Shown here one piece after another: positions 1 to 64,000 of a stretch of 64,000 nt of DNA. The stretch's first letter is position 1. Every line of letters begins with the position of its first letter. Made by a program: the position numbers and the translations under genes. This stretch comes from Pseudomonadota bacterium (lineage in GTDB: Bacteria; Pseudomonadota; Alphaproteobacteria; JACQOE01): contig JACQOE010000063.1 of assembly GCA_016202695.1 (NCBI GenBank), forward strand, positions 1 to 64,000. Reading direction: 5' to 3'. Under the pieces are notes generated by a model that did no database searches, had not been told where the DNA came from, and was given only the letters and a program-made list of their open reading frames with translations.

Positions 1-1858
1 GGAAGGTCAGCACGTCGCCCGAATGATGAAGGTCAATCGAGCCCTTGAGCCCGTAGTTCGACTTGACCACCTCCAGCGTCCGGCCCGTTCCCTTGTCGTG
101 TGCCTTGAGGAGGAGGCGGTTCCGGTAGGCTGCATTGCCCGCCGTAGAGCCGGAGTAATAGGAGCCGTCCGCCATGCTTGCCTTGGACGGGTGACGGGTC
201 AGAAGCGTGGTCGTTCCGAAATCGGCGCTGAAGCCCCCGAGCACGCGCTTGGCAAGCGTGTTCTGGGGGAGCCGCTTGTTTTCGTCCATTACGGCAATGT
301 CCGAAATGGTGTCGAGGCCCATAAAGACCGGTTCCCGATAGGCTGCCAGCCTCGACCGGAGGGGTTCATAGAACGGGCCGGGAGTCCATCCGCCGGAGTC
401 TTCGATCACGGCCAGCGTCGAGTCACTTCCGGGGCGGCACCACACCTCCAGCGGCAAGTCCTCCAGCCTGACCCCGAGATAGCCGCACACCTTCTCCAGG
501 CGTGCCTTGACCTCTCCCTTGCCATCCTCGCACAAGACCAGAAGGACCCTATGCTGGCGGACCTCGCGACCGAACAACGGCACGCCACCGGCAACGGCGA
601 CTCCAATCTGGAGAAGCGCCTGGGTCTTGCCGATTCCGCCGTCGCCGTCGAGGCTGTTGACGTGGCCCTCCAGGATCATGTCGCGCCAGAGGTGCGGCAC
701 GCGGGGGAAGTCGCCAGCGGCCAACTCCGCCGCCGTCAACGGCCTGTCGTCTTCCTCCGGCTCCTCGACCGGCTCCAACTTCCGGGCCGCTCCGCCTTCG
801 ATCACCCGGAGGCCCTGACCCGCGTAGTAACGTGCAATTGCTGGCACCTGGGGAGCGCGCACGGCCTCCAGTTCCTCGCCGGCATAGGCGCGCGCCGGTC
901 CCGTGTATCCGTTACGGCGTGCCTCCTCGACAAGACTTCCGAGACCCTTCCGCTGGCCGGAGTAACGGCCAATGCTCGCGACGGCGCGGGCTACATCGTC
1001 CGGCCCCTCATAGTTGGCCGGATCATGATCGGCGGAGAGTTCGCCCGCGCTCCAGGCGACGGCCAGGGCGTCACGGTCGAAATCCTCGACGGGCTCGCCG
1101 TCGCAATCGACCAAGGGGGACTCCATGATCACGCCCAACCATCCGATCCACTCGACGCGCGGGCAAGCCGGGTCAACGTGCGCCAGCATGTCGCGAAGCA
1201 TGTCGGGAGTAACGGGCGCGTCACCCTCGACCGGACGCACCTCGCGGGGCGTATCGTCCAAGTCGCCCGTCACCTCCAGGTCCTCCGCGCCGATCTCCTC
1301 CAGCGCATCACGGGCGACACTGGCGGCCCGCCGAATGTCGCGGCGGCTCACTGCCTCCAGGTCCTCCAGGCGCGTCTCCAGCGGATCGCCGGACGGCCAG
1401 CGGTACGGCTTGCCGGTGTCGGGGTGCGGACCATATGCCGCCACCTGCTGACCAAGGCCCAAGACCTCGACCAAAAGGCGCGGCTTGGCTTCGCCAGGGA
1501 GCCGTCCAGTAACGGAAATCTTGCGCAACGGCTCCTCCGCGTTGAAGTAGCAGAGGGCGACTCCCTTCCGCCCGTAGCGCCTCGCGTCGGTCACCCCAAG
1601 AACGCCCGCGATGGCATCGGCCACGGCTTCCGCGTGCGCTGCATCCTCCAGGTCAATGTCGAACACGGCCAGCCTGCCGGTGCGCAAGCCGGTATTGCCG
1701 CCGCGCGGATTCTCATTCTCCCATGCGGCCAGACGTTCGGCGCTGATTGCGCCAGTCTGCCAGTACTTCGAAATAGGAACCTTGCCGTTCAAGATGATCG
1801 GTTCGAATCCGTGCTCCAGAAGACGGCGGCGGGCTTCGGGGGTGTAGCCGGTGCGCAT
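1..1858 (-). CDS. Bifunctional DNA primase/polymerase (Prim-Pol) plus RepA-like AAA ATPase, 3' end beyond the window
   Basis: Hand translation of the minus strand from ATG at 1858 stays open to position 1: MRTGYTPEARRRLLEHGFEPIILNGKVPISKYWQTG...VFDIDLEDAAHAEAVADAI...; Walker A SLDGDGGIGKTQALLQIGVAVAGG; then VLLVLCEDGKGEVKARL and FMGLDTISDIAVMDENK. Absent from the ORF track because no stop codon lies in the window. Confidence 0.88.
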   Translation of the reverse strand, partial: MRTGYTPEARRRLLEHGFEPIILNGKVPISKYWQTGAISAERLAAWENENPRGGNTGLRTGRLAVFDIDLEDAAHAEAVADAIAGVLGVTDARRYGRKGVALCYFNAEEPLRKISVTGRLPGEAKPRLLVEVLGLGQQVAAYGPHPDTGKPYRWPSGDPLETRLEDLEAVSRRDIRRAASVARDALEEIGAEDLEVTGDLDDTPREVRPVEGDAPVTPDMLRDMLAHVDPACPRVEWIGWLGVIMESPLVDCDGEPVEDFDRDALAVAWSAGELSADHDPANYEGPDDVARAVASIGRYSGQRKGLGSLVEEARRNGYTGPARAYAGEELEAVRAPQVPAIARYYAGQGLRVIEGGAARKLEPVEEPEEDDRPLTAAELAAGDFPRVPHLWRDMILEGHVNSLDGDGGIGKTQALLQIGVAVAGGVPLFGREVRQHRVLLVLCEDGKGEVKARLEKVCGYLGVRLEDLPLEVWCRPGSDSTLAVIEDSGGWTPGPFYEPLRSRLAAYREPVFMGLDTISDIAVMDENKRLPQNTLAKRVLGGFSADFGTTTLLTRHPSKASMADGSYYSGSTAGNAAYRNRLLLKAHDKGTGRTLEVVKSNYGLKGSIDLHHSGDVLTF

Positions 1859-1861
1859 GGT

Positions 1862-2338
1862 CTAACCCTCCCCATTCCCAGCGGACAGCGCCCGGTCAAT
1901 CAACGCATCGACGAAATGGCTACGCTGGGCACGCGGAACGCAACCAAGGCCGTCATAACCGTGTGTGGCCAGGACCTCGCGAAGGTCGCGGGCGGTCAGA
2001 TTGCCGTCCGCCATCACGTGCGCAATCTGCTGGCGGAACTTGTCGGAGATTGCCCTGGACCGCTTCGGGCGGCCACGCTTCCGGTTGACTGGCGCTGTAA
2101 CCTCCGCTGCGCTGGCCGCCGCATCACTGCGCGGCCTGCCCGGCTTCCGACCCTTGGGCCGCGTCCCGTTCCGCCACTCCAGCAACGATCCGCGCTCGAA
2201 TACCAGCGGCCATCCGCGCAACTCGCGGAACTGGACGCGCTTCGGGCCACGGCCACGATTGCAAAGTGTCGAAAGGTATCCTTCGTCGAGGCCCACCAAG
2301 GCGGCGGCCTCTGTCATGTTCAGAAAGGCATAGGGCAT
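1862..2338 (-). CDS. Excisionase/AlpA-like helix-turn-helix DNA-binding protein of an integrated element
   Basis: MPYAFLNMTEAAALVGLDEGYLSTLCNRGRGPKRVQFRELRGWPLVFERGSLLEWRNGT: MerR/excisionase-like HTH. Ends 3 bp before the Prim-Pol start, so operonic. Confidence 0.7.
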   Translation of the reverse strand: MPYAFLNMTEAAALVGLDEGYLSTLCNRGRGPKRVQFRELRGWPLVFERGSLLEWRNGTRPKGRKPGRPRSDAAASAAEVTAPVNRKRGRPKRSRAISDKFRQQIAHVMADGNLTARDLREVLATHGYDGLGCVPRAQRSHFVDALIDRALSAGNGEG

Positions 2339-2525
2339 GGCACCGTCTCCCGTTTGCGAACCAGACGGGAGACGGGCAATAAAAATGGCCGCGATCCGTC
2401 CGGCAGTAAGCCGTAGGTCCGCGACCCGTTTCCGGGACTATGCCCAGCCGTGATCACTTCATCTCGAATGTGCGCGAACCCTACCACGAACCGGCGCGGG
2501 TGTCAAGTTTCCCATTGATATTTAA

Positions 2526-2611
2526 GGGTTTTTCTGACCACGGCGGCGGTCGTTAGAACCGCTCTAAGGTACGGCGGCGGTCAGAAAAACCCGGGTCAAT
2601 CGAAAATAACA
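2526..2611. mobile_element. Terminal segment of an inserted element (IS21-like end?) with 14-bp perfect inverted repeat
   Basis: GGGTTTTTCTGACC (2526-2539) / GGTCAGAAAAACCC (2579-2592). On the minus strand the element side begins TGTTATTTTCGATTGACCCGGGTTTTTCTGACC directly after the last comM-like codons. Confidence 0.6.
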
Positions 2612-3251
2612 GTAGGAGGTTGTGGGCGCCGGCGGCGGCGATCTCCAGCGCCCGCTTGGCCGTCTCCTGGCCCTTGATGTCGCGGAGGTCCGCATAGGCG
2701 CCGTCGTCCTCGGCGAGGCGGGGCGCCGGCGGCGAGAGCACCTGCGTGCCCTTGAAGTGATTGATGAGGGCGAGAAGGCTCGGCGCGGCCAGGATCTCGA
2801 TCTCGCCCGCCCACGCCGCCTCGCCGCCCTGCGCCGCCGGGCAGATGAGCCCGCGCCCGGCCCCGCTCGCCGCCAGCGCCGCCGGCAGCACCCCGGCGAC
2901 GGCGGCGATGCCGCCGTCGAGGCCGAGCTCGCCCAGGGCCGAGAAGCCGGCGACCTCGTCCTCGGGCAGGATCCCCATGACGGCAAGGAGGCCGAGCGCG
3001 ATCGGCAGGTCGAAATGGCTCCCCTCCTTGGCGAGGTCGGCAGGCGCAAGGTTGACGGTGATCCGCTTCGGCGGCAGCGCGAGACCGAGGGCGTGGAGTG
3101 CGGCCCGCACCCGCTCGCGGCTCTCGCCCACCGCCTTGTCGGGGAGCCCGACGATGGTGAAGGCGGGCAACCCGGCCGCGACCTGGACCTGGACGTCGAC
3201 CGCGAGGACCTCGATCCCCTGGAAGGCGACGGTTGCGACCCGGGCGACCAC
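2612..3251 (-). pseudogene. comM: 5' part of comM/yifB (Mg-chelatase-like AAA ATPase) interrupted by insertion
   Basis: MVARVATVAFQGIEVLAVDVQVQVAAGLPAFTIVGLPDKAVGESRERVRAAL...DLRDIKGQETAKRALEIAAAGAHNLLL, then homology stops before the expected Walker A (GPPGSGKS). Confidence 0.9.
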
Positions 3252-3252
3252 C

Positions 3253-4137
3253 TCAGGCCCCCTTGCGCCCGATCAGGTTCACCGAGCAGGCCGGCATGAA
3301 CAGGCGCGAAAGCGTGATTTTCTTCCCCGGCCGGTCCTCGAACATGTCCTGCTCGGGCGGCTGGTCGAGGACGAGCTGGAAGAGATTCCGCTCGATCCGG
3401 CAGGTGCGGGGATCGTGAACTGGCGCGCCGTTGAGCAGCAGGCGGTAGCCGGTATCCTCGCGCGCGCCGGTATAGAACTCGAGTTCGAAGGCGACCCGCG
3501 CGAAGAGCGTATGCACGCCGGAGAACGACATCCGCCAGTAGTCCTCGGGGAAGGGGTGATAGCCTTGCACCCAGGGCACGGCGACGATGAGTAACCCGCC
3601 CGGCCGAAGCAGGAACTCCAGGTTTCGCGCCGCCTGCCAGGGGTTGGGGACGTGCCCCAGCACGTGCCGGCAGATCACCGCATCGGCGGTGTTTATTTTG
3701 CATCGCCGCCGGATCTCGTGCACGCCCACCGAGATGTCGCACACCGCGTCCACGTTGGGGCCTGCCTCGGAGTCGAGGCCGACGAAGCGGCAGAGCGGAA
3801 ACAGATCCCGACAATGGCCGCTTCGATCGACGATGCTTACCTTGCTGCCAACGTGAAGCACGGTTCCCTGGACCTGGGTGGCGAACGCCCGCATCTCGGC
3901 CCAGAAATCGAAGCTCTCGACGGCGAGCCGGTCGCCGTCGGAGAGTGTCCATTCGTGCAGCCGCGTCGCGGGCGACGACAGCATGGCCGTCTGGCCGGAG
4001 TCAGTGGAGACGGCGCAGTCTAGCGCACCCGGCGCCGAAGCGGGAAATGGCGTTGCGCGTCGCGGTGCGCCGGGGGCGGTCTGGACAGGCTCCCGGGGAA
4101 AAAGGATAATTTGCAAAAAACGGTTTCGTTCTCGCAA
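3253..4137 (-). CDS. SAM-dependent methyltransferase (type 11)
   Basis: VLHVGSKVSIVDRSGHCRDLFPLCRFVGLDSEAGPNVDAVCDI...ICRHVLGHVPNPWQAARNLEFLLRPGGLLIVAVPW. True start may be downstream. Confidence 0.75.
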   Translation of the reverse strand: MRERNRFLQIILFPREPVQTAPGAPRRATPFPASAPGALDCAVSTDSGQTAMLSSPATRLHEWTLSDGDRLAVESFDFWAEMRAFATQVQGTVLHVGSKVSIVDRSGHCRDLFPLCRFVGLDSEAGPNVDAVCDISVGVHEIRRRCKINTADAVICRHVLGHVPNPWQAARNLEFLLRPGGLLIVAVPWVQGYHPFPEDYWRMSFSGVHTLFARVAFELEFYTGAREDTGYRLLLNGAPVHDPRTCRIERNLFQLVLDQPPEQDMFEDRPGKKITLSRLFMPACSVNLIGRKGA

Positions 4138-4152
4138 CGAGAGGGTTGAGCC

Positions 4153-4986
4153 ATGAGGCGGTTGGTTGTCGCCCCGCTGAGTGCTTTGTGCGTCGTCGTT
4201 TGGTCCCTCGCCGCTCTTGGCCAGGGTCAGGGTCCGCTACGGGGTCAGCCCGTCTTCGCCGCCGATTCGACGCCGGGCGAGGCCGATGTCGAGCGCCTGC
4301 TGGTCGGGACCTGGACCATTCAGGTCGGCAACCAGGAGCGCACCCGCACCCTCGAGATTCGCGACCTGAAGCAAGAGGGGAAGGAGTTCGTCGCCGAAAG
4401 CGTCTACGGCTACACTGGCGGCAACCCGAAGCCGATCCCGATGCGGGTCGTGGTCGAGCGCGGCGTGGTGTCGATGGACCTCACCTCGCCGGCCGGCTCG
4501 CGAATCGAGGCCCGGTCCCTCGGCCCCGGACACTTCGCCGGCTACATGCAGACCGAGCAGGGGCGGCGGTTCAGAGCCATCCTCACGCTGACCCCGGAAG
4601 AGGACGTAAAGCTCCCCCCCGGCCAGCGCGGCAAGCAGATCACCCTCGTCTATGTGAGCGCCAACAACTGCCCCACCTGCCAGCGGTGGTCGGGCGGGGC
4701 GAAGGGCGCCGGCCCGGCGAAGTCGAAGCGGGACTTCCTGGAAATGGCCGAGGGCAAGGCGATCACGTTCCGCCAGATCGACGCGCCGAACTACATGGAC
4801 ACCGCCTACGACCCCGCCTGGCCGGCCGACCTCAAGTGGGTGAAGGAGCAGACCAACGTCCGCTCGGGCACGCCGCGGTTCATTCTGATCGTCGACGGCA
4901 AGATCGTCACCAACGCCCGCCGCACCGGCAGCCTCCCCGAGAAGATCATGCCGAAGATTCGCCAGCTCGCGGGACTCGCCTCGTGA
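4153..4986 (+). CDS. Exported thioredoxin-fold-like protein with CPTC motif
   Basis: N-terminal signal-like segment; ITLVYVSANNCPTCQRWSGGAKGAG...RFILIVDGKIV. Confidence 0.6.
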   Translation: MRRLVVAPLSALCVVVWSLAALGQGQGPLRGQPVFAADSTPGEADVERLLVGTWTIQVGNQERTRTLEIRDLKQEGKEFVAESVYGYTGGNPKPIPMRVVVERGVVSMDLTSPAGSRIEARSLGPGHFAGYMQTEQGRRFRAILTLTPEEDVKLPPGQRGKQITLVYVSANNCPTCQRWSGGAKGAGPAKSKRDFLEMAEGKAITFRQIDAPNYMDTAYDPAWPADLKWVKEQTNVRSGTPRFILIVDGKIVTNARRTGSLPEKIMPKIRQLAGLAS

Positions 4987-5798
4987 GGGCGGCGCTCGCC
5001 GGGCTGATCACGCTTCTGGTCCTGGCGGGGGGCGGCGCTGAGGCGCGCGCGCCGGCCTGGACCGAGCACCAGGGCGTCTCCTTCCGGCTGATCGCCGCGA
5101 CCGCCAGCGTCGGGCCCACGCGCGACCTCCTCGTCGGCCTCCAGGTCCGGCTCCTGCCGGGCTGGAAGTTCTTCTGGCGCGCGCCGGGGCCGAGCGGGAT
5201 CGCCCCGCGGTTCGATGGCTCGGGCTCGACCAACGTCAAGGCGATGACCGTCCTGTGGCCGGCGCCGCGGCGCCTCGATGCGGCGCCCGCGCTTGGCGAC
5301 GGGATCGTCGGCTATGAGCGCGAGGTGGTGCTGCCGATCCTTGTGGTGCCCGCTAGGCCCGGCGCGGCGGTGGCGCTCCGCCTGGCGATCGACTACGCCG
5401 TCTGCGGCCCGGTTTGCATCCCCGATCACACCGACCTTGCCCTCGATCTTCCGGCCGGCACCGGCGCGCGGGGGCCCGAAGGCTCGCAGATCGACCGGCA
5501 TCTCGCGCGGGTGCCGAAGGCGGCCCCTCCCAGCGCCATCCGCGCCCGGCGCGACGGCGCGGCGCTGGTCGTCGAGGTTTCGGGCGCCGCCGCCCTCCGC
5601 CGCCCCGACCTGTTCGTCGACGCCGGGCCCGCGGTGCCGTTCGGCGCCCCCGTCGTCACCCTTGGCGCCGACCGGCGGAGCGCGCTCTTTCGCCTGGCCC
5701 CGAGCCGAGCCGCGGCGGGGGCATTGCCCGCGCGGATTACGGTTACGCTCGTCGACGGCGCGCGCGCGATCGAGGGAACCGTGCCGATCCGGCCCTAG
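4983..5798 (+). CDS. DsbD N-terminal-domain-like secreted protein
   Basis: GTG start overlaps the previous stop (GTGA). WTEHQGVSFRLIAATASVGPTRDLLVGLQVRLLPGWKFFWRAPGPSGIAPRF...DYAVCGPVCIPDHTDLALDLPAG. The track's 550-aa ORF starts out of context upstream. Confidence 0.75.
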   Translation: MRAALAGLITLLVLAGGGAEARAPAWTEHQGVSFRLIAATASVGPTRDLLVGLQVRLLPGWKFFWRAPGPSGIAPRFDGSGSTNVKAMTVLWPAPRRLDAAPALGDGIVGYEREVVLPILVVPARPGAAVALRLAIDYAVCGPVCIPDHTDLALDLPAGTGARGPEGSQIDRHLARVPKAAPPSAIRARRDGAALVVEVSGAAALRRPDLFVDAGPAVPFGAPVVTLGADRRSALFRLAPSRAAAGALPARITVTLVDGARAIEGTVPIRP

Positions 5799-6008
5799 CG
5801 GGGGGCTTCGATGCCGGTCCGGCGGTTGTCCCGGGGCCCCCAAGGCGGTTAAGAAAGGGGCGGGCGGGAAGGGATCGGCGGCGGCGGAGGACGGGCGGTG
5901 GATGCGGACCCGGACCGAGACGATCGGGCGCCGGCCGCACCCTCCGGCCCGGCGGTGGCGCTGCCGCGGCTCCCTCCCGTCGTCATCTGCGTCCGGAATC
6001 GAACCTGA

Positions 6009-6782
6009 ATGAGTCTCCCGCCCGCCTTCCGCTTCATCATCGTCGCTGGCATGCCGCGCTCGGGCTCGATGTGGACCTACAACGTCGCCCGCGGCCTTCT
6101 CGCCGCCGCCGGCCGGCGGGTCGAGCCCACCGTCGTCCCCCAGCGGGACGACGAGATGGTGGCGCTCCTCGGCCAGGCGCACGCCCATCCGGACGACGCC
6201 GTCTGCTGCCTCAAGATCCACTCGCGCCTCCGGCGCCTTCCGTCCGACGCCAGGCTGATCGTGAACATCCGCGACGTGCGCGACGCGATGATCTCCTACA
6301 TGCGCTTCATGCATGCGGACTTCGAGCGGGGCCTCAAGGCCGTCGAGGGGATGATGGCGCTGACCGACCACTACGTCGCGCTTGGCGGCGCCGAGCGTCT
6401 CATCGTCCGTTACGAGAGCATCGTCGCCGAGCCGCGGCCGACGCTCGCCGCGATCGCCCGCTTCCTCGGGCTCTCCCTCGGTAGGAAGGCGCTGCTCGCG
6501 GTCGAGCGCGAGTGGTCGAAGGCGAGCATCAAGGAGAAGATCGCCCGCGCCGAGCGAGACCTGATGGAGCGCCGGCGCGAGGGCGGCCCCCTTCGCGCCA
6601 TCGATGTGGCCGCCAACGTCGACGGGACCTTCCGGGTTTACGACCCGGCGACCGGCTTCCAGTCCGGGCACATCGCCGGCGACGGCGCCAAGGGCTGGCG
6701 CGAGCTTCTCGATCCGGCGCAACGCGAGCGGCTGCTCGTCCTCACCCGCCCCTGGCTCGAGCGCCACGGGATTCCGGCCTGA
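6009..6782 (+). CDS. Sulfotransferase-family protein
   Basis: IIVAGMPRSGSMWTYNVARG (PAPS 5'-phosphosulfate loop); NIRDVRDAMISYMRF; LIVRYESIVAEP. Confidence 0.75.
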   Translation: MSLPPAFRFIIVAGMPRSGSMWTYNVARGLLAAAGRRVEPTVVPQRDDEMVALLGQAHAHPDDAVCCLKIHSRLRRLPSDARLIVNIRDVRDAMISYMRFMHADFERGLKAVEGMMALTDHYVALGGAERLIVRYESIVAEPRPTLAAIARFLGLSLGRKALLAVEREWSKASIKEKIARAERDLMERRREGGPLRAIDVAANVDGTFRVYDPATGFQSGHIAGDGAKGWRELLDPAQRERLLVLTRPWLERHGIPA

Positions 6783-6794
6783 GCGCCGGCCGGC

Positions 6795-7760
6795 TCAGGT
6801 CGGACGCGGTCCGGCGCGGGCGGCGTGGCGCTCCTCGATCGCGTCCCAGATGCGGGATTCGAGACTGACGTTGTCGAAGCGATTGATCTCCTGCAGCCCG
6901 GTCGGCGATGTGACGTTGATCTCGGTGAGAAACTCGTCGATCACGTCGATGCCGACGAAGATCAGCCCGCGCTCCGCGAGCGCCGGGCCGATCGCGGCGC
7001 AGATTTCGCGCTCGCGCTCCGACAGCGCCGCCTTCATCGCCGTGCCGCCGACGTGCAGGTTGGCGCGCGCTTCGCCCGGGGCCGGAACGCGGGTGATCGC
7101 CCCGGCCGCCTGTCCGTCGATCAGGATGATGCGCTTGTCGCCCTCGCGCACCAGCGGAATGTACTTCTGCACCATGATCGGCTCGCGATAGAGCTGGGTG
7201 AACATCTCGAGCAGCGCGTTCAGGTTCTCGTCCTCGGGCGCGAGGTGGAAGACGCCGGCGCCGCCGCCGCCGAACAGCGGCTTGATCACGATGTCCCCGA
7301 ACTCGCGGCGGAAGGCGAGGATCTCCTCGCGTGAGGAGGTGATGAGGGTGGGCGGCATCAGCTCCGGGAAATGGGTGACGAACAGCTTCTCCGGGGCGTT
7401 GCGCACCTGCACCGGATCGTTCACCACCAGGGTCTGGCGCGGCAGGTGCTCGAGGAGATGGGTGGCGGTGATGTAGGCCATGTCGAAGGGCGGATCCTGG
7501 CGCATCAGCACCACGTCCATGGCGGCGAGATCCAGGGCCACCGGCGCTCCCAGCGTGAAGTGATCGCCCTTGACCCGCCGAACGGTGAGCGGCCGCGCCT
7601 TCGCGCCCAGGCGGCCATTGCGGAAGGCCAGGTTCTGCGGCAGGTAGTGGAACAGCCCGTGGCCGCGCCGCTGCGCCTCGAGGGCGAGGGCAAAGGTCGA
7701 GTCGGCATCGATGTCGATCCGCTCGATCGGGTCCATCTGGATCGCGACGGCAAGACTCAT
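6795..7760 (-). CDS. gshB: Glutathione synthetase
   Basis: [44 protein letters not shown]...[18 protein letters not shown]...[25 protein letters not shown]. Start placed at 7760, not the ORF-track start 7949. Confidence 0.95.
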
Positions 7761-7798
7761 CGCACCCTCCCCCGGGACGTCCGCCGGCCCGCCCGGCC

Positions 7799-8650
7799 TC
7801 AGTTCAGCCGGTTCCTGAGTTCCTGGATCATGATCGAGGCCTGGTAGCGCGAGCGGTCGCTGGGCGAGCGGCGAACGAACTGCTCGAGGGCGCCGATCGC
7901 CGCCTGCAGGTTGTCGAGCCGGGCGTGCAGCGTCCCCGCCTCGCGCCACAGGTCCGGAACCTCGGGCGCGAACATCAGCATCCGCTTGACGACCAGGAGC
8001 GCGCCTTCGATCCGCCCAAGGCGCAGCAGGCGGAGCTTGATGTTGTTCTGCAACCTGAGCAGCACGTCGCGGTTGCTCACCGCGGCGGTGTGCGCGGGCG
8101 TGAGCTCCGCCTTCTCGCCGGCGACCGTCTTGATGAGCTGGCGCAGCGCCGGCACGTCGAGCCGTCGGCCGCCGTTGAAGGGATCGAGGACCACGGCGCT
8201 TTCCGAATCGCGCACCCGGACCAGGAAATGGCCTGGGAAGTTGAGCCCCTCGGCGACGAAGCCGAGCCCGTTGGCGATGTGGATGTAGAGGATGCCCAGC
8301 GCCACCGGCAGCCCCTTGCGGCGGTCGATCAGGCGGATGAGATTGGCGTTCTGCAGGTCGTCGTAGGTGAGCTCATCGCCGGCGTATCCGTAACGCTCGT
8401 GGATCACGAAGGTGAGCGCCTCGGCGGCCAGCGCCACACTCGGGGGACGGCCCCCTGCGCGGCGCAGCAACTCCTCGCGCGCCTCGACGACCAGGCGCGC
8501 GAGGTGGGCGCGATATCGCTCCAGCGGCACCCGCGGGCGGTCGATCTGGGCGAGCGCGAGCGCGGCCTCGGCGAGAGCGATGTCGGGATCGGGTTGGCCG
8601 GCGATTCGGCGGAGGAGCGACTCGGCCTCCGCCTCGGTGAGGTAGGTCAT
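7799..8650 (-). CDS. SirB1-family transglutaminase-like/TPR protein
   Basis: [46 protein letters not shown]...VVLDPFNGG. Confidence 0.85.
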
Positions 8651-9276
8651 GGCCGGCGCGCGCCCTCGCCCTTGAGCCGCACGTAGCTCACCACTTGGCG
8701 CACGTTGCGCAGGTTGCGGGCGTGGTCGATGACCCGGTCGAGCTCGGTCTGGTTCTGGGCCACGCCGATGAGGTAGACGACGCCGTTCACCGTCTCGACG
8801 TTGTAGTTGATCGAGGCGACCGTCTTGTCGAGGAGCAGCTCGGCCGAAAGTCGGGTCGAGATCCAGAGGTCGGTGGCGCGATCGATCAGGCCGCCCTCGT
8901 CGGCGACGCGGATCTCGTTGATGACTTCCTTCACCCCCTCCACCCGCCAGGCGAGCTCCACGGCGTGGATGCGGCCCTCCACCCTGGGCACCGAGCCGGT
9001 CAGCAGCACCCGGCGCTCGCTCACCTCGAGTCCCACCTGCCGGTAGAGGTCGAGCGAGTCCTTGAACAGGAGATCGCTCACCTCGGCGTAGATGCGGGCA
9101 TCGTTCGCGGCGCCCTTGAGTCCGCGCTCCTGGAGCGCCGCCGTGGTGGCGGTGGCTCCGGCGCCGGCGACGATTCCGGCCGGGGCGCAGGCGGCGAGCG
9201 GCAGGACCGCGAGGGCGGCCGCAAACCATCGTGCACCGAGGCGAACACCACGCGGGAGGAACCGTCCGTTCGACAT
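8647..9276 (-). CDS. BON-domain lipoprotein (OsmY/DolP-like)
   Basis: ALAVLPLAACAP lipobox; ERRVLLTGSVPRVEGRIHAVELAWRVEGVKEVINEI and NGVVYLIGVAQNQTELDRVIDHARNLRNVRQVVSYV BON repeats. Confidence 0.85.
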   Translation of the reverse strand: MSNGRFLPRGVRLGARWFAAALAVLPLAACAPAGIVAGAGATATTAALQERGLKGAANDARIYAEVSDLLFKDSLDLYRQVGLEVSERRVLLTGSVPRVEGRIHAVELAWRVEGVKEVINEIRVADEGGLIDRATDLWISTRLSAELLLDKTVASINYNVETVNGVVYLIGVAQNQTELDRVIDHARNLRNVRQVVSYVRLKGEGARRP

Positions 9277-9312
9277 GGGAGCGACTCTAACCCCTCGCCC
9301 CGCGGCCGCGCC

Positions 9313-9583
9313 AGAGCATGATCTTCCCGGATTGAATCGTCTGCGTTGCGTCCCGGCGCGGCGATCCGCAAGGCGCGCCGCGACGGGCGATGCCCGCGCA
9401 TCGGCCGAGCGGCGCAACGCCGCGCCCGCCCGCCGGGGCGCAACCCGCAGGGCCGGGGCCTTTCGCGGCGCAGGGTTCGTCGCCGGGCTCGCCCGTGGCC
9501 CCGCTACGCGCTTCGCCCCGCCCCTGCCGACGCCGCAAAACGCCTCCGGCGCAGACGGTTCAATCCGGGAAGATCAGGCTCTA
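9313..9583. repeat. Miniature inverted-repeat element, copy 1 (~271 bp)
   Basis: Starts AGAGCATGATCTTCCCGGATTGAATCGTCTGCG, ends CGCAGACGGTTCAATCCGGGAAGATCAGGCTCTAG (near-perfect ~32-bp TIR). Interior closely matches 12509-12780. Confidence 0.9.
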
Positions 9584-9973
9584 GACCTCGGGGCGGAAGG
9601 CATCCTTGAGGTGCAGGGGCAGCCGCCAGGGGGCGACCAGCATCACGTCGAAGCGCACCGCGCAGCCGGCGAGTCTCGGCCGGCGGGCGAGGAAGGCAGC
9701 GGCCGCGCGGAGGATGCGCCGGCGCTGGCGGGGGGTGACCGACTCGGCCGCCGCCGCCCGGCTCGCCCGCGCCTTGACCTCGACGAAGGCGAGCACGCCC
9801 CCTCGCCGGGCGACGATATCGAGCTCGCCGACCGGGGTCTGGACCCGGCGGCCGAGCACCCGGTAGCCCCGGCCCCAGAGGGCGAGGACGCAGAGGACCT
9901 CGGCCCAGCGGCCGCGTCCCTCGGCCCGGCGCCGCCGCTCGGCCTGCCCGGGCGCGTCCTCAGCCATCCGCAC
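9581..9973 (-). CDS. YraN/UPF0102-family endonuclease-like protein
   Basis: RWAEVLCVLALWGRGYRVLGRRVQTPVGELDIVARRGGVLAFVEVKARAS. Next to rsmI, as is common. Confidence 0.9.
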   Translation of the reverse strand: MRMAEDAPGQAERRRRAEGRGRWAEVLCVLALWGRGYRVLGRRVQTPVGELDIVARRGGVLAFVEVKARASRAAAAESVTPRQRRRILRAAAAFLARRPRLAGCAVRFDVMLVAPWRLPLHLKDAFRPEV

Positions 9974-10817
9974 GGCCCCGGCCGCCCCGGGCGGCGAGCG
10001 CGAGCGCCCGCGCGTAGACCTCCCGCCGCGGCCGGCCGGTCGCCTCGGCCACCGCCTTGGCCGCGTCGCGCACGCTCATTCCGGCGAGCGCGGCCATGAG
10101 CCGGGCGTCGAGCGCGCCCTCGTCCTCGGGCTCGGGCGCCGCGGGCGGGCCGACCACGACCACCACCTCGCCCTTGGGCGGGCCGGCCGCGGCGTAGTGG
10201 CGGGCCAGCTCGGCGAGGGGCCCGCGCCGCACCTCCTCGAAGAGCTTGGTCAGCTCCCGGGCGACGGCCGCCTGGCGCGGGCCCAGGACCGCGGCCATCT
10301 CGGCCAGGAGGGCGGCGAGCCGGCGGGGGGATTCGAAGACCACGAGGCTGGCCCGCAGAGGCTTGAGCTCGTTCAGCTCCCGCCGGCGCGCCCCGGCCCG
10401 GGGGGCGAGGAAGCCGGCGAACAGGAAGCGGTCGGTCGGCAGTCCCGAGACGACCAGCGCCGCGAGCACCGCCGAGGGACCGGGCACCGCGCCCACCGGC
10501 ACCCCCTTGGCGAGCGCGGCACGCACCAGCTTGTAGCCCGGGTCCGAGACGAGCGGCGTGCCGGCGTCGGCGACCAGCGCCACCGTCTCGCCCGCCTTGA
10601 GGCGCGCGATGAGCGCCGGGCGCACCCGCTCGGCGTTATGATCGTGGTAGGCGAGGAGAGGCGTGGCGATCCCCAGCCGCTTGAAGAGCCGGCCGGTGAG
10701 GCGCGTGTCCTCGCAGGCCACCAGGTCGGCGGCGCGCAGGACCGCGACCGCCCGCCCGCCGATGTCGGCGACGTTGCCGATCGGGGTGGCAACCACGACC
10801 AGCCCGCGCGGGCGCAT
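9960..10817 (-). CDS. rsmI: 16S rRNA (cytidine-1402-2'-O)-methyltransferase
   Basis: GLVVVATPIGNVADIGGRAVAVLRAADLVACEDTRLTGRLFKRLGI...VADAGTPLVSDPGYKLVRAA. Start uncertain; the ORF extends to 10970. Confidence 0.93.
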   Translation of the reverse strand: MRPRGLVVVATPIGNVADIGGRAVAVLRAADLVACEDTRLTGRLFKRLGIATPLLAYHDHNAERVRPALIARLKAGETVALVADAGTPLVSDPGYKLVRAALAKGVPVGAVPGPSAVLAALVVSGLPTDRFLFAGFLAPRAGARRRELNELKPLRASLVVFESPRRLAALLAEMAAVLGPRQAAVARELTKLFEEVRRGPLAELARHYAAAGPPKGEVVVVVGPPAAPEPEDEGALDARLMAALAGMSVRDAAKAVAEATGRPRREVYARALALAARGGRGRADG

Positions 10818-10987
10818 TCCGCCCGCCTCGGCGCGGGCGCCGGGGGCAAGGGGTCGTTTACTTCCGGTCGTCCTCTCGCTAGCCTCTTCCGCCCGGAGCG
10901 TGTCCTGGTCCCGGCGCGCCCCGGAAGGGGCGGGGGCGGTACCGGGTGGTGGATTCGGCCTCGTTGCCATCGTTTCGCCGTGATCTG

Positions 10988-12511
10988 ATGATGGGTTCCT
11001 TAGTCGCGATGCTCACGACCACGGGATCGAGAGCGCCGTCGCGCGGCGCGCCCTGCGCCCGCCGGCTTGGGCTTCGGCTGGGGGCGGTGGCGCTCGGCGT
11101 GCTCCTCGCCGCCTGTGAGAATACCACCTCCATCCCGATGATCACCTCGGCCGCGCCGCCGCGGACCGCCCCGGCGACTCAGCCGCCGCAGCCGACCGCC
11201 GCTACGGCCCTGGTTCCGGCCCCGCCCGCCCGCGCCGTCGAGACGCGGCCCTCTGAGCGCGGGCCCTCGCCCGGCCCGCCGCCGCTCGCCTCGCCGCCGC
11301 CGGTCCTGAGCGCGCCCCTTCCCCAACCCGGGGCGGGGCCGCGGCTCACCCTTACCCCGCCCTCCGGCTACGAGGAGCCGGTGCGGGTCGGGCTCCTGCT
11401 CCCCCTCTCCGGGGCGGGGGCGGCGATTGGCCAGGCGCTCTTCAACGCCGCGCAGTTGGCGCTCTTCGACGCTGGCGACTCGCGTTTCATGCTGATGCCG
11501 CGTGATACCAAGGGAACGCCCGAGGGCGCCGGCGCTGCCGCCGAGGAGGTGCTCGCCGAGGGGGTGGAGTTGATCCTCGGGCCGGTCTTCGCGGCCGAGG
11601 TCGTCGCGGTCGCGCCGCGCGCCCGCGCCCGGCGCGTGAACGTGATCTCGTTCTCGACCGACCGCCAGGTGGCGACCAGCGGGGCGCTGGTGATGGGCTT
11701 CCTCCCCCGCCCGCAGGTGGCCCGGGTGGTCGACCACGCCATCGCGCAGGGCCTTACCCGCCTGGCCGCGATCGCGCCGGCCAACGGCTACGGCGAGACG
11801 GTGGTGGCGGCGCTGCGCGAGACGGCCGCCGCCCGCGGCGCGGTCGTCACCCAGGTCGAGTACTACGATCCCGGCGAGACCGACCTTTCGCCGGTGGTGC
11901 GCCGGCTGGCCAACTACGACGCCCGCCGCGCCGCGCTTCTTGCCCAGCGTACCGAGCTCGAGCGCCGGGGCGACGAGATTTCCAGGCGGGCGCTGGAGCG
12001 GCTTGGCAACCTCGAGACCATCGGCGAGGTCAGCTTCCAGGCGGTGCTGCTGCCCGAGGGCGGCGAGCGGCTGAGGGCGCTGGCCGCGCTGCTGCCCTTC
12101 TTCGACATCGACCCGCCGGCGGTGCGGGTGCTCGGCACCGGCCAGTGGGACGACCCCACGCTCGGCACCGAGCCGGCGCTGGTCGGCGGCTGGTTCGCCG
12201 CGCCGCCGCCCGCGGCGCGCGCCGATTTCGTGCGGCGCTATCGCGCCGCCTTCGGCAAGGTGCCGCCGCGGCTGGCGACGCTGGCCTACGACGCCACCGC
12301 GCTCGCCGCCGTGCTCGGCCAGGGCGAGGACGGCCCCAAGTTCGGCCTCGACAGCCTGACCTCGCCCAACGGCTATGCCGGCATTGACGGCATCTTCCGC
12401 TTTCTGCCCGACGGCACGGTCGAGCGCGGCCTCGCCGTGCTGGCGGTGCAGGAGCGGGGCCAGAAGGTGGTCGCTCCCGCGCCCGAGACCTTCCAGGCCG
12501 CGACCCACTAG
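10988..12511 (+). CDS. Penicillin-binding-protein activator, LpoA-like (periplasmic-binding fold) lipoprotein
   Basis: LGVLLAACENTT lipobox; VRVGLLLPLSGAGAAIGQALFNAAQLALFD...LILGPVFAAEVVAVAP; divergent from rsmI. Confidence 0.85.
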   Translation: MMGSLVAMLTTTGSRAPSRGAPCARRLGLRLGAVALGVLLAACENTTSIPMITSAAPPRTAPATQPPQPTAATALVPAPPARAVETRPSERGPSPGPPPLASPPPVLSAPLPQPGAGPRLTLTPPSGYEEPVRVGLLLPLSGAGAAIGQALFNAAQLALFDAGDSRFMLMPRDTKGTPEGAGAAAEEVLAEGVELILGPVFAAEVVAVAPRARARRVNVISFSTDRQVATSGALVMGFLPRPQVARVVDHAIAQGLTRLAAIAPANGYGETVVAALRETAAARGAVVTQVEYYDPGETDLSPVVRRLANYDARRAALLAQRTELERRGDEISRRALERLGNLETIGEVSFQAVLLPEGGERLRALAALLPFFDIDPPAVRVLGTGQWDDPTLGTEPALVGGWFAAPPPAARADFVRRYRAAFGKVPPRLATLAYDATALAAVLGQGEDGPKFGLDSLTSPNGYAGIDGIFRFLPDGTVERGLAVLAVQERGQKVVAPAPETFQAATH

Positions 12512-12780
12512 AGCCTGATCCTTCTGGATTGGATCGCCTGCGTTGCGGCCCGGCAAGGCGATCCGCAAGGCGCGCCGCGATGGGCGATGCAAGCGCATCG
12601 GCCGAGCGGCGCAACGCCGCGGGCGCCCGCCGGGGCGCAACCCGAAGGGCCGGGGCCCCTTGCGCCGCGGGTTCGTCGCCGGGCTCGCCGGTAGGCCCCG
12701 CTACGCGCTTCGCCCCGCTCCTGCCCGCGCCGCAAGTGTCCTCCGGCGCAGGCAGTTCAATCCAGGAGGATCAGGCTCTA
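12509..12780. repeat. Miniature inverted-repeat element, copy 2 (~272 bp)
   Basis: Starts TAGAGCCTGATCCTTCTGGATTGGATCGCCTGCG, ends CGCAGGCAGTTCAATCCAGGAGGATCAGGCTCTA. Same interior as copy 1 (GGCGATCCGCAAGGCGCGCCGCGA...CGGCCGAGCGGCGCAACGCCGC...GGGTTCGTCGCCGGGCTCGCC...CCCCGCTACGCGCTTCGCCCCGC). Confidence 0.9.
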
Positions 12781-12874
12781 GGGCAGGCTCGCCGCCGGCG
12801 CTATCGAGCCGCCCTTCGGGACTGATATCATCGCCCCCTCGAAGCGCGATTGAGACCCTCGAACGGGGCAGGCC

Positions 12875-14083
12875 ATGACCGCCATCACCTTTGCCGAGAT
12901 CCTCGCGCCGATGACGCCCGAGGAGTTCTTCGCCGAGTACTACGACAAGAAGCCACTGCACATCCGCGGCGCACCCGAGAAGTTCGCCCGCGTCATGTCG
13001 TGGGCCGAGCTCAACCGCCTTCTCAACATGACCGGCATCTGGTCGTCGGCCTCGCTCAAGATGGTCCTCGACCGCGCCCCCATCCCGGCCGATCAGTACT
13101 GCCGCCAGGCCGAGGACCGCGACCACCGGCCGGTGCTCCAGCCCGATGCCGGGAAGATGCTGGCGCTCCTGCGCCGCGGCGCCTCGCTGGTGCTCAACGA
13201 CATCGACAGCCTGTCGGCCGGCCTCTCCGCGGTCTCAGGCGCGCTCGAGGGGGCGCTGGGGTCGAAGGCGCAGGCCAACCTCTACTGCTCGTGGCGCGAG
13301 CACCAGGCCTTCCCCGCCCATTTCGACACCCACGACGTGTTCGCCGTCCACGTCGAGGGCGAGAAGACCTGGAACGTCTACGAGGGCCGGGCCGACGGCC
13401 CGATCGCGCACCCCGTGTTCCGCACCCTCGGCCAGGCCCACCACGACCGCGCCAAGGGGGCGGTGCAGTTCGAGGCCCGGCTTAAGCCAGGCGATCTCCT
13501 CTATCTTCCCCGCGGCCAGTACCACGACGCGCTGGCGACCGGGGACAACGCCATCCACGTCGCCTTCGGGCTGCATGCGCCCCTGGGGCTCGACTTCCTC
13601 AACCTGATGTACGAGCGGGCGGTGCGGGAAAGCCTGTTCCGGTCGGCGATGCCGCGGCTCGACGCCCCGGGGGCGGAGGCGGCGCTCAAGGAGCGCCTCG
13701 CGGCGCTCACCAAGCGCTTCGCCGAGATGGCCGCCGAGCCGGCCGTCTTCGAGCAGTTCCAGGCCTTCCTCCGCACCCACCGCTTCGCCCGCGGCGGCTT
13801 CGACCTCCCCGATCTCGGCGCCGGCGAGGCCGGGGCCTCGCCCGCCTACGCGGTGCAGGCGGCCGGGCTCAAGGTGGTGCGCCGGGGCCAGGAGTTCGCG
13901 ATCAAGGCGGCCAACGGCATGATCCCGATCCCGCCCGGGGGCGAGGGCCTGGTCGAATGGGTGTTCGCGCGGCCCCGCTTCACCGAGGCCGAGCTCGACG
14001 CCGCCTTCGCCGCCATGCCGGCGGCGGCGCGGGCGAAGATGCTCGCGGGACTGATGGAGATGAAGATCGTGAGGAAGACCTGA
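12875..14083 (+). CDS. JmjC/cupin-4 family oxygenase-like protein
   Basis: TPEEFFAEYYDKKPLHIRG...NLYCSWREHQAFPAHFDTHDVFAVHVEGEKTWNVYEG (HxD metal motif); LKPGDLLYLPRGQYHDA. Confidence 0.85.
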   Translation: MTAITFAEILAPMTPEEFFAEYYDKKPLHIRGAPEKFARVMSWAELNRLLNMTGIWSSASLKMVLDRAPIPADQYCRQAEDRDHRPVLQPDAGKMLALLRRGASLVLNDIDSLSAGLSAVSGALEGALGSKAQANLYCSWREHQAFPAHFDTHDVFAVHVEGEKTWNVYEGRADGPIAHPVFRTLGQAHHDRAKGAVQFEARLKPGDLLYLPRGQYHDALATGDNAIHVAFGLHAPLGLDFLNLMYERAVRESLFRSAMPRLDAPGAEAALKERLAALTKRFAEMAAEPAVFEQFQAFLRTHRFARGGFDLPDLGAGEAGASPAYAVQAAGLKVVRRGQEFAIKAANGMIPIPPGGEGLVEWVFARPRFTEAELDAAFAAMPAAARAKMLAGLMEMKIVRKT

Positions 14084-14105
14084 GGGGGCGGGAACGGACT
14101 CGCGG

Positions 14106-15083
14106 CTATGGGAAGTAGCGCTTGAGGTTGGCGCGGATGCGCTCCAGCGCCGGAACCTCGGGGCTCGGCACCGCGAAGGGTACGCCGGTGATCGTCTCGT
14201 AGACGCTGGCGTAGATGCGCGCGGCCTCCAGCACCACCTCGCGCGGGATCTCGGGGATCGGGTCCTTGTAGGGATCGCAGCGCGCGGTCACCCAGGTGCG
14301 GACGAAATCCTTGTCGAAGCTCTCGGGCCGCTCGCCCGCGTCGAGCCGCCGCCCGTAGCTCTCAAGGTACCAGTAGCGGCTGCTGTCGGGGGTGTGGATC
14401 TCGTCGGCGAGGAGGATGCGGCCGGCCTCGTCGCGCCCGAACTCGTACTTGGTGTCGACCAGGATGAGGCCGTGCTGTCGCGCGATCTCGCGCCCGCGCG
14501 CGAAGAGGGCGAGGGCCAGCTCCGAGACCCGGCGCCACTGGTCCTCCGTCAGCAGGCCCCGGCCGACGATCTCGGCCGGGGTGAGCGGCTCGTCGTGGCC
14601 AGCGTCGAAGGCCTTGGTGGTGGGGGTGAGGATCGTCCGCGGGAGCTTCTGGTGCTCGCGCAGGCCGTCGGGGAAGCGGTGCCCGTACATCTCGCGCCCG
14701 CCGGCCTTGTACATCGACCAGATCGAGGTCGAGGTGGTGCCGGTGAGGTAGTCGCGGACCACCACCTCGACCGGCAGGATCTCCAGCCGGCGGCAGACCA
14801 GCACGTTGGGATCGGGATACTCGATGACGTGGTTCGGGCAGACGTCGCGGGTGGCGTCGAACCAGAAGCGGGCGAGCTGGGTGAGCACCCGGCCCTTGAG
14901 GGGGATGGCGGTGAGGATGCGGTCGAAGGCGCTGAGGCGGTCGGTGGCGATGATGATCCGCCGCCCGTCGGCGAGGTCGTAGTTGTCGCGGACCTTGCCG
15001 CGATAGTGGTTCGGGAGTTCCGGGATGGTCGCGTCCCTGAGCACGTTGTCGAGATGCGCCGCAAGCGCGGTGAGGTCTACCAT
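14106..15083 (-). CDS. purC: Phosphoribosylaminoimidazole-succinocarboxamide synthase
   Basis: [49 protein letters not shown]...[15 protein letters not shown]. Start at MVDLTAL. Confidence 0.95.
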
Positions 15084-15224
15084 CGGCTCCAGTCCGATCC
15101 GCTGACGGGTTGCGCGGAGGGCCGCCATGATAGTCGAACCGGGCGGCGGAGAGACGAGGAATTCGTCCGGCCACGCTCTCCCGACCTCAGAGGGCGAGGG
15201 ACGGGGAAGGGCTGCGCGAGCGGG

Positions 15225-15253
15225 TTGAAATTCGCACAGATGTGTACGCATAT
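15225..15253 (+). promoter_or_regulatory. Possible sigma70-like promoter of hicAB
   Basis: TTGAAA (15225-15230), 17 bp, GCATAT (15248-15253), 6 bp upstream of the proposed HicA start at 15260. Confidence 0.3.
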
Positions 15254-15259
15254 GCTGGG

Positions 15260-15481
15260 ATGACCGGCCACGAATTCGAGCGCCGAATCCGAAAGCTGGG
15301 CCGGAAACGCGGCATCCCGGTCTCGTTCGATCCCGGCCATGCCAAGGGCAGTCACGGACGGCTGTATTACGGCGAGCGGTTCGCGACCTTGAAGGACCGC
15401 CGCAAAGAGATCGGCCCCGGCCTGCTCAAGGCGATGCTCGATCAGCTTGGGTTGTCGCGCGGCGATCTGGAGGGAGCATGA
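15260..15481 (+). CDS. hicA: HicA-family mRNA interferase toxin
   Basis: [70 protein letters not shown]: dsRBD-like HicA fold with GSH motif. Confidence 0.85.
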
Positions 15482-15948
15482 CCGCATTCGGATATCGCTA
15501 CACGCTTGAGCGGCAGCAGAACGGCTGGTGGCTCGTCCGTTTTCCCGATGTCCCCGAGGCGTTGACCGAGGGCGAGACGAAGGAGGAAGCGCGCGAGAAC
15601 GCGCACGACTGCCTTATAACCGCGCTCGAAGGCTACATGAAGGCCGGACGCGAAATCCCCCGGCCCGCGGCCGCTCGCCGCGGCGAGGAGCGTGTGGCGC
15701 TGCCCTCGCTCGTTACCGCTAAGCTCGCGGTCTATGAAACCATGCGCGGCCTGGGCTGGTCGAAGCTCAAGCTCGCCAGGCAGCTTGGCGTGCCCGAAAA
15801 CTCGGTACGGCGGCTCCTCGATCTCCGTCACAGCTCGCAAATGCGGCTCATCGACGCGGCGCTGGCGACGATGAATGCCGAGCTCCCTATCGACTTGCCG
15901 CAGACCCGCGCCCGTCGCGTCGCCGATTCACATGCCGGGAGGGGCTGA
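15478..15948 (+). CDS. hicB: HicB-family antitoxin
   Basis: YRYTLERQQNGWWLVRFPDVPEALTEGETKEEARENAHDCLITALEGYMKAGREIPRP plus C-terminal HTH (SKLKLARQLGVPENSVRRLLDL). Overlaps hicA by 4 bp. Confidence 0.9.
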   Translation: MTAFGYRYTLERQQNGWWLVRFPDVPEALTEGETKEEARENAHDCLITALEGYMKAGREIPRPAAARRGEERVALPSLVTAKLAVYETMRGLGWSKLKLARQLGVPENSVRRLLDLRHSSQMRLIDAALATMNAELPIDLPQTRARRVADSHAGRG

Positions 15949-16706
15949 TGAACTTCATCGCAATTGACGTTGAGACCGCTAATGCGGACATGGCCTCGAT
16001 CTGTTCTATTGGTGCAGCGATTTTCGAGAATGGACAACTTTCATCCGAGTGGTATTCACTTGTTGACCCGGATGATTACTTTGATCCAGTCAATGTATCC
16101 ATTCACGGCGTCGACGAGAGCATGGTAGCCGGATCGCCAACCTACAGGGACGTGGCGAGCGCCATTGGACAATTTCTCAATGACGCGGTGGTCGTAACGC
16201 ATACGCACTTCGACCGGGTAGCGATGCACCAGGCCGCGCACCGCTGGGCCATCGAACCGCCCCGCTGCACTTGGCTCGATTCAGCAAGGGTGGTCCGTCG
16301 CGTCTGGGCGGAGTGCGCTCGGAGCGGCTACGGGCTCGCGGATGTGTGCAAGCGGATCGGCTACGAGTTCCAGCACCACAACGCCCTGGAGGATGCGAAG
16401 GCCGCCGGACATGTGCTGCTTGCGGCGATGGCCGAAACCGGGCTTGACCTCGAAGGCGTGCTGCGGCGAGTTCGCCAGCCGATCGACCCCAGCAGTGCAA
16501 GCTCCGCGGGAGCGATCAGGCGGGAGGGGAACTCGGATGGGCCGCTGTTCGGTGAGGGTATCGGCCGCTTGCTGGCCGAACCGTCTCTTGAACGCGCCAA
16601 ACGCAGCCCCGGCAAGGCCGAACACAACCACCGTGGCGAGCATGAACCCGAATGGGTAGAGAAGGAACTTCATACCCGAGTGATAACGCAGCTAGCCCGC
16701 CGGTAG
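15948..16706 (+). CDS. DnaQ-like 3'-5' exonuclease, probably C-terminally truncated (BRCT domain missing)
   Basis: MNFIAIDVETANADMASICSIGAAIFENG...VSIHGVDESMV...VVTHTHFDRVAM...LEDAKAAGHVL. Family-like up to about GNSDGPLFGE (~16556), then unrelated-looking sequence to 16706. Start overlaps hicB stop (TGATG). Confidence 0.8.
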   Translation: MNFIAIDVETANADMASICSIGAAIFENGQLSSEWYSLVDPDDYFDPVNVSIHGVDESMVAGSPTYRDVASAIGQFLNDAVVVTHTHFDRVAMHQAAHRWAIEPPRCTWLDSARVVRRVWAECARSGYGLADVCKRIGYEFQHHNALEDAKAAGHVLLAAMAETGLDLEGVLRRVRQPIDPSSASSAGAIRREGNSDGPLFGEGIGRLLAEPSLERAKRSPGKAEHNHRGEHEPEWVEKELHTRVITQLARR

Positions 16707-16826
16707 CCCGACAGCACCGAAAACGCCAGCATCTTGGACACCGTCTTCCGGTCCACGCCGAACATCCTGGCCGCTTCCCGGATGCTCATCCCCTCCACAC
16801 GCCCGCCGAACCCGCGCGTATAGCCC
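16691..16826 (-). pseudogene. Remnant of an IS21-family istA transposase N-terminal region
   Basis: Minus-strand VEGMSIREAARMFGVDRKTVSKMLAFSVLSGYRR; YARVRRAC just upstream in a shifted frame. Confidence 0.7.
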
Positions 16827-16911
16827 CACTCCGTACAGCCCCCTGCCTTCCGTCAGCTCGTCGCCAGCCGAAGGCTTTACCCTGGCCCCTCTTTGGGACC
16901 GCCGCGACCGC

Positions 16912-17790
16912 TTACCACCGGCCGCCTCTCTGGGGGATTATTACGCCGCCGTTTCCAAGCTGACCATCTGCCTGCAAGCCGTCCAGCCTGCTAGCGAAGA
17001 GCAGACCGCCATTCAAGTCGGCACGCATCTCGCCCTGCGTGATCACACCGGCAGGAACCCAGTACTCGATGCCGGACTGTGTCTCGCACTTCATCAGCAT
17101 TGGTCCTCCACTCATCCCGCCAAGATTCAAGTCGGGGTCAGGAGCACGAAACCCTGGAGGAGGATCAATCAGTTCGCTTCGATCAAACTGAAAGGTGATT
17201 TGCCTTTGGCTCACAGAGGCCGCAACGCCAAACCCGGGAAAGATGGCCCAGGATATGGTCAGCTCCGGCCGACCGTCCGCCCCCCGCGCAATCGGTTCGA
17301 TTTCTCGCTGAACGGCTGGGTACCCGACGAACGCCACTCCTCCCGTACCCTCGGTTGGCACCATCGGTGCGCTGGTCAAGACGCATACCCGCAGCGCCGA
17401 TACCTCACCGCTCGTGAGGCGAAGCGTGGCTATGTCTCTCTCCGCACTACGGGAAATGATGCGCTCCCTAAGGTCAGCCAACTCGACCAATGGGCGTGCG
17501 GGTGGCGCAAACTGCTTAGGAAATAAGCCGCATTTTGCGACCGTGCCCTCAATGGCGCGCTCGACAACATGATTGGCCGTGACCACGAACGGCCCTCGCC
17601 CGAGGTCAACAACGAAAGCGGTTCCGTTCGCGAGGAGGCGCTGCCCTGCATCAGGATTCCGTGCTGAGATGGTTCCGCGCTCAACGATGAAGAACGGGAC
17701 CGCATACGAGGCGACCTGCTCAAGAGACACTCGACCGTAGTCGCCCGAAACAAGAGCGCGAGCCTGCTCTTCTGTGATCCTCATAAGCAT
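16912..17790 (-). CDS. Trypsin-like serine protease
   Basis: GTAFVVDLGRGPFVVTANHVVERA (His), RDIATLRL (Asp), LNLGGMSGGPMLM (Ser). Confidence 0.75.
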   Translation of the reverse strand: MLMRITEEQARALVSGDYGRVSLEQVASYAVPFFIVERGTISARNPDAGQRLLANGTAFVVDLGRGPFVVTANHVVERAIEGTVAKCGLFPKQFAPPARPLVELADLRERIISRSAERDIATLRLTSGEVSALRVCVLTSAPMVPTEGTGGVAFVGYPAVQREIEPIARGADGRPELTISWAIFPGFGVAASVSQRQITFQFDRSELIDPPPGFRAPDPDLNLGGMSGGPMLMKCETQSGIEYWVPAGVITQGEMRADLNGGLLFASRLDGLQADGQLGNGGVIIPQRGGRW

Positions 17791-18007
17791 TCGCCCCCTG
17801 TAGTCGCAGGCGGGACATTGCTGAACGGAGAGCCGTACCTAATTCCATCAGGCTGATGCCCTGCGTCTGAGCTGGATGTCGATGCCAGTCGCTTGCCGCC
17901 GCCAGACAATCATCCTGACGCTTACCTTGAAGTCCCATGCGGCGGCATCGTTGCGGTCGAGCCGATCGGCTCGGTCGACCTGATCATCGCCGCCGGCCCT
18001 TCGCCCG

Positions 18008-19636
18008 TCACTTCCAGCACTCGACGTTGACCGTGAAGGCCCGGGCCTTCGTCGCCACCTCCCGCGCCCCGAGGCGCGAGTCCGAGGGGGCCGTTTCGTA
18101 GGCGACGTTCCAGGCATCGAGGAACGTCCTCACCGTGTTGGCGTTGATCGCGAAGTTCACGTTCTGCGGGATGTCGCCCGTCGCCGCGGCGACCGCGAGG
18201 GCGTCGAGCTTGCCGACCACCACCCCGGCCACGTTCCCGGCGAAATCGAGGAGCGGCCCGCCGCTGTTCCCCGGCTGCACCGGGGCGGTGATCTGGACAA
18301 GCCGCCGGTCGCCCCGCGGGCCGGCCATAGCGCTCACGGTCCCGGTAGTGACGTTGAGGTCGGAAGCTAGCAGCCCTTGCAGCGGGAAACCGGCCACCAG
18401 AACCTCGTCGCCGAGACCGATCCCGCGCCCCTGGCGAAAGGTCGCGGTGCCATCGCCCCAGCCCTCGACCTTGAGAAGCGCGAGATCGGCGCCTTGCTCA
18501 CGGGCGACGACCTTGACGGCCCCCTTGCCGGCGCTCCGAACCTCGACGCATCCCTCCACCACGTGGACATTGGTCACCAGGTAGCCGTCGCCTGTGACCG
18601 CGAAGCCGGTGCCGCTGCCGGTTTGCTTGAGCGCCCGCTGGGGTGCGTTAGCCTCGAGAAACTCCTCCGCGACGGGGTCTTTTTCCCACCAGTTTCGGCG
18701 CCCTGGGTCCTCGCGCTCCTCGGCGATCCGGCCTTTTTCCCACCAGTGTGGCTTCGCCGATTTGCGTCGCTGTGATTCGCGCAAGATCGCGGTCGCCGTC
18801 TTCTGGTCGATCTCTCCGGTCGCGGAAAGATTGTGGTCCTCCTGGAAGGAGATGATCGCGGCCCGCGTCCGAGGACCGAGCCGCCCGTCCGCCGGGCCCA
18901 CGTCGTAGCCGAGCCCGCGAAGGCGCTCCTGCGCCTCCCGAATCGCCTCGGACGGTCGTTCGGGGAGAGAAGAGGGCCCAGGTTCGGGCTTGGAAAGCCC
19001 GATCGCTCGGTCGAACTCCTCCTTGGGCATGTCGGAATAGAATTTCCGATAGAGACGCTCCGCGAGATCTTGATCACTCAGATCGCCATACTCCGGATGC
19101 TCGCTTCGAAACCGCTCAAGACGCGTTTTGGTCTTCCCTGGCGGTGGAACGGGGGAAGAGGTGGGGGGCGACGTTCGTGGGGCTGGAGTTGCGGTAGTTC
19201 TTTCCGTTGGCCGTAGAGCTGCAAGATTGCTCTCCATGCACCCGCGCCAGAGCGCCGGGCCCCAATCTTGGGGACAGGTCTTTGTCAGCCACTGTTGGTC
19301 AGATGCGCTTAGGGCGCGAGCGTTTGGGAAGCCGGGTCGCGTCAGCGCCGCGATGTTGTTCTCCATGCACCCGCGCCAGAGCGCCGGGCCCCAATCCCTC
19401 GGGCACGTCTTATCAACCCATGTCCGCGCCCAGTTTGGCAGGTCGTCGTATTCGGTGGCGTGACTCTGACCGTGCAATAATCCAATAGCTATGAGGGAAA
19501 CAACGAGCAGCGATTTCGCCGTTCGCCCTATTAGCGCCGTCGCGTAGTCGCCCCGTTTGTAAGCTTTGACGCCCTCCCGCAAGCCCGCCCGGGTCGGGAA
19601 GGCGATCAGGAGCAGCAGGACGATGAGAACGCGCAT
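18008..19636 (-). CDS. Secreted S1C/HtrA-like serine protease with peptidoglycan-binding domain and chimeric N-terminus
   Basis: REAQERLRGLGYDVGPADGRLGPRTRAAIISFQ (PG_binding_1); VTNVHVVEGC / ADLALLKV / QPGNSGGPLLD triad; two successive signal-like hydrophobic segments. Confidence 0.85.
   Translation of the reverse strand: MRVLIVLLLLIAFPTRAGLREGVKAYKRGDYATALIGRTAKSLLVVSLIAIGLLHGQSHATEYDDLPNWARTWVDKTCPRDWGPALWRGCMENNIAALTRPGFPNARALSASDQQWLTKTCPQDWGPALWRGCMESNLAALRPTERTTATPAPRTSPPTSSPVPPPGKTKTRLERFRSEHPEYGDLSDQDLAERLYRKFYSDMPKEEFDRAIGLSKPEPGPSSLPERPSEAIREAQERLRGLGYDVGPADGRLGPRTRAAIISFQEDHNLSATGEIDQKTATAILRESQRRKSAKPHWWEKGRIAEEREDPGRRNWWEKDPVAEEFLEANAPQRALKQTGSGTGFAVTGDGYLVTNVHVVEGCVEVRSAGKGAVKVVAREQGADLALLKVEGWGDGTATFRQGRGIGLGDEVLVAGFPLQGLLASDLNVTTGTVSAMAGPRGDRRLVQITAPVQPGNSGGPLLDFAGNVAGVVVGKLDALAVAAATGDIPQNVNFAINANTVRTFLDAWNVAYETAPSDSRLGAREVATKARAFTVNVECWK
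19231..19267. repeat. In-gene direct repeat, copy A (37 bp)
   Basis: TCTCCATGCACCCGCGCCAGAGCGCCGGGCCCCAATC, identical at 19360-19396; spacing 129 bp (43 codons). Confidence 0.95.
19360..19396. repeat. In-gene direct repeat, copy B (37 bp)
   Basis: Identical to 19231-19267; both encode DWGPALWRGCME. Confidence 0.95.
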
Positions 19637-20272
19637 GGCCCGTCCTCTCCGTTTCCATGGCGGCCCCACAGCTTAACCGAAAAGTCGCCGCCGGTGATGG
19701 GTTATGTCCCGCGGGCGCGAAGACCCCCTGCGGCGCCACCGGCCCCCACGCCACGGCCCCAGGTCCCGAAGCGGTGCCGCGCCCCAATCCCGCTCCGCCA
19801 TTTTCCGTCGCGACCATCCTCACAACGAACCGGCAGCCCGAAGCTCCCGCAAGGAACGGAACAGCGTCGAGGGGGGAGGGGTACCATTACGGTAGGGACC
19901 CGCCCGGCCGGGCCGGGGACCTGATGGCACCCCGGGGTGCCGCCCACGGCTTTCGAGGGGGGGCGGAGTCCCAAAGGGGCCCTCCCGCGCGCGAGGGCGA
20001 TCGGTCGCACGGGGCGCGCGACGGTATCGGCGGCCCGTCTTGCGCGCTGGTGGTGGATTAATCAGGCGCGCGCAACGCTGATGTCTCTGTGTGTCGTGGC
20101 GGGCGGGCGAGGCGAGAAGCGGCTTGGCGCTCTTTACACGTCGGGCCGCCCCGTATCGGCCAAAGCCATCGAAAGTCCTCTCGCGTGCTTCCCCCATGCT
20201 TCCCCGAACGCACAGCCGATCAGGACTCCTTGCGAGAGGCCAAGACAACCTCTTGAATTACTAGGAGAAAAA

Positions 20273-20347
20273 TGGAGCGGGCGAAGGGATTCGAACCCTC
20301 GACCCCAACCTTGGCAAGGTTGTGCTCTACCCCTGAGCTACGCCCGC
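20273..20347 (-). tRNA. tRNA-Gly (anticodon GCC), CCA encoded
   Basis: GCGGGCGTAGCTCAGGGGTAGAGCACAACCTTGCCAAGGTTGGGGTCGAGGGTTCGAATCCCTTCGCCCGCTCCA: complete cloverleaf, loop TTGCCAA. Confidence 0.97.
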
Positions 20348-20496
20348 CCGCCCCCGGCGCCCCATTGGGCGCCAGGGCGCGGAGATCATACGGCCGGCTC
20401 CCGACTTTGCAAGTCCTCGCTAGGGGGCGCGGCACTGCGCCGGGGGCGTCGGCGCGAGGGTTGGCCGCGCGGCGGTTTTCCCTATAATCGCGCGCC

Positions 20497-21063
20497 ATGT
20501 CGGATCCCGCACCCCAAGAGGCGGCCGCCCCGCCCCGCCGGGCGGCGACCCCCGCGGAGCTGTTCGCCCGGCTCGAGTCCCTCGGCATCCGTACCCGCAC
20601 CCTCACCCACGAGCCCTTCTTCACCGTCCACGACGGCCAGGAGCTCCGCTCGCGGATGCCGGGTGCGCACTGCAAGAGCCTGTTCCTCAAGGACAAGAAG
20701 GGCGCGCTCTGGCTGGTGGTCACCCTCGCCGAGCGGCGCCTGGAGATGACCGACCTCGCCCGGCGGATCGGCGCCGCGCGGCTCTCCTTCGGCAAGCCCG
20801 AGCTTCTCGCCGAGGCGCTGGGCGTGACCCCGGGCTCGGTGACGCCCTTCGCGGTGATCAACGACCCCGGCCGGCGGGTGAGCGTGATCCTCGACAAGGC
20901 GATGATGGAGGGCTTCGACATCGTCAATTATCATCCCCTGACCAACCGGGCGACGACGGCGATCGCGCCCGCCGACCTGCTGGCGTTCATCGACTCCTGC
21001 GGGCACCGGCCGCGGATCGTGGACCTGGGGCCGCTCGCCGGGCCGGGCGCGGAGCCTTGCTAG
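20497..21063 (+). CDS. Prolyl-tRNA editing protein (ProX/YbaK-like deacylase)
   Basis: HEPFFTVHDGQELRSRMPGAHCKSLFLKDKKGALWLVV...PGSVTPFAVINDPGRRVSVILDKAMM. Confidence 0.92.
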   Translation: MSDPAPQEAAAPPRRAATPAELFARLESLGIRTRTLTHEPFFTVHDGQELRSRMPGAHCKSLFLKDKKGALWLVVTLAERRLEMTDLARRIGAARLSFGKPELLAEALGVTPGSVTPFAVINDPGRRVSVILDKAMMEGFDIVNYHPLTNRATTAIAPADLLAFIDSCGHRPRIVDLGPLAGPGAEPC

Positions 21064-21169
21064 CCCGGCGGCGAGGCCACATGTTAAGAGGCCGGGGCGT
21101 GGCCCGCCGGCGAGGGCCGGCGTGGGGCGGGTTGTCTTACTCGGATCGAAGGCAGGGATTGGAGCGACG

Positions 21170-22093
21170 ATGGCATTCATTCTGAACGCGGGCGAGCCGC
21201 GACCGGTGGCCGCCCCGGCTGCCGAGGTCGTGAAGGACGGCAGCGAGGCCACCTTCGTCAAGGACGTGATCGAGGCGTCGGTGAAGACGCCGGTGATCGT
21301 CGATTTCTGGGCCCCCTGGTGCGGGCCCTGCAAGCAGCTCGGACCGATGCTCGAGAAGGTGGTGCGCGCGGGCAAGGGGGCCGTGCGCATGGTCAAGATC
21401 AACGTCGACGAGAATCAGGGGATCGCCCAGCAGCTCCGCATCCAGTCGATCCCGGCCGTCTATGCGTTCAAGAACGGCCGGCCGGTGGACGGGTTCGTGG
21501 GCGCGCTGTCCGAGGGCCAGTTGAAGCGTTTCGTCGAGCGCCTGGTCGGCGGCCAGGTCGTCTCGCCGGCCGAGGAGGCGCTCGAGCATGCCAAGGCGCT
21601 CCTGGAGGGCGGCGACACGGCGGGCGCCATGAACCTTTTCGCCCGCGTGCTGCGCGAGGAGCCCGCCAACACCGCCGCCGCCGCCGGCCTGGTGCGTTGC
21701 CAGATCGCGACCGGCCAGTTGGCCCAGGCCGCCAAGGTTCTGGACTCGCTTCCCGCCGAAATCGCCAACCATGCCGAGGTGGCCGGCGCCCGCGCTGCGC
21801 TCGATCTCGCCAGCCAGGGGCAGAAGAGCGCTGGCGAGAAGGCGGCCGCCGAGCGGCGCCTGGCCGAAAACCCGAACGATCATCAGGCCCGCTTCGACCT
21901 CGCCCTTGCCTGTTCCGCTGCCGGCGACAACGAGGCCGCAATCGTGGCGCTGACCGAGATCGTGCGCCGCGACCGCGCCTGGAACGACGAGGCCGCCCGC
22001 AAGCAGCTCCTTAAGATCTTCGAGGCGCTGGGGCCGACCCATCCGGCCACGGTCGCGGGCCGCAGGCGGCTCTCCTCGGTGCTGTTCTCGTAA
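21170..22093 (+). CDS. Thioredoxin with C-terminal TPR (CnoX/YbbN-like)
   Basis: VIVDFWAPWCGPCKQLGPMLEKVV plus TPR-like C-terminus (HAKALLEGGDTAGAMNLFARVLREEP). Confidence 0.92.
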   Translation: MAFILNAGEPRPVAAPAAEVVKDGSEATFVKDVIEASVKTPVIVDFWAPWCGPCKQLGPMLEKVVRAGKGAVRMVKINVDENQGIAQQLRIQSIPAVYAFKNGRPVDGFVGALSEGQLKRFVERLVGGQVVSPAEEALEHAKALLEGGDTAGAMNLFARVLREEPANTAAAAGLVRCQIATGQLAQAAKVLDSLPAEIANHAEVAGARAALDLASQGQKSAGEKAAAERRLAENPNDHQARFDLALACSAAGDNEAAIVALTEIVRRDRAWNDEAARKQLLKIFEALGPTHPATVAGRRRLSSVLFS

Positions 22094-22117
22094 TCGCTGC
22101 GGCGAAGCGGGCCGGCG

Positions 22118-22786
22118 ATGAGCCGCTCACCGTTCGACCTCGAGTTCGACGACCTGCCGCCCAGGATCCCGATCTTCCCGCTGCCGGCGGTGCTCCTCCT
22201 GCCGCGGAGCCGGCTTCCGCTCAACATCTTCGAGCCCCGCTACCTCAACATGACGCTCGACGCGCTCGCCACGCCGACGCGCGTGATCGGCATGGTCCAG
22301 CCGCTGGAGGCGGCGGCGGGCGCGGACGAGCCGCCGGTCTACGCGACCGGGGGCGCGGGGCGGATCAGCGCCTTCAGCGAGACCGGCGACGGGAGGCTCT
22401 TGATCACCCTCACCGGGGTCTGTCGGTTCAGGATCGGCGAGGAGCTGTCGCCCCATCGCGGCTATCGCCGGGTCAAGGCCGAGTACGCCGACTTCCGCGC
22501 CGACCTGGCGCCGGAAACCTACCCGCCGCTCGACCGCGACTCGCTGTTCGCCTGCCTCAAGGAGTACTTCAAGCGCCACGGCATCCAGGCCGACTGGGAG
22601 ACGATCCGCAACCTGCCGGACGAGCAGCTTGTCGCCGCGCTCGCCATGAGCTGCCCCTTCGAGCCGGGCGAGAAGCAGGCCCTCCTCGAAGCGCCCACGC
22701 TCCCCGCCCGCCACGCGGCGCTGGTCACCATCCTCGAGATGGCGCTGCACGGCGCCCCGGCGAGCGCGCTCGGGGTCCGGCAGTAG
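22118..22786 (+). CDS. Lon-protease substrate-binding-domain (LON_substr_bdg) protein
   Basis: [34 protein letters not shown]...RIGMVQP-type motifs. Confidence 0.9.
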
Positions 22787-22817
22787 CCGCCGCCCCTCGA
22801 TCACCGCGAGGTTCCAC

Positions 22818-23069
22818 ATGACCGACCCCACCCAGGACAAGGCCGAGCGTCGCCGGAGCGGCGTCGACCCCAAGCTCCTCGAGATACTGGTCTGCCCGCT
22901 GACGCGCGGGCCGCTCCGCTACGATCCCGAGGCCGAGGAGCTGATCAGCGAGCAGGCGCGGCTCGCCTATCCCATCCGCGACGGCATCCCGATCATGCTG
23001 GTCGACGAGGCGCGGCCCCTCGACGAGGAACCGCCGGCCCGGCCCGGCAAGGGGGCGGACGGGCAATGA
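22818..23069 (+). CDS. Trm112-family protein
   Basis: [51 protein letters not shown]. Confidence 0.93.
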
Positions 23070-23455
23070 CCGGCGCCGGCGACTCCGACTCTTTCGGCAC
23101 CCGCCACTGGCCGACCGAGCTTCGGCTGAAGCGGGCCGAGAAGACGCTTGAGGTCGTCTTCGACGACGGCCAAAGGTTTCGTCTGCCCGCCGAGCTGCTG
23201 CGAGTCGAGAGCCCCTCGGCCGAGGTCCAGGGCCACGGCGGCGAGGATAGGCGGATCGTCGCCGGGCGCCGGCACGTCGGCATCCTCAACCTCGAGCCGA
23301 TCGGCAACTACGCGGTGCGGATCATCTTCGACGATCTCCACGACACCGGCATCTTCAGCTGGTCGTACCTGCGCGAGCTGGGCGAGCGCCAGGACGAGGT
23401 CTGGCAGCGCTACCTGAAGGTGCTGGCGGCGCGGGGCCTGAGCCGCGATCCCTGA
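23066..23455 (+). CDS. DUF971 (gamma-butyrobetaine hydroxylase-like N-terminal) protein
   Basis: [44 protein letters not shown]...[37 protein letters not shown]. Confidence 0.9.
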
Positions 23456-23489
23456 AAGCCCCGAAGGCGCGCCGGCGAAGCCGGGCGCG

Positions 23490-25097
23490 TCAGTGCCGGA
23501 AGTGGCGGACGCCGGTGAACACCATGGCCAGGCCGCGCGCGTCGGCGGCGGCGATCACCTCGGCGTCGCGCACCGAGCCGCCGGGCTGAATGACCGCCGT
23601 CGCCCCCGCGTCGGCGGCGGCGATCAGCCCGTCGGCGAAGGGGAAGAAGGCGTCGGAGGCCACCACCGAGCCCTGCGTTCGGGGCGCCTTCTCGCCGGCG
23701 GCCTCGGCCGCTTCCCTCGCCTTCCAGGCGGCGATGCGGGCGGAATCGACCCGGCTCATCTGCCCGACGCCGACGCCGACGGTCGCCCCGCCCCGGGCGT
23801 AGACGATGGCGTTCGACTTGACGTGTTTCGCCACCCGGAAGGCGAAGAGGAGGTCGGCGACCTCGGCCGCGCTCGGGGCGCGCCGGGTCACCACCTTGAG
23901 GTCGCTCGCGGCCAGGCGCGCCACGTCGGCGGTCTGGGCGAGATAGCCGCCGGCGACGCTCTGCATCTGAAGGCGCTCGGCCGCGGGATCGGGCAGCGCC
24001 CCGGCGACGAGCACCCGGAGGTTCCTGCGGGCGGCGAGCACGCGCCTCGCCTCCGCGCTCAGGTCGGGGGCGATCACCACCTCGGCGAAGAGCTTGGCGA
24101 TCCGCTCCGCGGTCTCGCCGTCAAGCGTCCGGTTGACGGCGATGATGCCGCCGAAGGCGCTCACCGGATCGCAGGCTAGCGCCCTGTCGTAGGCCTCGGC
24201 GAGGGTCGCCGCGAGCGCCGCCCCGCACGGATTGGCGTGCTTGACGATCACCACCGCCGGGCCGTCGCGGGCGGGATCGAACTCGGCTACCGCCTCGAAG
24301 GCGGCGTCGGTGTCGTTGAGGTTGTTGAAGCTCAGCTCCTTGCCCTGGAGCTGACGCGCCGTCGCCACCCCCGGGCGCGTGTCCCCGCCCAGATAGAGGG
24401 CGGCTCTCTGATGGGGGTTCTCGCCGTAGCGAAGCGCCTGGGCGAGCACGCCCGCGAGCACTAGGCGCCGGGGAAGGGCCTCGCCCCGCTCGGCCGCCAG
24501 CCAGCCGGCGATGGCGGCGTCGTAGGCGGCGGTTCGGGCGAAGGCGGCCTCGGCCATCCGGCGGCGGAAACCGGCCGTGGTTGCACCGTCCTGGACCGCC
24601 ATCTCGGCGAGCAGCGCGGCGTAATCGCCGGGATCGGTGACGACGGTGACGAAGGCGTGGTTCTTGGCCGCGGCCCGGAGCAGCGCCGGGCCGCCGATGT
24701 CGATCTCCTCGACCGACTCCTCGAAGCCGGCGCCGCGGGCGCGGGCCGCCTCGAACGGATAAAGGTTGACGACGACGAGGTCGATCGCGGCGATGCCGTG
24801 CACCGCCATCGCCGCGAGGTGCGCCGGCCGGTCGCGCCGGCCCAGGATGCCGCCGTGAATCGCCGGGTGCAGGGTCTTCACCCGGCCGTCGAGGATCTCG
24901 GGGAAGCCGGTCGCAGCGGCCACCTCGCGGACCGCGATCCCGGCCTCGGCAAGCGCCCGCGCCGAGCCGCCGGTGGAGAGAATCTCGACCCCGCGCCCGG
25001 CGAGCGCGCGCCCCAGATCGGCGAGGCCCGTCTTGTCGGAGACCGAGATCAGGGCACGGCGGATGGGGCGCGGGTCGGGGGCGCTCTCGGCGGGCAT
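23490..25097 (-). CDS. purH: IMP cyclohydrolase / AICAR formyltransferase
   Basis: [40 protein letters not shown]...[17 protein letters not shown]...[10 protein letters not shown]. Confidence 0.97.
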
Positions 25098-25170
25098 CGC
25101 GACGGTCCGATCGCTTGCGAAGTGGACGGAGGGCAGAGATAGACGCGCCCGCCCGGCTTGTAAAGCCGGG

Positions 25171-27144
25171 TCAGTCGGGGCGCGCCGCGCCGGAAAGAGG
25201 CGTCGACTCGGCGCCCGTTCCGGCGGGGCGGAACTCGGGCACGAGCCGGGCGAGCTGCTCGCGCACCGCCCGCGGATCGGCTCCCCGGCAGGTCTCCTCG
25301 AGGGCGTCGATCGCCCGCGACAGCACCGCGAAGTCGGCGGTCCTCGGAGCCGCCAGCAGGAGCCCCCGCGAGGCGGTGGGGATGAGCGGCTCGGCGCCGT
25401 GGAAGATCTGCTCGTTCAGCTTCTCGCCCGGACGCAGGCCGGTGAAGCGGATGGCGATGTCCTTGTCGGGGGTGAGCCCGGCCAGGCGGATGATCTGGCG
25501 GGCGAGATCGAGAATCCTCACCGGCTCGCCCATGTCGAGGACGAAGATCTTGCCGCGGTGGTCGGACCCGGCACCGCCCTCGCCGCTGCCGAGCACGGTC
25601 GCTTGCAGCACCAGCTCGACCGCCTCGCGCACGGTCATGAAGTAGCGTTCGACCTGGGGATGGGTGACAGTGAGCGGCCCGCCGCGGGCGAGCTGGCGCT
25701 GGAACAGCGGCACCACCGAGCCGGTCGAGCCGAGCACGTTGCCAAAGCGCACGGTGATGAAGCGGGTCCGCCTCGGCGCCCCGCTCGCGTCGGCCCGCGC
25801 GGCCTCGTCGAGATCGAGTGCCTGGCAGTAGGCCTCGGCGATGCGCTTGGTCGCCCCCATCACGCTCGCCGGGTTCACCGCCTTGTCGGTGGAGATCAGC
25901 ACCATCGCCGCCGCGCCTGCGGCCCGGCAGGCGTCGGCGACGTTGCGCGACCCGACCACGTTGGTGAGTACGCCCTCGACGGGATGGGCCTCGACGATGG
26001 GCACGTGCTTGAGGGCGGCGGCGTGGAATACCAGCTCGGGCCGCAGCCCGGCGATCGCCTCGGCGGCGCGGCGCCGCTCGCGCACGTCGGCGAGAAGCGC
26101 CCGCCGGGGAAGCCCGGGATGGCGCTCGGACAGTTCGAGGTCGACGGCGTAGAGGGCGTACTCGGAATGGTCGAGAAGGGAGATCTCGGCCGGCGCGAAG
26201 TCGGAGATCTGGCGGACCAGCTCGGCCCCGATCGTGCCGCCCGCGCCGGTGACCAGCACCCGCTTGCCGGCGATTAGGGCGCGCATGCCGGCGCGGTCGA
26301 GCGCGGCCTGCGGCCGGCCGAGCAGGTCCTCGATCGCGATCGGCTTGACCTCGAGCCCGTCCGAGAGCCCGGCCTTGAAATCGGTCACCCGTGGCATGCG
26401 GGCGAGCGAGAGGCCGAGCTCGTCGGCCTCCTCGAGCAGCCGGGCGATGAGCGCGCGGTCGATTGTCTCGCGGGTGAGCACGAGGCGCTCGGGCCGGTCG
26501 CCGCGCCGGGCCAGGTCTTCGACCACGTCGCTCAGGCGTTCGGGCATCGCCAGAACCGGGACCCCGCGGAGGCGCCGGCCGGCGCGCGTGCCGCGCTCGT
26601 CGAGCACGCCCACCACCCGGTAGAGCGCCTCGCGCGAGCGGCCCATCTCGCGGATGAAGAGGTCGGCCCCGTCGCCGGCGCCGATCAGCAGTGTCGGCAC
26701 CCGGCGGTAAGCGTCGCGGTCGAGGGTGATGCTGAGGCGCCGGTCCTTGAGCAGCCGGTAGAGGAGCCGTGGCCCTCCGAGGAGGCCCATCAGTACGAAC
26801 CAGTTGATGACCAGCGACGAACGCGGGATGTGCTCGAGCCGGGTGAGGAGGAACATCACCGGCAGGAAGACGAGGAGGGTGAGCGTCGCCGCCCGGGCGA
26901 TGGCGACGAGGTCGTTGATCGAGGCGTAGCGCCAAATGCCGCGATAGAGGCCCATCGGCAAAAACACCGCCGCCGCGACCAAGGCGAAGGCCCCCGTCGC
27001 CTCGGCGATGATGTCGACGGGATAGGTGGCGATCTCGCCGCCGAGCCTGAGGTAGAGGGAGAGCACGAACGAGGCCGCCGCCATCACGATGTCGTGGGCG
27101 TAGGCGACGAGGCTGCGCAGCGACATGCGGTTGGCGAGCTTCAC
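25171..27144 (-). CDS. Membrane-anchored NDP-sugar 4,6-dehydratase/epimerase (CapD/WbpM-like)
   Basis: N-terminal TM segments; [21 protein letters not shown]...[26 protein letters not shown]. Confidence 0.92.
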
Positions 27145-27304
27145 CCGTCCTCCTCGGACTTCCCGGGCGCCGCTCCGGGCCGCGTCCCGGCCGGTTGTTG
27201 TAGCATGGGGAGCGGCGGAATCGAGAGCCTATCCCGAACCAGCGGAGCCGGCTGCGTTGCGCCGCGGACGCCCGCCTCGCCGTGCGCCCTGGGCGAGGCG
27301 CTGG

Positions 27305-28603
27305 TCAGTGGGGCGCGCGCGACCCGCCCGCCTCGGAGGCGCCGCGCTCGCGCGAGCGGATCGCCGCCGCCTCGCCGCCGCGCCCGCTCGCTGCCAGGAG
27401 CAGCGCGTCCAGCGTGTCGCGGGCTTGGCGCTCGCGGCTGTGCTCGGGAGCCATGGAGCGGGCGTTGCGGGCGTAGCGCCGGCGCATGGTCTCCTGATCC
27501 CTGAGCGTGGTGACCGCCTGGGCCAGCGCCGCTGGGTCGCCGGGCGTGACCGACAGGCCCACCCCCTCGGCCTCGATCAACTCGCTCGCCTCGCCGCGCG
27601 GGGCGGCGAGCAGGATCGGAAGCCCCATCGCCATCGCCTCGAAGATCTTCGATGGGACCACCTCGGCGAAGGCGCTGGCGTTACGCAGATGCACCAGCGC
27701 CACGTCGCAGAGCGACCACACCGCCGGCATGCGCGCCTTGGGCTGCGCGGGCATGAACACGATGTTGCCGAGCTTCCGGCGCCTGGCCGCCGCGATCAGC
27801 GAGTCGCGCTCGGCGCCGGCACCGACGAGCAGGAAGGCGATGTTGGTCTCGGCGGTGAGGCCGGCGGCAGCCTCGATCACGTTCATCAGGCCGTGGGCCA
27901 TGCCGTGGGTACCGACATAGCCGACGACGAACTTGTCCTCCAGGCCCCACTCCTTGGCCAGATCCTGATCGCGCGGACGTGGACTGTAGCGCGGAAGGTC
28001 CACCCCGTTCCGAACCACCGCCACCTTCTCGGCGGAGATGCCGCGCCCGACGATGTCGTGCTTGAACGCGTCCGTCAGCGCCACCACCACCGCGGCCCTG
28101 CGGTAGAGGAACAGCTCGAGGCGCTCGATCAGCCGCAAGACCCGGCCCCGCTTCATCGCCCCTACCGCCAGGATCGACTTCGGCCAGAGGTCGGCGACCT
28201 CGAAGACGAAGGGCCGGAGCTTCGCCGCGGCAAGCGCCCATCCGGCGACGGCGGTGAAGAACTGGGGCGAGTTCGCCGCCACCACGTCGGGTCGGCGCTC
28301 GAACAGGCCGGCGATGAAGCCGTTGGCCATGAAGCTGAGAAAGTCGAGGGTGCGGAGCAGGGTGCCGCGGTTGGGGGCGATGTAGCTCTTCACCCGCACC
28401 ACCCGGATGCCGGACATGGTCTCGACCTGGCGCCAGCGGTTGGCGTAGCCGGCGAAGAGCTTGCCGTCGGGGAAGTTGGGGGCGGTGGTGAGCACGGTCA
28501 CCTCGTGCCCCCAGCGCGTCCAGTAGACCGCGCGCTCGTAGACCCGGGCGGCGGCGGCGTTGGTTTCGGGCGGGAAGTTCTCGGAGAGGAAGAGGATGCG
28601 CAT
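27305..28603 (-). CDS. Glycosyltransferase family 4 (WbuB-like)
   Basis: MRILFLSENFPPETNAAAARVYERAVYWTRWGHEVTVLTTAPNFPDGKLF...VVPSKIFEAMAMGLPIL. Confidence 0.9.
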   Translation of the reverse strand: MRILFLSENFPPETNAAAARVYERAVYWTRWGHEVTVLTTAPNFPDGKLFAGYANRWRQVETMSGIRVVRVKSYIAPNRGTLLRTLDFLSFMANGFIAGLFERRPDVVAANSPQFFTAVAGWALAAAKLRPFVFEVADLWPKSILAVGAMKRGRVLRLIERLELFLYRRAAVVVALTDAFKHDIVGRGISAEKVAVVRNGVDLPRYSPRPRDQDLAKEWGLEDKFVVGYVGTHGMAHGLMNVIEAAAGLTAETNIAFLLVGAGAERDSLIAAARRRKLGNIVFMPAQPKARMPAVWSLCDVALVHLRNASAFAEVVPSKIFEAMAMGLPILLAAPRGEASELIEAEGVGLSVTPGDPAALAQAVTTLRDQETMRRRYARNARSMAPEHSRERQARDTLDALLLAASGRGGEAAAIRSRERGASEAGGSRAPH

Positions 28604-28607
28604 GGCC

Positions 28608-29705
28608 TTATCCCGCCTCGTCCCCCGTCGGCCGCGCCGGCCGGGCCCAGGCGAGCCAAGCGAGGAGCGCCGCCACCACCAGCGCCGCCGCCGCGAGCGC
28701 CAGCAGGACCGGTGTGCCGGAACGCCCGACCGAGACGGCGGCAAGCCCGATCAGGGCGAGATCGGCAAGAGCGACGGCCCGCACCACCCCGCCGTGGCCG
28801 AAGCCCCGGCGCACCGCCCGCTGGTAGAAGTGCCGGGCGTGGGCCTGGAACAGGCGCTCGCCGCTGAGCGCCCGCGCGGCCAGCGTGAGGGTGGCGTCGG
28901 CGAGGTAGTAGAGCGGCAGGATCAGGGCCGCCGCCCAGGCGCCCCCGGCGGCGGCGGTGAGCAGCAGCCAGCCGAGCAGGTAGCCGAGCGGTACGCTGCC
29001 GACTTCGCCGAGGAACACCCGCGCCGGCGGCCGGTTCCACCACAGGAAGCCGAGCGCCGCCGCCCCCAGGCTCGCGGCCAGGAGCGTCGCCGCCGGCCCG
29101 CCCGTCGCCGCCGGCGCGAGCGCGGCGATGAGCACCAGCCCGGCCGCGATTGCCGCCGCCTCGCTTCCCGCCAGCGCGTCGATGCCGTCCATGAAGTTGA
29201 ACAGGTTGACGAACCAGAGCCAGGCGAGGCCGGTCAGGAGGCGGTCGGCGGCGAGAGGAACGAGGCCCTGCAAGACGAGGGCGCCGGGATCGAGCGCCAG
29301 GAGCCCCACCCCGACCGCGAGCGCCTGCGCGGCGAGCCGCGTCCAGGGGGAGAGGCCAACGAGATCGTCGCGCCAGGAGAGGAGGGCAAGCCCGGCGGCG
29401 GCGAGCCCGGCGACGAGGGCCGCGGGCCCGGCGGCGGGATCCGCGAGCGCGATCCCCAGCCACGCCGGGACGAGCGCGGCGAGCAGGCCGATCCCGCCCC
29501 CGCGCGGGGTGGGCTGGCGGTGGCTGCTCCGCGGGTTCGGATGATCGAGGATGCGCCGGCGCCGGAGTGCGCGGGTGACGAGGCCGGTGGCGGCAAGCGA
29601 GCCCACACCCACGGCGACCGCAATCGCGGCCGCCGCCAACCAGTCGGGGCCGGAGCCTATGGACTCGGGCGCTGCCATGCCGGGGGCATCGTGGCCGAAG
29701 GGCAT
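28608..29705 (-). CDS. Undecaprenyl-phosphate sugar-1-phosphate transferase (WecA/WbpL, MraY-like GT4)
   Basis: HPNPRSSHRQPTPRGGGIGLL...WLWFVNLFNFMDGIDALAGSEA...VFLGEVGSVPLGYLLG; multiple TM segments. Inside the track's 721-aa ORF. Confidence 0.9.
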   Translation of the reverse strand: MPFGHDAPGMAAPESIGSGPDWLAAAAIAVAVGVGSLAATGLVTRALRRRRILDHPNPRSSHRQPTPRGGGIGLLAALVPAWLGIALADPAAGPAALVAGLAAAGLALLSWRDDLVGLSPWTRLAAQALAVGVGLLALDPGALVLQGLVPLAADRLLTGLAWLWFVNLFNFMDGIDALAGSEAAAIAAGLVLIAALAPAATGGPAATLLAASLGAAALGFLWWNRPPARVFLGEVGSVPLGYLLGWLLLTAAAGGAWAAALILPLYYLADATLTLAARALSGERLFQAHARHFYQRAVRRGFGHGGVVRAVALADLALIGLAAVSVGRSGTPVLLALAAAALVVAALLAWLAWARPARPTGDEAG

Positions 29706-29707
29706 TA

Positions 29708-30994
29708 TTAATCGGTTAAGGGCTGGGGCGATAGGGAGGACCGGCCGGGGCCGGCCTCCCGCCCCGGGGCGAGAGCGGCGCCGGCGAGGAGCGACGACAG
29801 CCAGAGGGCGGAAACCCACCAGTTCTGCCACAGCCCGAAACTCGACGAGACGACGACCAGGGCGGCGGCGAGGGTGGCGGCGCCGAGCGCCGTTGGGGTT
29901 GGCTCCTCGGCCCGCCGCCAGAGGGCGCGGCAGACGAGCACGAGAAGGAGCGCCCCGGCCGCCGCCCCCACCGCGCCCAGCTCGAGCCAGAGTTGCAGCA
30001 CCCCGTTGTGGGGATGGAGCGGCAGCAGGGGGTCGTGGCCGCGAAGCGGCGCCGCCCGGCCGGGGATCGTCACGTCGGTAAACACTTCCGCCTTTCCGCC
30101 CGGGATCGCCCGCGCCGAATCGAGCCCCCAGCCGAGGAGGGGCCGCTCGGCGATGCGGTTGCCCGTGAACTCCCAGATCAGGAGCCGGTGATAGGCCGAG
30201 TTGGGAAGCGACGGCACCGCCTCGGCGAGGGCGAGCGGCGGCGGCAGCAGCCGGGCGACGAGGGGCGCGGCCGCGACCACGGCGACGAGGAGGATGGCCA
30301 GGGAGCGAAGCATCGGAACCGGAGCTAAGCGCACCAGGGCGAAGGCGAGCGCGCCGGCGAGGAGGGCGAGGCGCGCGGTCGCGCTTTCGCCCTGGAGCGC
30401 GAGCGCGAGCAGGGCGAGGAGCACCGGCGCCGCCACCCGCCATCCCCGCCGCCGCCACAGGAGGAGGGCGAACGGCCACACCCAGATCGAGAACAGCGAG
30501 ACGCCCCGGTTGACGAGCCCGAGATGCGAGCGGGGAGGCCCGCCGAAGCCCTCCGGCCCAAAGCTCAGGAAGCGCAGGACCGGCGCGTTGGCCAGGATCT
30601 CGACGGCGAGGAGCGCGAGCCCTAGCCCGGCCCCGAGAAGGAAGGCGCGCGAGACGCGCCCGCGGGCCGGGGGCGAGAGCCCGGCGAGCGCGGCCAGCAG
30701 GATCGCCCCGGAGAGGGAAATCACGGAGAGGGTGAAGGCGAGCCAGAGCGAGGCGGACGGGTGCAGCGACCACAGGGCACTCGGCGCGCCCCAGAGGAGG
30801 AGCCCGGCGAGGGGAACAAACGCAACGAGCGGGGGCCTGGGCCAGGGCCCGCCCCGGGCTACGGCGGCGGCGAGGACGCCGAGGGCGAGGACGACAAGGA
30901 GGGGGGTGAGCGCCAGCGGTGCCAGCACGGCGAGCGCCGGCGCCGCCAACGCCCCGGCGCGCAGGCAGGCTTCCGGCTCGAGGAGGCGCCTCAT
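29708..30994 (-). CDS. O-antigen ligase / Wzy-like polytopic membrane protein
   Basis: Many TM segments; PRSHLGLVNRGVSLFSIWVWPFALLL...LLPLHPHNGVLQLWLELGAVG. Confidence 0.82.
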   Translation of the reverse strand: MRRLLEPEACLRAGALAAPALAVLAPLALTPLLVVLALGVLAAAVARGGPWPRPPLVAFVPLAGLLLWGAPSALWSLHPSASLWLAFTLSVISLSGAILLAALAGLSPPARGRVSRAFLLGAGLGLALLAVEILANAPVLRFLSFGPEGFGGPPRSHLGLVNRGVSLFSIWVWPFALLLWRRRGWRVAAPVLLALLALALQGESATARLALLAGALAFALVRLAPVPMLRSLAILLVAVVAAAPLVARLLPPPLALAEAVPSLPNSAYHRLLIWEFTGNRIAERPLLGWGLDSARAIPGGKAEVFTDVTIPGRAAPLRGHDPLLPLHPHNGVLQLWLELGAVGAAAGALLLVLVCRALWRRAEEPTPTALGAATLAAALVVVSSSFGLWQNWWVSALWLSSLLAGAALAPGREAGPGRSSLSPQPLTD

Positions 30995-32877
30995 GCCGCC
31001 CTCGCCCGGGCGGCGCTCCGCCGCCAGGCCTCGATCACGATCAGCGCCCAGAGCTTGAGGCCGTGGTCGCGCCCGCCGCGGCGGTGCTCGGCGAGGAGCC
31101 GGGCGACGGGCGCCGGATCGAGGCCGAGCTCGGCGAGGGTCGCCGGGCCCAGGTACTCCTCGGCCAGCGCCGAGAGGTCGCGCCTGAGCCAGAGCCCGAT
31201 CGGCGGGTTGAAGCCGCGCTTGGGGCGCCTCGCCACCGAGGGCGGCAGGAGGCGCCGGGCGGCGGCGCGAAGGAGCGTTTTCTGCCCGTTGAGGAAGCGG
31301 ACCGGGCCCCTGAGCCGGGCCACCGCCTCGATCAGCCGATGGTCGATCAGCGGCAGGCGGAGCTCGAGGGCGTGGCGCATGCTCATGGCGTCGCCGTAGG
31401 CGAGCAGGTTGCCGGGCAGGAAGGAGTCGAGGTCGGTCTTCTGCATGGTGTCCAGCGGATCGGCCCCCTCGGGCGCGGCCCCGGCGATCTCGCGATAGAG
31501 GCGGGCGATGGGGCGCCCGGGCGCGGGCTCGCCCAGGAGCCGGCCCCGCTCCTCGGGCGAGAAGTACTCGACCCAGGCGGCGTACATCTCGGCGTCGGGG
31601 AGGTTGGCGGCGGTGAGGAACTCGCGCGCGCGGCGAAGCCCGTGTCGGCCCGCGACGCCGTCCGGAAGCCGCGCCGCGAGGGGCGCGATCAGGCGCTCGC
31701 GCAAGGCCCGCGGAAGGCGGCGGTAGCGCCGCGCAAGGAGGCCGCCGGCGTAGCGCGGGTAGCCGGCGAACACCTCATCGCCGCCATCGCCGACCAGGGC
31801 CACGGTGACGTGCTCGCGGGCGAGCCGCGAGATCTCGTCGATGAGGAGCGCGGTCGGGTTGCCGAAAGGCTCGCCGAAGGCCGTAACCATCGCCTCCAGC
31901 CGGTCGGCCAGCGCCGGCTCGGCGGCGAGCTCGGTATGGCGGGTGCCGAGATGGGCGGCGACGGCGCGGGCCGCCGCGCGCTCGTCGTAGGCGGTGTTGG
32001 CGAAGGTCATGGTGAAGGTGCGGGGCGGTGGATCGCCGCGCCGGCGGGCCTCGGCCGCCATCAGCGCGGCGATCACCGAGCTGTCGATTCCGCCAGAGAG
32101 GAAGCAGCCGACCGGCACGTCGGCGACCAGCCGGTCGACGACCGCGCGGCGGAGCGTGGGCAGAATCTCCTCGACCGCCTCGTCGAGGGCAAGGCTGCGC
32201 TCGGCGCTGAAGCGGGGGCGCCAGTAGCGCTCGATCGCGAGCCTGCCGTCTTGCCAGCGGAGCAGATGACCGGGAGGGAGCTTGCGGATCGCGCGAAAGA
32301 TGGTGAAGGGCGCGGGAACGTAGAGGCAGGCGAGGTAGGCCGAGAGGGCGTCGCGGTCGATCGCGCCGTCGATCCCGGGATGGGCGCGAAGGGCGGCGAT
32401 CTCCGAGGCGAAGGCGAGGCCGCCTCCGGCCAGCCCGGCATAGACGAGCGGCTTGATTCCGAGCCGGTCTCGGGCCAGCAGCAGGGTCCGCCGGTCGCGG
32501 TCCCAGAGGGCGAGGGCGAACATGCCGACGAGGCGAGCAAGCGCGCGGGTGCCCTCGCGGGCGAGGAGGCGGAGCAGCACCTCGGTGTCGCTCTCGCTCA
32601 CGAACCGCTCGCCCTCGCGCGCAAGGTCGGCGCGAAGCTCCCGGTAATTGTAGATCTCACCGTTGTAGGCGATCACGTAGCGCCCGCAGGGCGAGACCAT
32701 CGGCTGATGGCCGCCGGGGGTGAGGTCGATCACGGCAAGCCGGGTGTGGGCGAGGCCGAGGCCGGCGTCGCCGTCGCGCCACAGGCCCTCGTCGTCGGGC
32801 CCACGGTGGGCGAGGCGGGCGCGCATCAGGCGGAGCGTCGCCTCGTCCGCCCGGGTCGATCCGGCTATGCCGCACAC
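30991..32877 (-). CDS. asnB: Glutamine-hydrolysing asparagine synthase-like amidotransferase
   Basis: MCGIAGSTRADEATLRLMRARLAHRGPDDEG...YNGEIYNYRELRADL...VPVGCFLSGGIDSSVIAALMA. Confidence 0.93.
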   Translation of the reverse strand: MCGIAGSTRADEATLRLMRARLAHRGPDDEGLWRDGDAGLGLAHTRLAVIDLTPGGHQPMVSPCGRYVIAYNGEIYNYRELRADLAREGERFVSESDTEVLLRLLAREGTRALARLVGMFALALWDRDRRTLLLARDRLGIKPLVYAGLAGGGLAFASEIAALRAHPGIDGAIDRDALSAYLACLYVPAPFTIFRAIRKLPPGHLLRWQDGRLAIERYWRPRFSAERSLALDEAVEEILPTLRRAVVDRLVADVPVGCFLSGGIDSSVIAALMAAEARRRGDPPPRTFTMTFANTAYDERAAARAVAAHLGTRHTELAAEPALADRLEAMVTAFGEPFGNPTALLIDEISRLAREHVTVALVGDGGDEVFAGYPRYAGGLLARRYRRLPRALRERLIAPLAARLPDGVAGRHGLRRAREFLTAANLPDAEMYAAWVEYFSPEERGRLLGEPAPGRPIARLYREIAGAAPEGADPLDTMQKTDLDSFLPGNLLAYGDAMSMRHALELRLPLIDHRLIEAVARLRGPVRFLNGQKTLLRAAARRLLPPSVARRPKRGFNPPIGLWLRRDLSALAEEYLGPATLAELGLDPAPVARLLAEHRRGGRDHGLKLWALIVIEAWRRSAARARAA

Positions 32878-33824
32878 GGGCTTGCGCCTGTCAGCGTCGC
32901 CTCCAGGGCGGCGAGGATCTCGACCACCTTCACCCCGAGGGCGAGCGAGGCGCGCCCGGCGGAGCCGAGGCGGATGGCGTTGGCGAAGGCCCGCACCGCG
33001 CGGGCGAGCGGAAGCTCCCGCTCCACCGCCAGCGGCGTGCCCTCGCCGAGCGCGTCGCCCAGGAGCGGGTGCTCGGTGAGCGGATGCCGGGCGAGGCCGT
33101 CGAAGACGAGGGCGCGGTGCGAGAACCGGACCTCAAAGCGCCGGGTCTTCGGCTTCAGCACGTTGCTCAAACGCGCCTCGGCGGCGACGCCGCCCGGGAA
33201 GGCGAGAGAGAGCCGCACCGTCTCGCCCCCGGGCGGCGCCTCCGCCGTCGGCGGCTCGCGCCGTGCGCCAAGCGCGACCGGGCGCCGGCCGAGGAGGTCG
33301 AGGAGCATCGCTAGGTCGTGCGGTCCCCAGTCCCAGAGCACGGAGACGTCGCCGCGGAACGGCCCCCAGTTGCCGGCGGCCGCCCGAATCGCGCGCACCT
33401 CGCCGAGAGTGGCGGCGCGCCGCTTGAGCGCCGCCCACGCGGGATGGAAGAGGTAGGTGTGGTCGACCATCACCAGCGCCCGCCGGGCGCGGGCGAGCGA
33501 CAGGAGCTCACGCGCCTCGCCGGCCGAGAGCGCGAGCGGCTTCTCGACCAGCGCCGGGCGCCCGGCCAGGATCGCCGCGCGGGCGATCGCGAAGTGCGCG
33601 GCCGGGGGCGCGGCGACGATCACGCCGTCGATGTCCTCGGCCGCGATCAGGGTCCGCCAGTCGGCGTCGATCGCGACCTCGGGGCCGACGAGGGCGCGGG
33701 CTTCCGGGTTCCGGCTCGCGAGCCGGACGAGCGCCACGCCCTCGCTGGCGGCGATGGTGCGGATGTAGGCCCGCCCCCAGCGGCCGGCGCCGATCAGCGC
33801 GAGGCGCACCGGCGCGCTGGCCAT
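32865..33824 (-). CDS. Gfo/Idh/MocA-family oxidoreductase
   Basis: VRLALIGAGRWGRAYIRTIAASEGV...VIVAAPPAAHFAIARAAILAGRPALVEKPLAL. Confidence 0.88.
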   Translation of the reverse strand: MASAPVRLALIGAGRWGRAYIRTIAASEGVALVRLASRNPEARALVGPEVAIDADWRTLIAAEDIDGVIVAAPPAAHFAIARAAILAGRPALVEKPLALSAGEARELLSLARARRALVMVDHTYLFHPAWAALKRRAATLGEVRAIRAAAGNWGPFRGDVSVLWDWGPHDLAMLLDLLGRRPVALGARREPPTAEAPPGGETVRLSLAFPGGVAAEARLSNVLKPKTRRFEVRFSHRALVFDGLARHPLTEHPLLGDALGEGTPLAVERELPLARAVRAFANAIRLGSAGRASLALGVKVVEILAALEATLTGASPCAA

Positions 33825-33826
33825 GC

Positions 33827-34888
33827 TCAGCCCTCGCCCCGATAGGCGCCCTCGCTCCAGCCGAGGAAGCGCCGAAGGCCCTCGTCGAGGGGGACCCCGG
33901 GCTCGTACCTGAGCTGCAGGCGCGCCTTGCGGATGTCGGGGCAGCGGCGGTTGGGTTCGTCGGCGGGATAGGAGTCGGGATACTCGACGACGTTGTGGGC
34001 GACGGGCCGGCCGAGCACCGCCTCGATCCGCCCGACCAGCTCGACGACCGAGATCTCGGGCACCGGGTTGCCGATGTTGTAGGCCTCGCCGGGAACGCCC
34101 CGGAGCAGCACCAGGAGGAACCCGACCATGGCGTCGGTAATGTAGCAGTAGGTTCGGGTCTGGTTGCCGGTGCCGTAGACCTTCAGCGGCTGGCCGGCCT
34201 TGATTCGGCTGGCGAAATTGGGCAGCACGCGGTAGTCGGCCTCCTGCATGCCAGGTCCGAAGATGTTGAACGGGCGGATGGTGTTGGTATGGATGCCGTA
34301 GCGCTCGTGATAGATGTGGCAGAGGGTCTCGCCCAGGCGCTTGCTCTCGTCGTAGCAGGCGCGCGGGCCCTGGCAGGCGACGTTGCCGCGGTAGCTCTCG
34401 GCGGTCGGCACGTGCTTGGGGTCGGGGTCGCCGTAGATCTCGCTCGACGAGAAGAACAGGAACCGGGCCTGCTTTTCGCGCGCCAGCTCGAGGAGGTTCT
34501 TGGTGCCGACCGTCGCCACCTCGAGGGTCTCCAGCGGATAGGCGCGGTAGTAGAAGGGGCTCGCGATCCCGGCGGCGTGGATGATGAAGTCGACTCCGCC
34601 CTCGGCCCGGTAGGGCGCGATCAGGTCGTGCTTGGCGAAGCGGAGGTGGGCGTCGTCGTCGAGCCGCGCGCCCTCCTCGCCGGCGGTGATCAGGTTGTCG
34701 AGCACGACCACCCGGCAGGGCGCCTTCAGCAGCGTGCGGTTGAGGCGGGCGAAGACCTCGCAGAAGTAGCGGCCGAGGAAGCCGCGCCCGCCGCACAGGA
34801 GCACGGTCTTTCCGGCCAGCGCCTGCGGCGCCGGGCCGAGGCGGGCGACGATTTCGGCGATGTCGGAGTCCAGGCAGAAGCGGCTCAT
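33827..34888 (-). CDS. NAD-dependent sugar-nucleotide epimerase/dehydratase (SDR)
   Basis: KTVLLCGGRGFLGRYFCEVFARLN...FFSSSEIYGDPDPKHVPTAESYRGNV...RACYDESKRLGETLC. Confidence 0.9.
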   Translation of the reverse strand: MSRFCLDSDIAEIVARLGPAPQALAGKTVLLCGGRGFLGRYFCEVFARLNRTLLKAPCRVVVLDNLITAGEEGARLDDDAHLRFAKHDLIAPYRAEGGVDFIIHAAGIASPFYYRAYPLETLEVATVGTKNLLELAREKQARFLFFSSSEIYGDPDPKHVPTAESYRGNVACQGPRACYDESKRLGETLCHIYHERYGIHTNTIRPFNIFGPGMQEADYRVLPNFASRIKAGQPLKVYGTGNQTRTYCYITDAMVGFLLVLLRGVPGEAYNIGNPVPEISVVELVGRIEAVLGRPVAHNVVEYPDSYPADEPNRRCPDIRKARLQLRYEPGVPLDEGLRRFLGWSEGAYRGEG

Positions 34889-36150
34889 GGGCCGACGACC
34901 TCGAGCTCGGGCAGGGGGACGATGAAGCGCCCGCCCGCCTTCAGGTAGGCGCCGTGGCGGGCGATGATCGGCGCGGCGAAGTTCCAGGCGAGGAGAAGAA
35001 GATAGTCGGGCCGGCGCCGGTAGATCTCCTCGGCCGGCAGCACCGGCACGTGCAGCCCCGGCGTAAACAGCCCCTGCTTCAGGGGGCTGTCGTCGACGAT
35101 GAAGTCGACGACCTCGGGGCCGAGGCCGAAGTGGTACATCAGGGTCGTCGCCTTGGCCGGGGCGCCGAAGCCGGCGATGGTCCGGCCCTCGGCCTTGAGC
35201 CCGCGGACGAGCGCGACCAGCCTCGCCTTCAGCGCCTCGATGCGGGCGGCGAAGGCGCGCAACGTCTCGGGGCGGTCCAGGCCCCGGCTTTCCTCCTCGG
35301 CGATCAGGCCGCCGGGCGTGCCGTCGGCGCGGTGCGGGCCGCCGGCAAGCTGCGCGATCGCGCGCAGGCTCCCGCCGTGGCTTTCCACCCGCCGCGCCCG
35401 GATCAGTTCGAAGCCGTTGGCGGCGAGGAACCGGCGGAGCGGCTTGACCGAGTGATACGACAGATGCTCGTGATAGATTGTGTCGAAGAGCGTTTTCCCG
35501 ACCACGTCGGCGAGGTAGGAGACCTCGATCGAGACGACGCCGTCCCCGGCGAGAAGCGCCCGCACGCCGGCGAGCAGCCCGGCCAGGTCGTCGACGTGGG
35601 CGAAGACGTTGTTGGCGGTGACGAACGCCGCCGGGCCGCGCTCGGCGCGGATGCGCCGGGCGAGGGCGGGGGTGAAGAACTCGGGCCATGTCTCGATGCC
35701 GCGCCGGGTCGCCTCGGCGGCGATCTCGCGGGCCGGGTCCACGCCCAGAACCGCGAGCTCCGCCTCGGCGAAGAAGCGAAGCAGCGTCCCGTCGTTGGAG
35801 CCCACGTCCACGGCGAGCGCGCGGGCGGGCGGCGGGAACTCGCCGAGCAGCGCACCGGCGTAGGCGCGGAAGTGCTCGACGAACGCCGGCGAGGTGCCGG
35901 AGACGTAGACGTAGCGTTCGAACAGGAGCCGGGGATCGACGACGTCAAGAAGCTGCACATGGGCGCAGGCGCGGCAGAAGTAGAGATCGAGCGGAAACAC
36001 CGGCTGCGGCTCGGCCAGCATCGCGCGCGAGACGAAGGCGTTGGCGGGCGGGGTGGGGGTGAGCGCCAGCACCTTTTCCAGCGCCTGCCCGCCGCACAGC
36101 CGGCAGTCGTCGCGGCGCCGGCAGGGCGGGCCCTGCGGACCGCCGCTCAC
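34885..36150 (-). CDS. Sugar C-methyltransferase-like protein with N-terminal zinc-binding motif
   Basis: DDCRLCGGQALEKVLALTPTPPANAFV...DLYFCRACAHVQLLDVVDPRLLFERYVYVSGTSPAFVEHF...VDVGSNDGTLLRFF. Confidence 0.9.
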   Translation of the reverse strand: MSGGPQGPPCRRRDDCRLCGGQALEKVLALTPTPPANAFVSRAMLAEPQPVFPLDLYFCRACAHVQLLDVVDPRLLFERYVYVSGTSPAFVEHFRAYAGALLGEFPPPARALAVDVGSNDGTLLRFFAEAELAVLGVDPAREIAAEATRRGIETWPEFFTPALARRIRAERGPAAFVTANNVFAHVDDLAGLLAGVRALLAGDGVVSIEVSYLADVVGKTLFDTIYHEHLSYHSVKPLRRFLAANGFELIRARRVESHGGSLRAIAQLAGGPHRADGTPGGLIAEEESRGLDRPETLRAFAARIEALKARLVALVRGLKAEGRTIAGFGAPAKATTLMYHFGLGPEVVDFIVDDSPLKQGLFTPGLHVPVLPAEEIYRRRPDYLLLLAWNFAAPIIARHGAYLKAGGRFIVPLPELEVVGP

Positions 36151-36584
36151 GCGCCGCCCGCCGGGTCGACGAGCCGGACCCGCACCACGTCCGCCTCGTA
36201 GGAGGTCTGGTCGCGCGGATTGCCGCCGAGGGTGAGGAAGACCGTGTCCTCGGCGAACACCATCGCGTGCTCGACCATCGGCGGGGTGAAGAAGAGATGG
36301 CCCCTGCCGATGCGCACCTTCTCGGGCGGGGTCTTGGCGCCGACCGGGCGGTGGTAGTAGTCGATCGCGCCCTCGAGCACGTAGCAGTAGTGCCAGTCGG
36401 TGCGATGATAGTGGTTGGCGCGCACAGTGCCCTTCTTCGAGCTGATCAGCACCGCGCTCCGCATGTGGGCGTCGACCAGCGGTACGATGGCGCCGCGTGC
36501 ATCCGCGTGCGGGGGATCGAGCGGGATCACCACCTCGCCGGACCAGTTGGCGGGATCGTGCGGCAGCGGCTTGTCGCGGCTCAC
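36147..36584 (-). CDS. Cupin-fold sugar isomerase/epimerase-like protein
   Basis: SAVLISSKKGTVRANHYHRTDWHYCYVLEGAIDYYHRPVG...FFTPPMVEHAMVF. Confidence 0.75.
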   Translation of the reverse strand: MSRDKPLPHDPANWSGEVVIPLDPPHADARGAIVPLVDAHMRSAVLISSKKGTVRANHYHRTDWHYCYVLEGAIDYYHRPVGAKTPPEKVRIGRGHLFFTPPMVEHAMVFAEDTVFLTLGGNPRDQTSYEADVVRVRLVDPAGGA

Positions 36585-36603
36585 GCTTGGTCGTCCTCCG
36601 GTC

Positions 36604-37452
36604 TCACTCGCTTCGGGGGTCGTCGGCGGTGGCCGTTTCGCCGGCGCCGTTGCCGCGGCGAGGATCGCGGGACTCCGGCGGCCGGCGGGCGGCGAGGATG
36701 ATGTTCTTGCCGAACGGCGGCGGGATCAGTTTCTCGATCGTCCGGGTCGCCGGCACGCCGATGCGGTCGTAGACGCCGAGCAGGCCGTCGTGGAAGCGCG
36801 TGACCCCCAGCAGGGTATGCACGATCCACCACGGCGCAATACCCAGAAGGTCGAAGTAGCGGGCCATCACGACCCGATAGCCGGCCGCCGCGGTTTTCGC
36901 CTTGAGGTCCTTGATCGTGTAGCGGCGGTGATGGCCGACCAGGCGATCGACGGGGCCGTAAAGCCACGGCAAGGCGGGGACGAACAGCAGCAGGTGTCCG
37001 CCGGGTTTCAGCACCCTGGACAGTCTGCGCAGCACCTCGGAATCGTCGGCGATGTGCTCCAGGACGTTGATCAGCAGCACGCTGTCGTAGGAGTCGTCCG
37101 GCGCATGTCCGAGCCAGCTCTCGGCGCTCTCCGGAAACACGCGCACCCTGGCGTCGGCGGCGAAGCGCGCGCTCAGCTTCGGGGCCAGGGCGGTCGACGG
37201 CTCGACCAGGTCCAGCCGATTGGCAACCTCGACGAGACTCTTGCTGTAACTCCCGAGGCCGGCGCCGACCTCGACGATCGTGCCGCCGAGATAGGGGGCG
37301 AACTCCGCCAGCACCCAGGCGCGGTATCGCCTGAGGCACCGCTGCGCGACGAGGTCTTTGCCGTCGTAATCGCCGGGGGCCAGGCCGGGCATGGCGGCGC
37401 GCCCCCTTAGTCGCTCGATCTGGCTGTCCACTGCCCCGCGGTCACCATCCAA
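36604..37452 (-). CDS. Class I SAM-dependent methyltransferase
   Basis: GTIVEVGAGLGSYSKSLVEVANRLDLVEPS...YDSVLLINVLEHIADDSEVLRRLSRVLKPGGHLLLFVPALPWLYG. Confidence 0.9.
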   Translation of the reverse strand: MDGDRGAVDSQIERLRGRAAMPGLAPGDYDGKDLVAQRCLRRYRAWVLAEFAPYLGGTIVEVGAGLGSYSKSLVEVANRLDLVEPSTALAPKLSARFAADARVRVFPESAESWLGHAPDDSYDSVLLINVLEHIADDSEVLRRLSRVLKPGGHLLLFVPALPWLYGPVDRLVGHHRRYTIKDLKAKTAAAGYRVVMARYFDLLGIAPWWIVHTLLGVTRFHDGLLGVYDRIGVPATRTIEKLIPPPFGKNIILAARRPPESRDPRRGNGAGETATADDPRSE

Positions 37453-38194
37453 GAAAACGCTGACGGAAGATCATCCCGATTATGCCGAAGATATGGGCGG
37501 CCTTGATCTTCTTGCCCTCGGCGTAGGTGCGGCCGTGATAGCTGATGGGCACCTCGTAGTGGCAGGTGCCGGCGCGAACCGCGCGCGACAGAATCTCCGC
37601 GTGCTGTGCCCAACCGGAGGAGGTGAGGTCGGCGGGATTGACGAGCGCGTTCCGGTAGACAAGGTAGCAACTGTAAATATCGCTGAACGTGGTGTTGTTG
37701 AGGACGTTAAAGCACAGCGTAATCAGGGCGTTCCCGATCTTGTGCCAGAAATAGCAGACTCTCGTGTATTGCGGCGCCAGGAAGCGGCTGCCGACGACGA
37801 CGTCGGCATCGAACCGCTTGATCGGCGTAAGCAGGGAGCGGAAATCGGCCGGATCGTACTCCAGGTCGGCGTCCTGAAAGAGCACGAACTCGCCACTCGC
37901 CGCTTCCAGTCCGGCCTTCACGGCGGCGCCCTTGCCGCGGTTCCTCGGCAACCGGATCAGCTTGGAGTAAAGCTCGGGATGGGCGGCGAGGAGCTCGCCG
38001 CTGCCGTCGACCGAGCCGTCGTCGACCACGATCACCTCGAAGGAAAAGCCGTCGACGCTCTGGGCATTCACCGCGCGGAGGACCGGGAGGACGCTCCGTT
38101 CCTCGTTGTAGACGGGGATGATGACGCTGATTGTGGTCACGGTCGGTCGGTTGCTGCCCTGGCTGCTCGCGGCCGGCGCCCGCGGGCCCGCCAA
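37442..38194 (-). CDS. Glycosyltransferase family 2 (dolichol-P-mannose synthase-like)
   Basis: ISVIIPVYNEERSVLPVLRAV...VIVVDDGSVDGSGELL...NRGKGAAVKAGLEAASGEFVLFQDADLEYDP. Start uncertain. Confidence 0.92.
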   Translation of the reverse strand: MAGPRAPAASSQGSNRPTVTTISVIIPVYNEERSVLPVLRAVNAQSVDGFSFEVIVVDDGSVDGSGELLAAHPELYSKLIRLPRNRGKGAAVKAGLEAASGEFVLFQDADLEYDPADFRSLLTPIKRFDADVVVGSRFLAPQYTRVCYFWHKIGNALITLCFNVLNNTTFSDIYSCYLVYRNALVNPADLTSSGWAQHAEILSRAVRAGTCHYEVPISYHGRTYAEGKKIKAAHIFGIIGMIFRQRFLGW

Positions 38195-38252
38195 CTTCTA
38201 GCCGGGCGTTTCCGGGCTTGGCAAGGCCGAAGGCCGGGCGGCGGCGGCATCC

Positions 38253-40154
38253 TCACAGCCGGCAATTCCGCGCCTCGAGCGCGATCAGATCGAGGCGGAC
38301 GGTGTGCGTGCTCAGGCCCGGCAGGGTGCGCGAGTCCATGCGCCGGACCTCGAACGAGCGAACCGGCGCCGCGCAACCGGCCTCCAGCAGGCCCCGCGTC
38401 AGGCGCTCGGCCGACCCGCCGGGCGAGACCAGCAGGTGCGTCACTCCTTGCCCCCGGAGCTGGCTCAGGAACCGGGCCGGGTCGTCGGCGCCCGGGGTCA
38501 CGTCGATCAGCGCTTGGAGGGTGCCGGTGGCGGAGAAATAGGGCGCCTCCAGCAGGTAGTTGTACTGGCGGACCTGATGGAAGAGCCGGGTTCCAGGCCC
38601 GAGGTGGGCGTTGAGCCAGGGGACCGGCTCATACTCGCTGACCGCGCGCGCGAGGAAGGCCTCGCGGCCCTCACCGGAGAGGAGGTGGCGAAGGTAGGCG
38701 AGGCTGAAGAGCCCGTGGCCCCCGAGCTGAAGCGCGAGGGTGAGCGCGAGCGCGCCCCACAGCGGCCGGCGGGCGGGGGCGAAGCGGGCGGCGGCCACCC
38801 CCAGGCAGAGGAGGACGAGCGGCCACACCGGCAGCAGGTGGCGGATGCGCTGCGAGGAGCCGGTCAGGAACCAGAGCAGGTAGAAAAGAAGGGCGAGGGC
38901 GGCGAGCGGAAGGAGTGGGCTTCGCCACAGGCGGTCGCGCACGCGCCAGGCGCCGGCAAGAGCCAGGGGCGCGACGAGAAGGGGAAAGGGGCCGAAACCG
39001 GTCCGCCCCGACTCGAAGACCGGGAGGCCGGCAAGGGTCGCCTTCAAGGGATAGGCGAGGAGCCAGAAGAGGCTCACCGGGACCGCCTTCTCGGCCTCCG
39101 CCAGGTCGACGCGCAAGGCCAGGTCATGAGCCTCGTCCCACAGGCCGGCGTGGCGATAGGGCAACCATCCGTAAAGTAGCGGGAACACCGGGTCGCCGGT
39201 GTGGGCGTAGTTCCAGGCGTACCAGGGGGCGCCGGCGAGAAGGGCCGCCGCCGCGAAGAGACCGGCGCGGCGAAGCCACTCCAGGCGAAGCCACGATCCG
39301 GGCCAGAGCAGCACCGTGCCGCAGGCCGCGACGAACAGGAGCCCGGTGTACTTGCTGCCGGCATAAAGGCCCGCGGCCAGGCCGGCAAGCGCGAGCCAGC
39401 CTGCCGCCGGCGGCCCCTCGCGGGCCGAAGCGAGCGCGGCGGCCGTGGCGGCGGCGGCGACGAGGGCGAAGAGCGCGATCCGCACCTCCGCCTGCCCCGA
39501 GCCGGCGCCGTAGACCACCGCCGGGGTGGTGAGGAGGAGAAGCGCGAGGGCGAGGGCCAGTGGCCGCTCCAGGTTGCGCCGAGCGAGCGCGTAGAGGAGC
39601 CACGATGCCGCCCAGCCGCTCAGCATGGTCCACAGCGTCAGCGCCCGCTCGCCGCCCAGCGCCAGGGCAGCGAGATAGGTCATCTGCACTGTGAGCGGCG
39701 CGGCTCCCGAGACCGCCCGGGGCACGAACGCGAGCCGGCCTTCGCGCAGCGCCTCCTTGGGGATGGCGAAGTGGTAGGCGAGCGAGTCGGCGTCGGCCGG
39801 CGGGCTCAAGCCTTCCATCAGGTCGAAGGCGAGGGCGAGTGCGATGCCGGCGGCGAGGATCAGCTCGAGGCGCGAGGGCGGGGCGGGGCGCGGGGGGCGC
39901 GAAAGCAGCGCCAGCCCGGCGGCGGCGATCAGGGAGAGCCCGAGAAGCACCGGCGCCGCCAGCCAGCCGGCGGCGGCGAGCGGGAAAACCAACCAGCCGA
40001 GCGCGCCGAGGCCGAGCGCGAAGGCGAAGGCCGGCGCCTCGGCGGGCCCAAGCCGGGCGAGGACCCCGAGCAGGCGAAGGAGCCCGGCGCCGAGACCCGC
40101 GGCGGCGGCGGCCAGCAGGACGGGCGTTCCCAGCTCGGCGAGCGGTGCCGGCAT
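38253..40154 (-). CDS. Polytopic membrane glycosyltransferase (GT39/ArnT-like)
   Basis: Multiple TM segments; LSPPADADSLAYHFAIPKEALREGRLAF; GLYAGSKYTGLLF; YAWNYAHTGDPVFPL. Inside the track's 1102-aa ORF. Confidence 0.8.
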   Translation of the reverse strand: MPAPLAELGTPVLLAAAAAGLGAGLLRLLGVLARLGPAEAPAFAFALGLGALGWLVFPLAAAGWLAAPVLLGLSLIAAAGLALLSRPPRPAPPSRLELILAAGIALALAFDLMEGLSPPADADSLAYHFAIPKEALREGRLAFVPRAVSGAAPLTVQMTYLAALALGGERALTLWTMLSGWAASWLLYALARRNLERPLALALALLLLTTPAVVYGAGSGQAEVRIALFALVAAAATAAALASAREGPPAAGWLALAGLAAGLYAGSKYTGLLFVAACGTVLLWPGSWLRLEWLRRAGLFAAAALLAGAPWYAWNYAHTGDPVFPLLYGWLPYRHAGLWDEAHDLALRVDLAEAEKAVPVSLFWLLAYPLKATLAGLPVFESGRTGFGPFPLLVAPLALAGAWRVRDRLWRSPLLPLAALALLFYLLWFLTGSSQRIRHLLPVWPLVLLCLGVAAARFAPARRPLWGALALTLALQLGGHGLFSLAYLRHLLSGEGREAFLARAVSEYEPVPWLNAHLGPGTRLFHQVRQYNYLLEAPYFSATGTLQALIDVTPGADDPARFLSQLRGQGVTHLLVSPGGSAERLTRGLLEAGCAAPVRSFEVRRMDSRTLPGLSTHTVRLDLIALEARNCRL

Positions 40155-41380
40155 CAGCCGAGCCCGAGCGCCGCCAGCACCGGCCCGGCGAGGCCGCGGA
40201 ACTGGGCGAGGTAGGCGGCGAAGGCCAGCCCCACCCAGGCCCAGGCCAGGCCCTCGAGCCACCCCGCCGCCGCGCCGGGCGGGGCGGCGCCGCCGGCCTC
40301 CTTGAGCAGGTCGATGGTCGCCCGGGCCGTCCGCTCCCAGTCGAAGGCGCGGGCACGGGCCCGGCCGGCGGCGCCGAGGCGCTCCTTGAGCCCGGGCTCG
40401 TCGAGGGCGCGCTCGATCGCGGCGGCGATCTGGCGCGGGTCGTGGGGATCGAAGTAGAGGGCCGCCTCGCCCGCCACCTCGGGGAGCGCGCTCGCCCGCG
40501 CGCATGCTACCGGTGCACCCGCGGCCATCGCCTCGAGGAGTGGCATGCCGAAGGACTCGACCGTCGAGGGCAGGACGAAGAGCGCCGCCCGGCGGTAGAG
40601 GTCGATCAGGGCGTCGCGGTCCTGCCGGCCGAGGAGCCGGACCCGGCCCTCGAGCCCGAGCGCCGCGATCCGCCGTCGCACCGCCCCGGCGTAGCCGGAA
40701 TCGACCGGCGCGCCGGCGATCTTGAGCTCGAGGCCGGGCCGTCGCGGCGCGATCCGGGCGAAGGCGTCGACCAGCGCGAGATAGTTCTTCTGCACGTAGA
40801 GATCGCCGACCGCGAGCAGGAAGCCCTCGTCCGGCGGTCTCGGCCCGGGGACGAAAAAGACGGGCTCGACGCCGTGGGGGATCACCGTCACCTTGCGCCT
40901 CAGGCGGTCGTTGAAGCCGAGCCGCTCGCGGGCGAAGGCCGAGACCGCGATCGCGCGCGCGCTGGTGGCGAGCGAGAGCGCCGTCATCAGCGCCAGCGCT
41001 CCCCAGTAGAGGCGCTTTCCCGGCCGGTGCTCCTCGCGCCCGACCGCGAGCAGGTTGGAGAGGAGGACGACCGGGCGCGGAGCCAGGAGCGGGCCGAAAT
41101 TGGCGAGGGAGAAGGTCGCCCGTACGCCGAGGCGCCGGGCGAGGCGCGGCAGGACGAGCTGCTCCCAGGCGAGCTCCGCAAGGAAGGGACGGGCGGCAAC
41201 GGCGTGAACCAGGACGGCCCCCGGAATCGGCTCGAACAGCGGCCGCTCGCGCGCCCCGATCGCGAGATGGACCTCGAGCGCGGAATCGGCCGCGAGCCGC
41301 GGCAGCAGGGCGCGGAGGTAAGTCACCCCGCCGCCGCTCTTGGCGTGGATGGCGTTGACGAGGACCGGAAAACGGCTCAC
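40154..41380 (-). CDS. Glycosyltransferase family 4
   Basis: FPVLVNAIHAKSGGGVTYLRALLPRL...VTVIPHGVEPVFF...LFVLPSTVESFGMPLLEAMAAGAPVACARASALPEVAGEAALYFDP. GTG start at 41380 inferred. Confidence 0.88.
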   Translation of the reverse strand: MSRFPVLVNAIHAKSGGGVTYLRALLPRLAADSALEVHLAIGARERPLFEPIPGAVLVHAVAARPFLAELAWEQLVLPRLARRLGVRATFSLANFGPLLAPRPVVLLSNLLAVGREEHRPGKRLYWGALALMTALSLATSARAIAVSAFARERLGFNDRLRRKVTVIPHGVEPVFFVPGPRPPDEGFLLAVGDLYVQKNYLALVDAFARIAPRRPGLELKIAGAPVDSGYAGAVRRRIAALGLEGRVRLLGRQDRDALIDLYRRAALFVLPSTVESFGMPLLEAMAAGAPVACARASALPEVAGEAALYFDPHDPRQIAAAIERALDEPGLKERLGAAGRARARAFDWERTARATIDLLKEAGGAAPPGAAAGWLEGLAWAWVGLAFAAYLAQFRGLAGPVLAALGLG

Positions 41381-41721
41381 ACTGGCGCTCGTTGCTCGAA
41401 TCCCTGTCTGGTGTAGGCGGCGAACCCAAGCCTGCGCACGCTGATTTGTGCACTGTAGGCACAGCGCGGCCCTTGTGAGAAGGCGCCCCCGCCCGTCTCC
41501 CCCTGCCCAGAAACCCCGCACCCATGCTCCCGTTCGCTACCGGTGACCGCGGCATCCGCATCCGCGCGGCTCATGCGGCCGTGTCGGCCCACGCGGTCGG
41601 CCCGCGCGGGCCGCGTCGCGGGAAGTCCGGCGTCGGGCCTCGATTCGCGCGCATGGTTTGCCCGCTCCGCACGTTCAAGAGGCACGGCGCGCGGCTCGAA
41701 TGGGGCACGTGATTTGAAGGA

Positions 41722-42720
41722 ATGGAGATGCGACGCGTTGTTCTGATAAGCGGACTCCAGCGCTCCGGCACCACTCTCCTGCAGCGCCTGTGCGACGGTC
41801 ATCCCGACCTCTGGGTCCACCCGAGCGAGGCGATCTTCGCCGGCAACAAGTACCAGTGGCCGGACCTTGAGAACGCGGTCCGGCTGCGGCACTTCAACAC
41901 CCTGTTCGAGCACCGCTCCGCGATCCCGGTCCTCGACCTCTTCTTCAGCTCCCGACTCGGCAAGCTGACCCAGAACCTGGCCGAGGAGAACCCGGACTTC
42001 GACTTCGATTTCGACCGCTTCCTCGCCGACTGGCGGGGGGCGCTCGCCGGCCACGAGACCTGGAGCGAGGGACTGGTCTTGGAGGAGTACCTGGCGAGCT
42101 TCTTCCGGAACCTGCGCAGCCATCCGCGGCGCGACTCCTCGTTCTACCTGATCAAGACGCCGCGCCTCGGCTTTCAGCACCGGCGCTTCTTCGAGCTGTT
42201 TCCGACCGGCGGGCTGATCTTCGTTCGGCGCGACCCCGCGGGCTACATCGCCTCGGAGCTGCAGCGCCTGGTTCGCCCGCCGAGCCGGCTCCGCCACCGG
42301 CTGCGGCGGCTCAAAGGCATCTACCAGTTCGCGCGGCTTTCGGCCTTCGCCGAGGGGCTTTACCGGGAGCTCGCCGGCCACCCCCGGGTCCTGATCCTCC
42401 CCTTCGAGGAGTTGGTGGCCGAGACCGCGCCGACGATGCGCCGGGTGGCCGACTTCATCGGCGTTCGCTTCAACGCCATCCTCACCGTGCCGACCCTCTA
42501 CGAGCGCCCTTGGCGCTCCAACTCGAGCTACGCGCAGGGGGTGAAGGGGGCGATCGACGGCGCGCCACTCCGCCGCGCCCCGTTCTCCGGGGTGGAGGCC
42601 GCGTTCCTCGGCGCCTGCCTCAGGCTGCTCCCCCGGGCGGCGGCGGCGACCGTGCTCAACGGCAGGCCGGCGCTCCGCGATCCGTCGTCGGCGCGGCTCT
42701 CGACCCCGAGCCCCGGCTGA
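41722..42720 (+). CDS. Sulfotransferase-family protein
   Basis: VVLISGLQRSGTTLLQRLCDGHPDLWVHPSE...FYLIKTPRLGFQHRRFFELFPTGGLIFVRRDPAGYIAS. Confidence 0.85.
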   Translation: MEMRRVVLISGLQRSGTTLLQRLCDGHPDLWVHPSEAIFAGNKYQWPDLENAVRLRHFNTLFEHRSAIPVLDLFFSSRLGKLTQNLAEENPDFDFDFDRFLADWRGALAGHETWSEGLVLEEYLASFFRNLRSHPRRDSSFYLIKTPRLGFQHRRFFELFPTGGLIFVRRDPAGYIASELQRLVRPPSRLRHRLRRLKGIYQFARLSAFAEGLYRELAGHPRVLILPFEELVAETAPTMRRVADFIGVRFNAILTVPTLYERPWRSNSSYAQGVKGAIDGAPLRRAPFSGVEAAFLGACLRLLPRAAAATVLNGRPALRDPSSARLSTPSPG

Positions 42721-42774
42721 CGGCCGCGCCCGCCCTCCGGCGGGCGCCGCTCGCGCGGCCGTGGCCCGGGCCGC

Positions 42775-43491
42775 TCAGGGGGGGCCGGCCCCGGGGGCGG
42801 TGCGCCGCTCGCGCACGACCGCGAGCATCGGCAGGGTGAGGATGCGGTCGGGGGCAAAGACGCGGGCCAACGCCTCGAACGTCGCCTGGGCGTCGGTGAA
42901 GTCGGTCACCAGGATGGCGTCGATCTGAGGCAGGTCGGCCGGCCGGCCGACGACCTTGAGCCCGGCGTGCTCTACCGCGCCTTGAGCGCCGGTGTCGATC
43001 ACGCCCACCAGCGTCACCTCGTGCGCGCGGGCGCAGAGGAGCGCGATGTCGCAGAGGTCGGAGATGCCGGCCAGCGCGAGGCGGCGCCAGCCGCGCGCGG
43101 CGGCACGGGCGAACATGTCGTCGCACTGGCGCCGGGCGATGCGAAAGAAGCGGAAGGACTGGCTGAAGAATTGGGCCGTAAGCCGGCTCTTCTCGGCGAA
43201 CCCCCGGGGCGTGAGATAGTAGAGGTAGCGGTTGGGGGGCGCGGTCGTGACCTTGATCAGCCCTTTGCGGACGCAGCGCTTCAGATAGGCGTTGGTGAGG
43301 CCGAGCGCGATTCCCAGCCGCCGCGATGCCGAGCGCTGGGTGAGGGCCCGATCCTCGTGCACGGCGGTGAGGAGCCCGAGGGTGATCTCGGCCTCGGCGT
43401 CGAGGGCCGCGGCGCCGGGCGCCGCGGCCTCGCCTAGGCGGTGCTCGCCGGCACCGGCGGCGGCGAGCGTTGGGGAGTCCCTATCGTTCAT
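42775..43491 (-). CDS. EPS-associated winged-HTH (MarR-like) regulator with C-terminal Rossmann-like domain
   Basis: ALTQRSASRRLGIALGLTNAYLKRCVRKGLIKVTTAPPNRYLYYLTPRGFAEKSRLTAQFFSQSFRFFRIARRQC, then RLALAGISDLCDIALLCARAHEVTLVGVID. Confidence 0.85.
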   Translation of the reverse strand: MNDRDSPTLAAAGAGEHRLGEAAAPGAAALDAEAEITLGLLTAVHEDRALTQRSASRRLGIALGLTNAYLKRCVRKGLIKVTTAPPNRYLYYLTPRGFAEKSRLTAQFFSQSFRFFRIARRQCDDMFARAAARGWRRLALAGISDLCDIALLCARAHEVTLVGVIDTGAQGAVEHAGLKVVGRPADLPQIDAILVTDFTDAQATFEALARVFAPDRILTLPMLAVVRERRTAPGAGPP

Positions 43492-43500
43492 CCAATGAAC
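43486..43500. promoter_or_regulatory. Candidate operator palindrome 1
   Basis: GTTCATCCAATGAAC: perfect 5-bp arms, overlapping the regulator start codon. Confidence 0.4.
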
Positions 43501-43668
43501 ACTATCGGCCCGGGGGCGCAGGGTCAAGAGGTTGAGTCGTAAGGGATTCCGCGCCGCGGGCCGGGATCTGGGTGGCGTCCCGACGGCGCGCCGAGGCCGG
43601 ACCGATCTGGTAAATGATCGACAGATCAAAGAGTTATTGCCGGCCACCCCAAAAACTGCACGGTTGAC

Positions 43669-43683
43669 GTTCGTTCCGTGAAC
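43669..43683. promoter_or_regulatory. Candidate operator palindrome 2
   Basis: GTTCGTTCCGTGAAC: same GTTC-N7-GAAC architecture, upstream of the divergent ABC-transporter operon. Confidence 0.35.
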
Positions 43684-43794
43684 ATGCTACGGCTTGGACA
43701 TTGGATCCGTCGGCCGCCCGGCGGCCGGCGCGGCGGCGCCGCGGCCAGTCCGCGAGGAGGGCCGCGCCGCCCCGTGGGGGAGTGTCCACGCCGC

Positions 43795-45591
43795 ATGGTC
43801 TCCGTCGTCAAGGGGCTCTGGCGCATTCTCACCCCGCACGACCGCCTGGCGGCCGCGGCGGTGCTGGTGATCGTGCTCGGCATGGCGGCGGTCGAGGTGT
43901 TGGGCATCGGCGCGGTCTACTGGTTCCTCACCGTGCTCGCCGATCCCGCGGCGCTGGAGGAGTCGGCGGTCCTTCGCGCCCTGCACAACGCCAGCGGCAT
44001 CGCCTCGACCGACGCCTTCCTCTTCCTCGCCGGGACCGTGGTTCTCGGCCTCTTCCTGTTCCGCAACGCCTACGCCCTCTTCGGCCTCTGGGCGCGCGAG
44101 CGCTTCGCCCACGGCCGCCACTACGCGCTCACCCAGAGGCTCCTCGCCGCCTATCTCGGCAAGCCCTACGACTACTTCCTCGGCGAGCACACGGCGGCCC
44201 TCTCAAAGAATCTGCTGCTCGAGGTCCAGAACCTCACGCTCGGCATCCTGCTCCCGACTATCGTGGTCCTCTCCGAGGGGCTGGTGGCGGCCGCCGTGGT
44301 CGCCTTCCTCCTCGCCAACAGCCCCGGCATCACGCTCATCTTGGTCGCCGTCCTCGGCGGCCTCAGCGCGGCCCTCTTCACGCTGGTCAGGCACCGGCTC
44401 CGCGGCCTGGGCGAGGAGCGGATCGCCGCCGACGAGACCCGCTACCGGCTCGCGGGCGAGGCCTTCGGCGGCATCAAGGACCTCCTCGTGCTCACCCGCG
44501 AGGGCCTGTTCCTCGACCGCTTCGAGCGGGTCGGTCGCCGCTACGCCCGGCTGCAGGTGGCCTATCAGGTGCTGCGCAACGTCCCCCACTACACGATGGA
44601 GTCCTTCGCCGTCGGCGGCCTGCTGGTGATCGTGCTGACGGCGCACGCGGGCGGTGGCGATATTGGCGATGTGGTTGGCCTCGCCGGCCTCTACGCCGCG
44701 GCGAGCTACCGGCTGATGCCGTGCCTGCGCAACATCCTCGGCGAACTGGGTTGCATCCGCCACCACGTGCCGGTGCTCGAGCGCCTGAGCGCCGACCTCG
44801 ACGGCGGCGTTCGGCGGGCGACGGGGCATCGCCCCGTGGGGCCCTCGCTTCCCTTCGAGCGCGAGATTCTGCTCCGGGGCGTGGGCTTCCGCTATCCCGG
44901 GCGTCGAGGGCGGGTGATCGAGGGCATCGACCTCGCGATCGTCCGCAACCGGGCGATCGCCCTCGTCGGGCCAACCGGCTCGGGCAAGACGACGCTGGCC
45001 GACATCCTCCTCGGGCTCCTTTCGCCGAGCGAGGGGGCGGTGCTGGTCGACGGCGTGCCGCTGACGCCCGCGAACGCCCGCGCCTGGCGGGCCCAGGTCG
45101 GCTACGTACCGCAAGGCGTGTTCCTGGCCGACGACACGGTGACGCGCAACATCGCCTTCGGGCTCCCCGACGACGAGATCGACGCCGCGGCGGTGCGCGC
45201 CGCGGCCCGCCTCGCCCACATCGACGGCTTCATCGAGGGCGAGCTTGCCGAAGGCTACGACACCGTCATCGGCGAGCGCGGCGTGCGCCTCTCGGGTGGC
45301 CAGCGCCAGCGGCTCGGCATCGCCCGCGCCCTCTACCACCGGCCGCGGCTCCTGGTGCTCGACGAGGCGACCAGCGCGCTCGACGGGCGGACCGAGGGCG
45401 TGATCTCGGCCGCGATCCGCGAACTCGGCGAAGAGGTCACGCTGGTGGTCATCGCCCATCGCCTGAGCACGGTGCAAGACTGCGACGAGATCCACGTCAT
45501 GGACCGCGGCCGGGTCGTCGCCTCGGGCACCTACGACCGCCTGATGGCCTCGAGCCCGCTGTTCCGCGAAATGGCGCGGGCGGCGCCCTGA
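43795..45591 (+). CDS. ABC exporter with fused permease and ATPase
   Basis: N-terminal TM region; ALVGPTGSGKTTLADILLGLLSP; VRLSGGQRQRLGIARALYHRPRLLVLDEATSALD. Confidence 0.95.
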   Translation: MVSVVKGLWRILTPHDRLAAAAVLVIVLGMAAVEVLGIGAVYWFLTVLADPAALEESAVLRALHNASGIASTDAFLFLAGTVVLGLFLFRNAYALFGLWARERFAHGRHYALTQRLLAAYLGKPYDYFLGEHTAALSKNLLLEVQNLTLGILLPTIVVLSEGLVAAAVVAFLLANSPGITLILVAVLGGLSAALFTLVRHRLRGLGEERIAADETRYRLAGEAFGGIKDLLVLTREGLFLDRFERVGRRYARLQVAYQVLRNVPHYTMESFAVGGLLVIVLTAHAGGGDIGDVVGLAGLYAAASYRLMPCLRNILGELGCIRHHVPVLERLSADLDGGVRRATGHRPVGPSLPFEREILLRGVGFRYPGRRGRVIEGIDLAIVRNRAIALVGPTGSGKTTLADILLGLLSPSEGAVLVDGVPLTPANARAWRAQVGYVPQGVFLADDTVTRNIAFGLPDDEIDAAAVRAAARLAHIDGFIEGELAEGYDTVIGERGVRLSGGQRQRLGIARALYHRPRLLVLDEATSALDGRTEGVISAAIRELGEEVTLVVIAHRLSTVQDCDEIHVMDRGRVVASGTYDRLMASSPLFREMARAAP

Positions 45592-45611
45592 GTGCGCGTC
45601 GGGAACCGCCG

Positions 45612-46664
45612 ATGGCCAACATCGAGAGGTGCCTGCTGCCGCCGACGGCGACGATCCGCGAGGCGGTCACCGCGCTCGAGGCCGGCGAAGAGAAGATCGT
45701 GGTGGTGGTCGATGCCGGGCGCCGGCTGCTCGGCACGGTCACCGACGGCGACATCCGCCGGGGCATCCTGCGCGGGCATGGCCTCGACGATCCGGTCGCC
45801 GAGGTGATGTTCAGGAAGCCCGACTGGGCGCCGATGGACGCGCGGCGCGAGGCGATGCTGGGCATCCTCGCCGCCGCCCAGAAGCGCCAGCTTCCGCTGC
45901 TCGACGCCGAGGGCCGGGTAGTCGACGTCAAGCTCATCGACGAGCTGGTCCCGCCGCGCCGGCCCGACAACTGGGTGGTGCTGATGGCGGGCGGGCTCGG
46001 CACCCGGCTCAGGCCGCTCACCCAGGAGGCGCCGAAGCCGCTCCTCACCGTCGGCTCGCGCCCGATTCTCGAGATCATCGTCAGTGCGCTGGCGCGGGCC
46101 GGCTTCTCGCGCTTCTTCATCTCGGTCAACTACAAGGCGGCGATGGTCAAGGCCCACTTCGGCGACGGCGCCCGCTTCGGGGTGCGGATCGACTACCTCG
46201 AGGAGAAGGCCGCCTTGGGGACCGCCGGCGCGCTCTCGCTTCTGCCCGAGCGGCCGACCCGGCCGCTCCTGGTGATGAACGCCGACCTCCTCACCAAACT
46301 CGACTTCAACCACCTCCTCGATTTCCACGCCGAGAGCGGGGCCGAGGCGACGATGTGCGTGCGCGAGTTCCACTTCCAGGTTCCCTATGGCGTGGTCGAG
46401 ATCGACGGTCAGCGCATCCTCGGCATCGAGGAGAAGCCCGAGCACCGCTTCTTCGTCAACGCCGGCATCTACATGCTGAACCCGGGGGCGCTCGAGTTGC
46501 TGCCCTGCGGCGAGGCCATCGATATGACCGACGTGTTCGCCCGCCTGATCGCCGGTGGGCGACGTACCGCCGCCTTTCCCATCCGCGAGTACTGGCTGGA
46601 TGTCGGGCGCCCCGACGACCTCAAGCAGGCGTCCTCCGACCTCGATCTCTTCGCCGAGGACTGA
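45612..46664 (+). CDS. CBS-domain plus nucleotidyltransferase (PtmE-like sugar-1-P guanylyltransferase)
   Basis: CBS pair (IVVVVDAGRRLLGTVTDGDIRRGILRG...) then WVVLMAGGLGTRLRPLTQEAPKPLLTVGSRPILEIIV. Confidence 0.88.
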   Translation: MANIERCLLPPTATIREAVTALEAGEEKIVVVVDAGRRLLGTVTDGDIRRGILRGHGLDDPVAEVMFRKPDWAPMDARREAMLGILAAAQKRQLPLLDAEGRVVDVKLIDELVPPRRPDNWVVLMAGGLGTRLRPLTQEAPKPLLTVGSRPILEIIVSALARAGFSRFFISVNYKAAMVKAHFGDGARFGVRIDYLEEKAALGTAGALSLLPERPTRPLLVMNADLLTKLDFNHLLDFHAESGAEATMCVREFHFQVPYGVVEIDGQRILGIEEKPEHRFFVNAGIYMLNPGALELLPCGEAIDMTDVFARLIAGGRRTAAFPIREYWLDVGRPDDLKQASSDLDLFAED

Positions 46665-46665
46665 G

Positions 46666-47427
46666 ATGGCCAACGTCCGCCTCATCGCCCGACTCGACAT
46701 CAAGGGGCCCGACCTCATCAAGGGCGTGCAGCTCGAGGGCTGGCGGAAGGTCGGCCGGCCGGCCGAGTTCGCGCGCCGCTACTACGAGGAGGGCGCCGAC
46801 GAGCTCCTCTACATGGACGTGGTCGCCAGCCTCTACAACCGCAACAACCTTACCGACATCGTCGCCGAGACGGCGCGCGAGATCTTCATCCCGCTCTGCG
46901 TAGGCGGCGGCGTGCGCAGCGTCGAGGACGCCGACAAGCTGCTGCGCGCCGGCGCCGACAAGGTCGCCGTCAACACCGCCGCGACCAAGCGCCCAGAGCT
47001 GATCTCGGAGCTTTCCCGCCGCTTCGGCTCGCAGGCGGTGGTGCTGTCGATCGAGGCCAAGGGTGCCGGCCCCGGGCGCTGGGAGGCGCGGACCGACAAC
47101 GGCCGCGAGGCCACCGGCCTCGACGTCGTCGCCTGGGCGAGGCGAGGCGCCGAGCTGGGCGCGGGCGAGATTCTCGTCACCGCGGTCGACCGCGACGGCA
47201 CCTTCCGCGGCCTCGACCTCGATCTCGTCGCCGCGGTGTCGGCGGCGGTGACGATCCCGGTGATCGCGGGCGGGGGCTTCGGCGCCCCCGAGCACCTGGC
47301 CGAGGCGGTGCTGAAGGCGGGAGCCGACGCGGTGGCGATCGCCCGCGCGCTCCATCACCAGCGCACCACGCTCGCCCAGGTCCGCGTCCGCGGCCTCGCC
47401 CAAGGGCTGAACCTGAGGCGGCTATGA
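46666..47427 (+). CDS. HisF-type cyclase subunit in a surface-glycan cluster
   Basis: LIARLDIKGPDLIKGVQLEGWRKVGRPAEFARRYYEEGADELLYMDVVASLYNRNNLTDIV...CVGGGVRSVEDADKLLRAGADKVAVNTAA. Confidence 0.9.
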   Translation: MANVRLIARLDIKGPDLIKGVQLEGWRKVGRPAEFARRYYEEGADELLYMDVVASLYNRNNLTDIVAETAREIFIPLCVGGGVRSVEDADKLLRAGADKVAVNTAATKRPELISELSRRFGSQAVVLSIEAKGAGPGRWEARTDNGREATGLDVVAWARRGAELGAGEILVTAVDRDGTFRGLDLDLVAAVSAAVTIPVIAGGGFGAPEHLAEAVLKAGADAVAIARALHHQRTTLAQVRVRGLAQGLNLRRL

Positions 47428-48083
47428 GCGCCCGCGTCGCCATCGTCGACTACGGCCTCGGCAACCTGTTCAGCGTCTGCCAGGCGGTCGCGCGCTGCGG
47501 GGCCGAGCCCGAGCTGACGGCGGAGCCCGGGCGCGTGCGGGCGGCCGGGCGGCTGATCCTGCCCGGGGTCGGCGCCTTCGCCGACGGCATGGCCGGGCTG
47601 CGTGCGCGCGGGCTGGACGCGGCCGTCCGCGCCGCTGCCGCCGCCGGGCGGCCGCTCCTCGGCATCTGCCTCGGGATGCAGATGCTGTTCGCCGAGAGCG
47701 AGGAATTCGGCCGGCACCAGGGGCTCGGGCTCATCCCGGGGCGGGTGGTCGCGATCCCGCCCAGCGGTGCCGACGGGAAGCCGCACAAGATTCCCCACAT
47801 CGGCTGGAACGGCCTTATCCCCGCCGGGGGGCGGAGCGGCTGGGAGGGGACGCCGCTTCGCGCGCTCGCGCCGGCGACCGCGGTCTACTTCGTTCACTCC
47901 TTCGTCGCCGATCCGGCCGAGCCTGCCGACCGCCTGGCCGAGTGCGACTACGACGGGCTCCGGCTCACGGCCGCGGTCGGGCGCGGTAACGTCGTCGGCC
48001 TCCAGTTCCACCCCGAGCGGAGCGGCCCGGCCGGGCTGGCGGTGATCGCCGCCTTCCTCGACGGAGGGGCCGGCGATGGCTGA
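47424..48083 (+). CDS. HisH-type glutamine amidotransferase subunit
   Basis: VAIVDYGLGNLFSVCQAVARCG...LILPGVGAFADGMAGL...PLLGICLGMQMLFAESEEFG...VYFVHSF. Confidence 0.93.
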   Translation: MSARVAIVDYGLGNLFSVCQAVARCGAEPELTAEPGRVRAAGRLILPGVGAFADGMAGLRARGLDAAVRAAAAAGRPLLGICLGMQMLFAESEEFGRHQGLGLIPGRVVAIPPSGADGKPHKIPHIGWNGLIPAGGRSGWEGTPLRALAPATAVYFVHSFVADPAEPADRLAECDYDGLRLTAAVGRGNVVGLQFHPERSGPAGLAVIAAFLDGGAGDG

Positions 48084-50106
48084 GCGGGCGTCGGTCACCG
48101 TCTGGGTGGACCATCTTTCGCTCGGCGCGCTCGTCCGGCTCGCGCTCCTTGCGCTCCGCCGCCCGGTGGCGCGCGTCCGCTACCTCACCGCCTCGCCGGC
48201 GCTTGCGCCCCTGCTCCGTGCGCTGGGCGGACGGGTCGCGGGCCTCGGGCGGGTCGAGTACGCCGCCCATCGCCTGGGTGGCGCGCCGCTCCCGGAGGCG
48301 ATCCAGGGAACCGCGCGTGCCTTCCTCGATGCGCTCCGGGCCGAGCTTGCCCGCGATCCGCTGGTGCTGGGGGCCGTCCGCGCGCACGGGCTCGGCGGCG
48401 AGCGGCTGGTCCATCACCTCCTCACCCGCGCCTACGTGGTGGTCCTGCGGCCGATCGAGCTGGTGCTGCTTGCCCGCGCGCTGGCGCCGGCGGAGGCGGG
48501 CGTCTTCCTCGTCCGCCGCTCGTCCCTTTTGCCGCGCCTCGCCTTGCACCTCGGGGGGCCGGAGATCGTCGCCTACCGCGCCCCCTTCGCCGCCCTCGGG
48601 TTCCGGCCCCGCGCGAGCCATGCCCTCGACGAGTATGTCGCCCTCGGCTACTTCTGCGGCTCGGCCTCGGCGCTCGCCGGCACGCTCCGCTTCCTCGTCG
48701 CCTCGGCGTTGCGCGCCGTTCTCGCCGGGCGCGACCCGGCCCCGGCGGGCGCGGCGGCCGCCAACATCGCCGTCCACTTCTGCCAGCACGACCACGGGCG
48801 CGACGACCTCACCGACGTCTACTGGTGGTTCGATTCCGGCATCGCGCCGGCGAGCGTGACGGTCTTCGTCGACGATCCCGGCAACCGGCTCCTGATCGAC
48901 GCCCTCGTCGGCGAGGGCTTCGACGTGCGCGTGCGCCCGACCCGCCTGGGGCGCGTGCCCGGGGCCGGCCGCCCGTTCGCGATGCCGGCGGGCGGCCTGT
49001 TGCGCGGCGGGGCGGCGGCCCTCGGCTTCCTTTTGAGCGCGCTCGCGCGGGCGCCTCGGCGGGCCTGGATCGCGGTCGGCCTCGCCGATTTCCTTGCCCG
49101 CCACGCCGCCTATGTCGCGCTCTACCGGGGGCTCGGCGTCCGGCTCCTCTTCCAGCTCCATGACCTCGACGGCGAGAAGGCGGTCAAGGCCGAGGCGATC
49201 CGGACGCTCGGCGGCCTCTCGCTGGCGGCGCACTCGAGCGTGCTCCCCCTGTGGGACATCGTCGTCGACAAGGTGAACGACGTGCTCCTCACCTGGGGGC
49301 CGCACACCCGCGACGAGGTCTACACCTTCTTCCCCTGCCGGGCGGCCTTCGCCGTCGGCTTTCCCTACGGCTACACCTTCGCCGCGCTCCGCCCGGCGGC
49401 GCGGGCCCTGCGCGCGCGCTTCCCCGGGCGGTTCCTCCTTTGCTATCTCGATCAGAACCTGCAGGCGGACATAGCCACGCCCCTCGGCGCGCACCTCGCC
49501 GCTTGGCGCGTCCTCCTCGCCGTCCTCGCGCGCCACCGCGAGGCGACACTCCTCTGGAAGATGAAGAAGCCGCAGGAGGCCACCCTCGCGGCCCTCCTGC
49601 CGCGGCTCCCCGCGCTCGCCCGGCTCCTCGCCGACGGCAGGATCGTCGTCGTCGCGCGCGACCAGGAGGGGCGGCGGCGCCGGCCGGCCGAGGCCGGCCT
49701 CGCCGCCGACCTCGCGGTCGGCCTCGGGGTGAGTTCCGCCGCCGCCGAATGCGCCTTCGCCGGCATCCCGGCGCTGCACTTCGAGCCGGTCGGGCTGGCC
49801 GCCAACGGCTTCGTGCGAAGCGCGAGCGGGAGCGCACTCCTCGCCGACGAGGCCGCGCTTCAAGAGGCGATCGAGGCGGCGATCGAGGGGCGCTTCGCCG
49901 GCCACGCCCAGGCGGCGCGGGCCGCCCACGCCCGGCTCGACCCCTTCCAGGACGGGCGCGGGCATCTCCGGACCGGAGTCGTCATCGCCGCGCTGCAGCG
50001 GGCGCTCGCGCAGGGCGCCGGGCCCGAGGCGGCGCTGGCCGCGGCGGCGGCGGCGCTCGAGGCGGACGCGCCCGCGCCCGAGCGCCGGGCCGCCCGGCAA
50101 GGATGA
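48076..50106 (+). CDS. Large surface-carbohydrate biosynthesis protein, family unassigned (glycosyltransferase-like C-terminal half)
   Basis: 676-aa ORF in operon phase (overlaps hisH by 8 bp); FLLCYLDQNLQADIATPLGAHLAAWRVLLAVLARHREATLLWKMKKPQ...LGVSSAAAECAFAGIPALHFEP. Confidence 0.7.
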   Translation: MAERASVTVWVDHLSLGALVRLALLALRRPVARVRYLTASPALAPLLRALGGRVAGLGRVEYAAHRLGGAPLPEAIQGTARAFLDALRAELARDPLVLGAVRAHGLGGERLVHHLLTRAYVVVLRPIELVLLARALAPAEAGVFLVRRSSLLPRLALHLGGPEIVAYRAPFAALGFRPRASHALDEYVALGYFCGSASALAGTLRFLVASALRAVLAGRDPAPAGAAAANIAVHFCQHDHGRDDLTDVYWWFDSGIAPASVTVFVDDPGNRLLIDALVGEGFDVRVRPTRLGRVPGAGRPFAMPAGGLLRGGAAALGFLLSALARAPRRAWIAVGLADFLARHAAYVALYRGLGVRLLFQLHDLDGEKAVKAEAIRTLGGLSLAAHSSVLPLWDIVVDKVNDVLLTWGPHTRDEVYTFFPCRAAFAVGFPYGYTFAALRPAARALRARFPGRFLLCYLDQNLQADIATPLGAHLAAWRVLLAVLARHREATLLWKMKKPQEATLAALLPRLPALARLLADGRIVVVARDQEGRRRRPAEAGLAADLAVGLGVSSAAAECAFAGIPALHFEPVGLAANGFVRSASGSALLADEAALQEAIEAAIEGRFAGHAQAARAAHARLDPFQDGRGHLRTGVVIAALQRALAQGAGPEAALAAAAAALEADAPAPERRAARQG

Positions 50107-50864
50107 GCCGCGCCATGAGCCCAGCGACGAGCGGCGAGCGCGTCATCGCCATGATCCCGGCAAGGCTCGGGAGCGAGCGGCTGAGGTACAAGAATCTCCG
50201 GCTCTTGGCCGGCAAGCCGGTGATCGCCTACGCGATCGAGGCGGCCAAGGGGGCCGGGGTGTTCGACCGGGTGGTGGTGAACTCCGACGGCGCGGCGCTC
50301 AAGGAGATCGCCGATCGCTACGGCGTCGAGTTCCTCCTGCGCGATCCTAAGCTCGCCGATTCCCAGGCCAAGTCGGACGACGTGGTTGCCGACTTCATGG
50401 CCCGCGTGCCCGGCGACCTCCTCGCCTGGGTCAATCCGATCGCGCCCCTGCAGACGTCCGCCGAGGTGCGGGCGGTGGTCGAGCACTTCATCGCGAACGG
50501 GCTCGACTCGCTGATCACGGTCGAGAGCAGGCAGGTCCACTGCGTGTTCGAGGGCCGGCCGGTGAACTTCTCCCTCGACGGCCTCTTCGCCAAGACCCAG
50601 GACCTGGTGCCGGTGCAGCCCTTCGTCTACTCGGTGATGATGTGGCGCTACGCCACGTTCCTCGCCCACTACCGGGCCCACGGCCATGCCCTGCTCGCCG
50701 GCAAGGTCGGCTACTTCCCGGTGCACCGGCACTCGACCATCATCCTCAAGTACGAGGAGGACCTGCGGCTTGCCGAGGCGGTGCTGCGGGCGCGCGCGTC
50801 CGCGCCTCCGCCGCCCGAATACGACCCGGTGGTGGCGCGGATCGAAGGAAAGGGGGGACGATGA
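50103..50864 (+). CDS. Acylneuraminate cytidylyltransferase-like (NeuA/PseF-like)
   Basis: VIAMIPARLGSERLRYKNLRLLAGKPVIAYAIEAAKGAGVFDRVVVNSDGAALKEIADRYGVEFLLRDPKLADSQAKSDDVV. Confidence 0.9.
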   Translation: MSRAMSPATSGERVIAMIPARLGSERLRYKNLRLLAGKPVIAYAIEAAKGAGVFDRVVVNSDGAALKEIADRYGVEFLLRDPKLADSQAKSDDVVADFMARVPGDLLAWVNPIAPLQTSAEVRAVVEHFIANGLDSLITVESRQVHCVFEGRPVNFSLDGLFAKTQDLVPVQPFVYSVMMWRYATFLAHYRAHGHALLAGKVGYFPVHRHSTIILKYEEDLRLAEAVLRARASAPPPPEYDPVVARIEGKGGR

Positions 50865-52042
50865 GCAAGCCGCTCGACATTCTCGTCGTCGGCGCCGGCA
50901 TGTACGTCACGGGCCGCGGCTGCGACGGCTATGCCGGCACCATCATGCCGGCGCTCCTCGAGGGGCGCCGCCGGGGCCTGGTGGGGCGCCTCGCGGTCGC
51001 CACCACCCGCGCCGATTCGGCGATGGAAGCGGCGGCGACGGTGGAGGCGCTGGCGGCGCGGATGGACGTTACCGGCGGCTGCGAGGCTTACCCCGAAAAG
51101 GGCGAGAGCCGCCAGGCATTCCTTACCGCGCTCGACGCCTTCGCGCCCGACGCGGCGATCGTCTCGGTCCCGGATCACCTGCACGCGTTCATCGCCGTCC
51201 CGCTCGCCGAGCGCGGCATCCACGCGCTGGTGGTCAAGCCGCTCGCCGGCACGCTTGCCGATGCCCGCGCCATGCTCGCCGCGGCCGAGCTCGCCGGCAT
51301 CGTCGCCCAGGTCGAGTTCCACAAGCGCCTCGATGAATCCAATCTTGTGATGCGCGAGGTGGTGGCCTCGGGCGAGCTGGGCAAGCTCCTCTACGCCACG
51401 GTCGAGTACAGCCAGCGCAAGATGGTGCCGCGCGGCATCTACCGGAGCTGGGCGCACGAGACCAACATCTTCCAGTACCTCGCGGTCCACTACGTCGACC
51501 TCCTGCACTGGATGACCGGCTTCCGACCGCGGCGCGTGGCCGCCTTCGGGCAGCGGGACTATCTCGCCGGCATCGGCATCGACACCTGGGATTCGGTGCA
51601 GGCGATGATCGAGTGGGAACGGGGCGACGGCGGCACCTTCGTCTCGACCCACGTCTCCAACTGGGTCGACCCGGACGAGACCTCGGCCCTCTCCGACCAG
51701 CGGATCAACCTGGTCGGCACCAGCGGGCGCTACCAGGCCGACCAGAAGCACCGCGGCATCCAGACCGTGCAGGACGGCTCGGGCGTGCGCGACCTCAACC
51801 CCTACTTCACCGGCGCCTGGCGCGAGGGGCGCGACGGGCCGATCCGCTTCCACGGCTACGGGGTGGAGAGCGTGCTCCGCTTCGTCGCCGACGTGGTCGA
51901 CGTCGGCGCCGGGCGCACCACGCTGGCCCGGATCGAGGCGGAGCGGCCGACCTTCGCCTCGGCGCTGGTCTCCACCGCGGTCATCGAGGCGGTGCGGCGG
52001 AGCCTGGAGTCGGGGGGCGCGCGGATCGAGGTGGAGGCATGA
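50861..52042 (+). CDS. Gfo/Idh/MocA-family oxidoreductase
   Basis: LDILVVGAGMYVTGRGCDGYAGTIMPAL...AAIVSVPDHLHAFIAVPLAERGIHALVVKPLAGTLADARAML. Confidence 0.9.
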   Translation: MSKPLDILVVGAGMYVTGRGCDGYAGTIMPALLEGRRRGLVGRLAVATTRADSAMEAAATVEALAARMDVTGGCEAYPEKGESRQAFLTALDAFAPDAAIVSVPDHLHAFIAVPLAERGIHALVVKPLAGTLADARAMLAAAELAGIVAQVEFHKRLDESNLVMREVVASGELGKLLYATVEYSQRKMVPRGIYRSWAHETNIFQYLAVHYVDLLHWMTGFRPRRVAAFGQRDYLAGIGIDTWDSVQAMIEWERGDGGTFVSTHVSNWVDPDETSALSDQRINLVGTSGRYQADQKHRGIQTVQDGSGVRDLNPYFTGAWREGRDGPIRFHGYGVESVLRFVADVVDVGAGRTTLARIEAERPTFASALVSTAVIEAVRRSLESGGARIEVEA

Positions 52043-52100
52043 GGCGGAGGTCGCATCCGGCCCGGCGCGGGCGCAACGGCGGCGTGGGGCGCGTGGTCGC

Positions 52101-52898
52101 ATGATCCTGTGGTTCGCCGAGCCGCCCCGGGACTGGCCCCGCCCCGAGAACGGCGAGGCGGCCCCCCGCCTCGGCGCCTTCCGCCCGGCCGGCGCCGAGC
52201 CGTCGGCGGGCGAGGGCCCGGCCCTGGTCGAGGTGAGCGAGGCGGCGCCGCCGGCGATGGGCGCGGGCGCCGCCGCGTGGCTCCTAGGCGCCGGGCTCGG
52301 CGGGCACGCCCCCCTGATCGAGGCGGCGGCGGCGACCGGGCTTCCGGTGCTGGTTGCGGTCAACGGCCTCGGCGGCGCCGGGCTCGCCGGGGTGCGCCGT
52401 CGGGTGGCGGGCGGCGCCCTGGTGCTCGCCTTCGATGCCCGCGGCCAGGAGGACGATGCCTTCCTCGAGCAGCTTGCCTGGCTCGATTCGCAGACGGAGC
52501 CCTTCGCCGTGATCGCGGACTCGCCCGCCCGCTTCGCCGAGGCGGCGCTCTTCGGGCCCCACGGCCTGATCGTGCCCAAGGGCGGGCGGATCGAGGCGGA
52601 TCCGGTGCTCCGCATCTTTCGCGCCCGCGCCGCCGGCGCGCCGCGGCCGATGTCGCCGGCCGAGGTGGATGCGCTTCAGGGGCGCGAGGCGTCGCTCACG
52701 GTGGCGCGCGCGCGGGCGGCGGGCGAGCGCCTGGAACCGGGCGACCTCGCGGTCGCGGTGACCGAGTCCAAGGGACTTTCGCCCGCCCTTGGCGAGCGCG
52801 TCGTCGGCCAGCGGCTCCGCTATCCGATCCGCCCGGGCGAGGCGCTCACCTTCGGCCATCTCGCTGGGCCCGCGGTCGCGGAGGGGGAGGCGCGATGA
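52101..52898 (+). CDS. SAF-domain protein resembling a shortened sialic acid synthase (NeuB-like)
   Basis: C-terminal REASLTVARARAAGERLEPGDLAVAVTESKGLSPALGERVVGQRLRYPIRPGEALTFGHL; N-terminal region shorter and poorly conserved. Confidence 0.65.
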   Translation: MILWFAEPPRDWPRPENGEAAPRLGAFRPAGAEPSAGEGPALVEVSEAAPPAMGAGAAAWLLGAGLGGHAPLIEAAAATGLPVLVAVNGLGGAGLAGVRRRVAGGALVLAFDARGQEDDAFLEQLAWLDSQTEPFAVIADSPARFAEAALFGPHGLIVPKGGRIEADPVLRIFRARAAGAPRPMSPAEVDALQGREASLTVARARAAGERLEPGDLAVAVTESKGLSPALGERVVGQRLRYPIRPGEALTFGHLAGPAVAEGEAR

Positions 52899-53575
52899 GC
52901 TGCGGCGTCTCGGTCGTCATCCGGGCGAGGGACGAGGAGCGATGGATCGGCTCCTGCCTCAACGCGGTCGCCAACCAGGACCACGCCGAGGTCGAGGTGG
53001 TGGTGGTCGACGACGCCTCGAGCGACGCGACGCCGGCGATCGCCCGGCGCTTCGGGGCGCGCGTGATCGCCTACGGCGAGACCGGGTTCAACTACTCGCG
53101 GGCGCTCAACCTCGGCATCGCCGCCGCCTCGAAGCCGCTCGTCGCCGTCCTCTCCGCCCACTGCGTGCCGGCCAACGAGCAGTGGCTGGCGCGCCTCGCC
53201 ATGCACTTCCACGATCCAAAGGTGGCCGCCGTCTACGGCCGCCAGGAGCCGCTGCCCGACAGCCACTCCTTCGACAAGCGCGACCTCTGGACCACCTTCG
53301 GGCTCGACCGCAAGGTGCAGAAGCGCGACTTCTTCTTTCACAACGCCAACGCCATGATCCGCCGCGCGCGCTGGCGCGAGATCCCGTTCAACGAGGCGAT
53401 CCACGGGGTCGAGGACCAGGACTGGGCGAAGAAGGTGCTGAACGCCGGCGGGCGGATCGTCTACGAGCCGACGGCGAGCGTGTTCCACCACCACGGCATC
53501 CATCACGCGCTGAGCGAGGAGCGCGCCGCCCGCCAGGTGCGGATCATCGAGCTGATCCGCCAGGACCTGACCTGA
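52895..53575 (+). CDS. Glycosyltransferase family 2
   Basis: VSVVIRARDEERWIGSCLNAVANQDHAEVEVVVVDDASSDATPAIARRFGARVIAYGETGFNYSRALNLGIAAA. Confidence 0.92.
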   Translation: MSCGVSVVIRARDEERWIGSCLNAVANQDHAEVEVVVVDDASSDATPAIARRFGARVIAYGETGFNYSRALNLGIAAASKPLVAVLSAHCVPANEQWLARLAMHFHDPKVAAVYGRQEPLPDSHSFDKRDLWTTFGLDRKVQKRDFFFHNANAMIRRARWREIPFNEAIHGVEDQDWAKKVLNAGGRIVYEPTASVFHHHGIHHALSEERAARQVRIIELIRQDLT

Positions 53576-53588
53576 GGCGCGAGGGGCC

Positions 53589-54278
53589 ATGGCGATGACC
53601 GTCGATGCCGTCGTTCCCATCCGCTTCGCCGACTGCTGCGCGGCGGATGGAAGCCCGCGCCTCGTACTCTCCGGCAGGCCGCTCTGGGAGCTTACGCTGG
53701 AGCGCGCCGCCGCCTCGCCGGCGCTTCGCGCAGTGGTCGTCGCCTACGACGATCCGCGCTTCGCGCCGCACCTCGAGCCGTGGCGGGGCCGGGTGCGCGG
53801 GCTCGTGCGCCCGCCCGAGCTGAGTCTTGCCGGCAAGACCACGCTCGACGTGCTCGCCTTCGTTTCCCGCACCCTCCAGTCCGAGGGCTCCGGCCCCGAC
53901 TATCTGATGCTGCTCGAGATCAGCCATCCCTTCCGCCCCGCCGGGATCATCTCCGAGATCGTCGCCGCGGGCCGCGCCCAGCGTCCGGACAGCCTGGTGA
54001 CCTGCCGGCCGGTCCACTACAACTTCTGGCGCCGGCGCGGGGGCGGCCCGGTCGAGCGGCTGGCGGGCGCGGGCGACCGCGCCGGGGTGGCCATGTTTCA
54101 GGAGATGGTCGGTATCGGTTCGCTCTTCTCGCCGCGCGCGCTTCTCACCGACAACCCCTTCGGCGAGCAGGTCGACATCGTGCCCATCGACCGCTTCTGG
54201 ACGGCGATCGACGTTCGCGACGCCGACGGGCTGTGGCTCGCCGAGCGCTACCTCGAACGGATTGGCGGGGAGCCCTGA
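53589..54278 (+). CDS. Divergent cytidylyltransferase-like protein (NeuA superfamily)
   Basis: VDAVVPIRFADCCAADGSPRLVLSGRPLWELTLERAAASPALRAVVVAYDD...LMLLEISHPFRPAGIISEIVAAG...IDVRDADGLWLAERYL. Confidence 0.7.
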   Translation: MAMTVDAVVPIRFADCCAADGSPRLVLSGRPLWELTLERAAASPALRAVVVAYDDPRFAPHLEPWRGRVRGLVRPPELSLAGKTTLDVLAFVSRTLQSEGSGPDYLMLLEISHPFRPAGIISEIVAAGRAQRPDSLVTCRPVHYNFWRRRGGGPVERLAGAGDRAGVAMFQEMVGIGSLFSPRALLTDNPFGEQVDIVPIDRFWTAIDVRDADGLWLAERYLERIGGEP

Positions 54279-54283
54279 GGGCG

Positions 54284-56092
54284 ATGCCGACCGCCGTCCT
54301 CTATACGCCCGAGGAGGCCCGCCGGTTCCGCGCCGAGCGGCCGCCGGCCTCGGCCGTGCTCGCGCTGAGCCCGGACGCGCGCGCCGCCCTTCGCGGCCTC
54401 GACATCCCGGTACGGGCGACGACGGCGGTTTACGGCGACTCGGGGCATGCGCGCGTCGCCGCGCTGGTCCGGCGCGCCGACCGCGAGATCGGGCGCGCGC
54501 TCGCCCGCGAAACCGCGCTCGGGGTCGCGGCGCGCCTCACGCTCCGCCACGAGGTGCAGATGGTCGCCGCCGCCGCCGCCCGGCTCTGGGTGATGCTGGG
54601 GCGCTCGGGGCCGGGGCCGTGGCTGGTGCCGGAGCCTTCGGGCTGGGCGGTCGCAGAGGAGCGGGCCGAGGCCCAGGCGCGGCTTCTCGCCCGGATCGCG
54701 GGCCTCCCGGAGAGCTTCCCGGACCCCCTGCGCCAAAGCCCGTTCGCGGCGCCGCTTCGCTGGCTCAACCGCCTCGCCGCGCGGGCGCTGCGTTCGCGCC
54801 GGGTGGCGCTCTTCACCGCCTTCCAGTCGGGCATGGGGCCGCTCGCCGCCGGCGCCGGCGCCTTGAGGCCGCCGGTTCGCGCGGTGGCGCTTCGCGGCTT
54901 CCGCGGCCACGCCAACGAGCACCTTCGCCCCTTCGTCGCCCTGTGGCGCCTGGCGCGGGGGGCGCGGGCGACGCAAACGCTGGTGGTGCCGGCGACGCCT
55001 TCGGCCGCGGCCAGCGCCGCCGCCCGTCGCGCGCTCGGCGCCCTCACCGGCCCGGCCGTGCGCCGCGGGGTCGCGGCCTTCGAGGACTCGCTCCTCGCCC
55101 AGACCGCGCTCACCGAAGGCTTGGTTTCCGAGATGGGCGCGCTGATCGCGCTCCTTCGCCCGAGGGCGCTGGTGGCGCACGCGCTCCGCTGGGCCGACGA
55201 CGCGGCGCTGGGCGAGGCCGCGGCGGCGGCCGGGCTGCCGAGTGTCCTCATCAGCCACGGAAGCCACCCCCCGCCCGCCGGCGGGAGAGGGGGGGTGGTG
55301 GCCCGCGCCGTGCTCGCGCCGCACGCGGAAGGCTTGCTGGTGAGCCCGCTCGCCGATGCGGCCCTCGTCCAGTCGCCCCACGCCGAGGCCGCGGCCAGGG
55401 CCTTCGATCCGGCGATGCCGCGCCGGCGCATCCGGCCGGCGCTGTGGGCCTGGCGGGGCCTCCCCGAGCCGCCGGTGCGCTCGCCGATCCGCACCGTCCT
55501 GCATGCCGGCACCTTCAAGCGGCTCGCCCGCGCCCGGCCGTGGATGTACGAGACCGCTGACGAGTTCGTCGAGGGTCTCACGGCGCTGGTCGTGGCGCTC
55601 GAGTCCGTGTCCGCGGCGCGACTCGTGGTCCGGCTCCGCCCCGCGTCCGAGTGCGCGCCCGAGACGCTCCGCGCGCTCCTTCCCGAATCCGGGCGGGTGG
55701 AGGTCAGGCTCGGCGGCTCATTCCTCGACGACCTCGCCGCCGCCGACCTCCTGGTCAGCTTCTCTTCGACCACGCTGGAGGAGGCGCTGCATGCCCGCCG
55801 GCCGGTGGTGCTGTGGGGCGGCTCGATGCGCTATCGGCACCTCGCCGCGCGTACCCGCCCGCCGGAGCCGGGCGACCGCGCCGCGGTCTACGCCCCGGCG
55901 CGGGCCGAGGACCTCGGCCCCCTGATCGCCGCCGTGCTCGCCGCCCACGCCGGGCGTCCGCTCACCGACGCCGAGCTGGCAGCCCACGTCTGGCCCGCGG
56001 GTGCGCCTGACGCCGTTGCCGTCCTCGACGAGATCGCCGTGCCCCTGCCGCGCCGCGGGCTGGGGATCGAACCAAGGGAGTTGGCACCATGA
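54284..56092 (+). CDS. Surface-carbohydrate biosynthesis protein, glycosyltransferase-like, family unassigned
   Basis: ATG at 54284; LPSVLISHGSHPPP...RTVLHAGTFKRL...FLDDLAAADLLVSFSSTTLEEALHARRPVVLWGGSMRYRHL. Inside the track's 770-aa ORF. Confidence 0.65.
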   Translation: MPTAVLYTPEEARRFRAERPPASAVLALSPDARAALRGLDIPVRATTAVYGDSGHARVAALVRRADREIGRALARETALGVAARLTLRHEVQMVAAAAARLWVMLGRSGPGPWLVPEPSGWAVAEERAEAQARLLARIAGLPESFPDPLRQSPFAAPLRWLNRLAARALRSRRVALFTAFQSGMGPLAAGAGALRPPVRAVALRGFRGHANEHLRPFVALWRLARGARATQTLVVPATPSAAASAAARRALGALTGPAVRRGVAAFEDSLLAQTALTEGLVSEMGALIALLRPRALVAHALRWADDAALGEAAAAAGLPSVLISHGSHPPPAGGRGGVVARAVLAPHAEGLLVSPLADAALVQSPHAEAAARAFDPAMPRRRIRPALWAWRGLPEPPVRSPIRTVLHAGTFKRLARARPWMYETADEFVEGLTALVVALESVSAARLVVRLRPASECAPETLRALLPESGRVEVRLGGSFLDDLAAADLLVSFSSTTLEEALHARRPVVLWGGSMRYRHLAARTRPPEPGDRAAVYAPARAEDLGPLIAAVLAAHAGRPLTDAELAAHVWPAGAPDAVAVLDEIAVPLPRRGLGIEPRELAP

Positions 56093-57717
56093 CCACGGGC
56101 CGCGACGCGCTCACCGTGCTCGACTGCACCTTCCGCGACGGCGGCTACTACAACGACTGGGACTTCCCGCCCGACCTCGTCGGCGAGTACCTGTCGGCGG
56201 TGACGACGGCCGGGATCGACGCGGTCGAAATCGGCTTCCGCTTTACCCCCAAGGAGCGGTTCTACGGCGCCTTCGCCTACTCCACCGATGCCATGCTGGC
56301 GACGCTGCCGCTCCCCGCCGGCGTGACCCTGGGCGTGATGTGCAACGCCAAGGACCTGCTTGTCTATCCTGGCGGCGGCGAGGCCGCGGTCGAGGCCCTT
56401 TTCGCCCCCGCCGGCGACAGCCCGCTCGAGCTGGTGCGCGTCGCCGCCCACTTCGCCGAGGCGCCCAAGCTGGGCCCCGCCCTCGCCCGGCTCAAGGCCA
56501 AGGGCTACGCGGTCGGGCTCAACCTCATGCAGGCGGGCGGCAAGACCGCCGAGGAGTTGGGCAGGCTGGCCCAGACGGCGAGCGGCTGGGGCTGCGTCGA
56601 CGTGCTCTACTTCGGCGACTCGCTCGGCAGCATGGACCCGCCGATGATCGCCGCCACCATCGCCGCGCTCCGCCGCGGCTGGGCGGGGCCGGTCGGCGTC
56701 CACACCCACAACAACATGGGCCTCGGGCTCGCCAACAGCCTGGCCGCGATCGCGGCCGGGGCGACCTGGATCGACGGCACCATCACCGGCATGGGCCGCG
56801 GCGCCGGCAACACGCGGATGGAGTTCCTGCTCCTCGAACTGGCGCGGAAGGGGCTCGCCCGCGTCCGCCCCGAGGCGCTCTTCCGCCTCGTCTGCGAGCG
56901 CTTCGAGCCGATGCAGGCGCGCTACGGCTGGGGGCCGAACCTCTTCTACTACCTCGCCGGCCTCTACGGCATCCACCCGACCTACGTCCAGCAGATGTCG
57001 GCCGACGGCCGCTACGAGGCCCCCGACATCCTGGCCGTGATCGAGGCGCTGAGGCGATCGGGCGGCGCCTCCTTCAGCGGCGACTCATTGCGCAACGCCG
57101 TCGCCGCCAGCTACCGCGAGCCGGCCGGCGCATGGTCGGCCGCCGGCTGGGCCGACGGGCGCCCGCTGCTCGCGGTCGCCGCCGGGCCGGGCGCGGCCCG
57201 CCACCGCGAGGCGCTGCTTGCCTACATCCGCCGCGCCGATCCGGTGGTGGTGGCGCTCAACCACGTGCCGACGCTTCCCCCCGAGGCGGTCACCGCCTAC
57301 GCCGCCTGCCATCCCACCCGGCTCCTCTCCAACGCCCCCCTCTACCGCCGGCTCGGGCGCCCGGTGATCCTGCCGGCGCGGGGCGCGCCGGCGGGCGTGG
57401 TCGAGGCCCTCGCCGGCGTCGAGGTGCTGGACTACGGGATGGCGGTGGCCGAGGGCCGCTTTGAGGTCGGCGCCACCGGGTGCACCGTGCCGGCGCCGCT
57501 GGTGGCCGCCTACGTGCTGGCGCTCGCCGCCGCCGCCGGGGCGAGGAAGGTGCTGCTCGCCGGCTTCGACGGCTACGGCGCCAACGACCCGCGCAACCAG
57601 GAGATGGCGGAAGTGATCGCGCTCTTCCGCAAGGCCGCGCCCGGACTCCCGCTGGCCGCGGTCACGCCCTCGGCCCACCGCCTCGCCCAGAGCTCGATCT
57701 ACCTGCCGGAGCCGTGA
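56089..57717 (+). CDS. HMGL-type (DRE-TIM) aldolase fused to a C-terminal Rossmann-like domain
   Basis: LTVLDCTFRDGGYYNDWDFPPDLVGEYLSAVTTAGIDAVEIGFR...VGVHTHNNMGLGLANSLAAIAAGATWIDGTITGMGRGAGNTRMEFLLLEL; C-terminal ~180 aa ends GARKVLLAGFDGYGANDPRNQEM. Confidence 0.88.
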   Translation: MTTGRDALTVLDCTFRDGGYYNDWDFPPDLVGEYLSAVTTAGIDAVEIGFRFTPKERFYGAFAYSTDAMLATLPLPAGVTLGVMCNAKDLLVYPGGGEAAVEALFAPAGDSPLELVRVAAHFAEAPKLGPALARLKAKGYAVGLNLMQAGGKTAEELGRLAQTASGWGCVDVLYFGDSLGSMDPPMIAATIAALRRGWAGPVGVHTHNNMGLGLANSLAAIAAGATWIDGTITGMGRGAGNTRMEFLLLELARKGLARVRPEALFRLVCERFEPMQARYGWGPNLFYYLAGLYGIHPTYVQQMSADGRYEAPDILAVIEALRRSGGASFSGDSLRNAVAASYREPAGAWSAAGWADGRPLLAVAAGPGAARHREALLAYIRRADPVVVALNHVPTLPPEAVTAYAACHPTRLLSNAPLYRRLGRPVILPARGAPAGVVEALAGVEVLDYGMAVAEGRFEVGATGCTVPAPLVAAYVLALAAAAGARKVLLAGFDGYGANDPRNQEMAEVIALFRKAAPGLPLAAVTPSAHRLAQSSIYLPEP

Positions 57718-57720
57718 GGA

Positions 57721-58449
57721 ATGCGGCCCGCGATCGTCATCCCCGCCCGCTACGCCTCGAGCCGCTTCGAGGGCAAGCCGCTGGCGATGATCGCCGGGCG
57801 GCCGATGATCGCGCGCGTCTTCGAGCGTTGTGCCGCCGCGCTCTCGCCCGAGCGCACCTTCGTCGCCACCGACGACGAGCGGATCGCCGCCTGCTGCCGG
57901 GCCGAGGGTATCCGGGTGGTGATGACCGCGAGCGACTGCCTCACCGGCACCGACCGGGTCCACCAGGCATCGCTCCAGATTCCCGGCGACCTCTTCGTCA
58001 ACGTCCAGGGCGACGAGCCGCTGATCGAGCCCGGCGACGTGCGCGCCGTGATCGAGGCGGCCGAGCGGGAGCCGGGCACGGTGGTCAACGCCATGTGCGC
58101 GATCACCGAGGAGGCGGACTTCCGGAGCCCCAACGTGCCCAAGGTGGCGGCCGCGCCCGACGGGCGGCTCCTCTACATGAGCCGGGCGCCGATCCCCACC
58201 GACAAGCGCCACCGCTTCCGCGGGGCGATGAAGCAGGTCTGCATCTACGCCTTCCCGCGCGCCGCGCTCGAGCTGTTCGCGCGCGCCGGGCGGAAGACGC
58301 CGATCGAGGAGATCGAGGACATCGAGATCCTCCGCCTCCTCGAGCTCGGGCACGAGGTCCGCATGGTGCCGGTCTCGGGGGCCTCGATCGCGGTCGACGT
58401 GCCGGCGGACGTGGCCAGGGTGGAGGCGGTGCTGCATGCGCGCGCTTAG
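57721..58449 (+). CDS. 3-deoxy-manno-octulosonate cytidylyltransferase-like (KdsB)
   Basis: AIVIPARYASSRFEGKPLAMIAGRPMIARVFERC...VVMTASDCLTGTDRVHQASLQIPGDLFVNVQGDEPLIEP...EDIEILRLLELGHEVRMVPV. Confidence 0.93.
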   Translation: MRPAIVIPARYASSRFEGKPLAMIAGRPMIARVFERCAAALSPERTFVATDDERIAACCRAEGIRVVMTASDCLTGTDRVHQASLQIPGDLFVNVQGDEPLIEPGDVRAVIEAAEREPGTVVNAMCAITEEADFRSPNVPKVAAAPDGRLLYMSRAPIPTDKRHRFRGAMKQVCIYAFPRAALELFARAGRKTPIEEIEDIEILRLLELGHEVRMVPVSGASIAVDVPADVARVEAVLHARA

Positions 58450-59110
58450 CGCCTACGGCCTCGCCGTCTTCGACTGCGACGGCGTGGTGCTCGATTCCAA
58501 CCGCCTCAAGTCGGAGGCTCTGGCCAAGGCGCTGGCCGACGAGCCGGCGGAGCGGGTCGCGGCCTTCGTCCGCTACCACCAGGCCACCGGCGGCGTCTCG
58601 CGCTACGAGAAGTTCCGTCACTATTACGCGGTGATGAGCCCGCGCGCCGACGTGCAGGCGGCGGTCGACGGGGCGCTGGCGCGGCTTGCCGGCATCCTCC
58701 GCGACGAGCTGGTCCGCTGCCCCGAGGTCCCGGGGGTGCGGCGCGCGCTCGAGCGGCTGCGAGCCGCGGGCGTCCCCTGCGCTGTCAACTCGGGCGGCGA
58801 CGAGGCGGAGCTTCTCGCCGCCTTTCCCCGGCGCGGGCTCGACGCCTACTTCGCCGCCGTCCTGGGGAGCCCGCGGACCAAGGCCGAGAACATGGAGCGC
58901 CTGCGCGAAAAGGGGCTGTTGCGCCTCCCCGGCCTCTACTTCGGCGATGCCAGGAAGGACATGGAGACGGCCGAGGCCTACGGGTTCGACTTCGTTTTCG
59001 TCTCGGCGCGCTCGGACTGGGCCGACGGCGCCGAGGCGGCGCGGGCGCGCGGCCATGGCGCCATCGCCGACTTCGACGAGCTCCTCGCGCGCGCGGAGGG
59101 CGGCGGATGA
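58436..59110 (+). CDS. HAD-superfamily phosphatase
   Basis: LAVFDCDGVVLDSNRLKSEALAKALADEP...VPCAVNSGGDEAELLAAFP...GLYFGDARKDMETAEAYGFDFVFVSARSDW. Confidence 0.9.
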   Translation: MRALSAYGLAVFDCDGVVLDSNRLKSEALAKALADEPAERVAAFVRYHQATGGVSRYEKFRHYYAVMSPRADVQAAVDGALARLAGILRDELVRCPEVPGVRRALERLRAAGVPCAVNSGGDEAELLAAFPRRGLDAYFAAVLGSPRTKAENMERLREKGLLRLPGLYFGDARKDMETAEAYGFDFVFVSARSDWADGAEAARARGHGAIADFDELLARAEGGG

Positions 59111-60984
59111 TCGTGCTCCTCGACGGGGTGGCGCGCTGGCACGGGGCGCAGGCCGAGCACGTGATCCACTGGTCGCGGGTCGACGTGGAGGGGCGCGACA
59201 TCTCGCTTCCCGTCGAGACCGACCGGCGGGTCGAGCGCATCCGCGACGAGTACCTCACCTGGGTGCGCGCCTTCGGCGAGACGCCGGTCGAGGGCAGGCC
59301 GCTCAAGGACCACGTCATCCTCGCCCCCGGGCTCTCGCTGTGGTGGATGACGCTTCTCGCCGAGAAGAGCCCGATGAAGTCGCCGGTCATCTGGCAGGTG
59401 TTCAAGCTCCGGGCACTGGAGCTGGTGACCGAGACCATGGGCATGCTCGCCTTCGTCTACTGCGGGCCGAACCCCCTCCTGGCGGCGATCTTCAGGCGCT
59501 GGTGCGAGCAGGGCGGGCGCGCCTTCAGCTGGGAGCGCCGCGGGCGACGGCCGCGGGGCGACGGCCGCGTCAGCCTGGGGCGGCGGGTGAGCCGGCTGCC
59601 GCACCGGCTGCAGGGCCTGATCTGGGTCTGGCACAGCTGGTGGCGGCGCTGGCGGCGTATCCCCCGCCGGCGGACCGAGCCGGTCGTCGGCCCCACCCTC
59701 GTCACCTACGTCCCCAACCTCGACCTCGAGGCGCTGAAGGCGGGTCGCTTCCGCTCGCACTACTGGAACGGCCTGCACGAGGTGCTGGAGAAGCGCGCGA
59801 GCGGGGTGAACTGGGTGTGGCTGTATACGCCGACATCCCAGCTCTCGCTCCGCGGCACGGTCCGCGCCTGCCGGCGGCTCAACCGCAAGGGCGGGCGCGA
59901 CCGCTTCTTCATGCTCGAGGAATTCCTGCCGGCGCGGGCGCCGTGGGCGATCTCGCGCCGGTTCTGGCGCCTGAGCGGCGAGGGGCGGCGCTTGGGCGCG
60001 CGCCCGCTTCGCTTCCGGCTCGGGGATTCGCGGATCGACTTCGAGCCGCTGATGGCCCACGACTGGGCGGCCTCGCTCTACGGCATCGCCGCCGCCGAGG
60101 CGGTCGCTTACGCTGCCATGTTCGAGCGTCTTGCGGTCCGGCTGCCGGCCCGGCCCTGGGGCTGCTACCTGTGGGAGAACCAGCCCTGGGAGCAGGCGTT
60201 GGTCGCGGCCTGGAGGCGCGATCCCAAGGCCAGCGTGATCGCCAACGAGCACGACGTCTTGAAGCCGCTCAATCTCCGCCTCTTCGCCGATCCGCCGACC
60301 TACGAGGACACCGGCCCCTCGGCGCCGCCGCTGCCGCACCTGCTGGCGGTGAACGGGGCGCACGCCGAACGGCACCTGGCGCGCGCGGGTTTCCCGGCCA
60401 AGCGGATGGTGGCCACCGAGGCGCTCCGCTTTCAGACGCTCGCCGCCGCCAAGCCGGCGCCCGAGCAGCCCGCGGCACGGACGCTCCTTCTCGTCACCGG
60501 CTACCTCGAGGGCGAGACCCGCTTCCAGCTTCGTCTGGTGGCTTCGGCGGCGCGCCTCGGCGGCCTCCGCTTCTTCGAGCGGGTGCTGGTCAAGGGCCAC
60601 CCCTTCCTGCCGGTGAAGCCGATCATCGAGTCGATGCGCATGCCCTTCAATTACGAGGTTTCCGCCCGGCCGCTTACCGAACTGTTCCCGCTCGCCGCGG
60701 TGGCGGTGATGGCGAACTCGACCGGGGCGGTGCTCGACGCCGCCTTCGCCGGCGTCTCGGTAGTGGTGTGCGATGCGCTCGACGGCTTCGACTTCTCGCC
60801 GCTTCGCGGGCTGGAGCAGGTGCGCAAGGTGGCCAACGGCCACGATCTCGTCGAGGCATTGAAGGCGCCGCTCCGCGTGGTGCTGCCCGACGACTTCTTC
60901 CACCTCGATCCCGAGCTTGGGCGCTGGCGGCGGCTGATCGAGGCGCTCGATTCCGTCGCCGCCGAGACGGAGGCGCGGCCATGA
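59107..60984 (+). CDS. Surface-carbohydrate biosynthesis protein (TIGR04326-like by recall)
   Basis: LAPGLSLWWMTLLAEKSPMKSPVIWQVFKLRALEL...GCYLWENQPWEQALVAAWRRDPKASVIANEHDVLKPLNLRLFADP. Family name from memory. Confidence 0.65.
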   Translation: MIVLLDGVARWHGAQAEHVIHWSRVDVEGRDISLPVETDRRVERIRDEYLTWVRAFGETPVEGRPLKDHVILAPGLSLWWMTLLAEKSPMKSPVIWQVFKLRALELVTETMGMLAFVYCGPNPLLAAIFRRWCEQGGRAFSWERRGRRPRGDGRVSLGRRVSRLPHRLQGLIWVWHSWWRRWRRIPRRRTEPVVGPTLVTYVPNLDLEALKAGRFRSHYWNGLHEVLEKRASGVNWVWLYTPTSQLSLRGTVRACRRLNRKGGRDRFFMLEEFLPARAPWAISRRFWRLSGEGRRLGARPLRFRLGDSRIDFEPLMAHDWAASLYGIAAAEAVAYAAMFERLAVRLPARPWGCYLWENQPWEQALVAAWRRDPKASVIANEHDVLKPLNLRLFADPPTYEDTGPSAPPLPHLLAVNGAHAERHLARAGFPAKRMVATEALRFQTLAAAKPAPEQPAARTLLLVTGYLEGETRFQLRLVASAARLGGLRFFERVLVKGHPFLPVKPIIESMRMPFNYEVSARPLTELFPLAAVAVMANSTGAVLDAAFAGVSVVVCDALDGFDFSPLRGLEQVRKVANGHDLVEALKAPLRVVLPDDFFHLDPELGRWRRLIEALDSVAAETEARP

Positions 60985-61766
60985 AGGTGGTCATCCTCTG
61001 CGGCGGGCGCGGCACCCGCATCCGCAGCGTCGCCGAGGACATCCCCAAGCCGATGGTCACGATCGGCGGCTTTCCCATCCTCTGGCACATCATGAAGTAC
61101 TACGCCCACTGGGGGCACGCCGACTTCGTCCTCTGCCTCGGCTACAAGGGCGAGGCGATCAAGGACTTCTTCCTCAACTACCGGGCCCGGATCAGCGACT
61201 TCACCATCGATCTGGGGCGCCCCGACGGCCTCGCCTTCCATAACAGCCACGGCGAGGCGGACTGGCGGGTGACCTGCGCCGAGACCGGCCTCGACACCCT
61301 CACCGGGTCGCGGCTCAAGCGGGTCGAGCGCTACGTCGGCGCAGACGAGGATTTCCTCCTCACCTACGGTGACGGGGTCGGCGACGTCGACCTCGACGCG
61401 CTGGTGGACTTCCACCGCTCCCACGGCCGGATCATGACCGTGAGCGCGGTCCGTCCGCCGGGGCGCTTCGGCGAGCTCCTCCACGAGGCCGACGGTCGGG
61501 TGAGCGAGTTCAACGAGAAGCCGCAGGCCGCGGGCGGGCGCATCTCGGGTGGGTTCTTCGTCTGCCGGCGTGGGCTGTTCGACTATCTCGACGCCGGGCG
61601 CGAGGACGAGATGCTGGAGCTCGGCCCGATGCGCAAGCTGGTCCGCGACGGCGAGATGATGGCCTACCTGCACGACGGCTTCTGGCAGCCGATGGACACC
61701 TACCGCGACTGGCAGCTCTTGGCCGGGCTGGTCGAGAAGGGGCGCGCCCCGTGGATGGTGTGGTGA
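60981..61766 (+). CDS. rfbF: Glucose-1-phosphate cytidylyltransferase
   Basis: MKVVILCGGRGTRIRSVAEDIPKPMVTIGGFPILWHIMKYYAHWGHADFVLCLGYKGEAIKDFFLNY...GFWQPMDTYRDWQLL. Confidence 0.96.
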   Translation: MKVVILCGGRGTRIRSVAEDIPKPMVTIGGFPILWHIMKYYAHWGHADFVLCLGYKGEAIKDFFLNYRARISDFTIDLGRPDGLAFHNSHGEADWRVTCAETGLDTLTGSRLKRVERYVGADEDFLLTYGDGVGDVDLDALVDFHRSHGRIMTVSAVRPPGRFGELLHEADGRVSEFNEKPQAAGGRISGGFFVCRRGLFDYLDAGREDEMLELGPMRKLVRDGEMMAYLHDGFWQPMDTYRDWQLLAGLVEKGRAPWMVW

Positions 61767-62854
61767 GGGGCGCGCTCGCCCGCGAGCTGGGGGCGGCCTA
61801 CCGGGGCCGGCGGGTGCTGGTGACCGGCGAGACCGGCTTCAAGGGAGGCTGGCTCGCGGCTTGGCTCCTCGACCTCGGCGCCGAGGTCCACGGCTTCGCG
61901 CTCCCGCCCGAGGCCGACCAGCCGCTTTTCGGCCAGCTCGGGCTGGCGCGGCGCCTCGGTCATCGCGACGGCGACGTGCGCGACAGCGGGGCGCTGGCCC
62001 GCGCCTTCGCCGAGGCGAGGCCGGAGGTGGTGTTCCACCTCGCCGCCCAGTCGCTGGTGCTCCGGGGCTACGCCGAGCCGCGCGCCACCTTCGAGACCAA
62101 CGTCGGCGGCGCAGTCAACCTGCTGGAGGCGGCGCGGCGATCGCCCGGCCTCAAGGCCCTGGTCTTCGTCACCTCCGACAAGTGCTACCTCAACCGCGAG
62201 ACCGGGGCCGCCTACCGCGAGGACGATCCCTTGGGCGGGCGCGATCCCTACGGCGCCTCCAAGGCCGCGGCCGAGATGGTGTTCGCCGCCTACCGCGCGA
62301 GCTTCTTCGCCGGGGCAGACGCGCCCGGGCTTGCCAGCGCCCGGGCGGGGAATGTGATCGGCGGCGGCGACATGGCCGCGGACCGCATCCTCCCCGACTG
62401 CGTGCGTGCGTTCCGGACCGGCGCGCCAGTCCGGCTCCGCCGGCCCCGGGCGCGCAGGCCCTGGCAGCACGTGCTCGACCCCCTTGCCGGATATCTGGTC
62501 CTGGGGGCGCGGCTGATGGCCGGGGCGAATGCGGGCGGGGCGTGGAACTTCGGCCCCGAGCCCGGATCGGCGCGGAGCGTGGCCGAGCTCGCCCGCGCCT
62601 TCGCCGCCGCCTGGGGCCGCGATCCCGACTCCTCGGTGATCGAGGCGCCGGAGGCGGGGGCACCGCACGAAGCGACGCTCCTCTCTCTCGACAGCGCCAA
62701 GGCGCGCTCGCGACTCGGCTGGCGGCCCCGCTGGGGGTTCGACGAGGCGGTTCGGCGCGCCGCCCGCTGGTACAAGACGGTCGACGGGGGCGCCGATCCG
62801 GCGGCCGCAACCGCGGCGGAGATCCACGACTACATGCGGGAGAGCGATGATTGA
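61751..62854 (+). CDS. rfbG: CDP-glucose 4,6-dehydratase
   Basis: RRVLVTGETGFKGGWLAAWLLDLGAEVHGFALPPE...VFVTSDKCYLNRE...GRDPYGASKAAAEMV. Start approximate. Confidence 0.95.
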   Translation: MDGVVRGALARELGAAYRGRRVLVTGETGFKGGWLAAWLLDLGAEVHGFALPPEADQPLFGQLGLARRLGHRDGDVRDSGALARAFAEARPEVVFHLAAQSLVLRGYAEPRATFETNVGGAVNLLEAARRSPGLKALVFVTSDKCYLNRETGAAYREDDPLGGRDPYGASKAAAEMVFAAYRASFFAGADAPGLASARAGNVIGGGDMAADRILPDCVRAFRTGAPVRLRRPRARRPWQHVLDPLAGYLVLGARLMAGANAGGAWNFGPEPGSARSVAELARAFAAAWGRDPDSSVIEAPEAGAPHEATLLSLDSAKARSRLGWRPRWGFDEAVRRAARWYKTVDGGADPAAATAAEIHDYMRESDD

Positions 62855-63296
62855 CGGCGTGATCGTCACCCCCTTGCGGCAGATCCACGACGAGCGCGGC
62901 AAGGTGATGCACATGCTGCGGGCCGATCAGCCCCAGTTCGCGGGCTTTGGCGAAATCTACTTCTCGACCGTCTGGCCCGGGGCGATCAAGGGCTGGCACC
63001 TCCATCGGCGGATGGTGCTGAGCTACGCGGTGCCCGTCGGGCTGATCAAGCTCGTGCTCTACGACGAGCGCGAGGAAAGCGCGAGCCGCGGCGCGCTGAT
63101 GGAGCTGTTCCTCGGCCCCGAGTCCTACTCGCTCGTCACCATCCCGCCCCTGGTGTGGAACGGATTCAAGGGGCTGGGGAGCGGGCAGTCGGTCGTCGCC
63201 AACTGCGCCTCGATCCCCCACGACCCGGACGAGATCGAGCGCCGCGACCCCTTCGATCCCCGCATCCCCTACGACTGGGCGATCAAGCACCGGTAG
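62847..63296 (+). CDS. dTDP-4-dehydrorhamnose 3,5-epimerase-like protein
   Basis: VTPLRQIHDERGKVMHMLRADQPQFAGFGEIYFSTVWPGAIKGWHLHRRMVLSYAVPVG. Confidence 0.9.
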   Translation: MIDGVIVTPLRQIHDERGKVMHMLRADQPQFAGFGEIYFSTVWPGAIKGWHLHRRMVLSYAVPVGLIKLVLYDEREESASRGALMELFLGPESYSLVTIPPLVWNGFKGLGSGQSVVANCASIPHDPDEIERRDPFDPRIPYDWAIKHR

Positions 63297-63301
63297 GCGC
63301 C

Positions 63302-64000
63302 GTGGCCGCGACCGTCATCGTCACCGGCGCCTCGAGCTTCGTCGGCCACCACCTCGCCCGCGCCTTCGCCGGCGCCGGCCATCGGGTGGTGGCGACCCGC
63401 TCGCGCCCGCTTGCCGGCTACGAGGGCGTCCGCCGCGCGCGGTTTGCGGCGCTGGGCGACGGAGTGGAGCAGATCGAGGCCGATCTTCGCGACGGCGCCG
63501 CGCTTGCCCGCCTCGTCGCGCGCGAGGCGCCGGGGGTGGTGGTACACCATGCCGGCTACGCGACCGACTACGCCAGCCCCGACTACGACCTCGCCGCCTC
63601 GCTGGCGGTGAACGTGGCGCCGCTCGTCCACCTCTACCGGGCGCTGGCCGGATCGGACGCACGGGTGATCGTGACCGGAAGCTCGATGGAGTACGCGGCC
63701 TCCGACTCAGCGAATCGTGAGGAGGACGCCACCATCCCCGACACGCCCTATGGCCTGTCCAAGCTCGCCGAGACGCTGGCCGCGCGCGTGCTCGCGCTCC
63801 GCTTCGGCGTGCGCACCCGCGTCGGGCGGCTCTACATCCCCTTCGGGCCGCGCGATCAGCCGGGGAAACTCCTTCCCTCGGTGCTCGCCGCGCTCCGCGC
63901 CGGGAAACCGGTGGACCTCTCCCCGTGCGAGCAGCGGCGCGACTTCCTCGGCGTCGCCGACGTGGCCGACGCCTGGCTCCGCATGGCGGGCGATGAAACG
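63302..64000 (+). CDS. NAD-dependent epimerase/dehydratase (SDR), 3' end beyond window
   Basis: Hand translation from GTG 63302: VAATVIVTGASSFVGHHLARAFAGAGHRVVATRSRPL...VIVTGSSMEYAAS...TPYGLSKLAETLAARVLALRFG...RRDFLGVADVADAWLRM. Open to the window edge; absent from the ORF track. Confidence 0.88.
   Translation, partial: MAATVIVTGASSFVGHHLARAFAGAGHRVVATRSRPLAGYEGVRRARFAALGDGVEQIEADLRDGAALARLVAREAPGVVVHHAGYATDYASPDYDLAASLAVNVAPLVHLYRALAGSDARVIVTGSSMEYAASDSANREEDATIPDTPYGLSKLAETLAARVLALRFGVRTRVGRLYIPFGPRDQPGKLLPSVLAALRAGKPVDLSPCEQRRDFLGVADVADAWLRMAGDET

Follow-up and report, generated by a model that had tools for sequence, protein, structure and literature searches.

Synthases of the NeuB/PseI/LegI type carry a TIM barrel (PF03102) together with a SAF domain, and NeuB is about 350 aa long. 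SuyA, a SAF subunit that is encoded separately, is the SAF part of the two-part lyase SuyAB. SuyAB is the only heteromeric member of its superfamily (PMC6336799). NeuB is a domain-swapped dimer in which the SAF domain caps the barrel of the partner monomer (PMC6795526, PMC7591256). In N. meningitidis NeuB, this cap gives the other monomer one direct active-site residue, Arg314, which holds the N-acetyl group of ManNAc in place (PMC6795526), and the equivalent residue of Caulobacter NeuB, Arg322, was among those mutated (PMC7591256). The nearest precedent for loss of the barrel is found in fish, where the type III antifreeze protein consists of a SAF domain alone and derives from the C-terminal domain of a sialic acid synthase (PMC7737890).

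The window, that is, the whole stretch of 64,000 nucleotides analyzed here, belongs to an assembly of 100 contigs that is 87% complete with 4.7% contamination. It encodes a 265-aa NeuB-type SAF protein without a barrel, which is the subject of this report, and the following features were identified.

46666-48083, AglZ/WbuZ-like HisF and HisH, upstream of the cassette in the same window
50103-50864, + strand, NeuA1, cytidylyltransferase-like, 253 aa, N-terminal half PseF-like (PF02348, E=2.4e-19; TIGR03584 below cut-off)
50861-52042, + strand, Gfo/Idh/MocA oxidoreductase, 393 aa, in the dehydrogenase slot (PF22725, 5.9e-16; PF01408, 2.7e-9)
52101-52898, + strand, the 265-aa barrel-less NeuB-type SAF protein
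52305-52358, + strand, barrel remnant, residues 69-86 (HAPLIEAAAATGLPVLVA), at NeuB profile positions 136-153 and co-linear with the SAF match
52692-52862, + strand, SAF domain, residues 198-254 (PF08666)
52761-52766, + strand, Thr221-Glu222, at or next to Arg314-Pro315 of N. meningitidis NeuB
52895-53575, + strand, GT2 glycosyltransferase, 226 aa, its start overlapping the SAF stop in ATGA (PF00535, 2.1e-24)
53589-54278, + strand, NeuA2, degenerate cytidylyltransferase-like (PF02348, E=0.01, below cut-off)
56089-57717, + strand, HMGL/4-hydroxy-2-oxovalerate-aldolase-like protein, 542 aa (PF00682, 2.3e-25; PRK08195, 2.8e-35, below cut-off)
57721-58449, + strand, KdsB-type cytidylyltransferase (PRK13368 above cut-off)

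The ORF at 52101-52898 was intact and showed coding-like in-frame codon bias from end to end, the non-SAF part included. PF08666 was the sole Pfam match of the protein (21.9 bits, barely over the cut-off of 21); residues 1-190 matched no NeuB model of Pfam or NCBIfam, PF03102 included. A NeuB profile of 28 sequences, drawn from the genome's own NeuB and those of its class, scored 14.5 bits over residues 181-255, and the total rose to 18.1 bits with the co-linear residues 69-86, HAPLIEAAAATGLPVLV, against 1.2 for the best of 1000 shuffles. This short segment was the only part of the NeuB barrel still recognizable. PF08666, the NeuB profile and the lack of a usable TIM barrel thus confirm an earlier note on this DNA, which had described a SAF domain kept beside a degenerate synthase portion. 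The segment GLIVPKGGRIEADPVLR occurs in the protein and is set roughly at NeuB's EKHFTL by a low-confidence profile alignment. In all six frames of the 64-kb window, no NeuB barrel sequence was found beyond the remnant inside the gene itself, indicating that no hidden or frameshifted full-length NeuB gene lies there; the frameshift restoring full length that the note had envisaged was not found in the window.

When the SAF protein itself was the query, tblastn-type searches of 96 genomes of the class, genome contigs, plasmids, 399 genomes of the phylum and viral contigs gave no real relatives. Relatives were reached only by using the neighbouring NeuA2 and GT2 as probes and by reading the neighbourhoods; Gfo/Idh as a probe gave nothing useful, and TIGR04326 gave unrelated clusters only. 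One relative is a 165-aa protein in genome G121 of the same class and the other a 183-aa protein in G392 of the same phylum and another family, bringing the SAF family to three known members in distantly related bacteria of different families. The gene order SAF, GT2, NeuA2 was the same in all three genomes, with GT2 and NeuA2 of the same types, and the SAF and GT2 genes overlapped by the 4 bp ATGA in each case, implying translational coupling. The GT2s of the SAF cassettes grouped together beside fused GT2s with moderate support (81/56). The three proteins share a family-specific signature (TE, VGR..Y.L..G...FG.L), and their N-terminal parts, of about 100-190 aa, have almost no residues in common. 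A full or partial NeuB was present elsewhere in all three genomes, the copy in G121 being a 211-aa open frame that covers the C-terminal part only.

The alignment of active-site residues proposed in the earlier note did not recover the catalytic residues of NeuB. The motifs of Glu25, Lys53, Lys129, His215, Glu234, His236 and Asp247, which contact PEP, metal or substrate and are kept in 39 reference NeuBs bar one Asp at Glu25, were absent from the 265-aa protein in the alignment, and the complete TIM barrel (PF03102) was missing. Arg314 of the SAF domain was replaced in all three members by Thr-Glu lying at or next to this site, the exact register moving by one residue between alignments. NeuB-type catalysis is therefore excluded at the sequence level, and the protein cannot act as NeuB. 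The SAF proteins resemble the NeuB/PseI/LegI synthases in SAF profile and fold, in their cytidylyltransferase and GT2 neighbours and in one barrel remnant, whereas they differ in the loss of the TIM barrel and catalytic residues, in Thr-Glu for Arg314-Pro315 and in length (265, 165 and 183 aa).

The position of the SAF gene is occupied by NeuB in other genomes. In 14 other genomes of the phylum (loci L110-L115 and L117-L124), a full-length NeuB directly preceded a fused GT2-NeuA2 protein of about 460 aa, which makes the SAF gene equivalent in position to NeuB. In 11 of the 14 loci, the gene directly upstream of this slot NeuB encoded a 2-hydroxyacid dehydrogenase of the phosphoglycerate dehydrogenase type; the corresponding dehydrogenase slot holds Gfo/Idh in the window and an AroE-like dehydrogenase in G121. 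These 14 cassettes are like that of the window in GT2 (47-52% identity), NeuA2, gene order and an upstream dehydrogenase, and are unlike it in having a full NeuB with Asn at Arg314, GT2 and NeuA2 fused, and a 2-hydroxyacid dehydrogenase rather than Gfo/Idh. All 14 slot NeuBs had Asn at the Arg314 position and Ser at Glu134; of 25 other NeuBs, 24 had Arg at position 314. Since Arg314 positions the N-acetyl group, the substrate of the slot enzymes is probably not N-acetylated. The cassette of dehydrogenase, NeuB or SAF protein, GT2 and pseudo-NeuA is widespread in several families of the phylum and apparently undescribed.

Other enzymes were also observed around the same transferase module. At L089:9690-12702 (contig C64 of the window's own genome), an SDR, an HpcH/HpaI aldolase and a GT2-NeuA2 fusion adjoin, with KdsB on the other strand, and the aldolase occupies the NeuB slot. 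L083:8043-13051 and L084:6650-12881 contain NeuA1, a GT2-NeuA2 fusion, Gfo/Idh, a DAHP-synthase-like enzyme and an AroE-like dehydrogenase. The aldolase and DAHP-synthase-like variants are different 3-deoxy-2-keto acid enzymes around one GT2-NeuA2 module. Weak "NeuB" matches at L061, L062, L083 and L084 were rejected as other enzymes of the PEP-aldolase superfamily, of the DAHP synthase or KdsA type.

Two cytidylyltransferase-like genes had been assigned to the cassette. Of these, only 50103-50864 (NeuA1) keeps the NeuA-type nucleotide-binding loop (IPARLGSERL-KN); the C-terminal DxD metal motif of NeuA1 is missing, as in its nearest relatives at L016 and L017. These relatives adjoin SIS, inositol-monophosphatase-like and Gfo/Idh genes, and at L017 also a phosphoglycerate-dehydrogenase-like gene. 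The gene at 53589-54278 (NeuA2) lacks the loop, as the CTP-binding motif R-x-x-S-K-x-x-x-K-N was missing from all 20 aligned NeuA2 members. It was called divergent, which is apt for its sequence and not for its orientation, both genes being on the + strand. GT2 relatives (47-53% identity) are nearly all fused to NeuA2, and NeuA2 is a fused domain of GT2 in most of its own relatives; loop loss and fusion together suggest a role in CMP-sugar binding.

A full-length NeuB, which the earlier note had proposed to look for elsewhere, is present on another contig of the genome, C50, where a canonical NeuB (TIGR03569 above cut-off) was found with NeuC, NeuD and WbuX. The absence of canonical nonulosonate (NulO) partners reported earlier thus describes the cassette and the window only and does not hold for the genome. 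Within the window, the HMGL-type aldolase lies with KdsB and an HAD phosphatase at 56089-59110 and is a candidate for supplying a 3-deoxy-ulosonic acid by another route. Extended to 56089-60984, the group comprises aldolase, KdsB, HAD and a TIGR04326 surface-carbohydrate protein, a possible pyruvate-aldolase route to CMP-ulosonic acid.

The reading that we favor, with a probability of roughly 0.55, is that the 265-aa protein represents a pseudo-synthase derived from NeuB which has lost the PEP-condensing barrel and kept its SAF cap, sits in the NeuB slot and assists the GT2/NeuA2 machinery as a small subunit without catalytic function. SAF homology, loss of catalytic residues, synteny in the same slot in three lineages and the ATGA overlap are established from the sequences, and from these we infer the subunit role in the transferase machinery. 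The family's SAF domain is no closer to slot NeuBs than to other NeuBs, which counts against this reading, and a slot NeuB is at most a possible ancestor.

A NeuB origin of the SAF domain was supported by several comparisons. The NeuB SAF profile matched the three SAF proteins with P=2e-12, consistent with a NeuB-type C-terminal SAF domain in the 265-aa protein, and a reciprocal search with the SAF-family profile among 8731 ORFs returned NeuBs as the top non-self matches. In AF2 models made with 3 or 7 sequences, the SAF domain was good (pLDDT about 93 over residues 201-250), and the N-terminal part was a low-confidence beta-alpha prediction (mean pLDDT 50 and 55) from which nothing was concluded. 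When a model built from the SAF proteins alone, with no NeuB row and usable in its SAF part but not in its N-terminal part, was compared with the PDB by Foldseek, PseI, NeuB and type III antifreeze proteins came first. The antifreeze protein, which is secreted and binds ice in fish, matches in fold; the SAF gene lies within a bacterial glycan cassette and encodes an additional N-terminal part. It is very improbable that the domain came from another SAF family, of the FlgA/CpaB or UxaA/SuyA type. The FlgA model TIGR03170 gave weak matches (E=0.004-0.18), but the C-terminal model of the FlgA P-ring chaperone, which has a cut-off of 54.65 bits, scored 16.6, and equal-sized five-sequence profiles favored NeuB SAF (P about 1e-9) over FlgA SAF (8e-4) by about five orders of magnitude; the reciprocal search, Foldseek and the shared slot also point to NeuB. 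SuyA probably belongs to another SAF clade (the profiles here compared NeuB and FlgA), and no UxaA/SuyB-type partner was seen in the cassette.

The SAF protein could also act as half of a split synthase, capping in trans a separate barrel such as the C50 NeuB, the HMGL aldolase or a DAHP-synthase-like enzyme as in L083/L084. The domain-swapped NeuB dimer, where SAF already caps the barrel of the other monomer (PMC6795526, PMC7591256), and the separate DAHP-synthase-family barrel of related cassettes speak for this arrangement. We nevertheless regard it as unlikely, because Arg314, the contribution of the cap, is replaced by Thr-Glu, which makes in-trans help to a NeuB barrel unlikely, the NeuB on C50 already contains a SAF domain, and a search of the L083/L084 DAHP-synthase cassettes gave no SAF-family match. 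Decay of a NeuB duplicate without function could account for the strong divergence, the variable N-terminal parts and the low-complexity, Ala/Gly-rich sequence of the window copy, but is quite improbable given that the ORF is intact in three lineages of different families, with coding bias along the whole gene, a conserved ATGA overlap and a family-specific signature. The earlier note had offered both a non-catalytic partner and a new synthase class. The former is supported by the absence of barrel and catalytic residues, the NeuB-type SAF domain, the NeuB slot and the recurrence in three genomes. A new class with the N-terminal part as catalytic domain in place of the barrel would fit the synthase slot and the co-occurrence with cytidylyltransferases, and is given hardly any weight since the N-terminal parts vary in length (about 100-190 aa), have hardly a residue in common and are predicted with low confidence, and no metal or PEP motif is present. 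The SAF protein is thus probably no new synthase but a conserved partner without enzyme activity in the making of a cell-surface sugar acid.

As such a partner, the SAF protein would serve the GT2/NeuA2 transferase as an adaptor or as the subunit that holds the ligand: it would bind or dock an ulosonic acid, free or in the CMP form, and perhaps the upstream enzymes too. The sugar acid would come from elsewhere, either from the canonical NeuB on C50 or from the HMGL-type aldolase (56089-57717); NeuA1 or KdsB would activate it, the Gfo/Idh dehydrogenase would adjust it and GT2 would transfer it. A tentative and rather doubtful extension is that two enzyme relics, a pseudo-synthase (the SAF protein) and a pseudo-cytidylyltransferase (NeuA2), together form a scaffold that channels substrate or sets specificity for a GT2 moving an unusual ulosonic acid; if true, this would be a previously unrecognised handling of CMP-activated keto sugars, with the full-NeuB cassettes as its catalytically complete version. 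The finding exposes a cassette that probably makes something other than an N-acetylated nonulosonic acid, and warns that a SAF match beside a NeuA gene need not mean a nonulosonate synthase.

Fragments and fusions of these genes were observed elsewhere. A 112-aa NeuA2 remnant with 54% identity lies at L081:8320-8658 in a 1.3-Mb genome (G032), the rest of the cassette being missing. The HisF/HisH-like pair of the window is of the amidation type, and a WbuX amidotransferase partner lies on contig C50 beside NeuB and NeuC (L005:14499-15755). L069:11894-15874 (G205) shows the reverse of the SAF-only case, a 229-aa NeuB that has the barrel and no SAF domain; it lies with a 594-aa NeuB-cytidylyltransferase fusion and a fusion of GT2 and NeuA.
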